DNA of 64,000 bases from Dysgonamonadaceae bacterium. Lineage in GTDB: Bacteria; Bacteroidota; Bacteroidia; Bacteroidales; Azobacteroidaceae. The notes below the pieces were generated by a model. The model saw nothing but the letters and a program-made list of their open reading frames with translations, was not told the origin of the DNA and ran no database searches. Each line of letters starts with the position of its first letter. Position 1 is the first letter of the stretch. The stretch is taken from assembly GCA_031272075.1 (NCBI GenBank), contig JAISUK010000044.1, positions 1 to 64,000 on the forward strand, in the 5' to 3' direction. A program made the position numbers and the translations under genes. This document shows positions 1-64,000 of the stretch, piece after piece.

Positions 1-206
1 AGCAGTTTAGCGGTAGGGATCAAGTATTTTACAGAAAAAAGTGGTAAAATATTTGGTTTTCTGCAGTAAAAGTTGTTTATTTGCGGCTTTAATTGGGTTT
101 TTATGTCCGTACGTGAAAGATAGAAAAACGCGGAGGACAGTGTTAGAGAAAAGAAATTATGAGAATTTAACAATTATATTTTAATTAAATTATTAATTTA
201 GTATTT
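1..206. other. AT-rich leader upstream of the giant secreted protein gene
   Basis: No open frame worth calling was found. The last 50 bases are almost pure A/T, ending in a run of TTAATTAAATTATTAATTTAG directly before the ATG, which is common ahead of strongly translated Bacteroidetes surface-protein genes. I could not find a clean TTTG/TAnnTTTG promoter pair here, so the promoter may be outside the window or non-consensus. Confidence 0.4.
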
Positions 207-3200
207 ATGAAAAGAAAACTATTTACTTTACTGGCCGCCTTTGTGGCGCTGGTGGCTTTTCAGACAAAGGCGCAGGATACCTGGTATTGGATAGATACCA
301 AGTCCCCGACGGATAATAGTATTCCCGGATTTTCCGGAGTTACTGTATTCCCGACCAACATTCCGGATGCCGAGTTAAACGGGACCTTGCAAGTCCCCGC
401 TGGAGAAGCTGCTTTCAAAAACGCTAAAAGCGGTTCGCACCTTAGTTGTGTGATGGGCGACTATACGCGTTATTTTAAGATTACCAGAGTTGGAGCGACA
501 TGGAGCTATACCATCCTGTCCAAACAGACAAACAACTTCTTGGAACTTGAATATGCGGGAGTGAAACATCTAACTTTTGAATTTCTGCAATTCACCGGTG
601 GAGGTACTGGGGGCGCTTGTTTTGATCCGATCGACGGAGGATATATCTGTATGCCCGGCGGCGGTATTAGCGGCGGTATTACCGTTCGCGTATTCGTAGT
701 GGTCAATTCGCTTACCGGCGCACTGTCGCTGATGGAATATCCCGACATTGCTACTGCCAACCTGGCTGCAGCCGCAGATCCTACGTTGCCTTACTTCTCT
801 CCGCTGTGGGTGAAGACTTATGCAATCGGCGGTCGTTGGGCTACACTCGACGATTTCAAAAATACCGATTTCGTGCAGTTCAATATGGGCGGCACCAACC
901 TGTATGCTAAAGATAACTTCTCAAACAAGTCTTACGACGTGTTTAGCGTGCAAGCAGTGGGGTATGTTCAATCAGCGAGCATCAATACTTCAGAAACGAT
1001 ACCTGATGCTCCTAATTATGTTAATATGCCTGGAAGCGGAGGTCTCGTAAACGATCCTCTTCATGCGCTCTGGTATGCTTCAGGGTTGATCGGTAGATGG
1101 GATAATGTAACGGAAGGCTTTACTGGGACGAGAACTGGATTGACGGGTCTTCAAAATGTAGGAAGCGGAACTAACTCCAATTGGGTGATTCCGTTGTTTA
1201 CCTTGCGTACGCCGGACGACTCTTGTAAATACCTTTCCATCAAGAAAGAAAATCCGCTTTACCATTCTGACGAAGCTGTGGAAACCGCTTATGCCGACCG
1301 CTTGGAAATTCGTAACTACGGTGAATATTACGACCAGTCGAACGCCAACCGCGCTTATTGGGGATATTACCGTACGCCGAATCTTCCGACTACCGGATTT
1401 TTAAATCAATTTACTTATTCTGGTGGTCCAGTACACGAAGCTGAAGTCAAGAAAGCAGTGTTGTCGCAGACTTATGCCATCTGGATTGATGTCGACGGCA
1501 ACATGAGCATTTTCCCTGCAGGTGCGTATACATATCAAATATATACGGTTCATTACAACAAGCCGGTTGACTTTGCCCTGAACTACGGGTTGCTCGTCAA
1601 CACCTACGATGTGTCGTACGACGGCGGCCCCGACGGGCTGAGTTTCAAGATCGGTAAAGAAGACCCCGATTACAAACCTCTTGGTCCGGACTTCTGTCTG
1701 GCACCGGTAGAACGTTTCGGTCCGAATTACCTGAACGGTTTGTTTACCGAACAAAGCGCAACGGAATACAATACGCTGCAAGAAGGACGTTACTACTTCC
1801 TCGAAGCACAATCGGTCACCCCGATCAGCCAATACCGCGATCATGTCTTGTCGGTACAGCCGGTTTGGGATCCCAATACGAACAATACTTTCAAGAAAGC
1901 AGTGTTGATCCCGAAAGAAAAATTATTGACGGCAACCGGACAGATCGTATCGGATTATTCATCCTATCCGCTTGACTCCGTGATCATGTCTGCACACTGG
2001 GCGATCCAAAAAATAAAAGATGGCAACGAAGTGATCGGCTTCCGCTTCGTAAACGAATTGGGCGATACGCTTCAGTACAATCCGGAAATCGCTAATTTGG
2101 GTTCCGGAGGAAATGGCTGGGTTGGCAATGAGCTTTATGGCTACGATCCTGCCAATATTGTGGCATTGGCCGGCGGTGTGTCGAATTACTACCATACCAT
2201 TTTCCCGAATTGGGTATACGGATGGGGTGGTCAAGGATCTATTCTGCCTCCTGTTGCACCGAATCCTAATAATGTTTTCTGGAATCCGTTTGCTCTCAAT
2301 TATAACGATACTACAGCAGCTCACCTGGGTTCTGCTTACTGGCCGCAACACAATGTTGGTTTGGCTCCGCGTCCAGATGACAACCCGCTGGTATCGACTA
2401 GCTATGATGCCACGACAGGCTTATACTATGATGCATGGACATCCATCAAGCGCAAAGGTGCTGAAGGCGACTTCTACTACCTGCGGTTGAACTATTACGG
2501 TACGCCGGCTGCAGCGCTCACTCCGACCGATTGGGCTTACTATCAAATCAATCTGGATACGCTTCAGGATTATTCAGTAACTACCTATCCCACCAGTCCT
2601 GCATCGATCACGGATATTTATACGCCGGGATGGTATCATCACAAACGCGTTGCTAACATCACCAACGCCGCTCCGGGTTGGTATTATGCACAACGCGATG
2701 TGGTGGCTCAAGCACGCGATATCCATACCTACCCGAACGAACGCGAAACCGGTGTAGGTAGTGCACCGCAAGTCAGTTCGGCTGCACAAGGTCAGGTGCC
2801 CATCTTCGGTGGCTCGTGCACCAACGGTATCGGATTGAAGATCGTTCCGGTCACCTACGAATACAATGGTGTGGAATATGCTGACGCCAGCGATTCCGAA
2901 TACTACATGCAAGACTCGCTGACTGCCTACAAATATCAGGCAGGCAATTACAATATCATGGAAGCCGTAGAACTCACGTTGAGTCTGAGTACACAAGCCA
3001 TAGGTACTAAAACTAATGTAGCCGTGATGGCCGCTGCAGGCACAACCAACGACATTACCGTAGAACCGGTAGGTGACGAACGCGACGTGCTGTTGCAACT
3101 TGCTCAGGCTGTTGAAGGCGGTGCTACTTATGGTATAAAGAATGCTACAAATTTCTACGCTCCTTATGTTTACGCCGATGCACTTTACGGAGATAAATAC

Positions 3201-6200
3201 AAATGGCATTATATCAAAAAGGGCAATTTGTATCTTACTTTGGATACCATCGACGCTACTGCTTCTCAGGAAGACTTGGTGTATGGTTTCCGATTCAGGG
3301 AAGTAGACAAGTTGAATGCTCTGCCTTTCCGCTTCTATCAACCCTTGGTAGGAGATAAGATCAATGATTCGTTCGTAATGGAATTTATCGTTCCTTCGTA
3401 TTACTATTACATTAATTCCTTAGGCGTTTGGCAATATACGAGTTGCCACTTCCGCCCATTCTCGAATAGAACCGCGGGGACGGATATCAATTTCGGTGAC
3501 GGTGCTACTTTTGCTGGAACACCTACTGCTCCTGTACAAGGCGGTACACCCAATGTAGCGCTTGGTAACGGAAAAGTGCGTTTCGTGAAATTCAGCAAGC
3601 AATCCGGTCCGCTGTATGTGACCAGCGATGTACGCAACCGCGCTACACGCTTCACGTTCACTTCTCCAGCAGTTGGCGTATGCGCTCAAGAATTTGTTAC
3701 CGTTAATTACTTGATGGATAACGGTCTGTATCGTTTGCCGATAGAAGCCCGCTTGTGGGATCGCGGTTCAGCCACAGACCTCTATATTGCCGGTAATGTA
3801 AATGGTGCTGCAACCGAACGTGCCGCAGCAAATGCCGAACAGTTGAAGATCACCTTGGCAGATACCATCCACTATTACGATGCCGTCAATTATACTGCAA
3901 CAAATATACCTGCCGGTCTCGGCGCTTACCGCTGGGCGAACCCGGCTACGCTGCCCGCAGGTGACCAGTGTCTGCGCTACTACGGTTACGAACCTTATTC
4001 GTACACCGCCGCAGGCCGCAGCGCTTACAATACGGTACGCAAAGATGTACAATTGTTCTACATCCAGAATGCAGCGGGCGAATACTTGACGGTGATCAAC
4101 GAAACCGCCGCCAGCCAGAATCTGGGTCAGACGACCAATCCGGACGTCTATGGAACGAAGTTGGCATTCCGTCCGACGAAGTATACCTATACCAATGCGG
4201 ATTATATCGCAGGACTTACCGACCTCCGTCCGTTGCAGATGTTTGCCATCCACGGCTGTACGAATGTAGACGCTCCTTATGGCGAGTTTGTACTGCTGCC
4301 CGCAGCATCTTATGTCATGGATTACCAGACGAAACAGGCTATCGACATCGATAACAACGTCAATCTGGGCGTATACAACGCCGCAGGGTCCAGCATCGTC
4401 ACGGGTGCATTCCGTACGAATACCTTGGGTTATGGTACATTGACGATGATCGTGGTTCCGGGTAACAGCGGCACAAACAACACCATCACGGCCGATGAAT
4501 TCAAGTTCACTCCGAAAAAGCAATATACTGAAACATTCTGCTATCACAATCTGATCAAGGATGTAGATGCAGACGCTTACTACGGAGCAGACGGATTCTA
4601 TGCACTGCCTGACTCTACGAAACCGATCATGCACTGGTCGTTCATTCCGGTACAGGGCAAGAAAGCATTGTTCACCCTTAACCAGGAACTGCAATCGTGG
4701 AGAGGTGTAGATGTCGTCAATACCACTTTGACAGGCAAATACTACTTCATCGAAAAGACGGCAGGAACTTATGAAGTGATCAACCGTGAAAGCCCCGAAT
4801 TGAAGAGCATGCTCACAGTCGACGTCTCTTGTCTGGATGACCTCGATTTCGCTGAAGTTTGCGATCATGCACCGGCTGCAGGTTGCTACGACAACTTCTT
4901 CCGCTTCTGCGACCGTTCGATTGCTTCCAACAGCTTCGGCATCATCGAAGCAACCTACAACGACCGCTATATCTGGACAGAAGATAACCTGAGCGACACT
5001 CCGGGATCAGTCACCAACGCACTTTGTCCGCAAATCGTCGGCGCTACCGGTCAAGCAGAATATCTGACCATCCAGAAGAGCTATGTACGCCCGGTTTCGG
5101 AACACCATAGTATTCCTTACTATAACATCATCCGTCATGCGGCAGGTCGCGATTATTATCTGAGGGTATATTACGATAACCTCCGCAATCCGATCGACGT
5201 AGGATTCTATGTACCGACTGCTTCTGAATTGAAGATACTGCAAGATCCGGAAAACTATCCGACAGCATTCCCGGGAATGAAATTCTGCTTCCCGTATCGT
5301 ACGGATGAAAATGGTGCACGGATGCATCCGGATAACTACAAAGACAAAACAGACCTCTATCAGGTATTTGTACAGACTTTGGATACCGGTATCATCTCTC
5401 TGAATATGCTGAAAGCTACCTTGCTGAAGATCAATGCCGACTCCAGGACTTTGGACGCTCTCCAGGTTACTGAAGAAGACATCCTCCGCATCGACTACAG
5501 CGCACCTGACAAACTGAAAGCTACCAGCTGGTTCTTCGGCGACAATGGTGCAGCAGCTTACGAATGGGTAGAACTGTGGGGAGTTAAGAATGCAGGTGCA
5601 AATAAGAATACCGAAGGTTGGTTGACCAGTGCAAGCAACGGCGTAGGAAATGTATTTGTAGTAGCCAGCGGCGCATCACCTGTAAACTACGGTATACTGG
5701 ATGCTTACAGAGATCCCAGTTCGAAACTGACGTTCGTATTTGAAGGCGACACCGTGATCGGCTCGTACTCAACCCGTCCGATCTGGTACTATCGCATCAA
5801 GAACGCCGACGGCAAATATCTGACCAACGCAGTGGCTAACACAAGCGCTGCTTACAAATGGTCGGAAGGCAAACCGTACGCATTCTTCGGCGATCTGTTG
5901 CCGAACGATCCTACCAACCCGATTACGGCTGACTTGAACTACGATCAGACATTCGGTCTGCGTCTGGTTCCTGCCGAAATGCTGCCGGAAGGCGCTACAG
6001 CCGATGACTTCTACTTCTGGGTAGTAAGCCGGGTTGACTACAGGGTAGGCGGTTATACCGAATATTACTACCTGTCGCAAATCAACGACCGTCTGGTATT
6101 CACCCAAGGCGACTTGAGTAACCCCGACGAAGTATTGAAACGTGCAATGATGTTCCAGTTGGGCGGCGTAGACGCTAACGGTAAATATACCGATGTGGAA

Positions 6201-6407
6201 GGCGTAGCCGACGGAGCAATCAAAGCGTATGGTCTCGAAGGCGCTGTGAAAGTAGTGAATGCTACAGGCGTAATCGATATCTACACCATCGATGGACGTA
6301 AATACAAATCGGTAACAGCCACCGGAACTGAACAAGTCATTGCAGTTCCTGCCGGCGTGGTTATCGTGAAGAACAACGGTAGTGTTGAAAAGGTCATTGT
6401 AAAATGA
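207..6407 (+). CDS. giant secreted repeat protein with DUF6383-like C-terminal domain
   Basis: This is a 2066-residue exported protein. Residues 1-22 are a clear signal peptide (MKRKLFTLLAAFVALVAFQ, cleavage near TKAQ). The mature part contains at least eight loosely repeated segments with an aromatic-rich strand followed by a YL(T/S) motif, for example FYIQNAAGEYLTV, WHYIKKGNLYLTL, WYYRIKNADGKYLTN and YYLRVYYDN, which suggests a chain of beta-rich (possibly trefoil/lectin-like) modules. The last about 60 residues (GLEGAVKVVNATGVIDIYTIDG...PAGVVIVKN...KVIVK) match what I remember of DUF6383, a Bacteroidales C-terminal domain resembling T9SS sorting signals. No catalytic motif was recognised. 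It stands alone, closed by a strong terminator. A cell-surface or S-layer-like role is inference; the start is fixed by the signal peptide. Confidence 0.85.
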   Translation: MKRKLFTLLAAFVALVAFQTKAQDTWYWIDTKSPTDNSIPGFSGVTVFPTNIPDAELNGTLQVPAGEAAFKNAKSGSHLSCVMGDYTRYFKITRVGATWSYTILSKQTNNFLELEYAGVKHLTFEFLQFTGGGTGGACFDPIDGGYICMPGGGISGGITVRVFVVVNSLTGALSLMEYPDIATANLAAAADPTLPYFSPLWVKTYAIGGRWATLDDFKNTDFVQFNMGGTNLYAKDNFSNKSYDVFSVQAVGYVQSASINTSETIPDAPNYVNMPGSGGLVNDPLHALWYASGLIGRWDNVTEGFTGTRTGLTGLQNVGSGTNSNWVIPLFTLRTPDDSCKYLSIKKENPLYHSDEAVETAYADRLEIRNYGEYYDQSNANRAYWGYYRTPNLPTTGFLNQFTYSGGPVHEAEVKKAVLSQTYAIWIDVDGNMSIFPAGAYTYQIYTVHYNKPVDFALNYGLLVNTYDVSYDGGPDGLSFKIGKEDPDYKPLGPDFCLAPVERFGPNYLNGLFTEQSATEYNTLQEGRYYFLEAQSVTPISQYRDHVLSVQPVWDPNTNNTFKKAVLIPKEKLLTATGQIVSDYSSYPLDSVIMSAHWAIQKIKDGNEVIGFRFVNELGDTLQYNPEIANLGSGGNGWVGNELYGYDPANIVALAGGVSNYYHTIFPNWVYGWGGQGSILPPVAPNPNNVFWNPFALNYNDTTAAHLGSAYWPQHNVGLAPRPDDNPLVSTSYDATTGLYYDAWTSIKRKGAEGDFYYLRLNYYGTPAAALTPTDWAYYQINLDTLQDYSVTTYPTSPASITDIYTPGWYHHKRVANITNAAPGWYYAQRDVVAQARDIHTYPNERETGVGSAPQVSSAAQGQVPIFGGSCTNGIGLKIVPVTYEYNGVEYADASDSEYYMQDSLTAYKYQAGNYNIMEAVELTLSLSTQAIGTKTNVAVMAAAGTTNDITVEPVGDERDVLLQLAQAVEGGATYGIKNATNFYAPYVYADALYGDKYKWHYIKKGNLYLTLDTIDATASQEDLVYGFRFREVDKLNALPFRFYQPLVGDKINDSFVMEFIVPSYYYYINSLGVWQYTSCHFRPFSNRTAGTDINFGDGATFAGTPTAPVQGGTPNVALGNGKVRFVKFSKQSGPLYVTSDVRNRATRFTFTSPAVGVCAQEFVTVNYLMDNGLYRLPIEARLWDRGSATDLYIAGNVNGAATERAAANAEQLKITLADTIHYYDAVNYTATNIPAGLGAYRWANPATLPAGDQCLRYYGYEPYSYTAAGRSAYNTVRKDVQLFYIQNAAGEYLTVINETAASQNLGQTTNPDVYGTKLAFRPTKYTYTNADYIAGLTDLRPLQMFAIHGCTNVDAPYGEFVLLPAASYVMDYQTKQAIDIDNNVNLGVYNAAGSSIVTGAFRTNTLGYGTLTMIVVPGNSGTNNTITADEFKFTPKKQYTETFCYHNLIKDVDADAYYGADGFYALPDSTKPIMHWSFIPVQGKKALFTLNQELQSWRGVDVVNTTLTGKYYFIEKTAGTYEVINRESPELKSMLTVDVSCLDDLDFAEVCDHAPAAGCYDNFFRFCDRSIASNSFGIIEATYNDRYIWTEDNLSDTPGSVTNALCPQIVGATGQAEYLTIQKSYVRPVSEHHSIPYYNIIRHAAGRDYYLRVYYDNLRNPIDVGFYVPTASELKILQDPENYPTAFPGMKFCFPYRTDENGARMHPDNYKDKTDLYQVFVQTLDTGIISLNMLKATLLKINADSRTLDALQVTEEDILRIDYSAPDKLKATSWFFGDNGAAAYEWVELWGVKNAGANKNTEGWLTSASNGVGNVFVVASGASPVNYGILDAYRDPSSKLTFVFEGDTVIGSYSTRPIWYYRIKNADGKYLTNAVANTSAAYKWSEGKPYAFFGDLLPNDPTNPITADLNYDQTFGLRLVPAEMLPEGATADDFYFWVVSRVDYRVGGYTEYYYLSQINDRLVFTQGDLSNPDEVLKRAMMFQLGGVDANGKYTDVEGVADGAIKAYGLEGAVKVVNATGVIDIYTIDGRKYKSVTATGTEQVIAVPAGVVIVKNNGSVEKVIVK

Positions 6408-6427
6408 TAAAACGCTATCACTAGCGT

Positions 6428-6465
6428 AAAAAAAAAGGACGCCCCCTGCGGGGCGTCCTTTTTTT
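6428..6465 (+). terminator. strong intrinsic terminator
   Basis: A perfect 9-bp stem (GGACGCCCC at 6437-6445 with GGGGCGTCC at 6450-6458) closes a CTGC tetraloop. It is flanked by an A-run on the left and seven Ts on the right, so it can work in both directions. It lies 20 bp after the stop of the giant protein gene. Confidence 0.92.
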
Positions 6466-6620
6466 GGCATAAAAAGTAGAGACGTGGCATGCCTGCGGAT
6501 GTTCGTCTGAGGTTGTCGCAAAAGTATTTTTTACCGCAAAGAACACAAAGATAGCGCCAAGCACATAACTCTGCATCTTGCACGTTTTTGGTGAATTTGT
6601 GCAATTTCTCTCCCGAAAAG

Positions 6621-6651
6621 TTTGTTCTACCGCGGGAAAGTATTACTTTTG
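6621..6651 (+). promoter_or_regulatory. Bacteroidetes-type promoter of the etf operon
   Basis: TTTG at 6621-6624 and TACTTTTG at 6644-6651 are separated by 19 bp, a full match to the Bacteroides primary sigma consensus (TTTG, about 20 bp, TAnnTTTG). A transcript starting a few bases later would exclude the upstream in-frame ATG at 6578 and supports the ATG at 6689 as the etfB start. Confidence 0.8.
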
Positions 6652-6688
6652 TGGGCTAAAAAAGTATTCATTAATATCTTCATTTACG

Positions 6689-7561
6689 ATGAGTTTAAAA
6701 ATTATATTATTGGCAAAACAGGTGCCGGATACCCGAAATGTGGGGAAAGACGCGATGAAAGCTGACGGAACGGTCAACAGGGCGGCGTTGCCTGCGATCT
6801 TCAATCCGGAAGACCTGAATGCTTTGGAACAAGCGCTTCGGCTGAAAGACGCATGTCCGGGAACCACCATCACCCTGCTGACCATGGGTCCGGGGCGGGC
6901 GGCAGAAATCATCCGCGAAGGATTGTTCAGGGGAATTGACAATGGCTATCTGTTGACCGACCGCGCTTTTGCCGGCGCCGACACCCTTGCTACCAGTTAT
7001 GCGTTGGCGATGGCCGTCCGGAAGATCGGCAGCTTCGACCTGATCATCTCCGGTCGCCAGGCGATTGATGGCGATACCGCACAGGTTGGCCCGCAAGTAG
7101 CTGAAAAGCTGGGGATACCGCAGATCACCTACGCAGAAGAAATCCGGCTGCTGGAAGACGGGAATATTCGTGTGAAACGTCGCTTGGAACGGGGCATCGA
7201 AATTGTGGAAGGACATTTTCCGCTGTTGATCACAGTAAACGGCTCTGCCCCGGAATGTCGTCCGCGCAATGCCATCTTGTTGCAGAAATATAAATATGCC
7301 TTGACGCCCACCGAACTGCAGACGAGCGATTCTCGCTTCGCTGCGCTTTACACGCAACGGCCTTACCTCCATATCGATGAGTGGAGCGTGGCGGATGTCG
7401 GTGCGGATGTGGTACAGTGCGGCCTTTCGGGATCGCCGACCAAGGTGAAAAAGATCGACAGTGTTGTCTTTCAAGCAAAAGAGAGTAAAACATTTGATTC
7501 TACAGACGATGCAATCGAATCGTTGATGGTGGAATTGATTAATAATCATACAATAGGGTAA
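6689..7561 (+). CDS. etfB: electron transfer flavoprotein, beta subunit
   Basis: EtfB forms a dimer with EtfA that passes electrons between acyl-CoA dehydrogenases and other redox partners in the cytoplasm. The 290-residue product begins MSLKIILLAKQVPDTRN, the standard EtfB N-terminus, and carries the nucleotide-binding signature GRQAIDGDTAQVGP at residues 122-135. The frame stays open to an ATG at 6578, but that start would add 37 unrelated residues and would lie upstream of the recognised promoter. etfA follows after 4 bases and an acyl-CoA dehydrogenase ends the operon, so this pair very likely serves that enzyme. Whether the pair is of the NADH-bifurcating type cannot be settled by eye. 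Confidence 0.95.
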   Translation: MSLKIILLAKQVPDTRNVGKDAMKADGTVNRAALPAIFNPEDLNALEQALRLKDACPGTTITLLTMGPGRAAEIIREGLFRGIDNGYLLTDRAFAGADTLATSYALAMAVRKIGSFDLIISGRQAIDGDTAQVGPQVAEKLGIPQITYAEEIRLLEDGNIRVKRRLERGIEIVEGHFPLLITVNGSAPECRPRNAILLQKYKYALTPTELQTSDSRFAALYTQRPYLHIDEWSVADVGADVVQCGLSGSPTKVKKIDSVVFQAKESKTFDSTDDAIESLMVELINNHTIG

Positions 7562-7565
7562 TCGC

Positions 7566-8585
7566 ATGAATAATTTATTTGTATATCTGGAAATAGATAA
7601 CGGTCGGGTAGAAGACGTCAGCCTCGAATTGTTGACGAAAGGTCGCTCGCTGGCAAACCGGCTGAATTGCAAGTTGGAAGCGGTTGCCGTCGGGTCGCAG
7701 TTGGATCGGGTAGGGGAGCAGGTGTTCGCGTATGGAACGGACGTGCTGCATCTGTTCGATGATCCGCGCCTGCTGTTTTATACTTCACTGCCGCATACGG
7801 CCATCCTGGTCAAACTGTTTCAGGACGAACAGCCGCAGATTGCGTTGATGGGTGCGACGAGCATCGGACGCGACCTCGGTCCACGCGTCTCCTCTGCCCT
7901 GGGCAGCGGCCTGACTGCGGATTGCACTTCGTTGGAGATCGGCGATCACGAAGAAAAGAAAGACGACAAGCACTATAAAGATTTATTGTATCAGATTCGT
8001 CCGGCTTTCGGCGGAAATATCGTGGCTACGATCGTCAACCCCGACTGCAGGCCGCAAATGGCGACCGTCCGCGAAGGCGTGATGAAAAAAGAAGCCTGCG
8101 GCGGCAATCCGAAAGGAACCGTTGTCAAACACAATGTCGCTGACTACGTGCAGGATTCGGATTTTGTGATCCGTGTCATCGATCGGCAGATGGAACAGTC
8201 GAAAGTGAACATCAAAGGCGCCTCGATCATCGTGTCGGGCGGTTACGGCATGGGATCGAAAGAAAATTTCCAGCTGCTCTACGACCTGGCCGATACCATC
8301 GGAGCGGAAGTGGGCGCTTCGCGCGCTGCTGTGGATGCGGGGTTTGCCGAACACGAACGGCAGATCGGACAGACGGGCGTCACGGTGCGTCCGAAATTGT
8401 ATATCGCTTGCGGCATATCGGGACAGATACAGCATATTGCCGGGATGCAGGAATCGTCGCTGATTATCGCCATCAACAACGATCCGAACGCGCCGATCAA
8501 TACCGTTGCGGACTACGTGATTACGGGAGATGTGGAAACCGTCATCCCGAAAATGATCAAATATTACAAAAAGAACAGCAAATAA
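7566..8585 (+). CDS. etfA: electron transfer flavoprotein, alpha subunit
   Basis: EtfA carries the FAD of the heterodimer. The 339-residue product has an N-terminal ETF domain and a C-terminal FAD-binding domain (from about residue 215) with SGGYGMGSKENF, GASRAAVDAGF, GISGQIQHIAGM and INNDPNAPI, all expected contacts of the flavin in this family. The GISG...H and NND-NAPI segments are intact, so the protein should be functional. The gene starts 4 bases after etfB and was presumably made from the same promoter. Its length is normal for the family. The partner dehydrogenase lies two genes downstream. Confidence 0.95.
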   Translation: MNNLFVYLEIDNGRVEDVSLELLTKGRSLANRLNCKLEAVAVGSQLDRVGEQVFAYGTDVLHLFDDPRLLFYTSLPHTAILVKLFQDEQPQIALMGATSIGRDLGPRVSSALGSGLTADCTSLEIGDHEEKKDDKHYKDLLYQIRPAFGGNIVATIVNPDCRPQMATVREGVMKKEACGGNPKGTVVKHNVADYVQDSDFVIRVIDRQMEQSKVNIKGASIIVSGGYGMGSKENFQLLYDLADTIGAEVGASRAAVDAGFAEHERQIGQTGVTVRPKLYIACGISGQIQHIAGMQESSLIIAINNDPNAPINTVADYVITGDVETVIPKMIKYYKKNSK

Positions 8586-8599
8586 CCGTTCATGTAACA

Positions 8600-9112
8600 A
8601 TGGAAATTCTTTTTGATTTGACTGTTGATGACTGGTTTATTTTTCAGCAGTATTTTCGCGGGAAAAGTTCGCCGGTCTATAAGTTGATCTTTCCGATGAT
8701 CATCACGCTTTCGCTGTTGCTACTCGTGCTAACCGCGATTCAGCTTGCCTGTTACGGCTTTCACAAAATCCTCTGGCTCTCGGTGGTTACGTTTCTAATA
8801 CTGCTTTATATCCTGTATATAAGGAAAAGATCGATGAACGCGATCAGAAAGAAAGGCAGAAGCATCCAGGAAGAATATCCCGATTCTTTTGGCCGGAAAG
8901 TGATGAAATTGGACAAAAACGGATTTAGCATCGCGACCGAAACGGCGACCAAACAGTGCGCTTGGTGCGAGATGCTCGAATTTGAAGAAACGAAACGCTA
9001 TTTCTATTTGTATTCAAACAAAGGAGTCGTTTATATCATCCCAAAACGGAATGTGGAAGATCCGGTATTGTTACATAAGTTATTAGATAATTATTTTCAA
9101 AACGAATTATAA
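8600..9112 (+). CDS. YcxB-like two-TM membrane protein within the etf operon
   Basis: A 170-residue protein with two adjacent hydrophobic segments (about residues 29-49 and 56-75), a basic linker (RKRSMNAIRKKGR) and a C-terminal soluble domain with the pattern KLDKNGFSIATET...CAWCEMLEFEE...YLYSNKGVVYIIPKRN. That organisation matches YcxB-like proteins, whose function is unknown. The frame extends upstream into etfA, but the ATG at 8600, 14 bases after the etfA stop, gives the normal family N-terminus. It sits between etfA and the acyl-CoA dehydrogenase with short gaps and must be co-transcribed. A membrane role in coupling the soluble flavoproteins is only a guess. Confidence 0.8.
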   Translation: MEILFDLTVDDWFIFQQYFRGKSSPVYKLIFPMIITLSLLLLVLTAIQLACYGFHKILWLSVVTFLILLYILYIRKRSMNAIRKKGRSIQEEYPDSFGRKVMKLDKNGFSIATETATKQCAWCEMLEFEETKRYFYLYSNKGVVYIIPKRNVEDPVLLHKLLDNYFQNEL

Positions 9113-9127
9113 AACAGAACGAACAGC

Positions 9128-10831
9128 ATGGCAAATTTTTATTTAGATAATCCTTCATTGAAACACCATTTGCAACATCCGTTGATGAAACGGATTGTGG
9201 AACTGCGCGAGCGGGGGTATGCCGACAAGGATCAGTACGATTATGCTCCGGTGGATTTTGAGGATGCGATGGACAGCTACGACAAAATCATGGAGGTCGT
9301 AGGTGAACTGTGTGGAGATATTGTGGCTCCGAATGCGGAGCAGGTCGACCACGAAGGACCGCAGGTGAACAACAACCGCGTCACCTATGCCCCAGGGACG
9401 CAGCAGAACTTGGCGGCAGCGCGACAGGCGGGGCTGATGGGGCTTTCGGTGGCTCGTCGCTATGGCGGGTTGAATTTCCCGATGGTGGGTTTCATCATGG
9501 TCTCGGATATGATTGCCCGAGCAGATGCGGGATTTTGTAACCTCTGGGCATTGCAGGACTGTGCAGAAACGCTGTATGAATTTGGCAACGAAGAACAACG
9601 CAGGCAGTTCCTGCCGCAGGTGTGTGCCGGTTCGACGATGTCGATGGACCTGACGGAACCGGATGCTGGTTCCGACCTGCAGGCGGTGATGCTGCGCGCT
9701 ACCTACAGCGAGAGCGATCAGTGCTGGCGACTGAATGGCGTCAAGCGCTTTATTACCAACGGCGATTCGGATATCCACCTTGTGCTGGCACGTTCGGAAG
9801 AAGGCACCAAAGACGGTCGCGGTCTGTCGATGTTTATCTATGACAAGCGTGACGGCGGCGTGAATGTTCGACGCATCGAGAACAAGATGGGGATCAAAGG
9901 GTCTCCGACTTGTGAATTGACGTTCAAGAACGCCAAAGTGCAGCTTTGCGGCGAACGCAAACTGGGGTTGATCAAATATGTGATGTCGCTGATGAACGGC
10001 GCACGCCTGGGCATCATGGCGCAGGCTACCGGTCTCTCGGAAGCGGCCTATCGCGAAGCATTGGCTTATGCCAAAGACCGCCGACAGTTTGGGAAAGCCA
10101 TCATCGAATTTCCGGCAGTGTATGAGATGATTGCCAATATCAAAGCGAAGACGGATGCTTCGCGCGCCATCCTCTATGAGACTGCTCGCTTTGTGGATAT
10201 CTATAAAACCTTGGAAGACATTCAGAAAGAGCGCCCGTTGGACGATGCGGAAAAAGCCGAATTGAAGAAATACAAACGGCTTGCGGATGCTTTCACTCCG
10301 ATCGGAAAGGCGATGAGCACGGAATACTGCAACCAGAATGCTTACGATGCCATCCAGGTGCATGGCGGTTCGGGATTTATGAAAGATTATCCCTGCGAAC
10401 GGATCTATCGCGATGCGCGGATCACCAATATCTACGAAGGAACGACGCAATTGCAGGTGGTGGCGGCCATTCGCCATGTGACGACCGGTACCTACTTGAA
10501 TCAGATCAAAGAATACGAGGCAGCACAGTACGCCCCGGAGCTGGAGCCGTTGAAAAAGCGGCTGTCGGCGATGACGGCAGTGTATGAAGAAATGGTCAAA
10601 CACGTGGCGGATGTCAAAGACGGCGAATACCTGGATTTCCATGCGCGTCGTCTGGTAGAGACCGCGGCGCACATCGTGCTGGGTTATCTGTTGCTGCAGG
10701 ATGCCGACCGGAATCCGGAATTTCGTCGTTCGGCAGAAATCTATGTTCAATATGGTGCGACAGAGGTGAACAAGATGCACGATTTCATCCTCAATTCGCC
10801 GATTGAAGCATTGGGGAATTATAGATGTTAG
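9128..10831 (+). CDS. acyl-CoA dehydrogenase with C-terminal extension
   Basis: FAD enzyme that oxidises acyl-CoA to enoyl-CoA, or runs in reverse during fermentation, using the ETF encoded upstream. The 567 residues hold both family signatures: DLTEPDAGSD near residue 173 and QVHGGSGFMKDYPCER...RDARI near 410-432. The catalytic base is the glutamate of IYEGTTQLQ at residue 437. Typical short-chain enzymes have about 380 residues; this one has an N-terminal lead of about 50 and a C-terminal domain of about 120 residues after the active site, as in the longer bacterial and VLCAD/ACAD9-like forms. Gene order etfB-etfA-acd points to branched- or short-chain acyl metabolism; the exact substrate is not visible. 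Confidence 0.93.
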   Translation: MANFYLDNPSLKHHLQHPLMKRIVELRERGYADKDQYDYAPVDFEDAMDSYDKIMEVVGELCGDIVAPNAEQVDHEGPQVNNNRVTYAPGTQQNLAAARQAGLMGLSVARRYGGLNFPMVGFIMVSDMIARADAGFCNLWALQDCAETLYEFGNEEQRRQFLPQVCAGSTMSMDLTEPDAGSDLQAVMLRATYSESDQCWRLNGVKRFITNGDSDIHLVLARSEEGTKDGRGLSMFIYDKRDGGVNVRRIENKMGIKGSPTCELTFKNAKVQLCGERKLGLIKYVMSLMNGARLGIMAQATGLSEAAYREALAYAKDRRQFGKAIIEFPAVYEMIANIKAKTDASRAILYETARFVDIYKTLEDIQKERPLDDAEKAELKKYKRLADAFTPIGKAMSTEYCNQNAYDAIQVHGGSGFMKDYPCERIYRDARITNIYEGTTQLQVVAAIRHVTTGTYLNQIKEYEAAQYAPELEPLKKRLSAMTAVYEEMVKHVADVKDGEYLDFHARRLVETAAHIVLGYLLLQDADRNPEFRRSAEIYVQYGATEVNKMHDFILNSPIEALGNYRC

Positions 10832-10887
10832 TGGTTAGTGATTAGTGATTAGTGATCTCCTCCTAGCCACTAACCGCTAGCCACTAA
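10828..10887. repeat. heptamer tandem repeats in inverted arrangement
   Basis: Four head-to-tail copies of TTAGTGR (10828-10855) are followed after 11 bases by three complementary heptamers CCACTAA, CCGCTAG and CCACTAA (10867-10887). The two halves can fold into a long stem. The first copy includes the stop codon of the acyl-CoA dehydrogenase, and the last abuts the 5' end of RNase P RNA. Confidence 0.8.
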
Positions 10888-10888
10888 A

Positions 10889-11250
10889 AATCGGCAGGAC
10901 GGTTTGTCGCTCCTTTCGTTACAGGAAGGAGAGGAAAGTCCGGGCAACACAGAGCGTCCCGTTACCTAACGGGTAGCTATTCGTAAGAGTAGGGTTAAGT
11001 AGAAGAAAATAACCGCCTTGTTTCGACGAGGTAAGGGTGAGAAAATGAGGTAAAAGCTCATTGGGTCCGGTAGTGATGCCGGATGCCGTACTGCCCGGGA
11101 GTTGCAAGATCAAGTATACCGGCTAGATGTAGGGCGGCTCGTCCGATGCCGGGGGGTAGATCGCTGGAGCCTGGTGGCGACATCAGGTCGAGATAAATGA
11201 CAAACGCTTGCGTTTTGCAAGTACAGAACCCGGCTTATAGGCCTGCCGAT
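10889..11250 (+). ncRNA. rnpB: RNase P RNA
   Basis: The catalytic RNA of RNase P, which matures tRNA 5' ends. The 5' and 3' ends pair as helix P1 (TCGGCAGG at 10891-10898 with CCTGCCGA at 11242-11249). The universally conserved 5' core GAGGAAAGTCCGGGC begins at 10931, and the 3' core ACAGAACCCGGCTTATAGG begins at 11223; together they form P4 and neighbouring helices. The layout is that of bacterial type A RNA. P1 is followed at once by T7, so it may double as a terminator. No consensus promoter lies between the acyl-CoA dehydrogenase gene and the RNA, so it may be processed from the upstream transcript. Confidence 0.97.
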
Positions 11251-11257
11251 TTTTTTG

Positions 11258-11289
11258 TTTGCTTTTCTGAATTTTTTAACCTAGTTTTG
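11258..11289 (+). promoter_or_regulatory. Bacteroidetes-type promoter of the DUF4831 gene
   Basis: TTTG at 11258-11261 and TAGTTTTG at 11282-11289 are separated by 20 bp. It begins just after the T-run that ends RNase P RNA and would give a leader of about 30 bases before the ATG at 11324. Confidence 0.75.
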
Positions 11290-11323
11290 TATTGTCAATT
11301 CGTATTTTAAATTACTTATAATC

Positions 11324-12430
11324 ATGTTTCATAAGAACATAGCAATATTAGCCCTGGTTATTTCATTCGGATGTTTCCTCTCGAAGGCAGAGGCAGAAAG
11401 CATTGTAATAAAGAAAAATGCTTTAAAAAGCAACAACTATGGCGTCACCTATTCGCTTCCGAAAACAGTGTTGACGGCTGAAGTTGCATACAGCAAAATC
11501 TCCACCAAGGCAGGTCCTTACGCCAAATATGCCGCAGAATATTTACGCATCACCGACAACATCATCTATGAAGATGGGGAATATTTCGCTCTCGATCGCG
11601 TGGAGATCGTTCCGAAGGGCGTTCCCAACAAAGAAGAAACTTATCTGGTTGAATTTAAGGCCAAATCGAATGCTTCGTTTGTATATCTGACCGGCGATGG
11701 ACTTATCTGTTCCATCAATACGGATCCCGAAGTCGAATCGGTAGATAAACCGGACAAGCCCGTTGCTTCACAGCCGTCAGCCGACCCGCTCAAAGTCTCC
11801 GCACAATCGGCTTTCACCGAAGAATACCTCCGTGCCGGATCGGTAAGCAAAATGGCGGAAACCGTTGCCAAGCAAATCTATAAATTACGGGAAAGTCGGC
11901 TGGACATCCTTACCGGCGATGCCGACAATGCGCCACGCGACGGCGAAGCAATGAAAATTGTACTCCAGGAGCTGGAAGCGCGCGAAAAAGCGTTGGTGGA
12001 ACTCTTCACCGGCACACGTTCTTCGGAAAAAATGACCGCGGCCTTCGAGATAGAACCTACCGGTGACATGGAAAACCAAATCCTTTTCCGCTTCTCGAAG
12101 CATTACGGCATCACGACTTCAGACGACTTGGGCGGCAGTCCGGTATATATCAACGTGAAGAAAGTGGATACCGAACCCGTCGTGCCGGTCGATACCAAGC
12201 AGGCGGCCACCAAACTCAAGGCCGAGACGAAAGCGATTGTCTATAACGTCCCCGGAAAAGCCTTTGTGGAGGTAAATTTCGGTACACAGTCGCTGTATAA
12301 GGGAGAAATACAGATCGTACAGTTTGGAACTGTGCAGACATTGGCGACGGCGTTGTTTGACGATAAAAAAGCCCCCATCAAAGTCACTTTCTATCCGAAT
12401 ACCGGCGCCATCAGGCAAATAACACAGTAA
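11324..12430 (+). CDS. DUF4831 family exported protein
   Basis: A 368-residue exported protein of unknown function. Residues 1-24 form a signal peptide (hydrophobic IAILALVISFGCFLS, cleavage near KAEAES). The region that follows (YGVTYSLPKTVL...GPYAKYAAEYL) is the characteristic opening of DUF4831, a family I know only from Bacteroidetes. The middle (about 165-245) is helical and charged, and the last 100 residues are beta-rich. There is no lipobox and no catalytic motif. It has its own promoter and ends 34 bases before the TrpB-like gene, with no obvious terminator between. The family assignment is fairly sure; the role is unknown. Confidence 0.8.
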   Translation: MFHKNIAILALVISFGCFLSKAEAESIVIKKNALKSNNYGVTYSLPKTVLTAEVAYSKISTKAGPYAKYAAEYLRITDNIIYEDGEYFALDRVEIVPKGVPNKEETYLVEFKAKSNASFVYLTGDGLICSINTDPEVESVDKPDKPVASQPSADPLKVSAQSAFTEEYLRAGSVSKMAETVAKQIYKLRESRLDILTGDADNAPRDGEAMKIVLQELEAREKALVELFTGTRSSEKMTAAFEIEPTGDMENQILFRFSKHYGITTSDDLGGSPVYINVKKVDTEPVVPVDTKQAATKLKAETKAIVYNVPGKAFVEVNFGTQSLYKGEIQIVQFGTVQTLATALFDDKKAPIKVTFYPNTGAIRQITQ

Positions 12431-12464
12431 GTTAACTCACTATTAATAATATAATTAATTACCA

Positions 12465-13826
12465 ATGGACAACAAAAAAATCCTTTTAGAAGAAAATGAA
12501 ATACCGCAAGCTTGGTATAACATTACAGCCGACATGAAAAACAAGCCATTGCCGCCTTTACATCCCGCAACGAAGCAGCCGTTGAATCCGGAAGACCTGG
12601 AACGGATTCTGGCGAAAGAGTTGATAAAACAAGAATTAACGCAAGAGCGATGGATAGAGATCCCCGATGAAGTCAGGGAGTTATACCGGATCTGGCGGCC
12701 GACGCCGCTGGTACGCGCCACCGGTTTGGAGAAAGCATTGAAGACGCCTGCAGCCATCTATTTCAAGTATGAAGGTTCGAGTCCGGTGGGGTCGCACAAA
12801 CTCAATTCCGCGTTGCCGCAAGCCTATTACAACAAGAAACAGGGGATCAAACGCCTGACGACCGAGACCGGCGCCGGTCAGTGGGGCGCAGCATTGAGTT
12901 TTGCCTGTAGCCTTTTTGGGCTGGGACTGGATGTTTTTATGGTGAAAGTCAGCTACAATCAAAAGCCCTATCGTCGGGTGATGATGCAGACTTGGGGCGC
13001 CAATGTGGTGGCTTCTCCGAGTACGTTGACGGAAGCGGGGAAGTCTATTCTGCAACGTGACCCGAACAACTCCGGCAGTCTGGGGATTGCCATTTCGGAA
13101 GCGATAGAGATGGCATTGCGCGATCCGGACACGCGGTATACGCTGGGAAGCGTCTTGAACCACGTCGCCCTGCATCAGACGGTGATCGGGTTGGAAGCGG
13201 AAAAACAGATGGAAAAAGCAGGGAAATTTCCCGACATCGTGATCGGCTGCTTCGGAGGCGGTTCCAATTTCTCCGGCATCAGTTTCCCGTTCCTTCGTCA
13301 TCAGTTGACCGATGGTACGCCCGTGCGGGCGATTGCTGCGGAGCCTTCGAGTTGTCCGAAACTCACCAGGGGAAAATTTGAATACGATTTCGGCGATACG
13401 GTCGGTTTGACGCCCTTGCTGCCGATGTATACCCTGGGACACGATTTCCAGCCTGCCGACATTCATGCCGGCGGATTGCGCTATCATGGAGCGGGCACAC
13501 TGGTCAGCCAGTTATGTAAAGACGGGCTGGTGGAAGTGCAGGACATTCCGCAATTGGAGACATTTGAAGCGGGCACGCTGTTTGCCAACACCGAAGGCAT
13601 CATTCCTGCCCCGGAATCGGCGCATGCGATCGCTTGCACCATCCGTGAAGCGAAAAAAGCGGCGGAAGAGGGGGTCGCAAAGACCATATTGTTCAGCCTT
13701 TCCGGTCACGGATTGATCGACATGAGCGCTTACGACCAGTTTCTGAGTGGTCAGATGCAGAATTTTACGCTTTCGGACGAAGCAATCGCGCAGTCGATGG
13801 GAGGATTGGAGAGCATCATTGGATGA
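12465..13826 (+). CDS. TrpB2-type PLP-dependent tryptophan synthase beta-like enzyme
   Basis: Fold-type II PLP enzyme of the stand-alone TrpB2 group, expected to condense indole and serine (or phosphoserine) to tryptophan. Its 453 residues are longer than canonical TrpB (about 395), mainly at the N-terminus, as in TrpB2. The Schiff-base lysine is K112 in GSHKLN, and the phosphate-binding loop is the glycine run [10 protein letters not shown]. The substrate segment [11 protein letters not shown] is intact. No trpA or other trp gene is nearby, which fits indole salvage rather than a full synthase complex. The stop overlaps the start of the following metal-binding lipoprotein by 4 bases (ATGA), so the two are translationally coupled. 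Confidence 0.9.
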
Positions 13827-14677
13827 AGCGAATTTATTCCTGTTTTGTTTTTTCGGTGTTGGCCATACTCTTTTTGTCGTGCAACGACAAAGGGCAACGG
13901 AAGCCGACGATCGTGGTGACGATAGAGCCGCAGCGGTATTTCGTCGAGCAGCTGGCAGACAGCCTTTTTGAGGTTGTGACGATGGTTCCGGCTGGGATCA
14001 GTCCTGAGACCTACGACCCCACGCCGGTTCAGATGGCGACACTGGCTCAGAGTTGTGCCTATTTCCGGATTGGGAAGATTGGGTTTGAGCAGGTCTGGAT
14101 GGAAAAGATCCGTTCCAACAATCCGCAATTGCCGATTTATGACAATGGCGAAGGGATTGATTACATCGTGCCGGACGAAGCGCACGGTCATTCGGAAGGG
14201 GCAGACCCGCATACCTGGGTTTCTACGAAGGAAGCGTTGATCATTGTCGAAAATATGTGCAATGCCTTGATAGCGTTGGATAAATCCCACGAGCGACAAT
14301 TCAGGAGTAATCTCGAAAGACTGAAGATGGAGATTCACCGTACCGACAGCCTCCTCACGGAACTGTTGGCGGATATTCCCGTCCGGTCATTTCTCATCTA
14401 TCATCCGGCCTTGACTTATTTTGCCCGCGATTTTCAACTGAAGCAATACTGCATTGAGACTGATGGTAAAGAACCGTCTGCCGAGCAGATGAAAGCGCTG
14501 GTGGACATTGCCGAAGCCGAGGGCGTGAAGGCGATGTTTGTGCAGCAGGAGTTTGACCGGAAGAATGCGGAAATCATCGCGCAGGAGACCGGTTGCCGGT
14601 TGGAAGTGATCAATCCGCTTTCGTATCATTGGAGCGAAGAACTGATCAGGATAGCAAAAATTCTGGCGGATGAATAA
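13823..14677 (+). CDS. metal (zinc/manganese) ABC transporter substrate-binding lipoprotein
   Basis: A cluster A-I (ZnuA/TroA-like) binding protein, 284 residues, that captures divalent metal in the periplasm. The N-terminus is a lipoprotein signal with FLSC as lipobox, so it is membrane anchored. Candidate ligands are the histidine of DPHTW near residue 133 and that of [12 protein letters not shown] near residue 193. The first site, usually a histidine in a PG-S-H-x-Y-x-P context, reads [13 protein letters not shown] here, with glutamate instead of histidine. A short HGHSEG stretch could be a weak metal-collecting loop. It overlaps the TrpB2-like gene by 4 bases and the ATPase gene by 8. The metal specificity is not settled. 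Confidence 0.88.
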
Positions 14678-15407
14678 TGCCCTGGTCGAAATAAAACAGG
14701 TCTGTGCGGGTTATGACCATAAAACCGTATTGAAAGATGTTTCTCTCACCATTTACGAGCGGGATTTCCTGGGCATCATCGGTCCGAACGGCGGGGGGAA
14801 GACCACGTTGCTGAAGGTCATACTGGGGCTGTTACGTCCGTTTTCGGGCGAGGTGGTGCAGCATGAATCCCTCAAGCAGCGGATCGGCTATATGCCGCAG
14901 ACCAATTCGATTGACAAACGGTTTCCGATACTGGTGTCAGAAGTGGTGGAATCGGGATTGATCGCTGAAAAAGGGCTGTCGGGACAAGAGAAAAAGGCGC
15001 TGGTGAAGGCGATGTTGGTGACGATGGGCATCGAACAGCTCGCTTCGCAGCCGATAGGAAAATTGTCCGGCGGGCAGTTGCAGCGGACACTGTTGGCGCG
15101 CGCCGTCATCAATCAACCGGCGTTGCTGATTCTCGACGAGCCTAATTCGTATGTGGACAAACGTTTTGAGACGAATTTCTATGGGTTGTTGCAGGAACTC
15201 AACAAAGCGACTTCCATTGTACTGGTGTCGCATGATGTCGGGAGCATCGTGTCGACGGTAAAAAATATCGCCTGCGTGGATGAGACGCTGCATTACCATG
15301 CAGGCACCGACATCGACGAACACTGGCTGGAAGCGCATTACGACTGTCCGTTGGATCTCATCGGTCACGGCGCCATTCCCCATCGTATCCTGAAATCGCA
15401 TGACTAA
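14670..15407 (+). CDS. metal ABC transporter ATPase (ZnuC/MntB-like)
   Basis: The 245-residue nucleotide-binding subunit that powers import of the metal held by the preceding lipoprotein. Walker A is GPNGGGKTT (residues 38-46), the ABC signature LSGGQLQR (about 132-139), Walker B LLILDEP (about 153-159), and the switch histidine sits in VSHDVGS. All are intact. The gene overlaps its neighbours on both sides by 8 bases. What is missing is the integral-membrane permease (ZnuB/MntC type), normally adjacent; the next gene instead encodes an AEC-family carrier. The permease may be elsewhere in the genome. Confidence 0.93.
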   Translation: MNNALVEIKQVCAGYDHKTVLKDVSLTIYERDFLGIIGPNGGGKTTLLKVILGLLRPFSGEVVQHESLKQRIGYMPQTNSIDKRFPILVSEVVESGLIAEKGLSGQEKKALVKAMLVTMGIEQLASQPIGKLSGGQLQRTLLARAVINQPALLILDEPNSYVDKRFETNFYGLLQELNKATSIVLVSHDVGSIVSTVKNIACVDETLHYHAGTDIDEHWLEAHYDCPLDLIGHGAIPHRILKSHD

Positions 15408-16347
15408 TTTTCTTTTTTCGCTCAATGTCGTAGCGCCGCTTTTTGTGTTGATGGCCGTTGGGTACCTGTCGAAGCGCATCAAGCTGGTATCCGGGACTTT
15501 CCTGGCGGAATTGAATCGTTTTGTGTTCCAATTCTGTCTGCCGGTGATGCTGTTTCAAGACATTTGGTCTTCGTATAAGGGAGATTTCAGCAATACGAAG
15601 CTGATTTTTTCGGCAGTGGCGGCCATTGTGATTGTCATTCTGATTTCATTTTGCCTGGTGCCGGTATTTATCAGGCAAAGCAAGCAGCGAGGCAGCATGA
15701 TTCAAGCGATCTACCGCAGTAATTTCCTGATTTACGGACTGCCGTTGGCCACCGGGATGTACGGCAAAGAAGCGGTCGCGACGATCTCCATGTTGATGGG
15801 CATTATGATACCGCTGTATAATATCTTGGCTGTGATTATTTTATCTATCTATTCCGAGACAGAGACGCAGCGGATGACTTTTTGGAAAGTGCTGAAGAAC
15901 ATCCTGCTCAATCCGCTGTTGCTGGGCTGTGTCTTTGGACTTTCGGCCGGGGCGGTGCATCTGCGGTTGCCGGAATTTATCGCTTCTCCCATCGCGATGC
16001 TGGCCGCTGTCGGTTCGCCGTTGGCGTTGTTTGTGATGGGCGGGGAATTTGAGTTTCAGCATGTGGGCGAAAATCTGAAGAAGGTGCTGGTGGCGACCGT
16101 TGCGCGGTTGATTTTGGTGCCGCTGGCTGCCATCACCTGCTTTGTGATGATGGGATTCCGGAATGTGGAACTCAGCGTGTTGCTCACTATTTTTGCTACG
16201 CCGACTGCGATGGCCAGCTATATCATGGCGAAAAACATGGGCTGCGACGGCCCGCTTTCTGCGCAGATTGTCGTATTTTCTACCGCCTTTTCCTGCCTCA
16301 CCATCTTCTTTTTTATTTTTGTCCTGCGCAATATGGGCTATTTGTAA
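15400..16347 (+). CDS. AEC-family (auxin efflux carrier-like) transporter
   Basis: A 315-residue polytopic membrane protein with about ten hydrophobic segments arranged as two groups of five, the AEC layout, with the conserved opening APLFVLMAVGYLSKR and the central LNRFVFQFCLPVMLF. Bacterial members export or exchange organic acids such as malate or auxin-like compounds. The start codon lies inside the end of the ABC ATPase gene (8-base overlap), so it is co-translated with the metal-uptake genes although it is not an ABC permease by sequence. The substrate is unknown. The gene ends the run; the 52-base gap after it is very AT-rich. Confidence 0.88.
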   Translation: MTNFLFSLNVVAPLFVLMAVGYLSKRIKLVSGTFLAELNRFVFQFCLPVMLFQDIWSSYKGDFSNTKLIFSAVAAIVIVILISFCLVPVFIRQSKQRGSMIQAIYRSNFLIYGLPLATGMYGKEAVATISMLMGIMIPLYNILAVIILSIYSETETQRMTFWKVLKNILLNPLLLGCVFGLSAGAVHLRLPEFIASPIAMLAAVGSPLALFVMGGEFEFQHVGENLKKVLVATVARLILVPLAAITCFVMMGFRNVELSVLLTIFATPTAMASYIMAKNMGCDGPLSAQIVVFSTAFSCLTIFFFIFVLRNMGYL

Positions 16348-16399
16348 ATAATATAATTGTTAAAAATCAGTTATATTAATAGGTAAGTTATTTTCTTCT

Positions 16400-18376
16400 A
16401 TGTCCAGAAGCATATTTTTTATTCTTTCGATATCGGCGTGTCTGCTGTTGTCTACCTGCAAATCGGCAAAACTGAGCGATGCTGTGGCCAAACAGGAGAA
16501 AGGCGAATATTACGATGCTGCGCAGATCTACCGCAAAGTCTACGCGAAGACATCCAATAAGAACCGGGTGCTTCGGGCGAGTATTGCGTTTCAGACAGGC
16601 GAATGTTACCGCGAAATCAACAATACGCAGCGTGCTTTGAGCGCGTATCAGAATGCGTTACGCTATAACTATCCCGACAGCATGTCGATGTTTTATGCCG
16701 GACAGATGTTACAACGAATGGGACGCTATCCGGATGCCAAAAAGCAGTATGCTTCGTTTTTAGAACAGTCGCCCAATCACCTGCTGGCGAAAAACGGCAT
16801 TGCCGGATGTGATTCTGCGTTGAAATGGAAGGCCAATCCTACGCGCTACCAGGTGAAGAAGATGGATAAATTCGGTTCGCGTGACGGGGAGTTTGCGCCA
16901 ATGCTGACGGGCGACAGCTACGATCAGTTGTATTTTACTTCTTCCAGGAAAGAAGCGCTCGGAAAAGAAAAAAGCGGCATCACCGGCTTGAAGAACAACG
17001 ATCTCTTCTTGGTAAAAAAGGACGGGAAAGGGGAATGGCAGAAGCCGGAACTGATAGAGACCGAGTTGAATACGGAATTTGACGAAGGCGTCTCGACTTT
17101 TACTGCAGACGGGAGCACGATGTATTATACCTATTGTTCGGAAGATGATGCGATAGCCCGCACAGCGGAGCTGTACAAATCGTCGCGTTCGGGAGCGCAA
17201 TGGAGCGCCGGAGAGAAGGTGCAGGTATTCAAGGACAGTACGACGATGGTCGCTCATCCCGCGCTCAGTCCCGACGGAAAGTACTTGTATTTTGTGTCCG
17301 ACTCAAGGGGAGGTCATGGCGGAAAAGACATCTGGCGGGTAGCCGTAGATGGGATCGGGACGGATTTTCCGGAAAATCTCGGTTCGGACATCAATACGCC
17401 CGGCGACGAGATGTTTCCATACGTTCGGGAAGGGAATGTGCTTTATTTCTCGTCCGACGGGCATCCCGGAATGGGCGGACTGGATATTTTCAGGGCGGTG
17501 GAAGATGCGAAACATGAGCGCTGGACGGTGGAAAATATGAAAAGTCCGGTCAACAGCATGGCGGACGATTTTGGGATCACTTTCGAAGGGAATGAAGAGA
17601 AAGGCTACTTCAGCAGCAACCGGAACGACGGACGAGGCAGTGACCACATCTATTCGTTTGAATTGCCGATTGTCAAAGTGATGGTGGAAGGCTGGGTATT
17701 GGACAAGGAGGAAGAAATCATCGATGAAGCGAGCGTCAGGATTGTCGGCAAGGACGGCACGAACCTCCGCATCCAGGTTCGTAAGGACGGGACGTATAAT
17801 TCGGAAGTGGCTCCGGGCATGTCGTATGTGATGATGGCTGGCGCCAAGGGTTATTTGAATCAGAAGCAGACACTGGAAGTGCCCCCAGAAGAAAAAAGTC
17901 AGACATTTTATGTGGATTTCAGTCTGTCGTCCATCTCCAAGCCGGTGTTGATCGACAACATCTTTTATGATTTTGATAAGGCGACGCTTCGCCCCGAATC
18001 AAAAACCGGACTGGATGAATTGATTGCGATGCTTGAGGATAATCCGAATGTGACCATCGAACTCTTGTCGCATACCGACCGCAAAGGGACGGAGGCGTAC
18101 AATCAAAATTTGTCGCAACGCCGCGCGCAATCGGTAGTGGACTACCTGATTGAGCATGGAATAGAGAAAGAACGACTGACGGCTGTCGGGTATGGGAAAT
18201 CGGTTCCGCAGACCGTCAACAAGAATACAGCGAAGATATATGATTTCCTGCCAGAAGGCCGGCTGCTGGACGAGTCGTTCATCCTGACATTGACGCCCGA
18301 ACAGCAAGAAATCGCCGATCAGATCAACCGTAGGACGGAATTTAAGGTCTTGCGAACCAATTACAGGCTGTTTTGA
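16400..18376 (+). CDS. porE: PorE-like T9SS lipoprotein (TPR, PD40 propeller, CRD, OmpA domains)
   Basis: A 658-residue lipoprotein (lipobox LLSTC). Domains in order: TPR repeats (about 28-140, AAQIYRKVYA, QRALSAYQNAL), a WD40-like PD40 beta-propeller (about 150-420, repeated SPDGKYLYFVSD and VLYFSSDGHPGMGG blades), a carboxypeptidase-regulatory-like domain (about 425-515) and an OmpA C-terminal peptidoglycan-binding domain (about 520-620, IFYDFDKATLRPES...LLSHTDRKGTEAYNQNLSQRRA). This order and length match PorE (PG1058) of the Porphyromonas gingivalis T9SS, which anchors part of the machine to the cell wall. Similar TPR-PD40-OmpA proteins exist outside T9SS, so identity as PorE is likely but not proven. 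Confidence 0.85.
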   Translation: MSRSIFFILSISACLLLSTCKSAKLSDAVAKQEKGEYYDAAQIYRKVYAKTSNKNRVLRASIAFQTGECYREINNTQRALSAYQNALRYNYPDSMSMFYAGQMLQRMGRYPDAKKQYASFLEQSPNHLLAKNGIAGCDSALKWKANPTRYQVKKMDKFGSRDGEFAPMLTGDSYDQLYFTSSRKEALGKEKSGITGLKNNDLFLVKKDGKGEWQKPELIETELNTEFDEGVSTFTADGSTMYYTYCSEDDAIARTAELYKSSRSGAQWSAGEKVQVFKDSTTMVAHPALSPDGKYLYFVSDSRGGHGGKDIWRVAVDGIGTDFPENLGSDINTPGDEMFPYVREGNVLYFSSDGHPGMGGLDIFRAVEDAKHERWTVENMKSPVNSMADDFGITFEGNEEKGYFSSNRNDGRGSDHIYSFELPIVKVMVEGWVLDKEEEIIDEASVRIVGKDGTNLRIQVRKDGTYNSEVAPGMSYVMMAGAKGYLNQKQTLEVPPEEKSQTFYVDFSLSSISKPVLIDNIFYDFDKATLRPESKTGLDELIAMLEDNPNVTIELLSHTDRKGTEAYNQNLSQRRAQSVVDYLIEHGIEKERLTAVGYGKSVPQTVNKNTAKIYDFLPEGRLLDESFILTLTPEQQEIADQINRRTEFKVLRTNYRLF

Positions 18377-18399
18377 TAGGATTAATGCAGGAAAGTCCG

Positions 18400-18407
18400 T
18401 ATATTTG
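18400..18407 (+). promoter_or_regulatory. candidate -7 element for the mannose-1-P guanylyltransferase gene
   Basis: TATATTTG fits TAnnTTTG and lies 25 bases before the ATG. The nearest upstream TTTG (18372-18375, overlapping the end of the porE-like gene) gives a 24-bp spacer, longer than ideal, so the call is tentative. Confidence 0.45.
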
Positions 18408-18432
18408 GAAATTAATAATTAATTATTGACGT

Positions 18433-19512
18433 ATGAAGAACAATTATTGCGTTATTATGGGTGGAGGCATCGGGAGTCGGTTCTGGCCTTTCAGCCGGGG
18501 GACGATGCCGAAGCAATTCCTCGATTTTTTCGGAACCGGACGGTCGTTATTGCAACAGACATTCGATCGTTTTCGACAGATTGTTCCAACGGAAAATATC
18601 TATATAGCCACCAATGAATTGTATCGGGAATTGGTAAAAAAGCAGCTTCCCGAACTGAGTGAACAACAGATACTGCTGGAGCCGACCCGAAGGAATACCG
18701 CTCCGTGTATCGCTTATGCTTCTTACCGGATTCGTGCGATCAATCCGGACGCCAACCTGGTGGTGACGCCTGCCGACCATTTGATCTTGCAGGAGCATCA
18801 TTTCTTGAAAAATATACAGACGGGATTGAATTTTGTGGATAAATTTCCGTCTTTACTCACGCTGGGGGTGAAGCCCAACCGTCCGGAAACGGGGTATGGC
18901 TATATCCAGACGAAAGAATCTGACAGTGAAGACCACATCCAGAAGGTGAAAGCGTTTACGGAAAAACCCAATTTTGAGTTGGCGAAACTGTTTTTTGAGA
19001 GCGGCGAGTTTTATTGGAATTCCGGGATTTTTGCTTGGAACGTCAATGCGATCATCGAAGCCTTCCATAAATATATCCCCGACATCACCACCCATTTCGA
19101 TCATGGGCTGGAGTTGTTTAACACTCCTGCCGAAAAAGCGTTTATCAATGAACAGTATCCGTTGCTCCAGAATATCTCCATCGACTACGGGATCATGGAG
19201 AAAGCGGATAATGTGTTTATGCTCGTGGCAGATTTCGGTTGGTCGGATCTGGGCACCTGGGGGTCGTTGTTTGACCTTTCTGAAAAAGATGCCGACCACA
19301 ATGCGGCGCTCAAATGCCGGTCGCTGTTTTATGACAGTCACGACACGCTGGTCACGCTGGCGGAAGACAAATTGGCCGTCATTCAAGGCCTGGACGATTA
19401 CATCGTCGCCGAGTCGGACAATATCCTCCTGATATGCAAAAAGTCGGAAGAACAGCGCATCAAGCAGTTTGTGACGGATGTCAGTCTGAAATATGGGCAG
19501 GGGTATGTTTGA
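18433..19512 (+). CDS. manC: mannose-1-phosphate guanylyltransferase
   Basis: Makes GDP-mannose from mannose-1-phosphate and GTP for glycan and lipopolysaccharide synthesis. The 359-residue product is the guanylyltransferase domain alone, without the phosphomannose-isomerase domain of long bifunctional ManC/AlgA proteins. The nucleotide-binding signature GGGIGSRFWPFSRG is at residues 9-22, followed by PKQFLDFFG, TRRNTAPCIAYA, TPADHLI and FTEKPN, all typical. The ATG at 18433 follows the sequence AATTATTGACGT that also precedes two other genes in this window. It is convergent with the LarA-like gene. GDP-mannose supply fits a cell with extensive surface glycosylation. Confidence 0.94.
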   Translation: MKNNYCVIMGGGIGSRFWPFSRGTMPKQFLDFFGTGRSLLQQTFDRFRQIVPTENIYIATNELYRELVKKQLPELSEQQILLEPTRRNTAPCIAYASYRIRAINPDANLVVTPADHLILQEHHFLKNIQTGLNFVDKFPSLLTLGVKPNRPETGYGYIQTKESDSEDHIQKVKAFTEKPNFELAKLFFESGEFYWNSGIFAWNVNAIIEAFHKYIPDITTHFDHGLELFNTPAEKAFINEQYPLLQNISIDYGIMEKADNVFMLVADFGWSDLGTWGSLFDLSEKDADHNAALKCRSLFYDSHDTLVTLAEDKLAVIQGLDDYIVAESDNILLICKKSEEQRIKQFVTDVSLKYGQGYV

Positions 19513-19597
19513 TCTTTTGCATGTCCCCTTCTTCGGCGGCATCCAGGATAGCGCCCATCAATTCGTCGATATCTTTTGCCGACATGGGTACCGGCAT
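19481..19597 (-). CDS. possible short acidic ORF between convergent genes
   Basis: A 38-codon frame (MPVPMSAKDIDELMGAILD...) with strongly protein-like composition: an amphipathic acidic helix (DIDELMGAILDAAEEGDMQKIK). It overlaps the 3' end of manC in antisense by about 30 bases and continues open upstream for about 14 more codons without an ATG. It could be a small protein or the tail of a decayed gene downstream of the LarA-like gene. No family was recognised. Confidence 0.3.
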   Translation of the reverse strand: MPVPMSAKDIDELMGAILDAAEEGDMQKIKHTPAHISD

Positions 19598-19650
19598 GTT
19601 TTTTGGGGTAGATTTGGCAGCAGGATTGGCGTTGTGTCAGTTGTGACTCA

Positions 19651-20979
19651 TTAACGTCCGGTTTCATTTTGCGGTTTGCTGTCACATATCGGAGAACAAT
19701 AAGGCCCTTCGGGAAAAACAGCAATCTTTTTTTTCGAGGCGACTGCCATATCTACTTGTTGTTGGATTGAAACGGCCAAACGATTCTGTGTTACCGAATG
19801 ACCGGTAACGGAAAGCAGATTTAATTCTTCCTGCGAGATGCCGGTCGTATAAAAATGAAGATTCGCCAGACCCAATTGCTCCAGAACGCGAATATGCATC
19901 TGGAATTGCCACTGGTCTTTGATAAAAAGCGATCCTTTGCTGATGTCGTGCAAAAAATCGGGATGCCTGGAAGCATATTTTTTCATTATCGATTCGTATT
20001 CGGGGCTGCCTATACCTTCGCTACAACTGCCGAATGCCACAATTTCACCATTGCTTTTCAAGGCAGGAAGGCAGTTGACAAAACCTTTGACACATTGATA
20101 AAAAGTATCGTCCAGCGGGTAGCCGCCACAGGAAGTGATCGCCAGATCGGCAGGCACAGCAACCGACGTACAACTTTTCCTTTTGACATCATCAATGGCT
20201 TTTTCGTGCGACGCAAATTGTTCGCCTGAAATGATTTGATTGATTTTTTTCTCCTGGTCGAGAATGATATTTATAGAAAAATCGGCTGGGCACAACCGCG
20301 CAACAGAAGAATTCTCCAGATGTAGCGGATTGTCTTCCAGCACCGTATTGGTTGCGTTGGGGTGATTGAGAAACCGGTATCCGTGAAACATCTGAATGGT
20401 ATTCAGCGATGCCAGGCCGGGACAAATGGATTTTCTTCCTCCCGAAAAGCCGGCCATGAAGTGTGGTTCGACCAATCCCGTTAATATCCTGAACCCTGCT
20501 TCTACATAATGGCGATTCAATCGGACTTCAGCGCCTGACCAGCTTTTCCCTTCTACCAGCGACAACATGTTGTCGTTTTCGGCGTCATGGTCGAAAATTT
20601 TGTAGTTTTCCACCACCTGTTTCCCGAACATGTACAATTTTTCATCTGTTGTGGAGGCTCGATGCATGCCGGTAGCAACTACGATAGCAATCTCATCCTT
20701 GCTTACGCCCTCGTTCTCAATATATTCCAGTAAGCAGGGCAAAAAAGAATGATAGGGTATCGGACGCGTAATATCAGAAACCACGATCACCACATTCCCT
20801 TTTCTTCTTTTTTTCAGTTGATCGCTGAGCGGCAGGCATCCCACTGGGTCTGAAATCGAATCCAACAACATCGTTTCTATATCAGTGCTTACTGTCGTAT
20901 AACTTGGGATATAGACCAAGCTGTCGTCAGGAACAGTTAATGCGATTTCTTCTTTACCATATCTGAAATTTACAGTCAT
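19651..20979 (-). CDS. larA: LarA-family nickel-pincer racemase
   Basis: LarA enzymes racemise or epimerise 2-hydroxyacids by hydride transfer to a nickel-pincer nucleotide. At 442 residues the length is right. Key residues align with lactate racemase: H106 in ATGMHRAST, H173 in EPHFMAGFSGGRK and K183 (the lysine that binds the cofactor) in the same motif; DITRPIPY is the usual early motif. The cofactor-making genes larB, larC and larE are not in the window. Members act on lactate, malate, 2-hydroxyglutarate or sugar acids, so the substrate is open. The divergent neighbour is glycerate kinase, hinting at a C3 hydroxyacid. A -7-like TACATTTG lies at 21004-21011 on this strand. Confidence 0.88.
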   Translation of the reverse strand: MTVNFRYGKEEIALTVPDDSLVYIPSYTTVSTDIETMLLDSISDPVGCLPLSDQLKKRRKGNVVIVVSDITRPIPYHSFLPCLLEYIENEGVSKDEIAIVVATGMHRASTTDEKLYMFGKQVVENYKIFDHDAENDNMLSLVEGKSWSGAEVRLNRHYVEAGFRILTGLVEPHFMAGFSGGRKSICPGLASLNTIQMFHGYRFLNHPNATNTVLEDNPLHLENSSVARLCPADFSINIILDQEKKINQIISGEQFASHEKAIDDVKRKSCTSVAVPADLAITSCGGYPLDDTFYQCVKGFVNCLPALKSNGEIVAFGSCSEGIGSPEYESIMKKYASRHPDFLHDISKGSLFIKDQWQFQMHIRVLEQLGLANLHFYTTGISQEELNLLSVTGHSVTQNRLAVSIQQQVDMAVASKKKIAVFPEGPYCSPICDSKPQNETGR

Positions 20980-21099
20980 ACAGAATCATATTGATATTGA
21001 TCACAAATGTAAAAATTTTATGAATATTTTGAGATCACAGATAGAGTATATTTAAAACATGTAATAATATTTTTAAATGAGAAATGATCTTATTTTTAT

Positions 21100-21107
21100 T
21101 ATTTTTG
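21100..21107 (+). promoter_or_regulatory. candidate -7 element for glycerate kinase
   Basis: TATTTTTG matches TAnnTTTG about 95 bases before the glycerate kinase ATG. No clean TTTG is found 19-21 bases further up, so only the -7 half is supported. The rest of the 223-base divergent gap is AT-rich and holds nothing else I can call. Confidence 0.4.
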
Positions 21108-21202
21108 TAGTATGAAACGAGCATGATTTTACGCTCATCCAAGTTGACGACAATGCTGACATGCGAGTTCCATACGACCTTATTAATAGAAATTATTGAC
21201 GT

Positions 21203-22348
21203 ATGAAAAAAGTGCTTCTTGCCATTGATTCGTTCAAAGGTTGCCTCAGTTCGCTTGAGGCGGCTCTCGCTGTTGAGGCTGGGATCAAAGCAGTCTATCC
21301 GTCGTGCGAAGTGGTAAAGGTGCCGGTTGCCGATGGCGGCGAAGGCACTGTCGAAGCGCTTGTGTGGATGACCGGAGGGCGACTGTGTACAGTGGAGGTT
21401 AACGACCCGCTGATGCGTCCGATAAGCGCGTCGTACGGCATTTTGGGAGATGGGTGTACTGCGGTGATCGAAATGTCGGCCGCGAGCGGTTTGCCGTTGG
21501 TTGCGCCCGAACAGCGTAATCCGATGATTTCTACTACGGTAGGGACAGGACAATTGATAGCCGATGCCCTCAATCGTGGTTGCAAGCAATTTATTCTCGG
21601 TCTGGGCGGAAGCGCTACCAATGATGCGGGCACAGGCCTGTTGCAAGCGTTGGGTTATCGTTTCCTGGATGCGAACGGGAAATTGCTCGGTCAGGGCGGA
21701 CAGATACTTGAGCACATTGCTGTCATCGACTCCTCGTCGCGAAATCCTTTGCTCAATGGGACGCAATTCAACATGGCTTGCGATGTCGACAATCCCTTTT
21801 CGGGTAAAAATGGTGCAGCCTGCATCTTTGCTCCGCAAAAGGGCGCAGACCCTTACATGGTAGAAGCGCTCGATCGCGGATTGAAGCATTTCGCCGAAGT
21901 GGTGAAAACGCAACTATGCAAGGATATCGACGCTGTTGCAGGCGCCGGGGCGGCAGGTGGCATGGGAGGTGGATTGATGGCTTTCCTCGACGCTCAACTT
22001 CGGCCGGGGATACAATTGGTGCTCGACACCTTGTGTTTCGACGATCTGTTGCAAGGCGTCGACCTTGTCATCACCGGAGAAGGTCGCATGGATGCGCAAA
22101 CCGCTATGGGGAAAACACCATCTGGCGTTGCCGAAGCAGCACAACGGAGTGGAGTCCCTGTAATTGCCTTAACTGGAAATATCGAAGATGCCTCCGCGAT
22201 CAATCGGATCGGTATTTGCGGCGTTTTTCCCATTATTCCGCGCCCTATGTCGTTGATGGAAGCCATGAATCCCGAAACAGCCGCACGCAACATTCAACAA
22301 GCAGCAGAACAGTTGTTTCGATGGCATCGGGCAATTTTGTCACAATGA
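21203..22348 (+). CDS. glxK: glycerate kinase (GarK/GlxK type)
   Basis: Phosphorylates glycerate, feeding it into lower glycolysis. The 381-residue protein shows the type I glycerate kinase pattern: DSFKGCLSS at residues 9-17, the substrate segment VADGGEGT (about 43-50), ASGLPLV, the glycine-rich LGLGGSATNDAGTG (about 133-146) and VITGEGRMDAQT (about 286-297). All are intact. The start codon follows AATTATTGACGT, the same context as manC. It faces away from the LarA-like gene, and together they may handle a 2-hydroxyacid such as glycerate. Class I members usually give 2-phosphoglycerate. Confidence 0.94.
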   Translation: MKKVLLAIDSFKGCLSSLEAALAVEAGIKAVYPSCEVVKVPVADGGEGTVEALVWMTGGRLCTVEVNDPLMRPISASYGILGDGCTAVIEMSAASGLPLVAPEQRNPMISTTVGTGQLIADALNRGCKQFILGLGGSATNDAGTGLLQALGYRFLDANGKLLGQGGQILEHIAVIDSSSRNPLLNGTQFNMACDVDNPFSGKNGAACIFAPQKGADPYMVEALDRGLKHFAEVVKTQLCKDIDAVAGAGAAGGMGGGLMAFLDAQLRPGIQLVLDTLCFDDLLQGVDLVITGEGRMDAQTAMGKTPSGVAEAAQRSGVPVIALTGNIEDASAINRIGICGVFPIIPRPMSLMEAMNPETAARNIQQAAEQLFRWHRAILSQ

Positions 22349-22355
22349 TACCATT

Positions 22356-22577
22356 ATGATACCAACGCTTAAAAAGATCGGAGAAGGAGTCAGTAATATA
22401 TTGGAGGTGCTGAATGAAGATGTCTCTCATTTTTATCCTTATTGGCATTATCACCCCTGGTATGAAATTATGTTGATTGAAAAAGAATTGTATCCCGGCA
22501 GGGCATTTCCCAAAAAGTCGGCGTGGAGTGAGTTGCGGTATAAAGTCTATAGCTATATCATGCCTGAAATAGAATAG
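22356..22577 (+). pseudogene. short ORF resembling a truncated AraC-type cupin domain
   Basis: A 73-codon frame starting 8 bases after the glycerate kinase stop. The segment VSHFYPYWHYHPWYEIMLIEK looks like the start of the sugar-sensing cupin of Bacteroidetes AraC regulators (pattern WHYHPEYE), but it breaks off into unrelated sequence and there is no DNA-binding domain downstream. I read it as a remnant, possibly still translated with glycerate kinase. A hairpin terminator follows directly. Confidence 0.4.
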
Positions 22578-22587
22578 GAAATAAAAC

Positions 22588-22626
22588 ACAATCCCAATCT
22601 TTTCAAAATGAAACGGTTGGGATTGT
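22588..22626. terminator. hairpin between convergent genes
   Basis: ACAATCCCAA (22588-22597) pairs perfectly with TTGGGATTGT (22617-22626) around a 19-base loop, between the glycerate kinase side and the convergent S41 protease gene. A-rich and T-rich flanks make it usable from both sides, though the T-run is weak. Confidence 0.6.
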
Positions 22627-22661
22627 TCTATTTAAGATATTCGCAAATTCTTTTCAGTATT

Positions 22662-24296
22662 CTACCTCCCCTCGGTCAGCAACTTGTCATATTCTGCCGG
22701 ATTGCGCAGGAGTTCGAGCGCTTTGTTGAGCGATTCGTTTTGCAGATTACGTACCTGAAAATATTCGTTCATTTCCCACAGATCGCGAGCGATCAGAGCT
22801 TTGACTTGATTGGTGATCAAAGACTTGGAGATTTCATACTCTTTCTTGTCCTTTTCGGTAAGTTCGGATACGGTTGCCTGAGCGCTTTCTTTCCGGTCGT
22901 TGAGCAGCATGTTTAACAATTCTTGCAGCATGGCATCGGAGACTTCAAATTTGGCAAGATACTCGTCGAAAGTTTTATACTTTTTCTTGAAACTTTCTCT
23001 CTCCTTGTCGACCTTACCCATTGTGAATCTGTTGACAATTCCTTTCCCGATCAATTCCCGATAGAGGGTTGTATAAAGCGTTGTGTCCATCGGAATGAAG
23101 TAGTCGGGCATGATTCCGCCGCCGCCAAATACGATGCGCTTATTTACCAAAGTATTGTATTTCAACGAATCGGGGAAATGGATGCTGTCGGCGTTGATCA
23201 TTTCTCCATGATTGTAACGGTCAATCAGATCTTTGTTATACGATTCCAGATCGCCTTTTTCGTAAGGCTTTTGGATGGAGCGACCGGTAGGCGTATAATA
23301 GCGTGCGGAAGTCAATCTGAGCATCGATCCGTCGGGGAAAGGCACCGGTCGTTGAACCAGACCTTTGCCGAACGTTCTTCTGCCAACGATGAGGCCTCTG
23401 TCCCAGTCCTGTACGGCGCCGGATACGATCTCGCTGGCGGAAGCGGAATATTCATCGACGAGTACCACCAGCCGTCCGGTTTCGAACGAGCCTTTGTTGG
23501 TAGCTTTGGCATCTTCACGCCGTTGGTGGACGCCTTCCGTATAGACGATTGTCTGGCCTTGTTTCAGAAATTCATCCGCGATGTCGATCGCCGCCGCCAG
23601 GTAGCCGCCCCCATTTTGTTGGAGGTCGAGGACGAGGTTTACCATTCCTTTGGCTTTCAACTTGCCGAAAGCTTCCAGGAATTCATTATAGGTGTTGGCG
23701 GCAAAACGGTTGAAGCGGATGTAACCCGTTTCATTGTCAATCATGTATGCCGCTTCCATGCTGTGGATGGGGATTTTGTCGCGGACAATCTTGAATTCGA
23801 TGAGGTCTGGGATGTCCTGGCGTAAGATTTTCACACTTACAGTGGTGCCTTTGGGTCCGCGCAGTCGGCGTAAGACGTCGTTTTGTTTCATTTTGACTCC
23901 CGAAATGATGGTGTCGTCGACTTCAATGATCCGGTCGCCGGCGCGGATGCCCACTTTTTCGGAGGGGCCTCCGGAGATGACCTGGATGATATACATGGTA
24001 TCCGTCAGCATATTGAATTGAACGCCTATCCCGTCGAAATTTCCTTGCAACGGTTCGTTCATTTCTTTCACTTCTTCCGGATTGAGGTAGTTGGAATGGG
24101 GGTCTAATTTTTCGAGAAGTGAGATGATGGCGTCTTCCGCCAGTTTGTTTTCTTCCACATTATCCACATACATATTTTCGATGGCGAAAAGAGTCAAGCT
24201 GATTTTACGCATTGCGGTATTGTTGTTGTTCACTTGTCCATAAGTACAAGAGTGAAAAAAGAGCGGCAAAATCAAAGAAAAGAATAATTTGTTCAT
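22662..24296 (-). CDS. S41 family carboxy-terminal processing protease
   Basis: A 544-residue periplasmic serine protease of the CtpA/Prc group. The N-terminus MNKLFFSLILPLFFHSC is a signal sequence, with C17 a possible lipidation site. A PDZ domain spans about residues 85-165 (GPSEKVGIRAGDRIIEVDD). The catalytic serine is in DEYSASASEIVSGA (about 284) and the general-base lysine in GRRTFGKGLVQ (about 310). A GGGG-type C-terminal segment (VFGGGGIMPDYFIP) is typical of Bacteroidetes members. An upstream in-frame start would overlap coaD by about 150 bases and lacks sense as a leader; the ATG 4 bases after the coaD stop gives the signal peptide. It probably trims exported proteins. Confidence 0.9.
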   Translation of the reverse strand: MNKLFFSLILPLFFHSCTYGQVNNNNTAMRKISLTLFAIENMYVDNVEENKLAEDAIISLLEKLDPHSNYLNPEEVKEMNEPLQGNFDGIGVQFNMLTDTMYIIQVISGGPSEKVGIRAGDRIIEVDDTIISGVKMKQNDVLRRLRGPKGTTVSVKILRQDIPDLIEFKIVRDKIPIHSMEAAYMIDNETGYIRFNRFAANTYNEFLEAFGKLKAKGMVNLVLDLQQNGGGYLAAAIDIADEFLKQGQTIVYTEGVHQRREDAKATNKGSFETGRLVVLVDEYSASASEIVSGAVQDWDRGLIVGRRTFGKGLVQRPVPFPDGSMLRLTSARYYTPTGRSIQKPYEKGDLESYNKDLIDRYNHGEMINADSIHFPDSLKYNTLVNKRIVFGGGGIMPDYFIPMDTTLYTTLYRELIGKGIVNRFTMGKVDKERESFKKKYKTFDEYLAKFEVSDAMLQELLNMLLNDRKESAQATVSELTEKDKKEYEISKSLITNQVKALIARDLWEMNEYFQVRNLQNESLNKALELLRNPAEYDKLLTEGR

Positions 24297-24300
24297 GTTA

Positions 24301-24783
24301 CTATTTGTTTTTATTAGTTGTATAATCATGTAGTTGCATAGCACGAGGCACGAACTCATCCACCTCTTTGCCATACGAAAGCAGTTCTCTGACAATGGAA
24401 GAACTGATATGTGTATGTTCGGGTTCGGTATATAAAACAAAGGTTTCAATTCCCGAAATTTTACGATTGACGTCAGCGATATTTTTTTCGTATTCGAAGT
24501 CGTTGACAGAACGGATGCCTCTTAAAATAAAGCCGGCGCCGACTTCTTTGGCGAAATCGACGGTTAAGCAGTTATAACTCATCACTTTCACTTGTTTATT
24601 ATCCTGGAAAAGCAGGGAAATCATTTTAATTCTGTCGTTGATAGAAAAAAACGATTTCTTATTTTGATTCACACCGATTGCGATGATGATTTCGTCCACC
24701 AGCATTAATCCTCGGTTTACCAGCGAGAGGTGTCCGATGGTGAAAGGGTCGAATGTGCCCGGAAAAATCGCTGTTTTCTTCAT
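24301..24783 (-). CDS. coaD: pantetheine-phosphate adenylyltransferase
   Basis: Fourth step of coenzyme A synthesis: 4'-phosphopantetheine plus ATP to dephospho-CoA. The 160-residue protein has the nucleotidyltransferase motif [12 protein letters not shown] at residues 7-18 and the closing ISSSIVRE (about 126-133), both intact, with the [12 protein letters not shown] segment that binds pantetheine. The start overlaps the stop of parE by 4 bases (ATGA). Preceded by GACGT, as are several other starts here, although in this case those bases encode the last residues of ParE. It is followed after 4 bases by the protease gene. Confidence 0.96.
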
Positions 24784-26642
24784 ACGTCTTCTTCAATTAC
24801 CAGATTTTCAATGATAAAATTCTGTCGTTCCATTGTATTCTTGCCCATATAAAATTCCAGCATTTCTTTGACGGCGTCCTGTTTTTTCAACGACACGGGA
24901 TCGAGACGTAAGTCTTTTCCGATGAAATGCTTAAATTCTCCCGGCGAGATTTCTCCCAGACCTTTGAAACGTGTAATTTCGGGATTGGGGTTGAGTTTCT
25001 TGATTGCCTCAATTCGGTCTTCTTCCGAATAACAATAGATGGTTTCTTTTTTGTTCCTGACCCGAAAAAGCGGTGTTTGTAAGATAAACACATGGTTGTT
25101 TTTGATCAGGTCGGGGAAGAACTGCAAGAAAAAAGTGATGATCAACAAGCGGATATGCATCCCGTCGACATCGGCATCAGTTGCGATGATGATTTTATTG
25201 TAGCGGAGGTCTTCCAGTCCGTTTTCGATATTCAATGCCGCTTGCAAGAGGTTAAATTCTTCATTTTCGTATACTACGCGTTTGGTCAGCCCAAAGGTGT
25301 TCAGCGGTTTCCCTCTGAGGCTGAATACCGCCTGGAAATTCGGGTCGCGACTTTGGGTGATCGAACCGCTTGCAGAGTCGCCTTCGGTAATGAAAATGCA
25401 AGTGTCTTCCAGCTGTTCTCCTTTGGCATCGTTGTAATGCAATCGACAGTCTCTCAGCTTCTTGTTATGCAGGCTGGCTTTTTTGGTTCGTTCCCTTGCC
25501 AGTTTGGCGATACCGGAAATGGCTTTTCTTTCTTTTTCCGATTCCAGAATTTTTTTCAGCAGGATGTCGGAGGTTTCAGGGTATTTATGCAGGTAGTTGT
25601 CCAGTTCTTTTTTGATGAAGTCGCTGATAAACTTGACCACCGTAGGGCCTTCGGGTCCCATATCCTTCGATGTCATCTTCGTTTTGGTCTGATTGGCGAA
25701 GTCAGGCGACTGAATCTTGATGCTGATCGCCGCCGCGATGCCGCCACGGATGTCGGAATATTCAAAATTGCGGTTGTAATATTCTTTGATGACGCGGCTT
25801 ACGGTCTCACGGAATGCCGTCTGATGTGTCCCGCCGTCTTTGGTATATTGTCCGTTGACAAAGGAATAGAACTCTTCGCCGTACTGGTTGCCGTGTGTCA
25901 GAACCACCTCTATGCCTTCACCCTTGAGGTGGATGATGGGGTAGAGTGCGTCGGTTGTCATGTTCTCGTTGAGCAGGTCGGCCAGTCCGTTCTTCGAGAT
26001 GAACTTCTCGCCGTTATAATAGATCGTCAGTCCTGTGTTCAGGTAGACGTAATTCTTGATTTTGGCGCGGATAATTTCGTCCTGAAACGCAAAATTCGGA
26101 AAGACCTCGTTGTCGGGAGTGAAAATCACCAAAGTACCGTTCTTTTCTTCTGTGCGGAAGATGTCCGATTCGCTCGTCAATTCCGCTTTGCTGAAGATGG
26201 CTTCTTTGCCCTCGCCGTCGCGGTAGCTTGCTATTTTGAAGTAGGTGCTGAGTGCGTTTACTGCCTTGATGCCCACTCCGTTAAGTCCAATTGAAGTGAT
26301 AAATGCCTCGTTTTCATACTTTGCGCCGGTGAACAAGCGGCTCGCGGCCGAAACGACGCTTTTGAGCGGGATGCCTCGTCCGAAGTCGCGCACCGTAACT
26401 GTCCCGTCTTCTATTGTGATGTTGATACTTTTGCCGTACCCCATCATATATTCGTCTATCGAATTGTCTATCACCTCTTTGAGTAGTACGTAGATGCCAT
26501 CTTCGGGTGAAGAGCCGTCTCCCTCGCCGCCAATCCACATCCCGGGACGCAAACGCATCTGTTCGCGCCACTCCAAATCGATCATTTGTTCGTCGCCGTA
26601 CTTTCTTTCCTGTTGTGTTGTGATATCGTTTAATTCGTTCAT
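24780..26642 (-). CDS. parE: DNA topoisomerase IV subunit B
   Basis: The ATPase subunit of a type IIA topoisomerase that separates daughter chromosomes. At 620 residues it shows the GHKL ATPase domain ([37 protein letters not shown]), the transducer domain, and the TOPRIM domain with [19 protein letters not shown] and the C-terminal RFKGLGEI. The opening RRPGM-like [27 protein letters not shown] is that of the Bacteroidetes ParE group rather than GyrB, which is usually longer. No parC is in the window. A 6-base gap separates it from the preceding acetyltransferase-like gene. Confidence 0.92.
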
Positions 26643-26648
26643 TTTTAT

Positions 26649-27776
26649 TTATATCTGTTTTATAAACGCTCTTCTGGTTTTATGGTGTTCCGTGCGAAAA
26701 TAGTCCCATTGTGCCTGAATGGCATTGTTGCTTTCAAGTTCAGGGTTGCTCTCCGCAAAGACGGTGCCCAGAGCGATGTATCTTGGTATCAAGTCGTTAA
26801 AAATTAAAGCATTGACTCCTTTTCCGCGATATTCCGGCAAGACGCCCATCAGGTAGAGGTCTACCACTTTGGGTTTTGAGTACAAGGATTTTAACAGATG
26901 TATAATTCCGAAAGGGAAAAGTGAGCCGCGCGCTTTTTGCATCGCTTTTGACAAATTAGGCAAGGTGATGGCAAAGCCCGCTACTGCATCATCCGAATCC
27001 CTGACAATCAGTGTTATCAGGTCTAATCGCAGCATCGGGATGTACATCTTGACATAATAATCAATCTGTTTGGGTGAAAGCGCTACGAAACCATAGAGAT
27101 GAGCATAAGCAACATTGAGTGTTTCGAAAATCTTGCGTGCGTATGGCCAAATCTCTTTGGTTTTTTTGAATTTGAGTATCCTTAATCCGTATTTCTTCAG
27201 CACTATCTCTCCGATACGCAGGTGTTTTTCGGGAACGGCTTCAGGGATCCATATTTTAAACTCTTTCCAATCCTGGTCTTTTACAAATCCCAATTTTTCC
27301 AGATGATCTTTATAATAAGGATAGCTGTAGGTGGTTGCCATTGTAGCGACTTCTTCAAATCCCCAGACGAGCAATCCTTCGTGATCGAGGTCGGTGAAGC
27401 CCAGCGGACCGTGAATTGCTTCCATTCCTTTTTCTTTACCCCATTGTATTACGGCATCGAGTAAGGCTTTGGAAACATGTTCGTCGTCAATAAAATCGAT
27501 GAATCCAAAACGGAGATTTTTTTCTTTCCATTGTTCGTTGGCTTTGTGGTTGATGATTCCGGCGATACGTCCCACAATCTTGTTGTCTTTGATTGCCAGG
27601 AAATATTTCGCTTCGCAAAAATCAAACGCGGGATTTTTTTCTTTAGAAAGCGTCATCATTTCCTCGGAGATCAGACCGGGGACATGATACGGGCAATCTT
27701 TGTACAGTTTAATATTAAACTTGATAAAATCTTTTAATTCGCGTTTGCTTTGAACTTCTTTAATAGTTATAGACAT
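26649..27776 (-). CDS. GNAT-superfamily acetyltransferase-like protein
   Basis: A 375-residue cytosolic protein. The C-terminal part (about 255-345) has a GNAT-like core, with DLYLMGVLPEYRGKGVNALIFNDL matching the acetyl-CoA pyrophosphate-binding pattern (R/Q-x-x-G-x-G/A). The N-terminal half (FDFCEAKYFLAIKDNKIVGRIAGIINHKAN and IHGPLGFTDLDHEGLLVWGFEE) also looks acetyltransferase-like, so it may be a double-GNAT protein. Members are common and uncharacterised in Bacteroidetes. A TATCTTTG -7 element lies at 27807-27814 on this strand. It is followed by parE after 6 bases. The substrate is unknown. Confidence 0.8.
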   Translation of the reverse strand: MSITIKEVQSKRELKDFIKFNIKLYKDCPYHVPGLISEEMMTLSKEKNPAFDFCEAKYFLAIKDNKIVGRIAGIINHKANEQWKEKNLRFGFIDFIDDEHVSKALLDAVIQWGKEKGMEAIHGPLGFTDLDHEGLLVWGFEEVATMATTYSYPYYKDHLEKLGFVKDQDWKEFKIWIPEAVPEKHLRIGEIVLKKYGLRILKFKKTKEIWPYARKIFETLNVAYAHLYGFVALSPKQIDYYVKMYIPMLRLDLITLIVRDSDDAVAGFAITLPNLSKAMQKARGSLFPFGIIHLLKSLYSKPKVVDLYLMGVLPEYRGKGVNALIFNDLIPRYIALGTVFAESNPELESNNAIQAQWDYFRTEHHKTRRAFIKQI

Positions 27777-27823
27777 TAAATTCTTTCAATTGAGTTTTAA
27801 AAAATGCAAAGATACGGTTATGA

Positions 27824-27916
27824 GTTGAAAGTTGAAAGTTGAAAATTAAGCAATGTTTGTTCGTTCTTTTCAACTTTCAACTTTGATTTTGTCGATTTTA
27901 CGATTCAACTTTCAAT
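27824..27916. repeat. second heptamer repeat family in inverted arrangement
   Basis: Three tandem GTTGAAA units (27824-27844) are followed by two complementary TTTCAAC units (27868-27881) and a further TTCAACTTTCAA at 27905-27915. They can form competing hairpins in the 172-base gap between the DUF1080 gene and the acetyltransferase-like gene. Confidence 0.75.
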
Positions 27917-27948
27917 TTTTCGTCGTGATTATTCATTTTATGCAATGT

Positions 27949-29241
27949 TTATAAAGTTTTCAGGTTCAAATTACGCCACAGGACTTTAATTCCGCCGCCG
28001 TCATGGATTTGCAGCGCGATACGTCCTTGGGCATCCCTGATTTTTTCGTCGGTCAGGTTGACCATTTCTTCGCCATTGAGCCAAGTGGTTACATTATCGC
28101 CTTGCACTTTGATTCGCATGGTGTTCCAATCTTTTTCTTTCAGGATTGTTTCTTTTTCGTCCGGGATTTGTACCAGCCAGCCACGTCCGTAGGATTCATA
28201 AATTCCGCCTGTGTCAAACCCTTTCGGAGCTACTTCCACCTGCCAGCCGTTCACTTTCACGCCTTCTTCGATGAACGAGCGGAAGAATACGCCCGAATTA
28301 CCGTCGGCTTCTTGCTTAAATTCGACTGTGAGGTCGAAATCGTCGTAATATTCACGTGTGGCTAAATAGCCGTAATTTTTGTCAGGTCCGCTTTCGCATA
28401 CCAGTAAGCCGTCTTTCACATACCACAATTCTGTTCCGTAAGGCTCCCATCCCTGCAGGTCGGTTCCATTAAAAAGCGAGACTTCTTTTGTTTTGCGGGG
28501 GAGTTCTTTGATTTTGATATTGCGGAACCATGCCGGATAGCCGTGATCCTGCAAGCAGATGACGCCTTTGTGGGCTAATCCGTATTCGGGAGCATTGGCC
28601 CATTTGCCGCTGTTTTTACGTGCAAACCAATCGTCTGTCCAGGCTTCAAATTCGATTATTTTTTCTCCGTTCATCCAATGTTCTACATGGCCATTGTCGA
28701 AGACAATCTTGGAAGTATTCCATGTGCCGGCGGGATTGACCTTCATTGTAGCGAAATCAGGCAGGTGCATAGCGTAGTCCACGCCGCATTTTTGCCAATC
28801 TTCAATCGGGTCGGGGAAATTCACGTCGTCCAGCAATTGGTATTCCGGTCCTGTGATGTAAGGTACGGAATACTGAGGTCTTTCAACCACGTGGTACAGC
28901 ATACCGCTATTGCCTGCTTTCGAGAGTTTCCAATCCCAGGACAATTCAAAATTTTCATAAATTTTGTCCGTAACGATGTAGCCGTTTTCGTCGCTTCCGG
29001 CGCCTTCAGCCAGGATACATCCGTCTTCGACTTTCCACGGGCCGGTCAATTCCGTTCCGTTGTAGTCACGCCAACCGTTGAGGGTTTTACCATCAAAAAG
29101 GAGTTGCCAATTGTCGGCTTTTTCCTGTTGGCTAAGTACATTATTTTTATCTGCACAAGCGCTTAATACAAATAAAAATCCAATAAACAGGGAATAATAC
29201 ATCCATGTTTTGCTTGTTGTTTTTCGATTGATTAGTTTCAT
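27949..29241 (-). CDS. tandem DUF1080 (3-keto-disaccharide hydrolase) lipoprotein
   Basis: A 430-residue lipoprotein (lipobox LSAC near residue 29) carrying two DUF1080 jelly-roll domains. The first (about 44-245) opens with WQLLFDGKTLNGWRDYNG and includes GNSGMLYHVVE; the second (about 250-430) opens with VSLFNGTDLQGWEPYG and includes GNSGVFFRSFIEEG. DUF1080 proteins bind or cleave carbohydrates, and some hydrolyse 3-keto-glucosides. Each half has the conserved EY/EV-H/D surface residues expected, so both may be active. It lies 12 bases after the hexapeptide acetyltransferase gene and probably shares its transcript, though it belongs to sugar use rather than sugar-nucleotide synthesis. Confidence 0.88.
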   Translation of the reverse strand: MKLINRKTTSKTWMYYSLFIGFLFVLSACADKNNVLSQQEKADNWQLLFDGKTLNGWRDYNGTELTGPWKVEDGCILAEGAGSDENGYIVTDKIYENFELSWDWKLSKAGNSGMLYHVVERPQYSVPYITGPEYQLLDDVNFPDPIEDWQKCGVDYAMHLPDFATMKVNPAGTWNTSKIVFDNGHVEHWMNGEKIIEFEAWTDDWFARKNSGKWANAPEYGLAHKGVICLQDHGYPAWFRNIKIKELPRKTKEVSLFNGTDLQGWEPYGTELWYVKDGLLVCESGPDKNYGYLATREYYDDFDLTVEFKQEADGNSGVFFRSFIEEGVKVNGWQVEVAPKGFDTGGIYESYGRGWLVQIPDEKETILKEKDWNTMRIKVQGDNVTTWLNGEEMVNLTDEKIRDAQGRIALQIHDGGGIKVLWRNLNLKTL

Positions 29242-29253
29242 ACTAAAAAGTTT

Positions 29254-29853
29254 TTAAGAGTGATTATTAAAATAATTTGCATCGATACGCGATACTTTAT
29301 TATCTGCTAATTGATACATTTGTCCGCTTTCTTCACATACGGCGATGTTGTCCTGGTTGAAATGCAACCGATTGCCGTATTGGCTGACCCATCCGATTTG
29401 TTTTCCCGGATTGCCTATAATTAAAGCGTAGGGAGGAACATTTTTTGTGACCACGCTGCCTGCCCCGATGAGTGCGTATTCTCCTATAATGCAGCCACAT
29501 AAAACGGTGGCGTTTGCTCCAATGGAAGCGCCTTTCCCGACGATGGTCGTTTTGAACTGATCTTTACGGGAGATTGCGCTGCGCGGATTTGAGACATTGG
29601 TAAAAACGCAAGACGGTCCCAGAAATACATCGTCTTCGCAGCTTACGCCTGTAAAGACGGACACATTGTTTTGTATTTTTACCCGATTGCCGATGTTTAC
29701 TCCGGAGCCAATGAACACGTTTTGTCCGATGATGCAATCCTCTCCGATGGTTGCTTCGGGCATAATATGCGAGAAATGCCATATTTTCGTTCCCTGACCT
29801 ATACAGCATCCTTTCTCGACGATTGCAGTCGCATGTGCCTGATAATTATTCAT
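29254..29853 (-). CDS. WbpD/WlbB-like sugar-nucleotide N-acetyltransferase
   Basis: A 199-residue left-handed beta-helix acetyltransferase with hexapeptide repeats (IGEDCIIGQNVFIGSG, IGANATVLCGCIIGEYALIGAGSVV). The motifs KIWHFSHI and TNVSNPRS are those of WbpD/WlbB, which acetylates the 3-amino group of UDP-2-acetamido-3-amino-2,3-dideoxyglucuronate. The start overlaps the aminotransferase stop by 4 bases, and that enzyme makes exactly the needed amino sugar in the Wbp pathway. The dehydrogenase (WbpA) and oxidase (WbpB) genes are not in the window. The predicted product feeds glycans or the T9SS linker sugar. Confidence 0.88.
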   Translation of the reverse strand: MNNYQAHATAIVEKGCCIGQGTKIWHFSHIMPEATIGEDCIIGQNVFIGSGVNIGNRVKIQNNVSVFTGVSCEDDVFLGPSCVFTNVSNPRSAISRKDQFKTTIVGKGASIGANATVLCGCIIGEYALIGAGSVVTKNVPPYALIIGNPGKQIGWVSQYGNRLHFNQDNIAVCEESGQMYQLADNKVSRIDANYFNNHS

Positions 29854-30995
29854 GATGGGTCGTCGTTATTAAAAAAAGAATGAATCTGTTCGGAAATATA
29901 GCGTTGCTGCTCCTCTTCCAGTTCCGTATGCATGGGCAACGAAAGCGCCGACAGGCACAATTGTTCAGAGACGCTCAAATCGCTTCCAATTCTTATTTTA
30001 TTTCGGTATGCTTCCTGGCGATGCACAGGCAAGGGATAATACACGACCGAAGGGATTTGCCGTGCTTTCAAAAACGATTGGAGCGCGTCGCGTTTCCCAT
30101 GCTTCACCTGAATGGTAAATTGGTGATACACATGGGTGGCGTAGGGCGCAGCGTAGGGCAGCGCAAGGCAGTCGTCCGAAACATTCAGCCATCTTCTGTA
30201 AATGTCGGCAGCTTTTTGTCGGGCGGCAGTGAATTGTTTCAAATATTTTAACTTTACGGACAGGACAGCGGCCTGCAAAGTATCCAGGCGCGAATTGCGC
30301 CCGATCAAGCGGTGGAGGTATTTTTCCGACTGACCGTGATTGGCGGTCATGCGGATGCGTTCTGCCAGTTCGGCGTCGTTGGTAAAGAGCGCGCCGCCGT
30401 CACCATAGCATCCGAGCGGCTTGGTAGGGAAGAAGGAGGTGACTCCGATGGTTCCCATCGTGCCGGTTTTTCGGCGGCTTCGGTCGTGGGAAATATATTC
30501 TGCGCCAAATGACTGTGCATTGTCTTCGATGATAGGGATGTTGTATTTGGAGGCGACATTTTGGAGCGGTTCCATGTCGGCCGACTGCCCAAAAAGGTGT
30601 ACGGCAATGATGGCTTTCGTGTGCCGAGTGATGGCGTTTTCTATCAACTTGGGATTGAGATTAAAAGTGTCGGGATCAACGTCCACCACCACCGGGGTTG
30701 CTCCGATAGCAGCGACGGCTTCCGCCGGGGCGATGTAGGTGAAAGCCGGAACAATCACTTCGTCGCCTGGACGCAGTGCTAAAGCCATCAATGCGATCTG
30801 TAGGGCGTCGGTAGCATTGCCGCAAGGGATCACGTTGTTTATTTGTAAATATTCAGCCAATTGTTCTTTGAAATGGAGGACTTCGTTCCCGTTTATGTAT
30901 TGACCGGAACGGATGCATCGGAGAACAGCGTCATCTATTTCTCCTTGTATGGATGCATATTGCGTGGTTAAGTCCACCATTTGTATGGGTTTCAT
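29850..30995 (-). CDS. DegT/DnrJ/EryC1 aminotransferase (WbpE/WlbC-like)
   Basis: A 381-residue PLP aminotransferase of the sugar-nucleotide type, expected to convert a UDP-3-keto sugar to the 3-amino sugar with glutamate as donor. Seen: PCGNATDALQIAL (PLP phosphate site), PAFTYIAPAEA, VDVDPDTFNL, IEDNAQSFGA (the aspartate that binds the pyridine nitrogen) and FFPTKPLGCYGDGGA with the PLP lysine. Pairing with the WbpD-like acetyltransferase (4-base overlap) makes the WbpE/WlbC assignment likely. In P. gingivalis the matching enzyme is PorR, needed for A-LPS and the T9SS linker sugar. A TAATTTTG -7-like element is at 31016-31023. Confidence 0.9.
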   Translation of the reverse strand: MKPIQMVDLTTQYASIQGEIDDAVLRCIRSGQYINGNEVLHFKEQLAEYLQINNVIPCGNATDALQIALMALALRPGDEVIVPAFTYIAPAEAVAAIGATPVVVDVDPDTFNLNPKLIENAITRHTKAIIAVHLFGQSADMEPLQNVASKYNIPIIEDNAQSFGAEYISHDRSRRKTGTMGTIGVTSFFPTKPLGCYGDGGALFTNDAELAERIRMTANHGQSEKYLHRLIGRNSRLDTLQAAVLSVKLKYLKQFTAARQKAADIYRRWLNVSDDCLALPYAAPYATHVYHQFTIQVKHGKRDALQSFLKARQIPSVVYYPLPVHRQEAYRNKIRIGSDLSVSEQLCLSALSLPMHTELEEEQQRYISEQIHSFFNNDDPS

Positions 30996-31020
30996 GCGAT
31001 ATAAACAGCTGAAAACAAAA

Positions 31021-32502
31021 TTACCATTCTACGAGACGCATATCTCCCGTCTTGTTGAAAGTATTATGGAAAGCAAATGCGTTTTCCAGATGTTGCGGCG
31101 TGTGTCCGGCAACTCCCAACTTCAAGTAATCGTATAATAATTGCTTGTATTCGGGATGTACGCAGTGCTCGATGATGGATTCAGCCCGCTGGATGGGAGA
31201 TAATCCCCGCAAGTCGGCGACGCCACATTCCGTGATCAGGATTTTTACGGAATGTTCGCTGTGGTCAAGATGGGAAACCATGGGTACGATCGAACTGATT
31301 TTCCCGTCTTTGGCGGTAGAAGGCGTTGTGAAGATCGACAGGAAAGCATTTCGGCAGAAATCGCCTGATCCACCGATGCCATTCATCATCTTGATTCCCA
31401 AGACATGCGTCGAATTGATGTTTCCGAAAATGTCCGCTTCGAGCGCCGTATTGATGGCAATTAACCCCAGGCGGCGGGCGATTTCGGGATTATTGGAGAT
31501 TTCTTGTGGACGGAGCACAATTTTTTCTTTGTAGACGTCCAGGTTGCCGTATACTTCTTCTAATGCGGAATCACTCAGTGTCAACGAACATCCGCTGGCA
31601 AACTTTACACGGTTTTCTTTCATCAGTTGTATGACGGAGTCCTGGATTACTTCCGTGTAGACTTCAAAAGCAGGGATGTCTTTGCTCAATCCCATCGCGC
31701 CTAAGACGGCATTGGCGACATTGCCGACGCCCGATTGAACCGGAAGGAATGAGGAAGGGATACGACCGGCTTTGATTTCCGACGACAGGAAGTCGGCGAC
31801 ATTGCGTCCTATCCGTTCGGTCACTTCGTCGGTGGGCGTGAATTTCCCTACTTCGTTCGGGAGATTGGTCTCCACAATGCCGACAATTTTTTTCGGATCA
31901 ACTTTGATATAAGGAACTCCGATTCGGTCGCTGGGTTTATAAACTGGAATTTCTTTACGGTAAGGAGGGTCGGCCGGTTCGTAGATGTCATGCATGCCGC
32001 GCAGTTCTTTTGGGTGGAACCGATTCAGCTCGATGAAGATGCTGTCGGCGAGGCGGGCGACCGTCGGCGCGATTCCGACGGCTGAAGTCAGGATCAGTTC
32101 TCCGTCTTCTGTGACATCGCAACATTCCAGTATTGCAATATTGGGGCGGGGAAGGAACCCGTAACGGATGTATTGTTGCAATTCGGAAAGATGCAGGTCG
32201 AAGTATTGGATGTTGTGAACATTCAGTTCGTTACGCATGTCTTTGTTGGATTGGTATGGCGAGCGAAACTTGACGGCATGTGCACGAGCCAGTTCCCCGT
32301 CGATAGAGTCGCCTGTTGATGCTCCAGTAAAAATGCCGATTTGAAATGGACGTCCGGCGGCATGTTCTTTGTTTGCTTTTTCAGCCAATGCCGAAGTGAT
32401 TGCTTTCGGACATCCGGCGGCTGTGAAACCGCTGAATCCTATGATGTCATTGTTTTTTATACGGTTGGCAGCTTCTTCAGCTGTCATAAAATTAAACCCC
32501 AT
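31021..32502 (-). CDS. acetyl-CoA hydrolase/transferase family CoA-transferase
   Basis: A 493-residue enzyme of the Cat1/AarC group, which moves CoA between acetate, succinate or propionate in fermentation. Family features include FSGFTAAGCPKAITSAL, GASTGDSIDGELA, LPVQSGVGNVANAVLGAMG, the catalytic-glutamate segment EVYTEVIQDSV and GIGGSGDFCRNAFLS. Length and motifs are complete. Together with the ETF and acyl-CoA dehydrogenase genes it fits amino-acid or succinate fermentation in an asaccharolytic or mixed lifestyle. It has its own -7 element and is 25 bases ahead of the aminotransferase gene. Confidence 0.92.
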   Translation of the reverse strand: MGFNFMTAEEAANRIKNNDIIGFSGFTAAGCPKAITSALAEKANKEHAAGRPFQIGIFTGASTGDSIDGELARAHAVKFRSPYQSNKDMRNELNVHNIQYFDLHLSELQQYIRYGFLPRPNIAILECCDVTEDGELILTSAVGIAPTVARLADSIFIELNRFHPKELRGMHDIYEPADPPYRKEIPVYKPSDRIGVPYIKVDPKKIVGIVETNLPNEVGKFTPTDEVTERIGRNVADFLSSEIKAGRIPSSFLPVQSGVGNVANAVLGAMGLSKDIPAFEVYTEVIQDSVIQLMKENRVKFASGCSLTLSDSALEEVYGNLDVYKEKIVLRPQEISNNPEIARRLGLIAINTALEADIFGNINSTHVLGIKMMNGIGGSGDFCRNAFLSIFTTPSTAKDGKISSIVPMVSHLDHSEHSVKILITECGVADLRGLSPIQRAESIIEHCVHPEYKQLLYDYLKLGVAGHTPQHLENAFAFHNTFNKTGDMRLVEW

Positions 32503-32544
32503 GTTTATTCTATTATGATTAATTTATATGTTAAAATTCGGATG

Positions 32545-32552
32545 CAAAGGTA
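32545..32552 (-). promoter_or_regulatory. candidate -7 element of the CoA-transferase gene
   Basis: On the minus strand the sequence reads TACCTTTG, a full TAnnTTTG match about 43 bases before the ATG. The nearest TTTG (32577-32580) gives a 24-bp spacer, longer than usual. Confidence 0.5.
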
Positions 32553-32738
32553 ACGTTTTTCCTCGGTAAATGCTATCAAACAATCGAAAAATATTCATTT
32601 GTTGTGACGCTGCAGCTACGTTTCTGTAATCGATTTTCAATCACTAAGTTGTAATTAATTATCAAAATTCTAACGCATTCTCGTAATAATAAACGCCACA
32701 AGCCGGTTTTTGTGAATTAATGTGTTGCCCCGCAAAAT

Positions 32739-32762
32739 GCGGCTGGTACAGCGGCTGGTACA
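32739..32762. repeat. perfect tandem 12-mer
   Basis: GCGGCTGGTACA occurs twice head to tail (32739-32750, 32751-32762). It is G+C-rich in an otherwise AT-rich gap, and its end touches the first of the 33-bp-phased repeats. Beyond these repeats the 392-base gap between the CoA-transferase and ATPase genes shows no gene. Confidence 0.85.
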
Positions 32763-32843
32763 TACACCGTCATTCTATGCAAATTTATGATGAATTATAC
32801 CGTCATTTTAGGAAGAAAAATAAAAATTTATACCGTCATTTTA
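32762..32843 (+). promoter_or_regulatory. three direct repeats with exact 33-bp phasing (operator-like)
   Basis: TTATACCGTCATTTTA occurs at 32795-32810 and 32828-32843, with a 13/16 copy at 32762-32777. The starts are exactly 33 bp apart, about three helical turns, and the 17-base spacers are unrelated to each other. The last copy ends 22 bases before a TATCTTTG -7 element and therefore covers the place of the -33 box. This is the arrangement expected for cooperative binding of a regulator on one DNA face ahead of the ATPase gene. What binds is unknown. Confidence 0.75.
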
Positions 32844-32865
32844 TTCCGGTTTAAAAAATTATTAC

Positions 32866-32873
32866 TATCTTTG
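32866..32873 (+). promoter_or_regulatory. -7 element of the AAA/DUF4143 ATPase gene
   Basis: TATCTTTG fits TAnnTTTG, 21 bases before the ATG. The -33 position (around 32843-32846) reads TTAT rather than TTTG and is occupied by the third direct repeat, suggesting a promoter that needs or is blocked by a bound factor. Confidence 0.55.
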
Positions 32874-32894
32874 AAGCCTGAAAAATAACGAGAT

Positions 32895-34295
32895 ATGATA
32901 ACGAGAAAAGCGATAGACTATTTGAAGCAATGGAAAGAGCGGTCTGACCGCAAACCATTAGTGCTGCGTGGCGCCCGTCAGGTCGGAAAGACGACCTTGG
33001 TTGAGACTTTCGCCAAAGAATACGACGTGTTCCTGCATCTGAACTTAGAGAGACCTGCCGACCGCGAACTGTTTGAACGGTATCACGAGGTCAGCGAACT
33101 GCTGCGCGCTATCTTCGTTCACAAGAACAAGATTGACCATGGCACGGTTTTGCTCTTCATCGACGAGATTCAGTATTCAAAGCGGGCAGTAGCCATTCTG
33201 CGGTACTTCTACGAAGACCTGCCTCGTATTCATGTCATAACCGCCGGCTCGCTGCTCGAAACGGTGATAGATGTGCGCAAGATTTCGTTTCCTGTCGGAA
33301 GGGTTGAGTATCTGCCCATTCGTCCGTGTACTTTCCTTGAATTTCTGAGCGGAACGGGTAATGATTTCGACGTCAATGTGATACAGTCGTTTGAGGCGGA
33401 TTTTGTTCACGACCGGCTGATGAAACATTTCCACGAATACACCCTCGTTGGCGGAATGCCGGCAATAGTGTCTAAATATGCTGAAAATCACGATGTTTTG
33501 GTTTTGAAACGGCTCTATAACTCTTTGCTGCAAGCCTATAAGGACGATGTCGAAAAATATACGCGAAATGCTACTACCATACGCGCTATTCGCACTATTC
33601 TCGACGTCGGTTGGATGCAGGCAGGTTCCACCATAACATTTGAAAAGTTTGGCGCTTCCGATTTCTCTTCCAAAGAGATGAGTCCGGCGTTTCAAACCAT
33701 TCAGAAGGCTATGCTTTTGGAGTTGGTCTATCCCTCGTCGAGCGTACAAATGCCTGTTTTGCAAAACCTTCGCCGTCAGCCCAAACTGCTTTGGCTTGAT
33801 ACCGGTTTGGTCAATTATTTCTCCGGCATACAGAAAGAAGTGTTTTCGGTTGCTGATATTCAGGACGTTTGGCGGGGAAGGATAGCAGAACATATTGTTG
33901 GTCAGGAACTTTTAGCATTAGACGACAGCATCCTCAACAAACGCCAATACTGGCGGCGCGACAAGCAAGGTTCAGAAGCCGAAGTGGATTTTATCTATAA
34001 ATACAACAGTATGGCAATACCCGTCGAGGTCAAGTCGGGACATAATTCACGCCTGACGTCGCTACATCTGTTTATGGACGAGTGTCCGCACGATTTTGCC
34101 GTTCGCGTCTGGTCGCAGCCGCTTTCGCTCGACGAGGTAACCTCGCCCCGCACCGGTAAACGCTTCCGACTGCTGAGCCTGCCGTTCTATTACGTCGGCA
34201 TATTGGAACGGATATTGGACAAGTATTTCAAACTTCAAACTTCAAACTTCAAGAATGAACATCATCCTTCAAACCTACGGCGCAGCCCTCACTAA
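32895..34295 (+). CDS. AAA ATPase with DUF4143 domain
   Basis: A 466-residue protein of the large, poorly understood AAA_14/DUF4143 family. Walker A is GARQVGKTT (residues 26-34), Walker B LLFIDEIQ (about 86-93), and sensor 1 lies in ITAGSLLE. The DUF4143 part (about 200-390) contains AEVDFIYKYN...PVEVKSG near 362-383, a PD-(D/E)xK-like pattern (D-x15-ExK). Such proteins are often solitary, horizontally moved, and suspected of DNA or toxin-antitoxin-like roles. The last about 20 codons are written by TTCAAAC tandem repeats, so the natural C-terminus was probably altered. It stands apart from other genes, behind phased direct repeats. Confidence 0.88.
   Translation: MITRKAIDYLKQWKERSDRKPLVLRGARQVGKTTLVETFAKEYDVFLHLNLERPADRELFERYHEVSELLRAIFVHKNKIDHGTVLLFIDEIQYSKRAVAILRYFYEDLPRIHVITAGSLLETVIDVRKISFPVGRVEYLPIRPCTFLEFLSGTGNDFDVNVIQSFEADFVHDRLMKHFHEYTLVGGMPAIVSKYAENHDVLVLKRLYNSLLQAYKDDVEKYTRNATTIRAIRTILDVGWMQAGSTITFEKFGASDFSSKEMSPAFQTIQKAMLLELVYPSSSVQMPVLQNLRRQPKLLWLDTGLVNYFSGIQKEVFSVADIQDVWRGRIAEHIVGQELLALDDSILNKRQYWRRDKQGSEAEVDFIYKYNSMAIPVEVKSGHNSRLTSLHLFMDECPHDFAVRVWSQPLSLDEVTSPRTGKRFRLLSLPFYYVGILERILDKYFKLQTSNFKNEHHPSNLRRSPH
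34227..34252. repeat. TTCAAAC heptamer repeat at the ATPase 3' end
   Basis: Three full and one partial TTCAAAC units run head to tail inside the last codons of the ATPase gene, where they encode the residues KLQTSNF. A heptamer is out of phase with codons, so changes in copy number would switch the C-terminal reading frame. Confidence 0.75.
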
Positions 34296-34365
34296 AGACA
34301 AATATAAATTTGCCCATTCGATTGCAACTTCCATTAAAACAAGGATTAAGACGCTGAAAGACTAA
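34255..34365 (+). pseudogene. 36-codon remnant, N-terminus weakly Cas1-like
   Basis: A short frame overlapping the end of the ATPase gene in another frame. It starts MNIILQTYGAALTKDK, which resembles the opening of Bacteroidetes Cas1 proteins (pattern M-x-IIL-x-T-Y/F-G-x-x-L), then runs into unrelated lysine-rich sequence and stops. No other cas gene and no CRISPR array is present. The likeness rests on about 14 residues, so it could be chance. Confidence 0.25.
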
Positions 34366-34624
34366 ATATATAATCGTACATTTCTGGGAGAAAAAGAGAA
34401 TTTTTCCTTTTTATCTGCCGCCCTATTCCCCGCATCTGAACATTGCGTCAACGCACTTTATTAATTACGCGCATATCGCCGCTTAATTTTAATTACTTAC
34501 TTATTTCTGAGTAATCGCCAATTTACGAATTTTCGTCGTTTCAGCCCGTTATTACCCCGTTTGAGCCATTTTTTGTAAGCATTTTTCTGCGAAAACACTT
34601 ATTTTCGCACATTATTTTTTAATA
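34366..34624. other. gene-free AT-rich stretch
   Basis: No open frame, repeat or consensus promoter was found in these about 260 bases. It contains several short T-runs and lies between a truncated frame and a nonsense-interrupted small gene, consistent with decayed sequence. Confidence 0.4.
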
Positions 34625-34882
34625 ATGTTTATGAAAAAAGAATTATTTATTTTATGCCTGCTTTTATCAGTCTTTTCGATGCAGGCGCAACCGCCACCAG
34701 GCAGCGGAGGAAGAGGTATAGGCGACCGTCAGGGTCCGCCGCCGTCGGGGATAGGACAACGAGGCGAGAGTGGCAAAGAAAATACCGAACTGCGTCTCGA
34801 TCCTTAACAAAGAGGCAGTATGGATGGCAGAGAAGGGATGCCTCCCGCTGGCGGAGGGCAACGACCTGATTTCAGGCGGTAA
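34625..34882 (+). pseudogene. small secreted Gly/Pro-rich protein interrupted by an in-frame TAA
   Basis: The first 60 codons encode a signal peptide (KKELFILCLLLSVFSMQAQ) and a Pro/Gly/Gln/Arg-rich tail (PPPGSGGRGIGDRQ, PPPSGIGQRGESG). The frame meets TAA at 34805-34807 but then continues in the same frame for 24 more codons with the same composition (QRGSMDGREGMPPAGGGQRPDFRR) to a second TAA at 34880-34882. The matching low-complexity sequence on both sides shows that one 84-codon gene was cut by a nonsense change. ATG at 34625 or 34631 could be the start. Small GP-rich exported proteins of this sort occur in Bacteroidetes; no function is known. Confidence 0.6.
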
Positions 34883-34915
34883 AGTAATTTGTAAAAAATT
34901 TTGTGTAAATAAAAT

Positions 34916-35754
34916 ATGAAAATATTTGTCATCAAAAAAATGAAACATAGCCTACTGATTGCACTTGGATTGTTAGTTGTTTTCATTGCATATTGGAGCA
35001 TTTATTACGTAATAACGCCGATGCCTGCAGACTTTGAATACGACGACAATCTATCTGAACCAATTCTGATTGCTCACGCGGGCGGCGAGATTGAAGGACA
35101 TATCTACACCAATTCTGTAGAAGCGGTAATTCAGTCAATATCAAATCAATACAAATTTATCGAACTCGATTTGAGAAAAACAGCCGATAACCATATTGTG
35201 GCGCTCCACGACTGGAAACGATTCCATAAATTCAGCGGTTATGAAGGCAAGTCAGAGCGTTTGGAACTGTCGCAATGTAAGCAAAGAGTGCTTTTCGACA
35301 AATTTCATCCTGCCACAGCCGAAGATATCAACAAACTGTTTATTGGTTCCGGATGTTTTCTTGTAACCGATAAAATCCGCGATTATGACCTGCTGAACAG
35401 CGAAATTCAAATTTCAAAAGACAGTATGCTCGTCGAATGTTTCTCATATCACAGTTACCTTCGGGCATTGAAGAAGGGAATAAAATATCCGATGTTATGT
35501 CTTTCGGGCAGTGATTTTAGGATGTTTTTCTAAAAAAATTATGTAAAAATAAAAAAGTAAAAATCATAACTTGCCCCGTAAGATTATTGGAAAGGGAACC
35601 TCAATTACTCAAAGACCTTGTCAATCTGGGAGTGTCAGTCTTTGCGTACTCTACTAACAGTAAAGATTTTGTACACAACAACGGGATTGTAACCCAGTTG
35701 GTTTCAGGTTTTTATACCGACAGAGTTATGCCATCAAAAAAAGAACATCACTAA
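34916..35754 (+). pseudogene. glycerophosphodiester phosphodiesterase-like gene split by a frameshift
   Basis: The 5' part (34916-35533, 205 codons) has a membrane anchor (LLIALGLLVVFIAYWSIYYV) and the GDPD core: IAHAGGEIEGHIYTNSVEA, FIELDLRKTADNHIVALHDW. It stops after SGSDFRMFF. In the -1 frame the sequence then reads LKKLCKNKKVKIITCPVRLL...VSVFAYSTNSKDF...GFYTDRV to a TAA at 35752, which is the missing GDPD C-terminus (the TN and YTD motifs). The switch falls at GTTTTTCTAAAAAAATT, where loss of one base from T5 or A7 would explain it. It is either a pseudogene, a phase-variable gene or a sequencing error. The family hydrolyses glycerophosphodiesters or similar. Confidence 0.7.
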
Positions 35755-35783
35755 ATAAGAAAACTGATGATTTACAACATTAG

Positions 35784-36026
35784 ACAAATTGCTTTTATGC
35801 TGTATCGTACTGCATTTTAACAACAATTTTCGCCTGTTCGCAGGATAATGAAATCGACAATTCCATAACGGAAACGTTTTACAGCATCGGCGGAACGGTC
35901 GCCAAATCCGACGGCAGCGCAGCATTAGGCGCGGCTGCGAGAGCGAGGATACTACGCACATACAACTGTCCAACAGCAAACGGGCGTATGCTATCGTGTT
36001 GCTTTATACTTAGCGATAAAATATGA
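35784..36026 (+). pseudogene. lipoprotein remnant without a start codon
   Basis: An 80-codon open stretch begins after a stop and has no ATG. It reads VSYCILTTIFACSQDNEIDNSI, a lipoprotein signal with lipobox IFAC and an acidic mature start, then continues as FYSIGGTVAKSDGSAALGA to a TGA. The missing N-terminal codons seem to lie in another frame just upstream (MIYNIRQIAFML at 35767), so a frameshift is likely. Together with the two broken genes before it, this marks a decaying block. The rest of this gap down to 36335 holds only a tandem repeat and a -7-like TATTTTTG at 36268-36275. Confidence 0.45.
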
Positions 36027-36206
36027 TTTAATTTTTTTTAACAAGTAATCCGTGCCGCTCTCCGAGGTAGTTGATACACGAAATGGCGAAAACTACCCTC
36101 TATCTCCGAATTTCTCGATGAAATGGGCGTTTTTCGAAAAAAACACATTTTCTCCAACCATAGGGTTACAAAAATAAATCCAAAATGTAACCCCCAAAAG
36201 GGCATT

Positions 36207-36250
36207 TTTTCTCGTTTGAGTACCAAAATTTTCTCGTTTGAGTACCAACT
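36207..36250 (+). repeat. 22-bp tandem repeat, two copies
   Basis: TTTTCTCGTTTGAGTACCAA occurs at 36207-36226 and 36229-36248, a 22-bp period. It lies about 85-130 bases upstream of the next gene and just ahead of a TATTTTTG -7 element (36268-36275); each copy contains a TTTG. It could be a regulator site or a relic of duplication. Confidence 0.8.
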
Positions 36251-36335
36251 TATTCATTTTTTACCTATATTTTTGTTGCCATTTATTATATTTATGTATA
36301 AATAAACAGAAATTATTTTATTAAAATTGATTATT

Positions 36336-37055
36336 ATGAATTGGTTAACTGTGTTAAAAAGTTTTAAATCGTATTGGAAAGGAATATCAATAGGATTATT
36401 GGCGGTAGCATTATTTATCGCAGTGCGCTCTTGCAACGACGCTCAAAAAGAAGTAGAAATACAGAAACACAACGTTGCGGCCTCGCTGGATTCGGTTAGA
36501 TACTATAAGGATAAAAACGGCGATTTATATGCCGAGAAATTATCTTGGATAGTAGAACAATCCGATCTGAAAAAATACAATGAACAATTGGCGGCAAATG
36601 TTGAAGCGCTCGATAAGAAATTGATTGCAGCGGTAAATGCCAAGATGGTAATACATGATACTATTAAGCTGAAAGGCGATACCGTTGAAATTAATACAAC
36701 AATAGATGAAGAGAAATATTCTTTCCCCTTTAGTGACGAGATTCTTAAGGGTGAGATGTTTGTATTACGAAAATTGAACAAACTAACGGCAGAGTCCTTC
36801 GATTATTCTATACATTTGCCTATTGAAGCCTATTTTACCAAGGATTATGCAGTGAGGCTACAATGCAATAATAAGAGCGTCTTTTTAGACGTGCAATCTT
36901 TTATAGATCCTTCTGTAACCAATTTCGCCAAACGCAAAAGATGGTCATTAGGCATATCTGGTGGATTGGGAGCACAATACGGATTGATAAATAACAAGTT
37001 AGATGTTGGTCCACAAGTAGGTGTCGCTGTAGGGTATAACCTGTTTTCCTGGTAA
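36336..37055 (+). CDS. membrane-anchored protein with glycine-rich C-terminus, phage-associated type (DUF6808-like)
   Basis: A 239-residue protein: one N-terminal transmembrane segment (GISIGLLAVALFIAVRSC), a long charged helical part (about 35-90, QKEVEIQKHNVAASLDSVRYYKD, likely coiled coil), a beta part (DTIKLKGDTVEINTT), and a C-terminal glycine-rich beta segment (KRWSLGISGGLGAQYG...VGVAVGYNLFSW). This order recalls proteins of Bacteroidetes phages and integrated elements annotated DUF6808 or spanin-like; I am only moderately sure. The frame opens with a TTG at 36327, but ATG at 36336 is the natural start. No other phage gene is near, so it may be a leftover of an element. Confidence 0.7.
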   Translation: MNWLTVLKSFKSYWKGISIGLLAVALFIAVRSCNDAQKEVEIQKHNVAASLDSVRYYKDKNGDLYAEKLSWIVEQSDLKKYNEQLAANVEALDKKLIAAVNAKMVIHDTIKLKGDTVEINTTIDEEKYSFPFSDEILKGEMFVLRKLNKLTAESFDYSIHLPIEAYFTKDYAVRLQCNNKSVFLDVQSFIDPSVTNFAKRKRWSLGISGGLGAQYGLINNKLDVGPQVGVAVGYNLFSW

Positions 37056-37057
37056 AT

Positions 37058-37438
37058 TCAATACGTTTTCCGATTCAATATTTCGGAATAGACGATTGCA
37101 CGTTTCCAATCTTCCGTATCAGACAGGTCGAGCGTAAATTCGGCGGATTCTTCTTCCGGTTCTTCCAGGAAAGTAGCTTCCGCCGGTGCCAAGACCGTCC
37201 GTTTCACTTCCGGATTATGATCTATTTCGGCAATGCGTTTTTTCGACCTCTTTTTTGATGGTGGCGTTTGGGAGGGCATTTCAAATGAGCGTTCTGGCGA
37301 TTCCTCCTGCCGGTAGGCTTCAGGGGATGCTGTCTCCTGGCTGCTTTGTTGTTTCTTTTTCCTGGAAGCCTGGACGATGGAAAAAACAAAAGAGCCTAAT
37401 ATTATGACGATTGGAAGTAAATCAGATAAATTATCCAT
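37058..37438 (-). CDS. small single-TM protein with charged tail
   Basis: A 126-residue protein with an N-terminal transmembrane helix (LLPIVIILGSFVFSIVQA, residues 7-24), a basic stop-transfer (SRKKKQ) and a long, charged, probably disordered cytosolic part (SPERSFEMPSQTPPSKKRSKKR, then acidic LEEPEEESAEFTLDLSD), ending in DWKRAIVYSEILNRKTY, which looks like a conserved short helix. I recall similar proteins in Bacteroidales, of unknown function. It is convergent with the preceding gene, with 2 bases between the stops. A candidate promoter and leader with a hairpin lie 130-240 bases upstream. Confidence 0.75.
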   Translation of the reverse strand: MDNLSDLLPIVIILGSFVFSIVQASRKKKQQSSQETASPEAYRQEESPERSFEMPSQTPPSKKRSKKRIAEIDHNPEVKRTVLAPAEATFLEEPEEESAEFTLDLSDTEDWKRAIVYSEILNRKTY

Positions 37439-37560
37439 AAAATATCACTACTTTTGAAGCCCAAATGTATAATAAATAATCGGAATAAGAAGTGATTTTA
37501 CAAAAATATTTCAAATATAGTTTGTTGTCGAGAGGCAAAAGCGTGAGGATAGAATGTTTA

Positions 37561-37640
37561 AAAAATATTAGGGATGACTTCACAGCCACCCCTAACCCAT
37601 TTAACCAAAACCTTAACTATGAAAAAATTTTACGTTTTTC
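37561..37640 (-). ncRNA. candidate sRNA or attenuated leader
   Basis: On the minus strand a consensus promoter is followed by about 80 bases that end in a hairpin (TTAGGGGTG at 37587-37595 pairing with CATCCCTAA at 37568-37576, one mismatch, loop GCTGTGAAGT) and then TATTTTTT. This is a compact promoter-to-terminator unit. It could be a free small RNA or the 5' leader of the small membrane protein gene 120 bases further on, with the hairpin acting as an attenuator. No known family was recognised. Confidence 0.5.
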
Positions 37641-37644
37641 AATG

Positions 37645-37675
37645 CAAAGGTAGGAAATAAATTTGATCCACCAAA
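37645..37675 (-). promoter_or_regulatory. consensus promoter for the sRNA/leader
   Basis: Read on the minus strand: TTTG at 37675-37672, a 19-bp spacer, then TACCTTTG at 37652-37645, a full match to the Bacteroidetes consensus. Transcription would begin near 37640. The rest of the 305-base gap before miaB holds a TAAATTTG (37658-37665) that could serve as -7 for miaB on the plus strand. Confidence 0.7.
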
Positions 37676-37743
37676 GTTTTTTAGAAAAAAATGCGGCGAT
37701 TATAGTTAAAAACATTTAAAATATAAAGTCAAAGAAAAAATAC

Positions 37744-39108
37744 ATGGAAAAAGAAACGACTGAAATTGAGGCTAATTTGATGTCAACCAATAATATAAAG
37801 CGTCTTTATCTCGAAACATACGGATGCCAGATGAATGTTGCGGATAGTGAGGTTGTGGTGTCGATTATGAAGATGGACGGCTTTGAGGTGACCGAAGCGA
37901 TTGAAGAGGCCGATGTGATATTGGTAAATACTTGTTCCGTTCGCGATAATGCAGAACAAAAAGTGCTGTCGCGATTACAAAATTTTCAATCACTGCGAAA
38001 AAAGAAGCCGCGGATCATCGGTGTGCTGGGATGCATGGCTGAACGCGTCAAAGAAGAACTCATCGAACGGCATCATGTCGATCTGGTCGTAGGACCGGAT
38101 GCCTACATGGACTTGCCGAACCTTATAGGAGCAGTGGAACATGGCGAAAAAGTTGTCCATATTGGTCTTTCTTCCACCGAAACTTACAAAGATGTCATCC
38201 CACTGCGAATCGGCGGGCTGAAAATTTCCGGATTCATTTCCATCATGCGCGGATGTAATAATTTTTGCTCCTATTGCATTGTGCCGTATACGCGCGGACG
38301 TGAGCGCAGCCGCGAGCTGAAAAGCATTATGAATGAGCTTCATTCAATGCAGCAACAAGGATACAAGGAAGTGACGCTGCTTGGCCAGAATGTCAATTCC
38401 TATCGGTATGACGATGGCCAAAAATGTGTAGATTTCCCCGGATTGCTGGAACGGATTGCGCTTGCCGCTCCCGAAATGCGGATTCGTTTCACCACATCGC
38501 ATCCAAAAGATATGAACGACGAAACGCTCGAAGTGATAGCCCGTCACCCCAATCTCTGTAAACATATCCACCTGCCCGTACAGTCGGGAAGTTCCCGGAT
38601 TCTCAAATTGATGAATCGCAATTATACCCGCGAATGGTATCTTGATCGTATCAATGCCATCAAATCCATACTTCCTGAAGCGGCAATTTCAACAGATTTG
38701 TTCTGCGGATTTTCTTCCGAAACTGAAGCAGATCATCAGGAAACACTGGCTTTGATGCGAGAAGTGGCGTTCGACGCGGCGTTCATGTTTAAATATTCCG
38801 AACGACCGGGCACCTATGCTTTCAAACACCTCGACGATGATGTCCCCGAAGAAGTGAAAAAACGCCGATTGGAAGAAATCATCGCTTTGCAATTACAGCT
38901 TTCTTTGGCTCGTAACCAAAGCGATATCGGCAAAACAATGGAAGTGCTGGTGGAAGGCTTTTCTAAGCGTTCAAAGAATCAATTGTTTGGACGCACCTCC
39001 CAAAACAAAGTCGTCGTCTTCGACAAAAAAGACTGTAAGATAGGCAGTTTTGTTAATGTGGTGATTACAAATGCTTCGGCAGCAACGCTTTTTGGGGATT
39101 TGCTCTAG
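37744..39108 (+). CDS. miaB: tRNA-2-methylthio-N6-dimethylallyladenosine synthase
   Basis: Radical-SAM methylthiotransferase that adds the 2-methylthio group to i6A37 of tRNAs reading U-starting codons. The 454 residues have the N-terminal UPF0004 domain with its three cluster cysteines (TYGCQMN, NTCSVRDNA, GCMAERV), the radical-SAM CxxxCxxC in RGCNNFCSYCIVPYTRG (about 170-177) and a C-terminal TRAM domain. The motif order and the YTRGRERSR segment separate MiaB from RimO and MtaB. The N-terminus has about 18 extra residues before the first conserved strand; MSTNNIKRLYL (residue 13) is an alternative start. Confidence 0.95.
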   Translation: MEKETTEIEANLMSTNNIKRLYLETYGCQMNVADSEVVVSIMKMDGFEVTEAIEEADVILVNTCSVRDNAEQKVLSRLQNFQSLRKKKPRIIGVLGCMAERVKEELIERHHVDLVVGPDAYMDLPNLIGAVEHGEKVVHIGLSSTETYKDVIPLRIGGLKISGFISIMRGCNNFCSYCIVPYTRGRERSRELKSIMNELHSMQQQGYKEVTLLGQNVNSYRYDDGQKCVDFPGLLERIALAAPEMRIRFTTSHPKDMNDETLEVIARHPNLCKHIHLPVQSGSSRILKLMNRNYTREWYLDRINAIKSILPEAAISTDLFCGFSSETEADHQETLALMREVAFDAAFMFKYSERPGTYAFKHLDDDVPEEVKKRRLEEIIALQLQLSLARNQSDIGKTMEVLVEGFSKRSKNQLFGRTSQNKVVVFDKKDCKIGSFVNVVITNASAATLFGDLL

Positions 39109-39146
39109 TTAAAAAAAGGTAAAACTTTTTGAGTTTCCGCGTTTTT

Positions 39147-39178
39147 TTTGTTAATTTGTTGCCAATTTGGGAGTTTTG
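39147..39178 (+). promoter_or_regulatory. promoter upstream of ftsX
   Basis: TTTG at 39147-39150, a 20-bp spacer and GAGTTTTG at 39171-39178, one base short of TAnnTTTG. It would give a leader of about 20 bases before the ATG at 39200 and may drive the whole ftsX-DUF3098-uppP-truB-queA-folK run. Confidence 0.55.
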
Positions 39179-39199
39179 TTTGGTATTGAAATAACGAGC

Positions 39200-40081
39200 A
39201 TGAAGAGTAAATACAGGATTACGCCTGCAACGTTTATAAGTTCGAAGATAATTGCGACAATCAGCATTTCGCTGGTTTTGTTTTTGTTGGGGCTGATTGT
39301 TTTATTATTGTTGGCCGCGAACAATTTTTCGATATTTGTGAAAGAAAATTTGACCATCGACGTTGTCCTGAGCGACGATATGAAGGTAGACCAGATTAAG
39401 AAGCTACAAAATGCACTCAGTACGGCCGCTTACGTCAAATCCGTGCATTATGTTTCCAAAGAAGAGGCTGCCGAACTCTTGACAAAAGATTTGGGACAAG
39501 ATCCGGAGGAATTGCTTGGGTTTAATCCGCTCCCATCGTTGTTGGAAGTGAAATTAAAATCGGAATATGCAACTGTGGACAGCATTCGGAAGATAGAAAA
39601 AGAGATACAGCGAATGTCGACCAATATCAGGGAGATACAATACCGCAAAGAATTGATGCAGACCGTCAATGAAAATATGCGGTATATCGGATTGCTCTTG
39701 CTGGGGTTGGTGGTGTTGTTGCTGTTGATTTCATACGTGTTGATCAGCAATACGATCCGGTTGATGATTTATTCCAAGCGGTTTTTGATCCATACAATGA
39801 AATTAGTCGGCGCGACAAATCGGTTTATTATCGCTCCATTTGTCCGTTCTACGGTTTTTTCCGGGATCATTGCGGCGTGTATCTCTGCATTGTTGATACT
39901 TTGGCTGATTTATTATATTTCCGGCGATACCGTCAATTTCATTGAACTGATGGGTTGGAATACCCTGGCGATCGTTTTTTTGTCTGTATTGGTGTTTGGA
40001 GTGGTCATTTCTATGATTGCTACGTGGTTGGCCGTGAAAAAATATTTAAGGATGCGTGAAGATGATTTGTATTACATTTAA
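39200..40081 (+). CDS. ftsX: cell division protein FtsX
   Basis: The membrane part of the FtsEX complex, which activates septal cell-wall hydrolases. The 293-residue protein has four transmembrane segments (about 22-48, 166-190, 217-245, 262-282) with a large periplasmic loop between the first two (about 50-160, IDVVLSDDMKVDQIKKLQ...), the FtsX layout, and the family motif MKLVGATNRFIIAPFV. The frame opens with a TTG at 39167, but that lies inside the promoter; the ATG at 39200 is the likely start. ftsE is not adjacent, which is usual for Bacteroidetes. DUF3098 follows after 21 bases. Confidence 0.92.
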   Translation: MKSKYRITPATFISSKIIATISISLVLFLLGLIVLLLLAANNFSIFVKENLTIDVVLSDDMKVDQIKKLQNALSTAAYVKSVHYVSKEEAAELLTKDLGQDPEELLGFNPLPSLLEVKLKSEYATVDSIRKIEKEIQRMSTNIREIQYRKELMQTVNENMRYIGLLLLGLVVLLLLISYVLISNTIRLMIYSKRFLIHTMKLVGATNRFIIAPFVRSTVFSGIIAACISALLILWLIYYISGDTVNFIELMGWNTLAIVFLSVLVFGVVISMIATWLAVKKYLRMREDDLYYI

Positions 40082-40102
40082 TTATGGTATATTAATATAG
40101 GT

Positions 40103-40327
40103 ATGGATAAGAATAAATTTGCATTTAGTAAAGAGAATTTTATTTTACTGGCAATCGCTGTGGTAATCATTGTTGTCGGCTTCTTCCTGATGTCGGGTGG
40201 CAAAACAACTGAAGAGACGGGATTTGATCCTACAATTTTCAGTTCGCGGCGGATTGTAGTAGCGCCTATCGTTACGATGTTGGGATTTCTACTGGTGTTT
40301 GTCGCTATCTTGAAAAATAAAAAATAA
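40103..40327 (+). CDS. DUF3098 family membrane protein
   Basis: A 74-residue protein with two transmembrane segments (about 13-30 and 52-71). The pairing FSKENFILLAIAVVIIVVGFFLMSGG and the loop FDPTIFSSRRIVVAPI are hallmarks of DUF3098, a small Bacteroidetes family that nearly always lies between ftsX and uppP, as here. The function is unknown; position suggests a part in envelope growth or division. Confidence 0.9.
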   Translation: MDKNKFAFSKENFILLAIAVVIIVVGFFLMSGGKTTEETGFDPTIFSSRRIVVAPIVTMLGFLLVFVAILKNKK

Positions 40328-40350
40328 GAAGCGGTATCCGTTGAAGCAAC

Positions 40351-41151
40351 ATGGAAATGACGTGGCTACAAACGATTATTATCGCTATCATTGAGGGATT
40401 AACAGAATTTCTGCCGGTATCGTCAACCGGACACATGATCATAGCGCAGAAGGCTTTGAATGTGCCAAGTTCCGATTTTGTCAAGGCTTTTACCGTGATG
40501 ATACAGTTCGGTGCGATTCTTTCGGTAGTGGTTCTTTATTTCAAGCGCTTTTTCCAAACGTTTGATTTTTACCTGAAGTTATTGATAGCGTTTATTCCGG
40601 CAGCAGTGGTGGGGTTTTTGTTGAGAGAGAAGATTGATGCCTTATTGGATGATGTGAAGATCGTGTCGATCATGTTGATCTTGGGAGGGATCCTGATGAT
40701 TTTTGTCGACAAGTGGCTTAATAAGCCTGCAGAAGATCAAACAGTTACTCCCCGAAAGGCAGTTTTTATCGGATTGGCGCAGTGCGTAGCCATGATTCCG
40801 GGTGTTTCGCGTTCGATGGCCACGATTGTCGGAGGCATGAGTCAGAAACTGACCCGAAAGCATGCGGCAGAATTTTCTTTTTTTCTGGCAGTGCCGACAA
40901 TGTTTGCCGCTTCAGCCTATGAATTGCTGAAATTGGTGATGACGCCCGAAACGAAGAACGTCCTGATGGATAATATGACGATACTGATTTTGGGAAACGT
41001 GGTCGCATTCTTAGTCGCTATGCTGGCAATCCGTTTTTTTATCGGCTTCATCACCCGTTATGGATTTAAAGCTTTCGGCTACTATCGGATTGTTGTAGGC
41101 GTCGCGCTGCTCGTATTAATCCTGTGCGGAACCGATTTAAGTTTGATTTAG
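40351..41151 (+). CDS. uppP: undecaprenyl-diphosphatase
   Basis: Removes one phosphate from undecaprenyl diphosphate to recycle the lipid carrier for peptidoglycan and other glycans; also gives bacitracin resistance (BacA). The 266-residue polytopic protein has both catalytic motifs: [15 protein letters not shown] (about 15-29) and [14 protein letters not shown] (about 150-163), with the essential Glu, Ser, His and Arg intact. It starts 23 bases after the DUF3098 gene and ends 3 bases before truB. Confidence 0.96.
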
Positions 41152-41154
41152 TCG

Positions 41155-41880
41155 ATGCAGCAAGATTTTCAGAAAGGAGTTGTCCTCTATTTTAATAAAC
41201 CGTTGCGCTGGACGTCTTTTGATCTGGTAGCAAAGGTGAGAAAAAAGATTTCCGATTTTCTGAAAATAAAAAAAATTAAAGTTGGTCATGCCGGGACGTT
41301 GGATCCTTTGGCTACCGGAGTGATGATTATTTGTACGGGCAACGCTACCAAACGGATCGAGGCTTTCCAAAGCCAGACGAAGGAATATGTAGCGACCTTG
41401 CGTTTGGGCCAAACAACGCCTTCCTATGATCTGGAAACGGCTGTAGATGGCGCTTTCGAGACGGAACACATCACAAAAGAGCTGGTCGAATCGACTTTGA
41501 AGCATTTTACAGGCGTAATTCACCAGATTCCTCCGGCGTATTCCGCTTGCAAAATAGACGGCGACCGTGCTTACGAGTTGGCTCGAAAAGGACTGGAAGT
41601 CAAGCTGAAACCCAAAGAATTGGTTATTGACGAGATGGAATTGTTGTCGTACGATATGCCGGAAATCACTATTCGCGTGGTGTGCAGCAAAGGCACCTAT
41701 ATCAGGGCGTTGGCCAGAGATATCGGGGAAGCGTTAAATTCTGGCGCACATCTTACGCGTTTATGCCGAACGCGCGTCGGAACGGTAACGTTGGAACAAT
41801 GTATGGAAATTGAAGATATAGATCAAATGTTGGAAAATAGTAATAACATATTATTGACGTATGAAACTTTCGAAATTTAA
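41155..41880 (+). CDS. truB: tRNA pseudouridine-55 synthase
   Basis: Makes pseudouridine 55 in the T-loop of tRNAs. The 241-residue protein carries the catalytic aspartate in [14 protein letters not shown] (about 44-57), plus the conserved [10 protein letters not shown] and [18 protein letters not shown]. It is shorter than the E. coli enzyme (314) because it lacks the C-terminal PUA-like part, which is normal for Bacteroidetes. The last 20 bases overlap the start of queA, so the two are co-translated. Confidence 0.95.
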
Positions 41881-42910
41881 ATTTAATTTGCCGCCTGAAC
41901 TGATCGCATTACACCCGGCAGAAAACAGGGATGAATCGCGATTGTTGGTTGTAAATCGGAAAACAGGTAAATTGGAACACAAAGTTTTCAAGGATGTTCT
42001 TGGTTATTTTAATGATAAAGATGTATTTATCCTAAATGACACCCAGGTTTTTCCCGCTCGTTTGTATGGCGACAAAGAGAAGACCAAGGCCAAAATCGAG
42101 GTGTTCTTGCTCCGCGAGTTGAATGAAGATTTGCGTTTGTGGGATGTGTTGGTAGATCCGGCGCGTAAAATCCGTATCGGAAATAAACTCTATTTCGGCG
42201 AAGGCGATGCGATGGTGGCCGAAGTCATCGACAATACCACTTCCCGCGGACGCACATTGCGCTTTTTGTATGACGGGACGCACAATGAGTTTAAGAAAAC
42301 ACTCTTCGCGCTGGGTGAAACGCCCATTCCGAAATATATCGACCGGCAAGTCGTCCCGGAAGATGCTGACCGCTATCAGACGATCTTTGCCAAACATGAA
42401 GGTGCGGTGATTGCCCCTGCTGCCGGATTGCATTTCAGCCGTGAACTGATGAAAAGGCTTGAAATCAAAGGCTGTGAATTTGCATTCGTTACTGTCCATG
42501 TGGGACTGGGCAATTTTCGCGAGATTGATGTGGAAGACCTGACGAAACATAAAATGGATTCCGAACAGGTGATTATTGACGAAAAAGCTTCCAACATCGT
42601 AAATAAAGCCAAAACAGCCAATCGGCAAGTATGCGCTGTCGGAACCTCGGTCGTTCGCGCCATTGAAAGCAACGTGACTACACAAGGTTTTCTGAAAGCC
42701 TATGACGGCTGGACAAATAAATTTATTTTCCCGCCGTATGACTTTTCCGTTGCCACTTCGATGATTACAAATTTCCATCTGCCGCTTTCTACGATGTTGA
42801 TGTTGACGGCTGCGTTTGGCGATTTTGATACGATTATGGAAGTATATAATCTGGCCATCAAAGAAAAATACCGGTTTGGGGCTTATGGCGATGCCATGCT
42901 GATCCTCTAA
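41861..42910 (+). CDS. queA: S-adenosylmethionine:tRNA ribosyltransferase-isomerase
   Basis: Penultimate step of queuosine synthesis: transfers and isomerises the ribosyl moiety of SAM onto preQ1 in tRNA. The 349-residue protein has the usual N-terminal [22 protein letters not shown], the [12 protein letters not shown] segment, and the C-terminal [11 protein letters not shown] and [17 protein letters not shown]. The start lies within truB and is preceded by ATTATTGACGT, the third example of this context in the window. No other queuosine genes are nearby. The 19-base gap to folK is short. Confidence 0.95.
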
Positions 42911-42929
42911 TTTACAACATACAGGCGAT

Positions 42930-43421
42930 ATGCCTCGTAACAATTGCGAATTGGTATATTTGGCTTTGGGTTCTAATCTGGGCGATAAAGCCGAGAACCT
43001 GCAAAAAGCGATCGGCGAGATCTCCGACCGGATCGGACCGATCGTGGTTGCTTCTTCCGTTTACGAAACAGAACCTTGGGGGTATCACTCCCCCCATTCT
43101 TTTTTAAATCAGGTTGTTGCGGTGAAAACCACCTACTCGCCACAACGACTGCTCCAACTCACCCAAAACATAGAAAAATCGCTCGGACGTGCACATAAAA
43201 CAATCGACCAATACCGGGATCGAATCATCGATATCGATCTGATCTTGTACGGAACGCTCATCTTGGATTCTCCCAAACTCATTCTCCCGCATCCCCGTTT
43301 TCACCTCAGAAAATTTGTACTGGAACCTTTGTGCGAAATCGCTCCTGAACTGATGCATCCCGTTCTAAAAAAAAACATGAAAGCTATCTTGTCTGATTTT
43401 TCAGATATGACGTCTGTTTAG
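42930..43421 (+). CDS. folK: 2-amino-4-hydroxy-6-hydroxymethyldihydropteridine diphosphokinase
   Basis: Transfers diphosphate from ATP to the pterin in folate synthesis. The 163-residue protein has the N-terminal LALGSNLGDKAENLQKAI, the ETEPWG loop, and the signature RDRIIDIDLILYG with the metal-binding aspartates, followed by LPHPRFHLRKFVLEPL. All active-site motifs are complete. It ends the miaB-to-folK run and precedes the regulatory gap of the division and cell-wall cluster. Confidence 0.95.
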   Translation: MPRNNCELVYLALGSNLGDKAENLQKAIGEISDRIGPIVVASSVYETEPWGYHSPHSFLNQVVAVKTTYSPQRLLQLTQNIEKSLGRAHKTIDQYRDRIIDIDLILYGTLILDSPKLILPHPRFHLRKFVLEPLCEIAPELMHPVLKKNMKAILSDFSDMTSV

Positions 43422-43453
43422 CTTACGAAGACTGTTTCTTTTCCCCACTTTTT

Positions 43454-43502
43454 GCCTTATTTATAAGGCCTCTGTTTCTTAGGTATTTATACAAAAAATA
43501 CC
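43454..43502. promoter_or_regulatory. two hairpins between folK and the dcw cluster
   Basis: GCCTTAT (43454-43460) pairs with ATAAGGC (43463-43469), and GGTATTT (43482-43488) pairs with AAATACC (43496-43502). The first is followed by a T-rich stretch and may end folK transcripts; the second is AT-rich and weaker, perhaps operator-like. Confidence 0.45.
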
Positions 43503-43542
43503 GTATAAAAAAAATATAAATAAAAAAATATCGTTAAAAATG

Positions 43543-43557
43543 TGGGGAATAGTGGAG
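43543..43557 (+). promoter_or_regulatory. probable MraZ boxes ahead of mraZ
   Basis: TGGGG (43543-43547), 5 bases, TGGAG (43553-43557): two boxes with a 10-bp period, 33-47 bases before the mraZ ATG. E. coli MraZ is known to bind TGGGN-N5-TGGGN repeats ahead of its own operon, so this looks like the equivalent autoregulatory site. A GAATTTTG directly after (43557-43564) is a degenerate -7 element, so bound MraZ would cover the promoter. Confidence 0.6.
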
Positions 43558-43589
43558 AATTTTGTAATTTTACCGGATAATTATATGTA

Positions 43590-44036
43590 ATGGAACGATT
43601 TCTTGGAAATATAGATGCGAAAGCGGATGCGAAAGGGAGGCTTTTTGTGCCAGCCATATTTCGTAAAAACCTGTTGTCGTCGGGGGAATCACGATTGATT
43701 CTCCGGAAAGATATTTACCAAGACTGTTTGGTATTGTTTCCCGGAAGCACTTGGGAAGAGGAGTTGGCTGTGTTACGTTCGCGATTGAACAGATGGGACG
43801 AGAAACAACAGATGTTGTATCGTCAGTTCATTCTCGATGCAGAGGCATTGGAGATGGACTCCAACGGTCGGATTTTGATTCCCAAACGCTATTTTCTGAT
43901 GGCCGGAATCACGTCCGAAGTCCGGTTTGTCGGGATTGATTATACCATTGAAATTTGGGCACGGAACAAATTGGAAAAACCTTTGGTGGATGCGGTTACT
44001 TTTAAACAAGGGATGCAGAAATGGATGGGAACTTAA
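43590..44036 (+). CDS. mraZ: transcriptional regulator MraZ
   Basis: AbrB-like regulator that binds repeats upstream of its own operon and represses division and cell-wall genes. The 148-residue protein has two MraZ domains: FLGNIDAKADAKGRLFVPAIFR (about 4-25) and LEMDSNGRILIPKRYFLMAGI (about 88-108), each with the DxxGRxxxP DNA-binding pattern. It is the first gene of the dcw cluster, as usual, with box-like repeats just upstream. The last 16 bases overlap rsmH. Confidence 0.95.
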   Translation: MERFLGNIDAKADAKGRLFVPAIFRKNLLSSGESRLILRKDIYQDCLVLFPGSTWEEELAVLRSRLNRWDEKQQMLYRQFILDAEALEMDSNGRILIPKRYFLMAGITSEVRFVGIDYTIEIWARNKLEKPLVDAVTFKQGMQKWMGT

Positions 44037-44935
44037 AATACCATGTTCCGGTTTTGTTGGAAAGATGTATTGAAAATCTCAATATCCGGCCCGATGGAAT
44101 CTATGTCGATGTGACATTCGGAGGAGGAGGTCATTCCGGCGCGATATTGGATCGCTTGGGAACAAAGGGACGGTTATTTGGATTTGATCAGGATGCGGAT
44201 GCAGAAGCGAATGTCTCCTCGGACGTCCGGTTTACGTTTGTAAGAAGTAATTTCCGGTATTTGTCAAACTTCATGGATTGGCATGACATTCAAGCGATTG
44301 ACGGATTATTGGCGGATCTGGGCGTTTCGTCGCATCATTTTGATGATGCAACGCGCGGATTTTCGTTTCGCTTCGATGGCGCATTGGACATGCGGATGAA
44401 TCAACAAGCGGCTGTGAAGGCTTCGGATGTCGTGAATGACTATCCGGAAGAAGCGCTAGCCACAGTTTTTCACCTGTATGGCGAATTGAAAAATGCCCGA
44501 CAGTTGAGCAAAGCGATCGTGGCGCAGCGAGAACAGAAAAAAATAATTACGATTCGGGATTTTGTGGCAGTCATTCAGCCATTTTTCCCTAAACGCTTGG
44601 AACAAAAAGGATTTGCGCAAGTATTTCAAGCGCTTCGGATCGAAGTGAACCGCGAATTGGAGGCGCTGAAAGAGATGTTGCTTCAGGCGTTGGCATTATT
44701 GAAAACGGGAGGCCGATTGGTGGTCATCACTTATCATTCTTTGGAAGATCGTTTGGTAAAGAATTTTTTCAAAAGCGGCAATTTTGAAGGAACGGTCACC
44801 GAAGATTTTTATGGGAACCGCCATACGCCATTTCGACTGATAAATAACAAGGTAATCGTTCCCGACGAAGAGGAAATAAGACGAAATCCGCGTGCACGAA
44901 GCGCAAAACTCCGTGTCGCAGAAAAAATAGCATGA
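44021..44935 (+). CDS. rsmH: 16S rRNA (cytosine1402-N4)-methyltransferase
   Basis: SAM-dependent enzyme (formerly MraW) that methylates C1402 of 16S rRNA. The 304-residue protein starts YHVPVLLERCIENL, has the SAM loop VDVTFGGGGHSGAIL (about 28-42), the GLLADLGVSSHHFDDATRGFSFR segment, and the C-terminal VVITYHSLEDRLVKNFFK and RNPRARSAKLRVAEK, all standard. It overlaps mraZ by 16 bases and the ftsL-like gene by 4. Confidence 0.96.
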   Translation: MDGNLKYHVPVLLERCIENLNIRPDGIYVDVTFGGGGHSGAILDRLGTKGRLFGFDQDADAEANVSSDVRFTFVRSNFRYLSNFMDWHDIQAIDGLLADLGVSSHHFDDATRGFSFRFDGALDMRMNQQAAVKASDVVNDYPEEALATVFHLYGELKNARQLSKAIVAQREQKKIITIRDFVAVIQPFFPKRLEQKGFAQVFQALRIEVNRELEALKEMLLQALALLKTGGRLVVITYHSLEDRLVKNFFKSGNFEGTVTEDFYGNRHTPFRLINNKVIVPDEEEIRRNPRARSAKLRVAEKIA

Positions 44936-45315
44936 TGGAAGAAGCAGAAATAAATAATGAGTTAGTCGATCAGAAAGTGCGTTCGCTTCCTTTGAGGAAA
45001 GAGAAAAAATTTGCTGTCGGCAGAATATTGGGAGGAGATATTCTGAAAGAGGATTTTATGCTCAAACAATCCAAACTGATTATTTTGATCGCCTTCTTAT
45101 TCATCCTTTTTATCAGTAATCGCTATTCTTGTTTGAAGAAACTGACTGAAATAGATCGCCTGCGAACAGAATTGAAAGACATAAAATATGAAAACCTGGT
45201 GATTTCCGCAGAATTAACGTCCGACAGCAAACAGTCGCAAATCGAAGATTTGGTGAAAGCGAAAGGATTGAATCTGTCGGGTGCAAGGTCGCCGGTATAT
45301 GTTATACGTAAATGA
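44932..45315 (+). CDS. ftsL: FtsL-like division protein
   Basis: A 127-residue bitopic protein: about 48 cytosolic residues, one transmembrane segment (LIILIAFLFILFISN, about 48-62) and a periplasmic leucine-zipper-like helix (LKKLTEIDRLRTELKDIKYENLVISAELT). It lies between rsmH and the septal transpeptidase, the ftsL position. The primary sequence is too variable for recognition by motif; position, size and topology carry the call. The cytosolic tail is longer than that of E. coli FtsL, which is usual for Bacteroidetes. Confidence 0.85.
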   Translation: MMEEAEINNELVDQKVRSLPLRKEKKFAVGRILGGDILKEDFMLKQSKLIILIAFLFILFISNRYSCLKKLTEIDRLRTELKDIKYENLVISAELTSDSKQSQIEDLVKAKGLNLSGARSPVYVIRK

Positions 45316-45318
45316 TTT

Positions 45319-47493
45319 ATGGAGAAAAATTTGCTGAACAATAATATCCGAAGAAATTATCTGATCGTGGCGCTTTGCTTCGGTGTGGTTGTGTTGGCGA
45401 TCTTTTCTAAAGTTTGTTACATCTCGTTTGTGGATGGCAATGAATGGCGAAAATTGGGCACTTCGCTGATTCGTCCGAACGTAGAAGTGGATGCGGTGCG
45501 CGGCAATATTTATTCTTCCGACGGTCGTCTGATGGCAACCAGCGAGTCGCTTTACCGCTTGTATATCGATTTTTGGGCGGAAGGAATCAATGAAGACACC
45601 CTGCGAAAATATATGCAGCCGTTGGCGGAAGGACTTCACCGGATGTTTCCCGAACAATCGGCTACCGCGTATTATTCCCGAATCATGAAGGGATTGAATA
45701 TGAAAAAACAGGAAGAAGCGCTCGAAAAAAGCGGCAAAAGAGTTTCCCGCAAAAGTCGCGAATACCTGCTACTCGACAACAGGGTGAATTATGTGCAACT
45801 GAAAGACATCAAAAAACTTCCTTTCCTGAAACAGGGCAGATACAGATCGGGATTATACACCAAAGAATACGTGAAACGAACCAAACCTTTCGGGACATTG
45901 GCTTCCCGTACCATCGGAGATATCTACGGCGAATTTGAAAAAGGCGGAAAAAATGGACTGGAACTGAAATACGATTCATTGCTCAGGGGCGTGCCGGGCG
46001 TGAGTATGGTGAAAAAGGCTTACGGGAAAATCATACGCGAACCGATCGTCCATCCGGAGAACGGAAAAGACATCATCACGACAATCGATATTGATATTCA
46101 GGATATTACAGAAAAGGCGCTCTTGTCGAAACTCAAAGAAACGGACGCCGAATCGGGAACGGCTGTCGTAATGGAAGTCCATACGGGTGAAATCAAGGCA
46201 ATCACCAACTTAGGACGCTTGCGCGAAGGCGTATGGACGGAAACGAAAAACCATGCGGTAGCCGATGAGATAGAACCCGGCTCTACATTCAAGGTGGCAT
46301 CCATGATTGTAGCGCTGGAAGACAAAGTGATTGATCCGGAAGATACCATCGATGTGGGCAATGGAATTTTTTCTTACGCGGGCGCTTCACTTCGCGACCA
46401 CAATTACGAAAGAGGCGGCTACCACCGGATTACGGCAGCGCAGTCGATCTGGTATTCTTCGAATATCGGGGTGGCGAAAATCATCTTGAAAGGTTATGAA
46501 AATAATCCCGGAAAATACGTCGATGGATTATATAAATTGGGATTGACCGAACCGCTCAATCTGGAAATTCCAGGCGCAGGAACGGCAAAGATCCGCCATC
46601 CAAAAAGCAAAACGGAATATTGGTCGAAAACAACTTTGCCGTGGATGTCGTTCGGATATGAGACACAGATTCCGCCGATTAATATGCTGACATTTTTCAA
46701 TGCTATCGCCAATAACGGGAGAATGGTAGCGCCTTATTTTGTGAAAGCAATCCAAAACAACGGAAAGACGGAAGAACAAAATAACCCACGGACAGTGAAA
46801 TCGCGGATCTGCTCCGACAAAACATTGAAACTGATTCGGGAAATGCTGGAGAATGTGGTGGAAAAAGGTACAGGCGCGCCGGTGAAATCCGAGCATGTCA
46901 AGATTGCCGGTAAAACCGGTACGGCACAGATTTCTCAAGGATCGGCAGGCTACAGAGGTGGTACGGGATTGAGCCACCAGGTCTCGTTTTGCGGTTATTT
47001 TCCTGCCGACGAACCGAAATATTCGGCGATTGTCGTCATTCGGAAACCCCGCAACGGTTATCCTTCGGGAGGAATCATGTCGGGCGGCGTGTTTAAAACA
47101 ATTGCCGAAGAGGTATACGCGCGGACAACACTGCATGAAACGGATGAATGTCCCAAAGACAGCCTGAAAATACCGAAAGTCAAAAACGGGCTGTATCAGC
47201 AGACGCAATATGTATTGGATAAATTGGATATCGCGTATAAAGATCAGGCTAAGACGAAGCACAATCCGGTTCATATCAAATCCGAGGGCGATCTCGTGGT
47301 CATCAACGAAGTAAATACTGCTGCCGGTATCGTCCCGAATGTGATGGGAATGGGTGCAAAAGACGCTGTGTTTTCTTTGGAAAATGCGGGTCTGCGGGTG
47401 AACCTCACAGGAAAAGGAACGGTGTTCCATCAATCGGTATCGCCCGGAACAAAACTTACTAAAGGACAGGTAATAACGATTCAATTAAAATGA
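45319..47493 (+). CDS. ftsI: septal peptidoglycan transpeptidase (PBP3 type) with PASTA domain
   Basis: Class B penicillin-binding protein that crosslinks septal peptidoglycan. The 724-residue protein has an N-terminal anchor (LIVALCFGVVVLAIFSKVCYI), a dimerisation domain (from about 50) and the transpeptidase domain with STFK (S322-K325), SSN (S380-N382) and KTG (K532). The C-terminal about 60 residues form a PASTA domain (VPNVMGMGAKDAVFSLENAGL...VSPGTKLTKGQVI). PASTA tails on FtsI are seen in Bacteroidetes and Firmicutes. It starts 3 bases after ftsL and ends 6 bases before murE. Confidence 0.95.
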   Translation: MEKNLLNNNIRRNYLIVALCFGVVVLAIFSKVCYISFVDGNEWRKLGTSLIRPNVEVDAVRGNIYSSDGRLMATSESLYRLYIDFWAEGINEDTLRKYMQPLAEGLHRMFPEQSATAYYSRIMKGLNMKKQEEALEKSGKRVSRKSREYLLLDNRVNYVQLKDIKKLPFLKQGRYRSGLYTKEYVKRTKPFGTLASRTIGDIYGEFEKGGKNGLELKYDSLLRGVPGVSMVKKAYGKIIREPIVHPENGKDIITTIDIDIQDITEKALLSKLKETDAESGTAVVMEVHTGEIKAITNLGRLREGVWTETKNHAVADEIEPGSTFKVASMIVALEDKVIDPEDTIDVGNGIFSYAGASLRDHNYERGGYHRITAAQSIWYSSNIGVAKIILKGYENNPGKYVDGLYKLGLTEPLNLEIPGAGTAKIRHPKSKTEYWSKTTLPWMSFGYETQIPPINMLTFFNAIANNGRMVAPYFVKAIQNNGKTEEQNNPRTVKSRICSDKTLKLIREMLENVVEKGTGAPVKSEHVKIAGKTGTAQISQGSAGYRGGTGLSHQVSFCGYFPADEPKYSAIVVIRKPRNGYPSGGIMSGGVFKTIAEEVYARTTLHETDECPKDSLKIPKVKNGLYQQTQYVLDKLDIAYKDQAKTKHNPVHIKSEGDLVVINEVNTAAGIVPNVMGMGAKDAVFSLENAGLRVNLTGKGTVFHQSVSPGTKLTKGQVITIQLK

Positions 47494-47499
47494 AGCGAA

Positions 47500-48963
47500 A
47501 TGATGAAACTCAATAAATTAATCAGTGTGTTGCGCCGACCGGAAATCATCGGGGATGTCGCCTGCGAAATCGAAGGAATCGCCTCCGATTCACGCAAAGT
47601 AGAACAGGGATTCCTTTTCATTGCAGTGAAAGGGACGTTGTCGGATGGACACGCATACATCGCGAAAGCGGTCGAAAATGGAGCGACAGCAGTGGTGTGC
47701 CAACAGCTTCCGGAACCGCTTCCTGTCGGAATCACCTTGATCCGGGTGCCGGATAGCGCAGATGCGCTGGGAAAAATCGCTTCGTCCTGGAACGGAAATC
47801 CTTCGGAGAAGCTGACGCTGGTAGGCGTGACGGGTACCAACGGCAAAACAACCATCGCCACTTTGCTGTACGAAATTTTTCGCAAGCTGGGTTACAAAAC
47901 CGGATTGTTGTCTACCATCTGCAATTATATCGACGACAGGAAAGTGCCGGCTACCCACACCACACCCGACCCGCTTGAACTGAATCGACTGCTTGCGGAA
48001 ATGGCGACAGCGGGATGCGAATACGCTTTCATGGAAGTCAGTTCCCATGCCATCGACCAGAAACGCATCAACGGACTGGATTTCAATGGCGCGATATTTA
48101 CGAACCTGACGCACGATCATCTGGACTATCACCAGACCTTCGAGGCCTACCGCGATGTGAAAAAAGCATTTTTTGACGGCTTGCCGAAGCATGCGTTTGC
48201 TTTGACCAATATCGATGATAAAAACGGATTGTTCATGCTGCAAAATACCCTGGCCGATAAACGAACCTATTCCCTGCTTGCGTTGGCGGATTTCAAAGGG
48301 AAGATCCTGGAATCGCACTGGGATGGGACATTGATGATTATCAATGACAAGGAAATCACGACGCATTTCGTCGGACGGTTTAACGCCTACAACCTGCTGG
48401 CCGTATACGGAGCAGCGGTATTGATGAAAAGCAATCCGGAGGAAGTGCTCTTGTCGCTGAGCACAATGAGACCCGTGTCCGGACGTTTTCAAACCATCAC
48501 CTCGCCCGAAGGATTCACCGTGATCGTCGACTATGCGCATACGCCTGACGCTTTGACCAATGTGTTGGCCACCATCAATGAGTTGTTGCCACAGGGAAAA
48601 CGCCTGATCACTGTAGCAGGTTGCGGCGGAAACAGAGATAAAAGTAAACGTCCGGTGATGGCAAAAGAGGCTGTGCGGCTGAGCACGCAAGTCATCTTCA
48701 CTTCCGATAATCCGCGTTTCGAGGATCCGCAAACCATCATCGACGACATGCTTGCCGGTTTGGATCAGACAGAGAAGAAAAAAACAATCTGTGTTGTCGA
48801 CCGTTTGCAGGCTATCCGTACGGCATGTATGATGGCCGACAAGGGCGATGTCGTCCTGATTGCCGGCAAAGGACATGAAGATTATCAGGAAATTAATGGA
48901 GTAAAACATCATTTTGATGATTGGGCGACCGTGAAAGCGATTTTTGAAGAGTCACAACTGTAA
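47500..48963 (+). CDS. murE: UDP-MurNAc-L-Ala-D-Glu ligase (third amino acid)
   Basis: Adds the third residue to the muropeptide, meso-diaminopimelate in most Gram-negative species. The 487-residue protein has the ATP loop [10 protein letters not shown] (about 107-116), [11 protein letters not shown], the carbamylated-lysine region [18 protein letters not shown] and [10 protein letters not shown]. The substrate signature near residue 404 reads [12 protein letters not shown] is the motif of meso-DAP-adding MurE, so the crosslinking amino acid should be meso-DAP. Two ATGs lie back to back at 47500 and 47503. Confidence 0.95.
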
Positions 48964-48975
48964 AAAAATATAATT

Positions 48976-50229
48976 ATGTTGTATTATCTTTTTGATTACC
49001 TTGATAAATTGGATATCCCCGGCATGAGGATGTTCAAGTATATCTCTTTCCGATCGGCCATGTCAATCATCTTGGCATTGCTGATTTCCACGATTATCGG
49101 AAGAAAAATCATCGACAAACTGCGGGTGAATCAGATCGGCGAAACGGTGCGCGACCTGGGGATTGAAGGACAGCTGTCCAAGAAAGGAATTCCAACCATG
49201 GGCGGGTTGATTATCATCATCTCCATCCTGACTCCGGTATTGCTCTTTGCCCGTTTGGGAAATGTATACATCATTGTGATGATCATCACGACAGTCTGGC
49301 TGGGCGGTATCGGATTCCTGGACGATTACATCAAGGTCTTCAAAAAAGATAAAGCAGGATTGAGCGGCAAATTCAAAATTTTAGGACAAACCGGGCTGGG
49401 ACTGATTGTCGGACTGACGCTCTACTTGAGTCCGCAAGTCGTCATGCGTGAAAATGTGGAAATTCGTGATAAAAACGTGCTGACGGAAGTCGTACATAAT
49501 TCGGAAATGAAATCGACAAAGACCACGATTCCATTTTTGAAAAACAACAATCTGGATTATAGCGACCTGATTCCTTTTATGTCAAACAATCAGGCTGCTA
49601 CGTGGATCGTATTCATCATTGTTACGGTTTTTATTATCACCGCCGTCTCAAATGGATCTAACCTTACCGACGGACTTGATGGTCTGGTGACGGGAAATGC
49701 AGCAGTGATCGGCGCAACACTCGGAATCCTGGCCTATGTCTCCAGTCATATCAAGTATGCTGCGTACCTGAACATCATGTATATTCCCGGATGCGAAGAA
49801 TTGAGCGTTTTTGCCAGCGCATTTATCGGTGCGACGATCGGATTTTTATGGTATAATGCCTTCCCCGCTCAGGTTTTTATGGGAGATACGGGTTCATTGA
49901 CGCTCGGAGGAGTGATAGCTGTTTTTGCAATCATCATTCATAAAGAATTGCTGTTGCCTGTGTTATGCGGAATATTCTTCGTAGAGAGCCTGTCTGTCAT
50001 GATTCAGGTGGCGTATTTTAAGTATACAAAAAAGAAATACGGCGTCGGAAAGCGTGTATTCAAAATGACGCCGCTTCACCACCATTTTCAGAAGCCCGGA
50101 AATGCGGGGATTGACGCGCTTATTCAAAAACCGATCCAGGTGATCCCGGAATCCAAAATCGTCGTTCGATTCTGGTTGATTGGAATTATCTTGTCGGTAT
50201 TGACAGTTGCTACATTAAAAATGAGATAA
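48976..50229 (+). CDS. mraY: phospho-MurNAc-pentapeptide transferase
   Basis: Integral-membrane enzyme that makes lipid I from UDP-MurNAc-pentapeptide and undecaprenyl phosphate. The 417-residue protein has about ten transmembrane segments and the MraY motifs: [10 protein letters not shown] (about 72-81), GFLDDYIKV with the catalytic aspartates (about 115-123), [12 protein letters not shown] (about 230-241) and the HHHFQK stretch near 373. It is longer than E. coli MraY (360) owing to a loop of about 50 residues after [12 protein letters not shown], common in Bacteroidetes. It starts 12 bases after murE. Confidence 0.96.
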
Positions 50230-50234
50230 AAAAG

Positions 50235-51575
50235 ATGAGTAAACGGATTGTTATTCTTGGTGCAGGCGAAAGCGGGACAGGCGCAGCTGTCTTGGCGAAA
50301 GTACAAGGTTTCGACGTTTTTGTTTCCGATATGTCGGAGATGAAACCCAAATACCGCGCCTTACTTCAGAAATACGCCGTTGCTTACGAGGAAGGAATGC
50401 ATACGGAAGCCAAAATCCTCAATGCTGAGGAGGTGGTGAAAAGTCCTGGCATCCCGGATGATACCCCGCTCATGAAAAAAATTCAAACAAAACAGATCCC
50501 GGTGGTGTCGGAAATAGAATTTGCCGGTCGTTATACGCAGGCAAAAAAAATCTGTATCACAGGCAGCAACGGGAAGACGACCACGACAATGCTCACGTAT
50601 CATATTCTCAAAAATGCCGGATTGAATGTCGGATTGGCAGGAAATGTCGGGAACAGTTTCGCTTTGCAGGTGGCGGAAAAGCATTACGACTATTATGTCA
50701 TCGAACTGAGCAGCTTTCAATTGGATGGGATGTATTCGTTCAAAGCGGATATTTCGGTGCTGTTGAACATCACGCCCGATCACTTGGATCGATATGACCA
50801 CCAATTACAAAAATATGTGAACGCTAAGATGCGGATTTTACAAAATCAGACAAAAGCGGACGCATTTATCTATTGGAATGACGATCCATGGATTGCCGAA
50901 GAACTGAGAAAACGAACGACGGAAGTGACACGATACCCGTTTGCGAAAGAAAAACACGACAACCGGGTCGTCGGATATACGGAAAATAATCAGATAATAA
51001 TAAATACTTCAAAAGGGAATTTTACTATGGAAGAGGAATTGGTTGCGTTGACCGGTACGCATAACTTGTATAATTCGCTCGCTGCCGCTATTGCTGCAAA
51101 ATTGCTGGACATCCGGAATGAAGATATCCGGAAATCGCTGAGCAACTTCAAGGGCGTAGAGCACCGGCTGGAAAAAGTCGCCAGGGTAGGCGGCGTGGAA
51201 TATATCAACGATTCGAAAGCTACCAATGTCAATTCGTGCTGGTACGCCCTCCAGAGCATGAAAACGAAAGTCATACTCATTCTCGGTGGAATTGACAAAG
51301 GGAACGACTATTCCGAAATAGAAGCGCTGGTCAGAGAAAAATGCCGAGCCTTGATTTTTATGGGCGTCGACAACCGATTGCTGCACAACTTTTTTGACGG
51401 GAAAGTAGATCGAATTGAGGAGGCTCGTTCCATGGCGGAAGCCGTAAAAACAGCCTACGAACTGGCAGAAAAGGGAGATACGGTGTTGCTCTCACCCTGT
51501 TGCTCCAGTTTTGATCTGTTCGCAAATTATGAGGATCGTGGCAATCAATTTAAAGATTGCGTGAGACATTTGTAA
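50235..51575 (+). CDS. murD: UDP-MurNAc-L-alanine--D-glutamate ligase
   Basis: Adds D-glutamate to UDP-MurNAc-L-Ala. The 446-residue protein has the N-terminal nucleotide-like GAGESGTGAAVLAK, the ATP loop ITGSNGKTTTTMLT (about 110-123), ELSSFQLDG and NITPDHLDRYD in the centre, and the C-terminal GVEHRLEKVARVGGVEYINDSKATN and LLSPCCSSFDLFANYEDRG. All ligase motifs are intact. It starts 5 bases after mraY and ends 3 bases before ftsW. Confidence 0.95.
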   Translation: MSKRIVILGAGESGTGAAVLAKVQGFDVFVSDMSEMKPKYRALLQKYAVAYEEGMHTEAKILNAEEVVKSPGIPDDTPLMKKIQTKQIPVVSEIEFAGRYTQAKKICITGSNGKTTTTMLTYHILKNAGLNVGLAGNVGNSFALQVAEKHYDYYVIELSSFQLDGMYSFKADISVLLNITPDHLDRYDHQLQKYVNAKMRILQNQTKADAFIYWNDDPWIAEELRKRTTEVTRYPFAKEKHDNRVVGYTENNQIIINTSKGNFTMEEELVALTGTHNLYNSLAAAIAAKLLDIRNEDIRKSLSNFKGVEHRLEKVARVGGVEYINDSKATNVNSCWYALQSMKTKVILILGGIDKGNDYSEIEALVREKCRALIFMGVDNRLLHNFFDGKVDRIEEARSMAEAVKTAYELAEKGDTVLLSPCCSSFDLFANYEDRGNQFKDCVRHL

Positions 51576-51578
51576 AAT

Positions 51579-52817
51579 ATGGATTTTGTAAACAAAATAT
51601 TCAGAGGAGACAAGGCGATATGGATGATATTCATGTTCCTTTGCCTGATTTCCATCGTCGAGGTGTATAGCGCCAGCAGTACATTGACTTATCGACGCAA
51701 TTACTGGGATCCCATCATGCGGCATACCATGTTTTTGTTGTCCGGTACGGCTTTCGTGTTGCTGTGTCATAGCATCAAACCCCGCTTTTTTGTAATTTTT
51801 GCTTTGTTGCTTCCCGTCGCCTGGCTGTTGCTGATTGCCACCAAAATGGCAGGCAACAATATCAACGATGCCGACCGGTGGTTGAGTATCGGCGGGTTCT
51901 CTTTCCAACCTTCGGAATTTGCCAAGCTGTTTCTGATTGCATGTGTCGCATTCATATTGAGTAAACAAAACAAAGACCAACAATCGAAAGATAAGCGGTT
52001 TAAATGGATATTACTGTTTGCTGTCCCGACTTGTGCGATGATCTTGCTGGATAATTTTTCTACGGCGGCCTTGTTGTTTATCATCGTCTTCCTGATGATG
52101 TTTGTCGGACAGATTCCTCTCAAAAAATTGGGAATCTTGCTGGCAGTCATGGTCGTGTTGTCGGGATTGTTTATCGGCTTTTTGGTCGTGGTGCCTGCTT
52201 CCACGATGAACAAAATCTTGCCCAGGGCGGTGACCTGGAAAGAACGAGTCAAAGATTTCAATCATAAGTCGGGCGATATCACCGATCCGGAGGTGGCATT
52301 CAACAACGATAACTATCAGGTGAGCCATTCCAAGATCGCTATTGCCAGGGGAGGGATTCTCGGTAAAATGCCGGGCAACAGTCAAGAACGGGATTTTCTT
52401 CCCCAGGCCTATTCGGATTTTATTTATGCAATTATCATCGAAGAAATGGGAATAGCGGGAGGTGCCTGCGTGCTGCTGTTGTATGTGATTTTGTTCGTTC
52501 GAGCGGGAATCATCGCGAATCGGTGTGAAAAATTCTTTCCGAAATACTTGGTACTCGGTTCGGCATTGATTATTGTTACACAAGCGCTGGTCAACATGGC
52601 GGTCGCAGCCAATTTGCTTCCCGTTACCGGACAACCCTTGCCGTTGATCAGTCGCGGAGGCACTTCCATGTGGGTCAATTGTGTTTTTATCGGCATTATA
52701 CTCAGCGTCAGTCGGTTTGAAAATCCGAAAGGGGTGCAGCAGGAACAGACGATCGCCATCGAAATGGAAGAAGAAAAACTACAACAACAAGAACAACAAC
52801 AAATAATGGACGTATGA
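51579..52817 (+). CDS. ftsW: SEDS-family septal glycosyltransferase FtsW
   Basis: Polymerises lipid II at the septum together with FtsI. The 412-residue polytopic protein (about ten helices) has the SEDS motifs DADRWLSIGGFSFQPSEFAKL (about 88-108) and LPLISRGGTSMWVNC near the C-terminus. The extra-cytoplasmic loop with the likely catalytic aspartate lies around NYQVSHSKIAIARGGILGKMPGNS. The C-terminus ends in a glutamine-rich tail (EEEKLQQQEQQQIM). The last 4 bases overlap murG, whose start again follows GACGT. Confidence 0.95.
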   Translation: MDFVNKIFRGDKAIWMIFMFLCLISIVEVYSASSTLTYRRNYWDPIMRHTMFLLSGTAFVLLCHSIKPRFFVIFALLLPVAWLLLIATKMAGNNINDADRWLSIGGFSFQPSEFAKLFLIACVAFILSKQNKDQQSKDKRFKWILLFAVPTCAMILLDNFSTAALLFIIVFLMMFVGQIPLKKLGILLAVMVVLSGLFIGFLVVVPASTMNKILPRAVTWKERVKDFNHKSGDITDPEVAFNNDNYQVSHSKIAIARGGILGKMPGNSQERDFLPQAYSDFIYAIIIEEMGIAGGACVLLLYVILFVRAGIIANRCEKFFPKYLVLGSALIIVTQALVNMAVAANLLPVTGQPLPLISRGGTSMWVNCVFIGIILSVSRFENPKGVQQEQTIAIEMEEEKLQQQEQQQIMDV

Positions 52818-53911
52818 AATATATCATCAGCGGAGGCGGAACGGGTGGACATATTTTTCCGGCGATCGCCATAGCCAACGGAATATCAAAGCGTTTCCCG
52901 GATGCGGAAATCCTGTTTGTCGGAGCTCAAGGACGCATGGAAATGCGGAAAGTGCCGGCGGCAGGCTACAATATTGAAGGACTTCCGGTTGCGGGATTTG
53001 ATCGGAAAAACCTGTTAAGGAATATCAGCGTATTGGCAAAATTGTGCCGGTCGCTGTTCTTGGCCTGGAAAATTATTCGCAATTTCAAGCCCGATGTAGT
53101 GATCGGAGTGGGGGGATATGCCAGCGGCCCTATCCTGAAAGCTGCGAACAGAATGAAGATACCTACGGTGTTGCAGGAACAAAATTCATACGCCGGTGTT
53201 ACGAATAAACTCCTGGCGAAAAATGCAACCCGGATTTGTGTGGCTTACGAAGGAATGGATCAGTTCTTCCCGGCCGAAAAGATCGTGCTGACCGGCAACC
53301 CTGTGCGAAAAGACCTGCACGCCGCCCATGAGAAACGCACGGAAGCGATCGCCTATTTCAAACTGAATCCTGCAAAAAAGACGGTGCTGGTGCTGGGCGG
53401 AAGCCTGGGTGCGCGCACCATCAATCAAAGCATGATGCGCTATTTGGATGAGATCGCCGCAAAACAGGTACAGTTTATCTGGCAAACAGGCGAATATTAT
53501 TATCGGGAAGCTTTGGCAAGCATCCGCGAACGTGTGAATTTGCCGGTTTACATGACGGATTTTATTTCTCGCATGGACATGGCTTATGCCGTCGCCGACC
53601 TGATAGTTTCCCGCGCAGGGGCAGGCACGATTTCCGAACTGTGCATCGTCGGCAAGCCGGTTATCCTGGTACCCTCGCCCAATGTGGCGGAAAATCACCA
53701 AATGAAAAATGCATGCGCATTGGTAGAAAAAGACGCGGCGGTGCTATTGGCGGACGCAGAGGCCCCCGAACAGCTTATTCCCGCCATCTTTCAGTTGATC
53801 GAAGACGAAAATCGGATGAAAGAATTGGGTGAAAATATCTTGAAAATGGCATTGCCGGACGCTACGGATCGGATCGTAGATGAAATAATCAAAATAGCGC
53901 AAAAACAATGA
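52814..53911 (+). CDS. murG: UDP-GlcNAc transferase to lipid I
   Basis: GT28 glycosyltransferase at the inner face of the membrane; makes lipid II. The 365-residue protein begins ISGGGTGGHIFPAIAIAN, the MurG G-loop 1 (about 4-21), has VIGVGGYASGP (about 96-106), LQEQNSYAGVTNK, LGGSLGAR (about 195-202) and the UDP-binding DLIVSRAGAGTISEL (about 256-270), all intact. It overlaps ftsW and murC by 4 bases each. Confidence 0.96.
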   Translation: MKYIISGGGTGGHIFPAIAIANGISKRFPDAEILFVGAQGRMEMRKVPAAGYNIEGLPVAGFDRKNLLRNISVLAKLCRSLFLAWKIIRNFKPDVVIGVGGYASGPILKAANRMKIPTVLQEQNSYAGVTNKLLAKNATRICVAYEGMDQFFPAEKIVLTGNPVRKDLHAAHEKRTEAIAYFKLNPAKKTVLVLGGSLGARTINQSMMRYLDEIAAKQVQFIWQTGEYYYREALASIRERVNLPVYMTDFISRMDMAYAVADLIVSRAGAGTISELCIVGKPVILVPSPNVAENHQMKNACALVEKDAAVLLADAEAPEQLIPAIFQLIEDENRMKELGENILKMALPDATDRIVDEIIKIAQKQ

Positions 53912-55320
53912 AACAGTTGGCGTCTATCCGTGCTTTTTACTTTATCGGCGCAGGCGGAATCGGCATGAGTGCGTTGATTCGCTATTTTCTGTTAAAAGGC
54001 AATCGCGTCGGTGGGTACGACCGCGTAGAATCGGCGTTGACACAACAGCTCAATAAAGAAGGTGCGGAAATCCACTACGAAGATGATGTAAACGCGATCC
54101 CTGCGGTTTACAAAAATAAAGAAACCACCCTGGTTGTTTTTACGCCTGCAGTCCCCGACGATCACAGCGAATTGAGCTATTTCCGAAAAAATGGCTTTTG
54201 GATCATGAAGCGGGCACAGTTGCTGGGAGAAATCACCCGTTCCGTGCGCGGCCTCTGTGTGGCGGGCACGCATGGCAAGACAACGACTTCGTCGATGATC
54301 GCCCACCTGCTGAAACAATCACATGTCGATTGCAATGCTTTTCTGGGCGGGATCCTGAAGAACTGCGACAGTAATCTATTGGTGTCGGATCAGACCGACC
54401 TGACGGTGATTGAAGCCGACGAATACGACCGCTCTTTTCATTGGTTGCATCCGTATATGGCTGTCATTACTTCAGTCGCACCCGACCACCTCGACATTTA
54501 CGGAACGGAAGCGATGTACCGTGAGGGATTTGTTCACTTCGCCTCGTTGATTCAACCCGGCGGCACATTGTTGATGCATACGCATGTGGATCTTTGTCCG
54601 GCATTGCAGACAGGCGTAAAATGTTATCGCTATCATGGAATGAACGTTCGCGGGAATAATGTCGTGGCGACCAATGCAGATTTCTATGCCGACAATATCC
54701 GCTTCGAGCCGGGTGAAATCTTTTTTGATTTTGTTACTCCCTCCCAAGTGGTCACGGACATTCGGCTGGGAGTCCCGGTAGAAATCAACATCGAAAATGC
54801 AGTGGCGGCAATGGGCATTGCATGGCTGAATGGTGTGCGCCCCGACGAATTGCGTCATGCCATGGCTTCTTTCCAAGGCGCCAAACGGCGGTTTGATTTT
54901 CACCTGAAGACGAAAAATATTGTGTTGATCGATGATTATGCCCATCATCCCGACGAATTGGCGGCGAGCATCACCTCGGTCAGAAAATTATATCCCGGCA
55001 AGCGACTGACAGTCATTTTTCAGCCGCATTTGTATTCGCGGACAAACGATTTCTATCCGGAATTTGCGGAATCGTTGAATTTGTCGGATGAAGTGATTTT
55101 ACTGGATATCTATCCGGCCAGGGAAATCCCGATTCCGGGCGTGACTTCCAAACTGATCCTCGATCGAATCACATTGCCTCATAAGCAATTGTGCAGTAAA
55201 ACGGAATTGCTTCAAGTCGTCCGCAGTGGCAGTTATGAAGTCGTATTGATGGCTGGCGCCGGAGATATCGAATTGTTGGTTGAACCGGTTAAATCGGAAT
55301 TAATAAAGAAATATGGTTAA
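53908..55320 (+). CDS. murC: UDP-MurNAc--L-alanine ligase
   Basis: First peptide-adding ligase of the muropeptide pathway. The 470-residue protein has the N-terminal FIGAGGIGMSALIRYFL, the ATP loop VAGTHGKTTTSSMIAHLL (about 114-131), EADEYDRSFHWL (about 171-182), APDHLDIYG, GAKRRFDF and DDYAHHPDELAAS (about 347-359). The motifs distinguish MurC from Mpl. It overlaps ftsQ by 8 bases. The usual neighbours ddl and murF are absent from this cluster. Confidence 0.96.
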   Translation: MKQLASIRAFYFIGAGGIGMSALIRYFLLKGNRVGGYDRVESALTQQLNKEGAEIHYEDDVNAIPAVYKNKETTLVVFTPAVPDDHSELSYFRKNGFWIMKRAQLLGEITRSVRGLCVAGTHGKTTTSSMIAHLLKQSHVDCNAFLGGILKNCDSNLLVSDQTDLTVIEADEYDRSFHWLHPYMAVITSVAPDHLDIYGTEAMYREGFVHFASLIQPGGTLLMHTHVDLCPALQTGVKCYRYHGMNVRGNNVVATNADFYADNIRFEPGEIFFDFVTPSQVVTDIRLGVPVEINIENAVAAMGIAWLNGVRPDELRHAMASFQGAKRRFDFHLKTKNIVLIDDYAHHPDELAASITSVRKLYPGKRLTVIFQPHLYSRTNDFYPEFAESLNLSDEVILLDIYPAREIPIPGVTSKLILDRITLPHKQLCSKTELLQVVRSGSYEVVLMAGAGDIELLVEPVKSELIKKYG

Positions 55321-56053
55321 AAAAATCATGATGTGGGTTGTGGCGGTGTTGCTGCTGTCTTATACCATCGCCGCCGTCTTCCTGTTGAATGCGGCCAATG
55401 GGGATGCGCTGTGCCACGACCTGAATATCGTGGTGAAGCAATCTTCAGGGCAGCGTTTTATTACCGCCGATGATGTGATTGCGAACCTGCGCAATGCCGG
55501 CCTGTATCCGGTCGGCAAACCGTTGGCGGCGATTAATACCGGCGCCATCGAAATCCGGCTTAAAGAAAATAAATTGATCAAACAGGTGAACTGCTATAAG
55601 ACGGCTGCCGGAAATATAGGCATCGAAATTGATCAAAAAATACCAATATTGCGTGTGCTTTCGTTGAGCGGGAACTATTATATCGACAGCGAAGGCGAAA
55701 TCATGCCGGTTCCGGGAAATACCGCGGTATATGTGCCGGTAGCTACCGGATACGTCGAACGCGATTTCGCCCGGACACGGCTCTATCATTTTGCTTTGTT
55801 CTTGCAGGAAGATCGTTTCTGGAATAATCAGATAGAGCAGATTTGCATTGCTCCAAACAATGAGGTGGAATTGGTGCCCCGCGTGGGCGACCACCGCATC
55901 GTCCTCGGCAAATTGAATGAATACAAGGAAAATCTGGAAAAACTTCGGCTTTTTTACGAAAAAGGCTTGAAAGAAATAGGGTGGAATAAATATTCGGTGA
56001 TCAACCTGAAATTCAAAAATCAGGTGGTCTGCGTAAAAAAAAATAATGAATGA
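55313..56053 (+). CDS. ftsQ: cell division protein FtsQ
   Basis: Bitopic divisome scaffold. The 246-residue protein has a short cytosolic end, one transmembrane helix (IMMWVVAVLLLSYTIAAVFLL, about 4-24) and a periplasmic part with a POTRA-like domain (about 30-105, QRFITADDVIANLRNAGLYPVGKPLAAI...) followed by the FtsQ beta domain. The sequence is divergent, as usual in Bacteroidetes, so the call leans on topology and the murC-ftsQ-ftsA order. It overlaps both neighbours by 8 bases. Confidence 0.9.
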   Translation: MVKKIMMWVVAVLLLSYTIAAVFLLNAANGDALCHDLNIVVKQSSGQRFITADDVIANLRNAGLYPVGKPLAAINTGAIEIRLKENKLIKQVNCYKTAAGNIGIEIDQKIPILRVLSLSGNYYIDSEGEIMPVPGNTAVYVPVATGYVERDFARTRLYHFALFLQEDRFWNNQIEQICIAPNNEVELVPRVGDHRIVLGKLNEYKENLEKLRLFYEKGLKEIGWNKYSVINLKFKNQVVCVKKNNE

Positions 56054-57386
56054 ATCAAACGGAATATTCAAAATGGGACAGTCGGAATTAATTGTAGCAT
56101 TGGATCTCGGTTCGTCGAGGATTATTGCAATGGCAGGTGGAAAAAATGAACAGGGGCTGCTGTCGGTGGCCGCTTCCGCACAAATTGAAACGGATGCTTG
56201 CATTCGCCGAGGCCTTATCCATAACATGGAGGAAACGGCCGAAAAAGTCACACAATTGATCAAACAATTGGAAAAAGAAACAGCGAAGGATATCTTGAAA
56301 GTTTATGTGGGCGTCGGCGGCCAGTCGCTTCGTTCGGAAAAAGTGATCGTGTCGAAAGACCTGAATGGCGCGATGGTGGATGCCGATACGCTGAAATCGT
56401 TGTCGGACGAATGGATGAAACAATCTGAATCGGGAACCGAAACAGTGCTCCAAACGGCTTCGGTAGCATATGTTTCGGATGGACATCCGGAGCCTAACCC
56501 GCGCGGAATCTGGTGCAGATCGCTCGAAGCGCAAGCAGTACTGCTGCTTGGTCGGCCGTTTAAAAATAATTTACAGTCTACCCTCGAAGGGAAAGTCGGA
56601 CTGTCTGTGGCAGGTTATATCCCATTGCCGGTGGCCGTTGCGACGGCGGTATTGAGCGAAACGGAAAAAAAATCGGGATGCGCGCTGATTGATTTCGGCG
56701 CGGAAACCACGACCCTCTCCATTTATAAAAACAGTTTGCTGAAGTATGTGGTAACAATCCCGCTGGGTGGAAACACCGTCACAAAGGATATTTGTTCACT
56801 GGACGTTTCCATGGAAGAGGCGGAACGCTTGAAAAAGAGTTTTGGAAGCGCATTGGTCAATTTCGACGACGATGAAATGAAGAAACAGACAACCGAAGCG
56901 TGGGAAAAAGAAAACAGACAGTCGTTCAATCTGAATGAATTGAATGATGTGATCCAGTCGCGGATGGATGAGATTTTGGCGAATGTGATCGAACAGATCC
57001 GGCTGTCGGAATGTCAAAACGAATTGGAAGCCGGCATCGTAATTACCGGCGGGGGCGCTGCATTGAAGAATCTTCTGATCTCGATCCGCGAAAAAACAAA
57101 CATGAATGTCAGACTTGCCGCAGTGAAAAAAACATTGGTCAACCAGGCGGCTTCGTGGGCAACGGAATATGCCAATGCTGCTATCGCCGGACTGCTGGCG
57201 CTGGGAACAGAAAACTGTGTGCAAGAAACACAAAGACCCGTTGAGACCAAACCCGACGACAGTTATCTGTTCGCAGATGTGGAAACGATAGCAAAACAAA
57301 AAAATACTTCTGTAAAAACATCCAAGCCCAACAAATTGAAAAATGCGTTAGACAAACTCTCAAAGGGTTTGTTTGATCAAGAATGA
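56046..57386 (+). CDS. ftsA: cell division protein FtsA
   Basis: Actin-like protein that ties FtsZ filaments to the membrane. The 446-residue product has the actin-type phosphate loop VALDLGSSRI (about 16-25), the SHS2 domain 1C (KVYVGVGGQSLRSEK region), DFGAETTTLSIY (phosphate 2, about 217-228), and the adenosine motif GIVITGGGAALKNL (about 334-347). The end carries a short amphipathic helix (LKNALDKLSKGLFDQE), the membrane-targeting element. Translation may start at M1 or at M11 (MGQSELIVAL). It overlaps ftsQ by 8 bases; ftsZ follows after 36. Confidence 0.94.
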   Translation: MNESNGIFKMGQSELIVALDLGSSRIIAMAGGKNEQGLLSVAASAQIETDACIRRGLIHNMEETAEKVTQLIKQLEKETAKDILKVYVGVGGQSLRSEKVIVSKDLNGAMVDADTLKSLSDEWMKQSESGTETVLQTASVAYVSDGHPEPNPRGIWCRSLEAQAVLLLGRPFKNNLQSTLEGKVGLSVAGYIPLPVAVATAVLSETEKKSGCALIDFGAETTTLSIYKNSLLKYVVTIPLGGNTVTKDICSLDVSMEEAERLKKSFGSALVNFDDDEMKKQTTEAWEKENRQSFNLNELNDVIQSRMDEILANVIEQIRLSECQNELEAGIVITGGGAALKNLLISIREKTNMNVRLAAVKKTLVNQAASWATEYANAAIAGLLALGTENCVQETQRPVETKPDDSYLFADVETIAKQKNTSVKTSKPNKLKNALDKLSKGLFDQE

Positions 57387-57422
57387 ATAAATGATATATA
57401 AATACACGCAATCAACAAAATT

Positions 57423-58721
57423 ATGGACGATTCTTTATTAAAATTTGATTACGACCCGGCACGCTCCTCTATCATCAAAGTGATTGGTGTAGGCGGAGGC
57501 GGTGGAAATGCTGTGAATCACATGTATAAACAAGGCATCAGAGATGTCTCTTTTCTGTTGTGTAACACCGACTACCAGGCATTATACGGGAATGATGTCC
57601 CCTGCAAACTACAGTTGGGCAAAACCGTGACCGAAGGTTTGGGAGCCGGCAATAATCCGGAGAAAGCGAAAGAAGCCGCTTTGGAGAGTGTAGAGGATAT
57701 CAGGCGGGTGCTCAGCGATGGCACCAAAATGGCGTTTATTACGGCAGGAATGGGCGGTGGAACCGGTACGGGCGCCGCTCCCGTCATTGCCAAAGTGGCG
57801 CTTGAGTCGGGAATCCTGACGGTGGGGATCGTTACAATCCCATTCCTGTTCGAGGGCGAACGCAAAATATTGCAAGCGCTCTACGGTGTCGAAGAAATGA
57901 GTCGACATGTAGATGCGCTGCTGGTTGTCAACAACGAGCGATTACGTGAAATTTACCAGGATTTGACCATGTTGAATGCTTTTGCCAGAGCGGATGACAC
58001 CTTGGCAATCGCGGCCAAAAGCATTGCGGAAATCATTACCATCCCCGGACATATCAACCTGGATTTTGCAGATGTCAGAACAATCCTGAAAGACGGAGGC
58101 GTGGCCATCATGAGTACCGGAACCGGCTCCGGCGAAGGCAGGGTCGGCAAAGCCATCGACAATGCACTCAATTCGCCGTTGCTGAACAACAATAGCGTTT
58201 TTCGTGCCAAGAAAGTATTGCTGAATATCTCTTTCAGCGAAAAAATACCTCTGATGATGGAAGAAATGAACGATGTCAACGATTTTATGTCCCGCTTCGG
58301 CAGAGGCGTCGAATCGTTTATCTGGGGCGCCGCCATCGAGTCGGAATTGGAAGAACAGGTGAAAGTCACACTGCTGGCTACCGGCTTTGGAATGGACGAC
58401 ATCCCGATGATGATAGAAAAGCGAGAAATTGAAAAGGAAACGCTTTCCGGCGAAAACCGACAGAAATGGGAGGAGGAACAGGAACGTCTGGATGCGGAAG
58501 CACGGAAAGCGGAAGAATTGATCAAACGCTATTACGGCGATGAAGGCTATCAGAAAATCGGCACCAAAACCCGTCCGAAACCGTTCATCTTTACCATCGA
58601 CCAATTGGACAGCAATCCGGTCATCGACCTGGTTATCAATCAACCTGCTTACAAGCGAGATCCGAAATTGCTGGAAGTCGCGGAACCTGCTGCCGCATCC
58701 CGACCTGAAACGCTTGGCTGA
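57423..58721 (+). CDS. ftsZ: cell division protein FtsZ
   Basis: Tubulin-like GTPase that forms the division ring. The 432-residue protein has GVGGGGGNAVNHM (T1, about 20-32), the GTP signature GGGTGTGAAPVIA (T4, about 110-122), the synergy loop HINLDFADVRTIL (T7, about 209-221, with the catalytic aspartate) and GTGSGEGR. After a charged linker (about 335-395) the C-terminal peptide reads LVINQPAYKRDPK, equivalent to the FtsA-binding tail. It ends the dcw cluster; no terminator is obvious before the next promoter. Confidence 0.97.
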   Translation: MDDSLLKFDYDPARSSIIKVIGVGGGGGNAVNHMYKQGIRDVSFLLCNTDYQALYGNDVPCKLQLGKTVTEGLGAGNNPEKAKEAALESVEDIRRVLSDGTKMAFITAGMGGGTGTGAAPVIAKVALESGILTVGIVTIPFLFEGERKILQALYGVEEMSRHVDALLVVNNERLREIYQDLTMLNAFARADDTLAIAAKSIAEIITIPGHINLDFADVRTILKDGGVAIMSTGTGSGEGRVGKAIDNALNSPLLNNNSVFRAKKVLLNISFSEKIPLMMEEMNDVNDFMSRFGRGVESFIWGAAIESELEEQVKVTLLATGFGMDDIPMMIEKREIEKETLSGENRQKWEEEQERLDAEARKAEELIKRYYGDEGYQKIGTKTRPKPFIFTIDQLDSNPVIDLVINQPAYKRDPKLLEVAEPAAASRPETLG

Positions 58722-58764
58722 GTGACAAATGCGCATCTGCCGAGAGATAAAATTGCCCCGATTC

Positions 58765-58796
58765 TTTGCGTGATACGAAAATAAATAATAAATTTG
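58765..58796 (+). promoter_or_regulatory. consensus promoter of the deaminase-like/PIG-L gene
   Basis: TTTG at 58765-58768, a 20-bp spacer and TAAATTTG at 58789-58796. It separates the amino-sugar gene from the dcw transcript and leaves a leader of about 20 bases. Confidence 0.8.
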
Positions 58797-58822
58797 CTTG
58801 CTGAAAACGAATACAAATTTTT

Positions 58823-60742
58823 ATGGAAAATTTCGAAAAACGGTATGAGAAAGTTCCCGTATCTATATTTGCAGACACGGACATGGCTTCTGAATTGATT
58901 GCCAAACAAGTCGCAAACTTAATCAGGGAAAAAGCCAAACGTGGCGAAAAATGTGTGTTGGGTTTAATCGCCGGATCTTCCGGCGTTGGCGTCTACGAAA
59001 ACCTGATCAGAATGCACAAAGAAGAACATTTGAGTTTTAAAAATGTCATCGTATTTAATATAGATGAATATTATCCTTTAAACAAGAATGAACTGCAAAG
59101 CCATTACCGTTATCTGCACGAATATTTGTTCGATGAAGTGGATATCCCCAAAGACAATATCCATCTGATTCCGGGCGACCTGAACAAAGAAGATATCCTG
59201 AATTTCTGCGGAGAATACGAGAAAAAAATCATGGAAGTCGGCGGAATCGACCTGCAATTGTTGAGCCTGGACGGACGTGGACAGATAGGCGCTAACGAAC
59301 CGGGTTCGATGTTTAATTCCCGCACACGCCTGATCACGTTGGACTACAGTACACGCATGGGAGCCGCCAGCAACTTCTTCGGAGAAGAAAATGTGCCCAA
59401 TCAGTGTATCACCATGGGCATCGGCACCATCATGGATGTCAAACGTATCATCATCATGGCTTGGGGCGAAGGCAAAGCGCATGTAGTGAAAAAAATGGTG
59501 GAGGGCCCCGTGACGGAGATGCTTCCGGCCTCCGTGTTGCAGACGCATCCGAATGTCAGTTTTGTGTTCGATAATGCTTCGGCTGCGGAATTGACTCGTA
59601 TCAAAACGCCTTGGCTCACAGGGCCTGTCAAATGGGGAAATAAATCCATCCGCCGCGCGGTCTTCTGGCTCTCCGATAAACTGAACAAGCCGATCCTCAA
59701 ACTGACGGATCGCGATTATAACGATAGCGGTTTGGGGGAATTGATTTCGCAATTCGGACCCGCAAACAAAATCAATATCAAGGTATTCAATGACCTGCAG
59801 CATACCATCACCGGTTGGCCGGGCGGAAAACCCAATGCCGACGACTCTACGCGCCCCGAACGTGCACAGCCGTTCCCGAAGCGCGTCGTCGTGTTCAGCC
59901 CGCACCCCGACGATGACGTCATCTCGATGGGAGGCACCCTGGCTCGCCTCTCCGAACACGGCCACGAAGTGCATGTGGCCTATCAGGTCTCCGGCAACAT
60001 CGCTGTGTTTGACGACGAAGTGACACGCTTCCTCGATTTTGTCCGAGACATCTCTAATACCTTCGGACTCGATAAAACAAAGGCAGATAAAGCCTACCAC
60101 GATACCCTGCAATTCTTTAAAACAAAACGCGCAGGACAGTCAGACCTGGCGCAGATAGGGCTTTGCAAAAGCGCTATCCGTAAAGGTGAAGCCAAATCGG
60201 CTTGCCGCTATCTGGGAATCCCGGAAGACAGGGTGCATTTCCTCGATCTGCCGTTTTATGAAACCGGAACAGTCAAGAAAAATCCGATCGGAAAGAAAGA
60301 CATCAAAATAATGGTAGATTTGTTGGACAAGATTCAGCCGCACCAGATTTTTGCTGCCGGCGATTTGTCCGACCCACACGGGACGCATCGCGTTTGCTTC
60401 ATTGGAATACTCGAAGCACTCAAACAGCTCAAAGACCGAGAGTGGCTCTCACAGTGCCGAATGTGGCTCTATCGGGGCGCCTGGCAGGAATGGGATATTT
60501 CGGAAGTCGACATGGCTGTCCCCTTAAGTCCGGAAGAAAGCCGTATCAAACGGATGGCAATCTTCAAACATCAATCCCAAAAAGATCGCCCGCTTTTCCC
60601 CGGAACCGACCCGCGCGAATTTTGGCAACGCGCTGAAGAACGCAATATCGCTACTGCTGTCAAATACGATAAACTGGGCATGGCCGAATACCAGGCCATC
60701 GAATTGTTCGTGAGGTATTATTTCGAAAATCGGTTCGCCTAG
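58823..60742 (+). CDS. glucosamine-6-phosphate deaminase-like/PIG-L deacetylase fusion
   Basis: A 639-residue two-domain protein common in Bacteroidetes. Residues about 10-270 form a NagB-like domain (FNIDEYYPL near 78-86, the loop DGRGQIGANEPGS near 150-162, TMGIGTIMDVKRI). Residues about 350-620 form a PIG-L/LmbE-type Zn-dependent deacetylase with SPHPDDD (near 358) and DPHGTHR (near 516) as metal ligands. In E. coli NagB the active loop is NDGHIAFNEP, with D141 and H143; here those two positions are R and Q, while the first aspartate and the glutamate remain. So deaminase activity is doubtful, whereas the deacetylase half looks intact. The ROK regulator downstream supports an amino-sugar role. 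Confidence 0.88.
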   Translation: MENFEKRYEKVPVSIFADTDMASELIAKQVANLIREKAKRGEKCVLGLIAGSSGVGVYENLIRMHKEEHLSFKNVIVFNIDEYYPLNKNELQSHYRYLHEYLFDEVDIPKDNIHLIPGDLNKEDILNFCGEYEKKIMEVGGIDLQLLSLDGRGQIGANEPGSMFNSRTRLITLDYSTRMGAASNFFGEENVPNQCITMGIGTIMDVKRIIIMAWGEGKAHVVKKMVEGPVTEMLPASVLQTHPNVSFVFDNASAAELTRIKTPWLTGPVKWGNKSIRRAVFWLSDKLNKPILKLTDRDYNDSGLGELISQFGPANKINIKVFNDLQHTITGWPGGKPNADDSTRPERAQPFPKRVVVFSPHPDDDVISMGGTLARLSEHGHEVHVAYQVSGNIAVFDDEVTRFLDFVRDISNTFGLDKTKADKAYHDTLQFFKTKRAGQSDLAQIGLCKSAIRKGEAKSACRYLGIPEDRVHFLDLPFYETGTVKKNPIGKKDIKIMVDLLDKIQPHQIFAAGDLSDPHGTHRVCFIGILEALKQLKDREWLSQCRMWLYRGAWQEWDISEVDMAVPLSPEESRIKRMAIFKHQSQKDRPLFPGTDPREFWQRAEERNIATAVKYDKLGMAEYQAIELFVRYYFENRFA

Positions 60743-60860
60743 AAAGGCATTTTTGGCACGCTGATATTCAGTACTTTAGATACTGTTAATAAGTGTAGCG
60801 CATTTTTTTCGATCAATTAGTTAAAAAACTTAGTATCCGGCCTTTTTTAACATATTTTTT

Positions 60861-61010
60861 TGCGAAAATCAATAATCGGCCTCCTGCGAGTTGCAAAAAT
60901 TGCAAAAAATCGAGGCCTTCGCGGAGCATTTTCGCATTTTTTGCAAATTTTCGGGCTTTTGAAGGCAACGAGTTGCAAAAAATACGAAAATTTCCCCTTT
61001 AGTTGCAAAA
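60861..61010. repeat. intergenic region dense in direct and inverted repeats
   Basis: AGTTGCAAAA occurs at 60889, 60971 and 61001. TTGCAAAAAAT (60900-60910) pairs with ATTTTTTGCAA (60936-60946); TGCGAAAAT (60861-60869) pairs with ATTTTCGCA (60928-60936), overlapping the former, so the two hairpins exclude each other; AAATTTTCG (60945-60953) pairs with CGAAAATTT (60985-60993). Short frames cross it on both strands, but none looks like a protein family. It resembles a dispersed intergenic element or a structured RNA. Confidence 0.6.
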
Positions 61011-61303
61011 TCCCATTTTTTTATAATCAATACAACTCCTAATTTTACCATCGAAAAGGTGAGGGTTGAAAGTTGCTATTTTGACGAACCAAAAAGTCAA
61101 TAGTCGATGCTCAATTATTAACCGAAAAAAACGGAATCGCGTATATTATCTGTACTTAACCGCCTGTATTTTGCTGACCGATGTAAACAAAAAAAGGGGG
61201 TTGTACTTGTACATTGTTGGATACAGATTGTGACCACGATAAGTGAAAACACCTGTATCTGGAAAAGTCTTAATGAAGTATAATACTTTAACGAAAATTG
61301 TTC
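61011..61303. promoter_or_regulatory. upstream region of the ROK regulator with spaced inverted repeat
   Basis: No gene was seen. GATACAG (61220-61226) and CTGTATC (61253-61259) form an inverted repeat with centres 33 bp apart, 45-84 bases before the ROK gene, as expected for an operator bound by a dimer. TTGTAC is doubled at 61201-61212. I found no full consensus promoter. Confidence 0.4.
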
Positions 61304-62518
61304 ATGACACAGAAATTTTTAAAAGAAATCGAGATGGGATCCAGAATTGCGCTCATCAAGAAAAAAATTGTCGCTCATTATCTGCGTAATGGCAGTTCCA
61401 CAATCCCGGACCTTGCTAAAGAATTGGTATTGAGCGTGCCTACGGTTACCAAACTGATCGGGGAAATGAGTGATGACGAATTTCTGATCGATTATGGTAA
61501 ATTGGAAACCCAGGGCGGACGGTATCCCAATTTGTACGGCTTGAATCCGGAAGCCGGCTATTTTGTTGGAGTTGAGGTCAGGACATCGACCATCAACATT
61601 GGTGTAATCAATTTCAAAGGCGAAATGATCAGTATGGAAATGAATATCCCATACAATTTTGAGAATACGGTTGATGGATTGGATAACCTTGGTTCGCTCA
61701 TATCGGCGAGTATCTTGAAATCAACAATCGACACCAGGAAAATCTTGAACGTCAATGTCAGTGTCTGTGGAAGAGTAAGCCCGGATCTCGGAAGCAGTTA
61801 CACCCTGTTTAACTTTGAAGAACGCCCGCTGAGCGAGGTGCTGAAAGAAAAACTGGGATACAAAGTGACGATCAACAACGACACACGTACGATGTGTTAC
61901 GGCGAATTTACACAAGGCTGCGCCAAAGGACGGAAGAATGTCATCTTCGTAAATGTCAGTTGGGGAATAGGTATCGGAATTATCATCGATGGAAAGCTCT
62001 ATAATGGAAAATCGGGCTTCTCCGGCGAATTCGGACATATTGCTTCGTTTGATAATGAAATCATTTGCCACTGCGGAAAAAAAGGCTGTCTGGAGACGGA
62101 AGCATCCGGCTGGGCGCTGTCGCGAAAGCTGATTGAACGTATCAACAACAAGGCAAATTCCATCCTCTCGGAGTGGGTGATGGCGAACGAAGGGCAACAT
62201 ATCCCGCTGGAAGAGATTATGAACGCCATAAAAAAAGAAGATACTTTGAGCATCGAAATCATGGAAGAAGTCGGACAGAAGCTGGGAAAACATATCGCAG
62301 GACTCATCAACATCTTCAATCCGGATCTGGTGGTCGTCGGCGGAACGCTCTCTCTGGCGGAAGATTACCTCTTCGAGCCGATCAAAACAGCGATCCGGAA
62401 ATATTCGCTCAACCTGGTGAGCAGAGATTCGGAGATCGTTCTCTCGAAACTGAAAGACAAGGCAGGCGTGATCGGCTCTTGTATGGTGGCGCGCCGGAGG
62501 ATGTTTGAAATGGTTTGA
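61304..62518 (+). CDS. ROK-family transcriptional regulator (NagC/Mlc-like)
   Basis: A 404-residue repressor-type ROK protein. The N-terminal winged helix (about 10-70, TIPDLAKELVLSVPTVTKLIGEM) binds DNA; the rest is a sugar-kinase fold with GIGIGIIIDGKLYNGKSGFSGEFGHIA and the zinc motif CHCGKKGCLE (about 254-263). The kinase phosphate loop is replaced by FVGVEVRTSTINIGV, without DxGxT, so it should sense a sugar rather than phosphorylate it. Its position beside the GlcN6P-deaminase-like gene suggests amino-sugar control. The frame opens with TTG at 61298; ATG at 61304 is the better start. It is convergent with the HAD gene. Confidence 0.9.
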   Translation: MTQKFLKEIEMGSRIALIKKKIVAHYLRNGSSTIPDLAKELVLSVPTVTKLIGEMSDDEFLIDYGKLETQGGRYPNLYGLNPEAGYFVGVEVRTSTINIGVINFKGEMISMEMNIPYNFENTVDGLDNLGSLISASILKSTIDTRKILNVNVSVCGRVSPDLGSSYTLFNFEERPLSEVLKEKLGYKVTINNDTRTMCYGEFTQGCAKGRKNVIFVNVSWGIGIGIIIDGKLYNGKSGFSGEFGHIASFDNEIICHCGKKGCLETEASGWALSRKLIERINNKANSILSEWVMANEGQHIPLEEIMNAIKKEDTLSIEIMEEVGQKLGKHIAGLINIFNPDLVVVGGTLSLAEDYLFEPIKTAIRKYSLNLVSRDSEIVLSKLKDKAGVIGSCMVARRRMFEMV

Positions 62519-62538
62519 TTGCTTCGCTGCGCGAGGCA

Positions 62539-63189
62539 TCATCCAAAGTCGCCTAAACCCAGAAGGTCTTTGAGATGAAAATGAGTGAAATCGGGAATTG
62601 CCGCAATGACGTCGTTCGCGATACTGGCTTTCGAGTTCGTGGTTGCCAGTCCGACGACTTTCATGCCGGCATCCTTTCCCGATTGGATGCCGTGGAAAGA
62701 ATCTTCAAACACGAAGCAACGTTCCGGAGGAACATCCAGGTCTTTGGCTGCCAACAGGTAACACATCGGGTTGGGCTTCCCGTGCGTAATCCGGTCGGCC
62801 GAAACAATCGTATCGAAATACGGTTTCAGGAACATTTTCTCAAAGACGCTCTGCAATTTTTTATCGGAAGAACTCGTTACCAATCCAAGCTTTACATGAT
62901 GCTGCTTCAGTTCCGCCAGAAATTCCGGCGCCCCCGCAATCGGGATGATCTCCAATTGCGATTCGTAATCGTGGTTTGCCTGTTCGATTCTCGCCTGTTC
63001 TTCGGGCGGGAGATGCGAAAAATAAGTAGACATGATCGCCGGGAGGGTCGTCCCTTTGATGACCCGCTCGAAATCTACGATGCCGAGGTGATAGACTTCG
63101 CCGATGTTTCTCCAGAAGATATCGTATTGGGGTTCCGTATCAATGATGACCCCATCCAGATCGAATAATGCAGCGATCGACTGTTTCAT
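62539..63189 (-). CDS. HAD-superfamily phosphatase/phosphoglucomutase-like hydrolase
   Basis: A 216-residue HAD enzyme of the beta-phosphoglucomutase-like subgroup. Motif I is FDLDGVIIDTEP (residues 9-20, both nucleophile aspartates), motif II TSSS (about 106-109), the lysine of motif III is in HGKPNP, and motif IV is FEDSFHGIQSG. The cap is of the helical C1 type. It could be a sugar-phosphate phosphatase or mutase; sequence alone does not decide. The ATG at 63189 is preferred over one four codons earlier. It runs in the same direction as the GH92 gene 24 bases upstream. Confidence 0.9.
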   Translation of the reverse strand: MKQSIAALFDLDGVIIDTEPQYDIFWRNIGEVYHLGIVDFERVIKGTTLPAIMSTYFSHLPPEEQARIEQANHDYESQLEIIPIAGAPEFLAELKQHHVKLGLVTSSSDKKLQSVFEKMFLKPYFDTIVSADRITHGKPNPMCYLLAAKDLDVPPERCFVFEDSFHGIQSGKDAGMKVVGLATTNSKASIANDVIAAIPDFTHFHLKDLLGLGDFG

Positions 63190-63213
63190 CTTACAGCGCA
63201 ATTCTTCGGCGGA

Positions 63214-64000
63214 TTACAGTCGCTCGTCTTTCGAGAACGAATACGGCAGTTCGTCGCCGCTGACACTGCGTTTGACCGGCGTGGGCGACATTTCAAAATC
63301 AATCGTCATGCCTTTCATCATCTCTTCGTGGCTCAACCACACTTTCTTGTAGTCTTTGCCGTTCACTTTCATGGAAGCGATATAGCGATTCGCATCGCTG
63401 TTGGAGGGCGCATTCAGTTCTATCTTGTGTCCGTTTTCCAGCGTCACCGTCATTTTTCGGAACAGTGGCGATCCGAGCACGTACTGTCCTGATCCCGGGC
63501 ATACCGGATAAAATCCCATCGCAGTAAACACGTACCACGCAGAAGTCTGTCCGTTGTCTTCATCGCCGCAATAGCCGTCGGGCGTAGCAAAATACAGCTT
63601 ATCCATCACTTCCCGGAGCCGGAATTGCGCTTTCCAAGGCTCTCCGGCATAATTATACAGATAAATCATGTGCTGTATCGGCTGGTTGCCGTGTGCGTAT
63701 TGTCCCATGTTCATGATCTGCATCTCACGGATTTCGTGGATGACCGCACGGTAATAGCTTTCATCAAAAAGCGGAGGCATGTTGAATACCGAATCCATCA
63801 TGGCGATAAACGGAGCGTTGCCGCCCATCAGGTCAATCAGTCCCTGTACATCATGAAATACCGACCAGGTGTAATGCCAGCCATTGCCTTCGGTAAATGC
63901 GTCACCCCATTTCAGCGGATTGTAGGGCGATTGGAATTGGCCGTCCTGGTTTTTCCCGCGCATCAGTTTGTGGGTGGGATCAAACAAGTTTCGGTAATTC
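63214..64000 (-). CDS. GH92 alpha-mannosidase, C-terminal part (runs off the window)
   Basis: The visible 262 codons are the catalytic C-terminal half of a glycoside hydrolase family 92 exo-alpha-mannosidase, a calcium-dependent periplasmic enzyme trimming mannose from N-glycans or mannans. Seen: NLFDPTHKLMRG, EGNGWHYTWSVFHDVQGLIDLMGG, YAHGNQPIQHMIYLYNYAG, the catalytic-region CGDEDNGQTSAWYVFTAMGFYP and YVLGSPLF. The family is about 750 residues, so about 500 are missing beyond the right edge. Its presence next to the HAD and ROK genes suggests use of host or fungal glycans. Confidence 0.94.
   Translation of the reverse strand, partial: NYRNLFDPTHKLMRGKNQDGQFQSPYNPLKWGDAFTEGNGWHYTWSVFHDVQGLIDLMGGNAPFIAMMDSVFNMPPLFDESYYRAVIHEIREMQIMNMGQYAHGNQPIQHMIYLYNYAGEPWKAQFRLREVMDKLYFATPDGYCGDEDNGQTSAWYVFTAMGFYPVCPGSGQYVLGSPLFRKMTVTLENGHKIELNAPSNSDANRYIASMKVNGKDYKKVWLSHEEMMKGMTIDFEMSPTPVKRSVSGDELPYSFSKDERL

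Follow-up and report, generated by a model that had tools for sequence, protein, structure and literature searches.

A 33-bp-period repeat array as the likely private operator of a candidate defence ATPase-nuclease gene

The array described here is a set of three direct repeats upstream of an AAA_14/DUF4143 ATPase-nuclease gene in the window, a 64,000-nucleotide stretch of Dysgonamonadaceae bacterium contig JAISUK010000044.1. It is likely the private operator of the gene behind it, bound by that gene's own ATPase-nuclease and autorepressing (probability about 0.7); binding, repression, and nuclease activity are all inferred. Computation shows the array itself, its fixed period and orientation, its attachment to a gene family, a unit sequence private to each gene, and covariation between unit bases and two patches of the protein.

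The array and its gene in the window

The core CCGTCATT starts at positions 32767, 32800, and 32833 of the window, giving three units phased at exactly 33 bp. Copies 2 and 3 agree at all 16 bases (TTATACCGTCATTTTA), and copy 1 matches them at 13/16. A first-pass annotation, made from sequence alone, had described three 16-bp repeats at these starts that share 13-16 of 16 bases between differing spacers, and had read them as a set of sites rather than a tandem duplication. Both claims held, with the amendment that family alignments give a longer unit of about 24 bp (consensus ATTTACCCTTACTTTGTTACAAAA). The 33-bp self-match here is 17/18; in 60 dinucleotide shuffles, no lag scored above 15. In a search of the 3.02-Mb genome, the pair CCGTCATT-N25-CCGTCATT occurs only at this locus, and exact TATACCGTCATTTTA has two copies, both within the window array; with two mismatches allowed, TATACCGTCATTTTA clusters solely there genome-wide. 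The ATG of the ATPase gene lies at 32895, 3′ of a putative Bacteroidetes -7 box (Table 1).

The best PADLOC profile for the window protein, PDC-S01, matches it along its full length (E 1.9e-173, residues 1-444). PDC-S01 joins an ATPase to a PD-(D/E)XK-superfamily domain (PMC12988326). It is reportedly the fourth commonest defence system across prokaryotes. Genes of its type, with some 29,500 copies in bacteria and 10,000 in archaea, rank among the most abundant prokaryotic defence candidates. Validation of most such candidates is pending, and the anti-phage role of PDC-S01 is itself only a candidate one (PMC12988326). The profile match establishes the window gene as a member of this unvalidated phage-defence candidate, and any anti-phage activity is inferred.

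The conserved residues of the PD-(D/E)XK-type domain include D365 and K380, which are invariant in 85 sequences, and E363 and E378, which are conserved in at least 90% of them. An AF2 model of the ATPase (mean pLDDT 91.8) has residues 259-271 in a helix, consistent with the recognition helix of a winged helix, and residues 355-362 in a loop preceding the strand that bears E363 and D365. These placements rest on the model without measured distances. Fold neighbours of the model comprise archaeal Walker ATPases, Orc1/Cdc6 on origin DNA, and STAND ATPases; a sequence search of the PDB returned no chain that matches the ATPase family.

The surrounding segment of the window (~32540-37057, ~4.5 kb), which holds the ATPase gene and a GDPD-like gene, looks inserted and likely is, since the genes that flank it (31021-32502 and 37058-37438) adjoin each other in several relatives (L267, L269, and L273-L276).

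Table 1. Positions of the array, promoter element, and coding features in the window
Feature	Position	Strand	Basis or remark
Array unit 1 (ATACACCGTCATTCTATGCAAATT)	32762..32785	+	Most diverged copy
Array unit 2 (TTATACCGTCATTTTAGGAAGAAA)	32795..32818	+	33 bp past unit 1
Array unit 3 (TTATACCGTCATTTTATTCCGGTT)	32828..32851	+	Promoter-proximal, over the -33 region
Putative Bacteroidetes -7 box TATCTTTG (TAnnTTTG)	32866..32873	+	Sequence; general box position in the family
AAA_14/DUF4143 ATPase-nuclease gene, 466 aa, PADLOC PDC-S01	32895..34295	+	Pfam AAA_14 and DUF4143 matches; PADLOC profile
Predicted winged-helix region, residues ~225-305	33567..33809	+	Model; residues 258-260 (33666-33674) covary with unit positions 16-19
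PD-(D/E)XK-type domain, residues ~321-440	33855..34214	+	Conserved E363, D365, E378, K380; PMC12988326
Loop residues 356-361 ahead of the nuclease strand	33960..33977	+	358, 359, and 361 covary with unit positions 11, 9, and 7

Conservation of the 33-bp period

The period is a property of the gene family. Orthologues were collected from relatives, the order, the phylum, and GTDB species genomes, giving 173 unique sequences, mostly of Bacteroidota, and the best upstream self-match lag was sought between 15 and 60 bp. The best lag is 33 bp in 159/173 orthologues, compared with 8/149 upstream regions of other genes at the same loci; strong self-matches (at least 16/18) are found at 130 ATPase genes versus none of those 8 control regions. 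Motif-defined unit spacings agree (316 at 33 bp and 34 at 32 bp); because the motif model was hand-seeded, unbiased support for the period comes from the lag test. Arrays are missing from a few loci. The first-pass annotation had named two outcomes that would refute it, namely repeats not kept upstream of orthologues or recurring elsewhere in the genome; both were checked, and the repeats are kept and do not recur. That unit sequence varies under a fixed period, that several phyla are involved, and that phages carry paired units all go beyond what it described.

Three is the commonest number of units per array, and two often suffice. Units lie upstream of the gene and on its coding strand in all 64 loci with strong arrays, bar one inverted copy (L185). 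At that locus, the inverted unit sits beside direct ones about 50-130 bp 5′ of the ATPase gene, the sole such case among the 64. A separate observation concerns the upstream region of L048, which has a 66-bp super-period in which alternate 33-bp units are alike; alternating units or duplicated two-unit blocks could each account for it.

Unit sequences diverge widely between genes (e.g., ACCGTCATTTTGAAACA, ACCCTAACTTTGTTACA, TTTGGTTTTGTTACA, GCTCCCGATTTGAAACA, and TTGACTTTGTTACAA), and a bipartite frame roughly 24 bp long is common to most of them. Period and orientation stay constant while the unit changes from gene to gene, with units conserved and spacers diverged within arrays. Paralogues in a single genome (G046) each carry a different unit (TATACCGTCCTTTTGCGCC, TTTGGAAATGTTACAA, and CACCGTCACTTTGAAACAA). 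Distant paralogues, 28-36% identical, mostly have their own arrays at 33 bp and sometimes at 32 bp. One paralogous subfamily, about 33% identical, has the 33-bp lag in 61/70 members and includes a paralogue from the window's own genome (contig C86), which bears a 33-bp array of a different unit. CCGTCATT was not found near other DUF4143 genes of the same genome, an absence that at first seemed to refute the reading, and three of these genes (L003, L006, and L010) lack any array of 33-bp period. Since some own-genome DUF4143 genes have no array and the C86 paralogue has one, the trait belongs to certain subfamilies.

The feature spans several phyla. Arrays are present in metagenome-assembled genomes labelled Desulfobacula, Ignavibacteriae, Spirochaetales, and Acidobacteriota, labels that can be wrong. 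Complete plasmid records give best lags of 33 bp for Collinsella and Glaesserella and 32 bp for Acinetobacter, Criblamydia, Fusobacterium animalis, and one Segatella copri, with scores from moderate to strong. No best lag of 32-33 bp is seen in Segatella copri DSM 18205, a B. thetaiotaomicron plasmid, or F. vincentii.

Protein-DNA covariation and the reader of the units

The unit consensus of 159 orthologues (effective number ~119) was compared with every protein column, counting unit positions from 0. As a null, each base position was evolved along the protein tree at its observed rate, with correction over columns for each base position. The top raw pairs link K260, S259, S258, and their neighbours to positions 16-19, and G359, Q358, and E361 to positions 7-11. 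After tree correction, K260 pairs with position 18 (z 10.8) and position 19 (z 8.9), and G359 pairs with position 9 (z 10.5). S258-17, S259-16, Q358-11, H333-17, and E361-7 are also significant, as are three pairs outside the two-patch pattern (V306-1, H383-1, and Y368-8). The predicted recognition-helix patch (258-260) is thus tied to the 3′ half of the unit, and the loop patch next to the nuclease active site (358-361) is tied to the 5′ half.

The pairings are chemically plausible. Asp or Glu at residue 359 goes with C at base 9 (20/24), Thr with A (12/12), and Asn with G (21/25). The dinucleotide AC at bases 18-19 accompanies R260 in 126/137 sequences and K260 in 1/19.

Held-out prediction, in which only sequences of less than 55% identity served as predictors, supports part of this pattern. 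Out of 433 columns, residue 359 predicts base 9 best, residue 358 base 11, and residue 333 base 17; residues 361 and 258 gave no help in this assay, and residue 260 did not exceed the majority base. In the independent paralogue set (the 70-member subfamily), the column equivalent to G359 again ranks first (z 12.2, at position 10 in that motif's register). The winged-helix signal did not replicate in the same set, and one AAA-domain column scored unexpectedly high.

The ATPase itself very likely reads its own array through a winged helix and a nuclease-type domain, an inference from covariation without binding data. The covariation falls on the ATPase, so the unseen partner that the first-pass annotation had entertained is not needed. 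Its suggestion that dedicated phased sites point to autoregulation is supported, with repression still inferred from placement.

Promoter placement, rival readings, and phage arrays

A TAnnTTTG box lies 3′ of the last unit in 83/159 loci, and about half of the loci have none. The TTTG of the box falls 19-22 bp past the unit's own TTTG core in 51 of the 83 boxed loci, a distance that puts the last unit over the -33 region and spacer. The window differs, its box being 30 bp from the unit core rather than the usual 19-22 bp; a last copy over the -33 region of this promoter, much as the first-pass annotation had it, is a fair reading. At L163, L166, L186, and L190, the last unit extends to the ATG. 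Overlap with the core promoter or contact with the ATG makes autorepression the favoured mechanism. To judge from site placement, both arrangements fit an operator that blocks transcription initiation, and roles in activation or as an assembly platform remain possible.

In the proposed mechanism, the ATPase-nuclease would bind each 24-bp unit at two points, reading the 3′ half with the predicted winged-helix recognition helix and the 5′ half with the loop next to the nuclease active site. An array would typically seat three protomers, 33 bp apart and in the same orientation, with the promoter-proximal one over the -33 region and spacer or, at other loci, over the start-codon region. The protein would repress its own promoter and keep a potentially toxic nuclease low until it is removed or titrated. 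Physical binding, repression, protomer contacts across 33 bp, the defence role, and the trigger are all inferred.

The best-surviving rival holds that the ATPase binds the array, which serves mainly as an assembly and storage platform for an ORC- or STAND-like oligomer and so controls activation of the nuclease, with repression secondary. A rigid 33-bp period despite sequence divergence suggests protomer contacts, and both Orc1/Cdc6 on origin DNA and STAND ATPases are among the fold matches. However, two units are frequently enough and repression explains the promoter placement more simply, which makes this rival unlikely.

Positive autoregulation, in which the ATPase activates its own promoter from the array, draws support from arrays just 5′ of a -7 box in about half of the loci. 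It is very unlikely, as the last unit lies on the -33 region and spacer instead of upstream of the promoter and reaches the ATG at other loci.

Another host protein might read the array, with the covariation reflecting shared ancestry. RptR sets a precedent as a separate small repressor that binds three direct repeats in a defence-island promoter (PMC12255303). Against this stand the paralogues of one genome, which differ in their units and share one period, and the covariation, which survives the tree null, falls on DNA-binding-type surfaces, and returns at the same column in a second subfamily. There is little room left for this reading.

Still harder to sustain is a replication origin or mobile-element end, with iterons and an ORC-like initiator. 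The ORC-like fold, iteron-like look, patchy occurrence, and inserted segment speak for it, whereas genomes carry many chromosomal copies and the units overlap the promoter, with none 3′ of the gene. Chance or plain tandem duplication, to which an AT-rich region and the expansion and contraction of tandem repeats might lend themselves, is all but excluded by the contrast with control regions at 33 bp (159/173 vs. 8/149), the diverged spacers and conserved units, and the covariation.

Two further candidates were rejected: a CRISPR-like array, given that units vary by locus, spacing is short, and the promoter is overlapped; and a transposon end, given the absence of 3′-side units (64 loci, ~3-6 kb each). 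Binding of mobile-element ends likewise needs sites at both ends, and array units lie only upstream in these 64 loci.

The preferred operator reading has relatives among known systems. Like the window array, which overlaps a putative promoter, the RptR sites are three direct repeats in the promoter of a defence island (PMC12255303). RptR is a separate small regulator that reads a 6-bp palindrome, whereas here a large ATPase-nuclease appears to read 24-bp non-palindromic units at 33 bp, and no small regulator gene of the RptR or C-protein style adjoins the window ATPase gene. In restriction-modification C proteins and autoregulated toxin-antitoxin systems, the product of a selfish or defence gene represses its own promoter (reviewed in PMC3874152). 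There the regulator is a small controller or antitoxin, while here it would be the effector itself, with a 33-bp period fixed across the family. Orc1/Cdc6 proteins bind repeated origin sites; together with archaeal Walker ATPases, they are the best fold matches to the predicted model (PDB 2qby, 2qen, and 2fna), with low TM-scores (0.27-0.43 of the query). Unlike them, the ATPase family has an extra PD-(D/E)XK-type domain and sites at its own promoter. The array also resembles the sites of iteron-type initiators in having phased direct repeats beside an ATPase gene, as at the window locus.

Direct-repeat operators, autoregulation, and iteron binding all have precedents. The apparent novelty lies in an array that is shared across a family, private in sequence, and locked in period, that belongs to one of the commonest candidate defence families, and that is inferred to be read by an ATPase-nuclease partly through its nuclease-type domain. 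No report of such arrays was found in the open-access literature searched (subscription papers and preprints were outside its scope). The same search returned a single paper in which DUF4143 appears and described neither a trigger, target, or regulation for PDC-S01-type genes nor an upstream array or autoregulation for PDC-S01. With these arrays, each gene comes with a labelled DNA ligand and the residues inferred to read it are named, which makes regulation, assembly, and phage counter-moves testable. Natural variation among paralogues supplies data on a protein-DNA recognition code within a nuclease fold.

Related arrays occur in phages. A scan of IMG/VR for two ACCCTNANTTTGNNACA units at any spacing of 21-50 bp found 34 uncultivated phage contigs (L286-L319), all with pairs at exactly 33 bp, which likely represent few lineages. 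The ATPase gene is encoded in none of the 34 (contig DNA examined), and the array thus failed as a gene predictor there. The phage arrays are intergenic, next to AT-rich DNA, and near phosphoesterase/exonuclease-like and small DnaA-C-like genes; units are conserved, spacers and flanks differ, and there are several gene contexts. Isolated relatives of these phages were looked for and not found. The pairs may be a decoy, a target, or a phage regulatory site, which these data cannot distinguish. A bolder and less likely possibility is that the array is the control point of a very widespread immune nuclease, which some phages counter or exploit with exactly phased two-unit decoys of their own that bind the host ATPase. 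If true, the gene, its sites, and their phage imitations would make up a rapidly changing lock-and-key system whose protein-DNA recognition code can be read.

A minor observation concerns DNA immediately 5′ of the array, where a tandem GCGGCTGGTACA motif occupies window positions 32739-32762 and recurs in the same position before L323, the two genes being paralogues in one genome. Stretches of TCTACTTTTT...GCTGGTAC that resemble this motif lie 5′ of a few other arrays, and such stretches could conceivably be the end of an IS.
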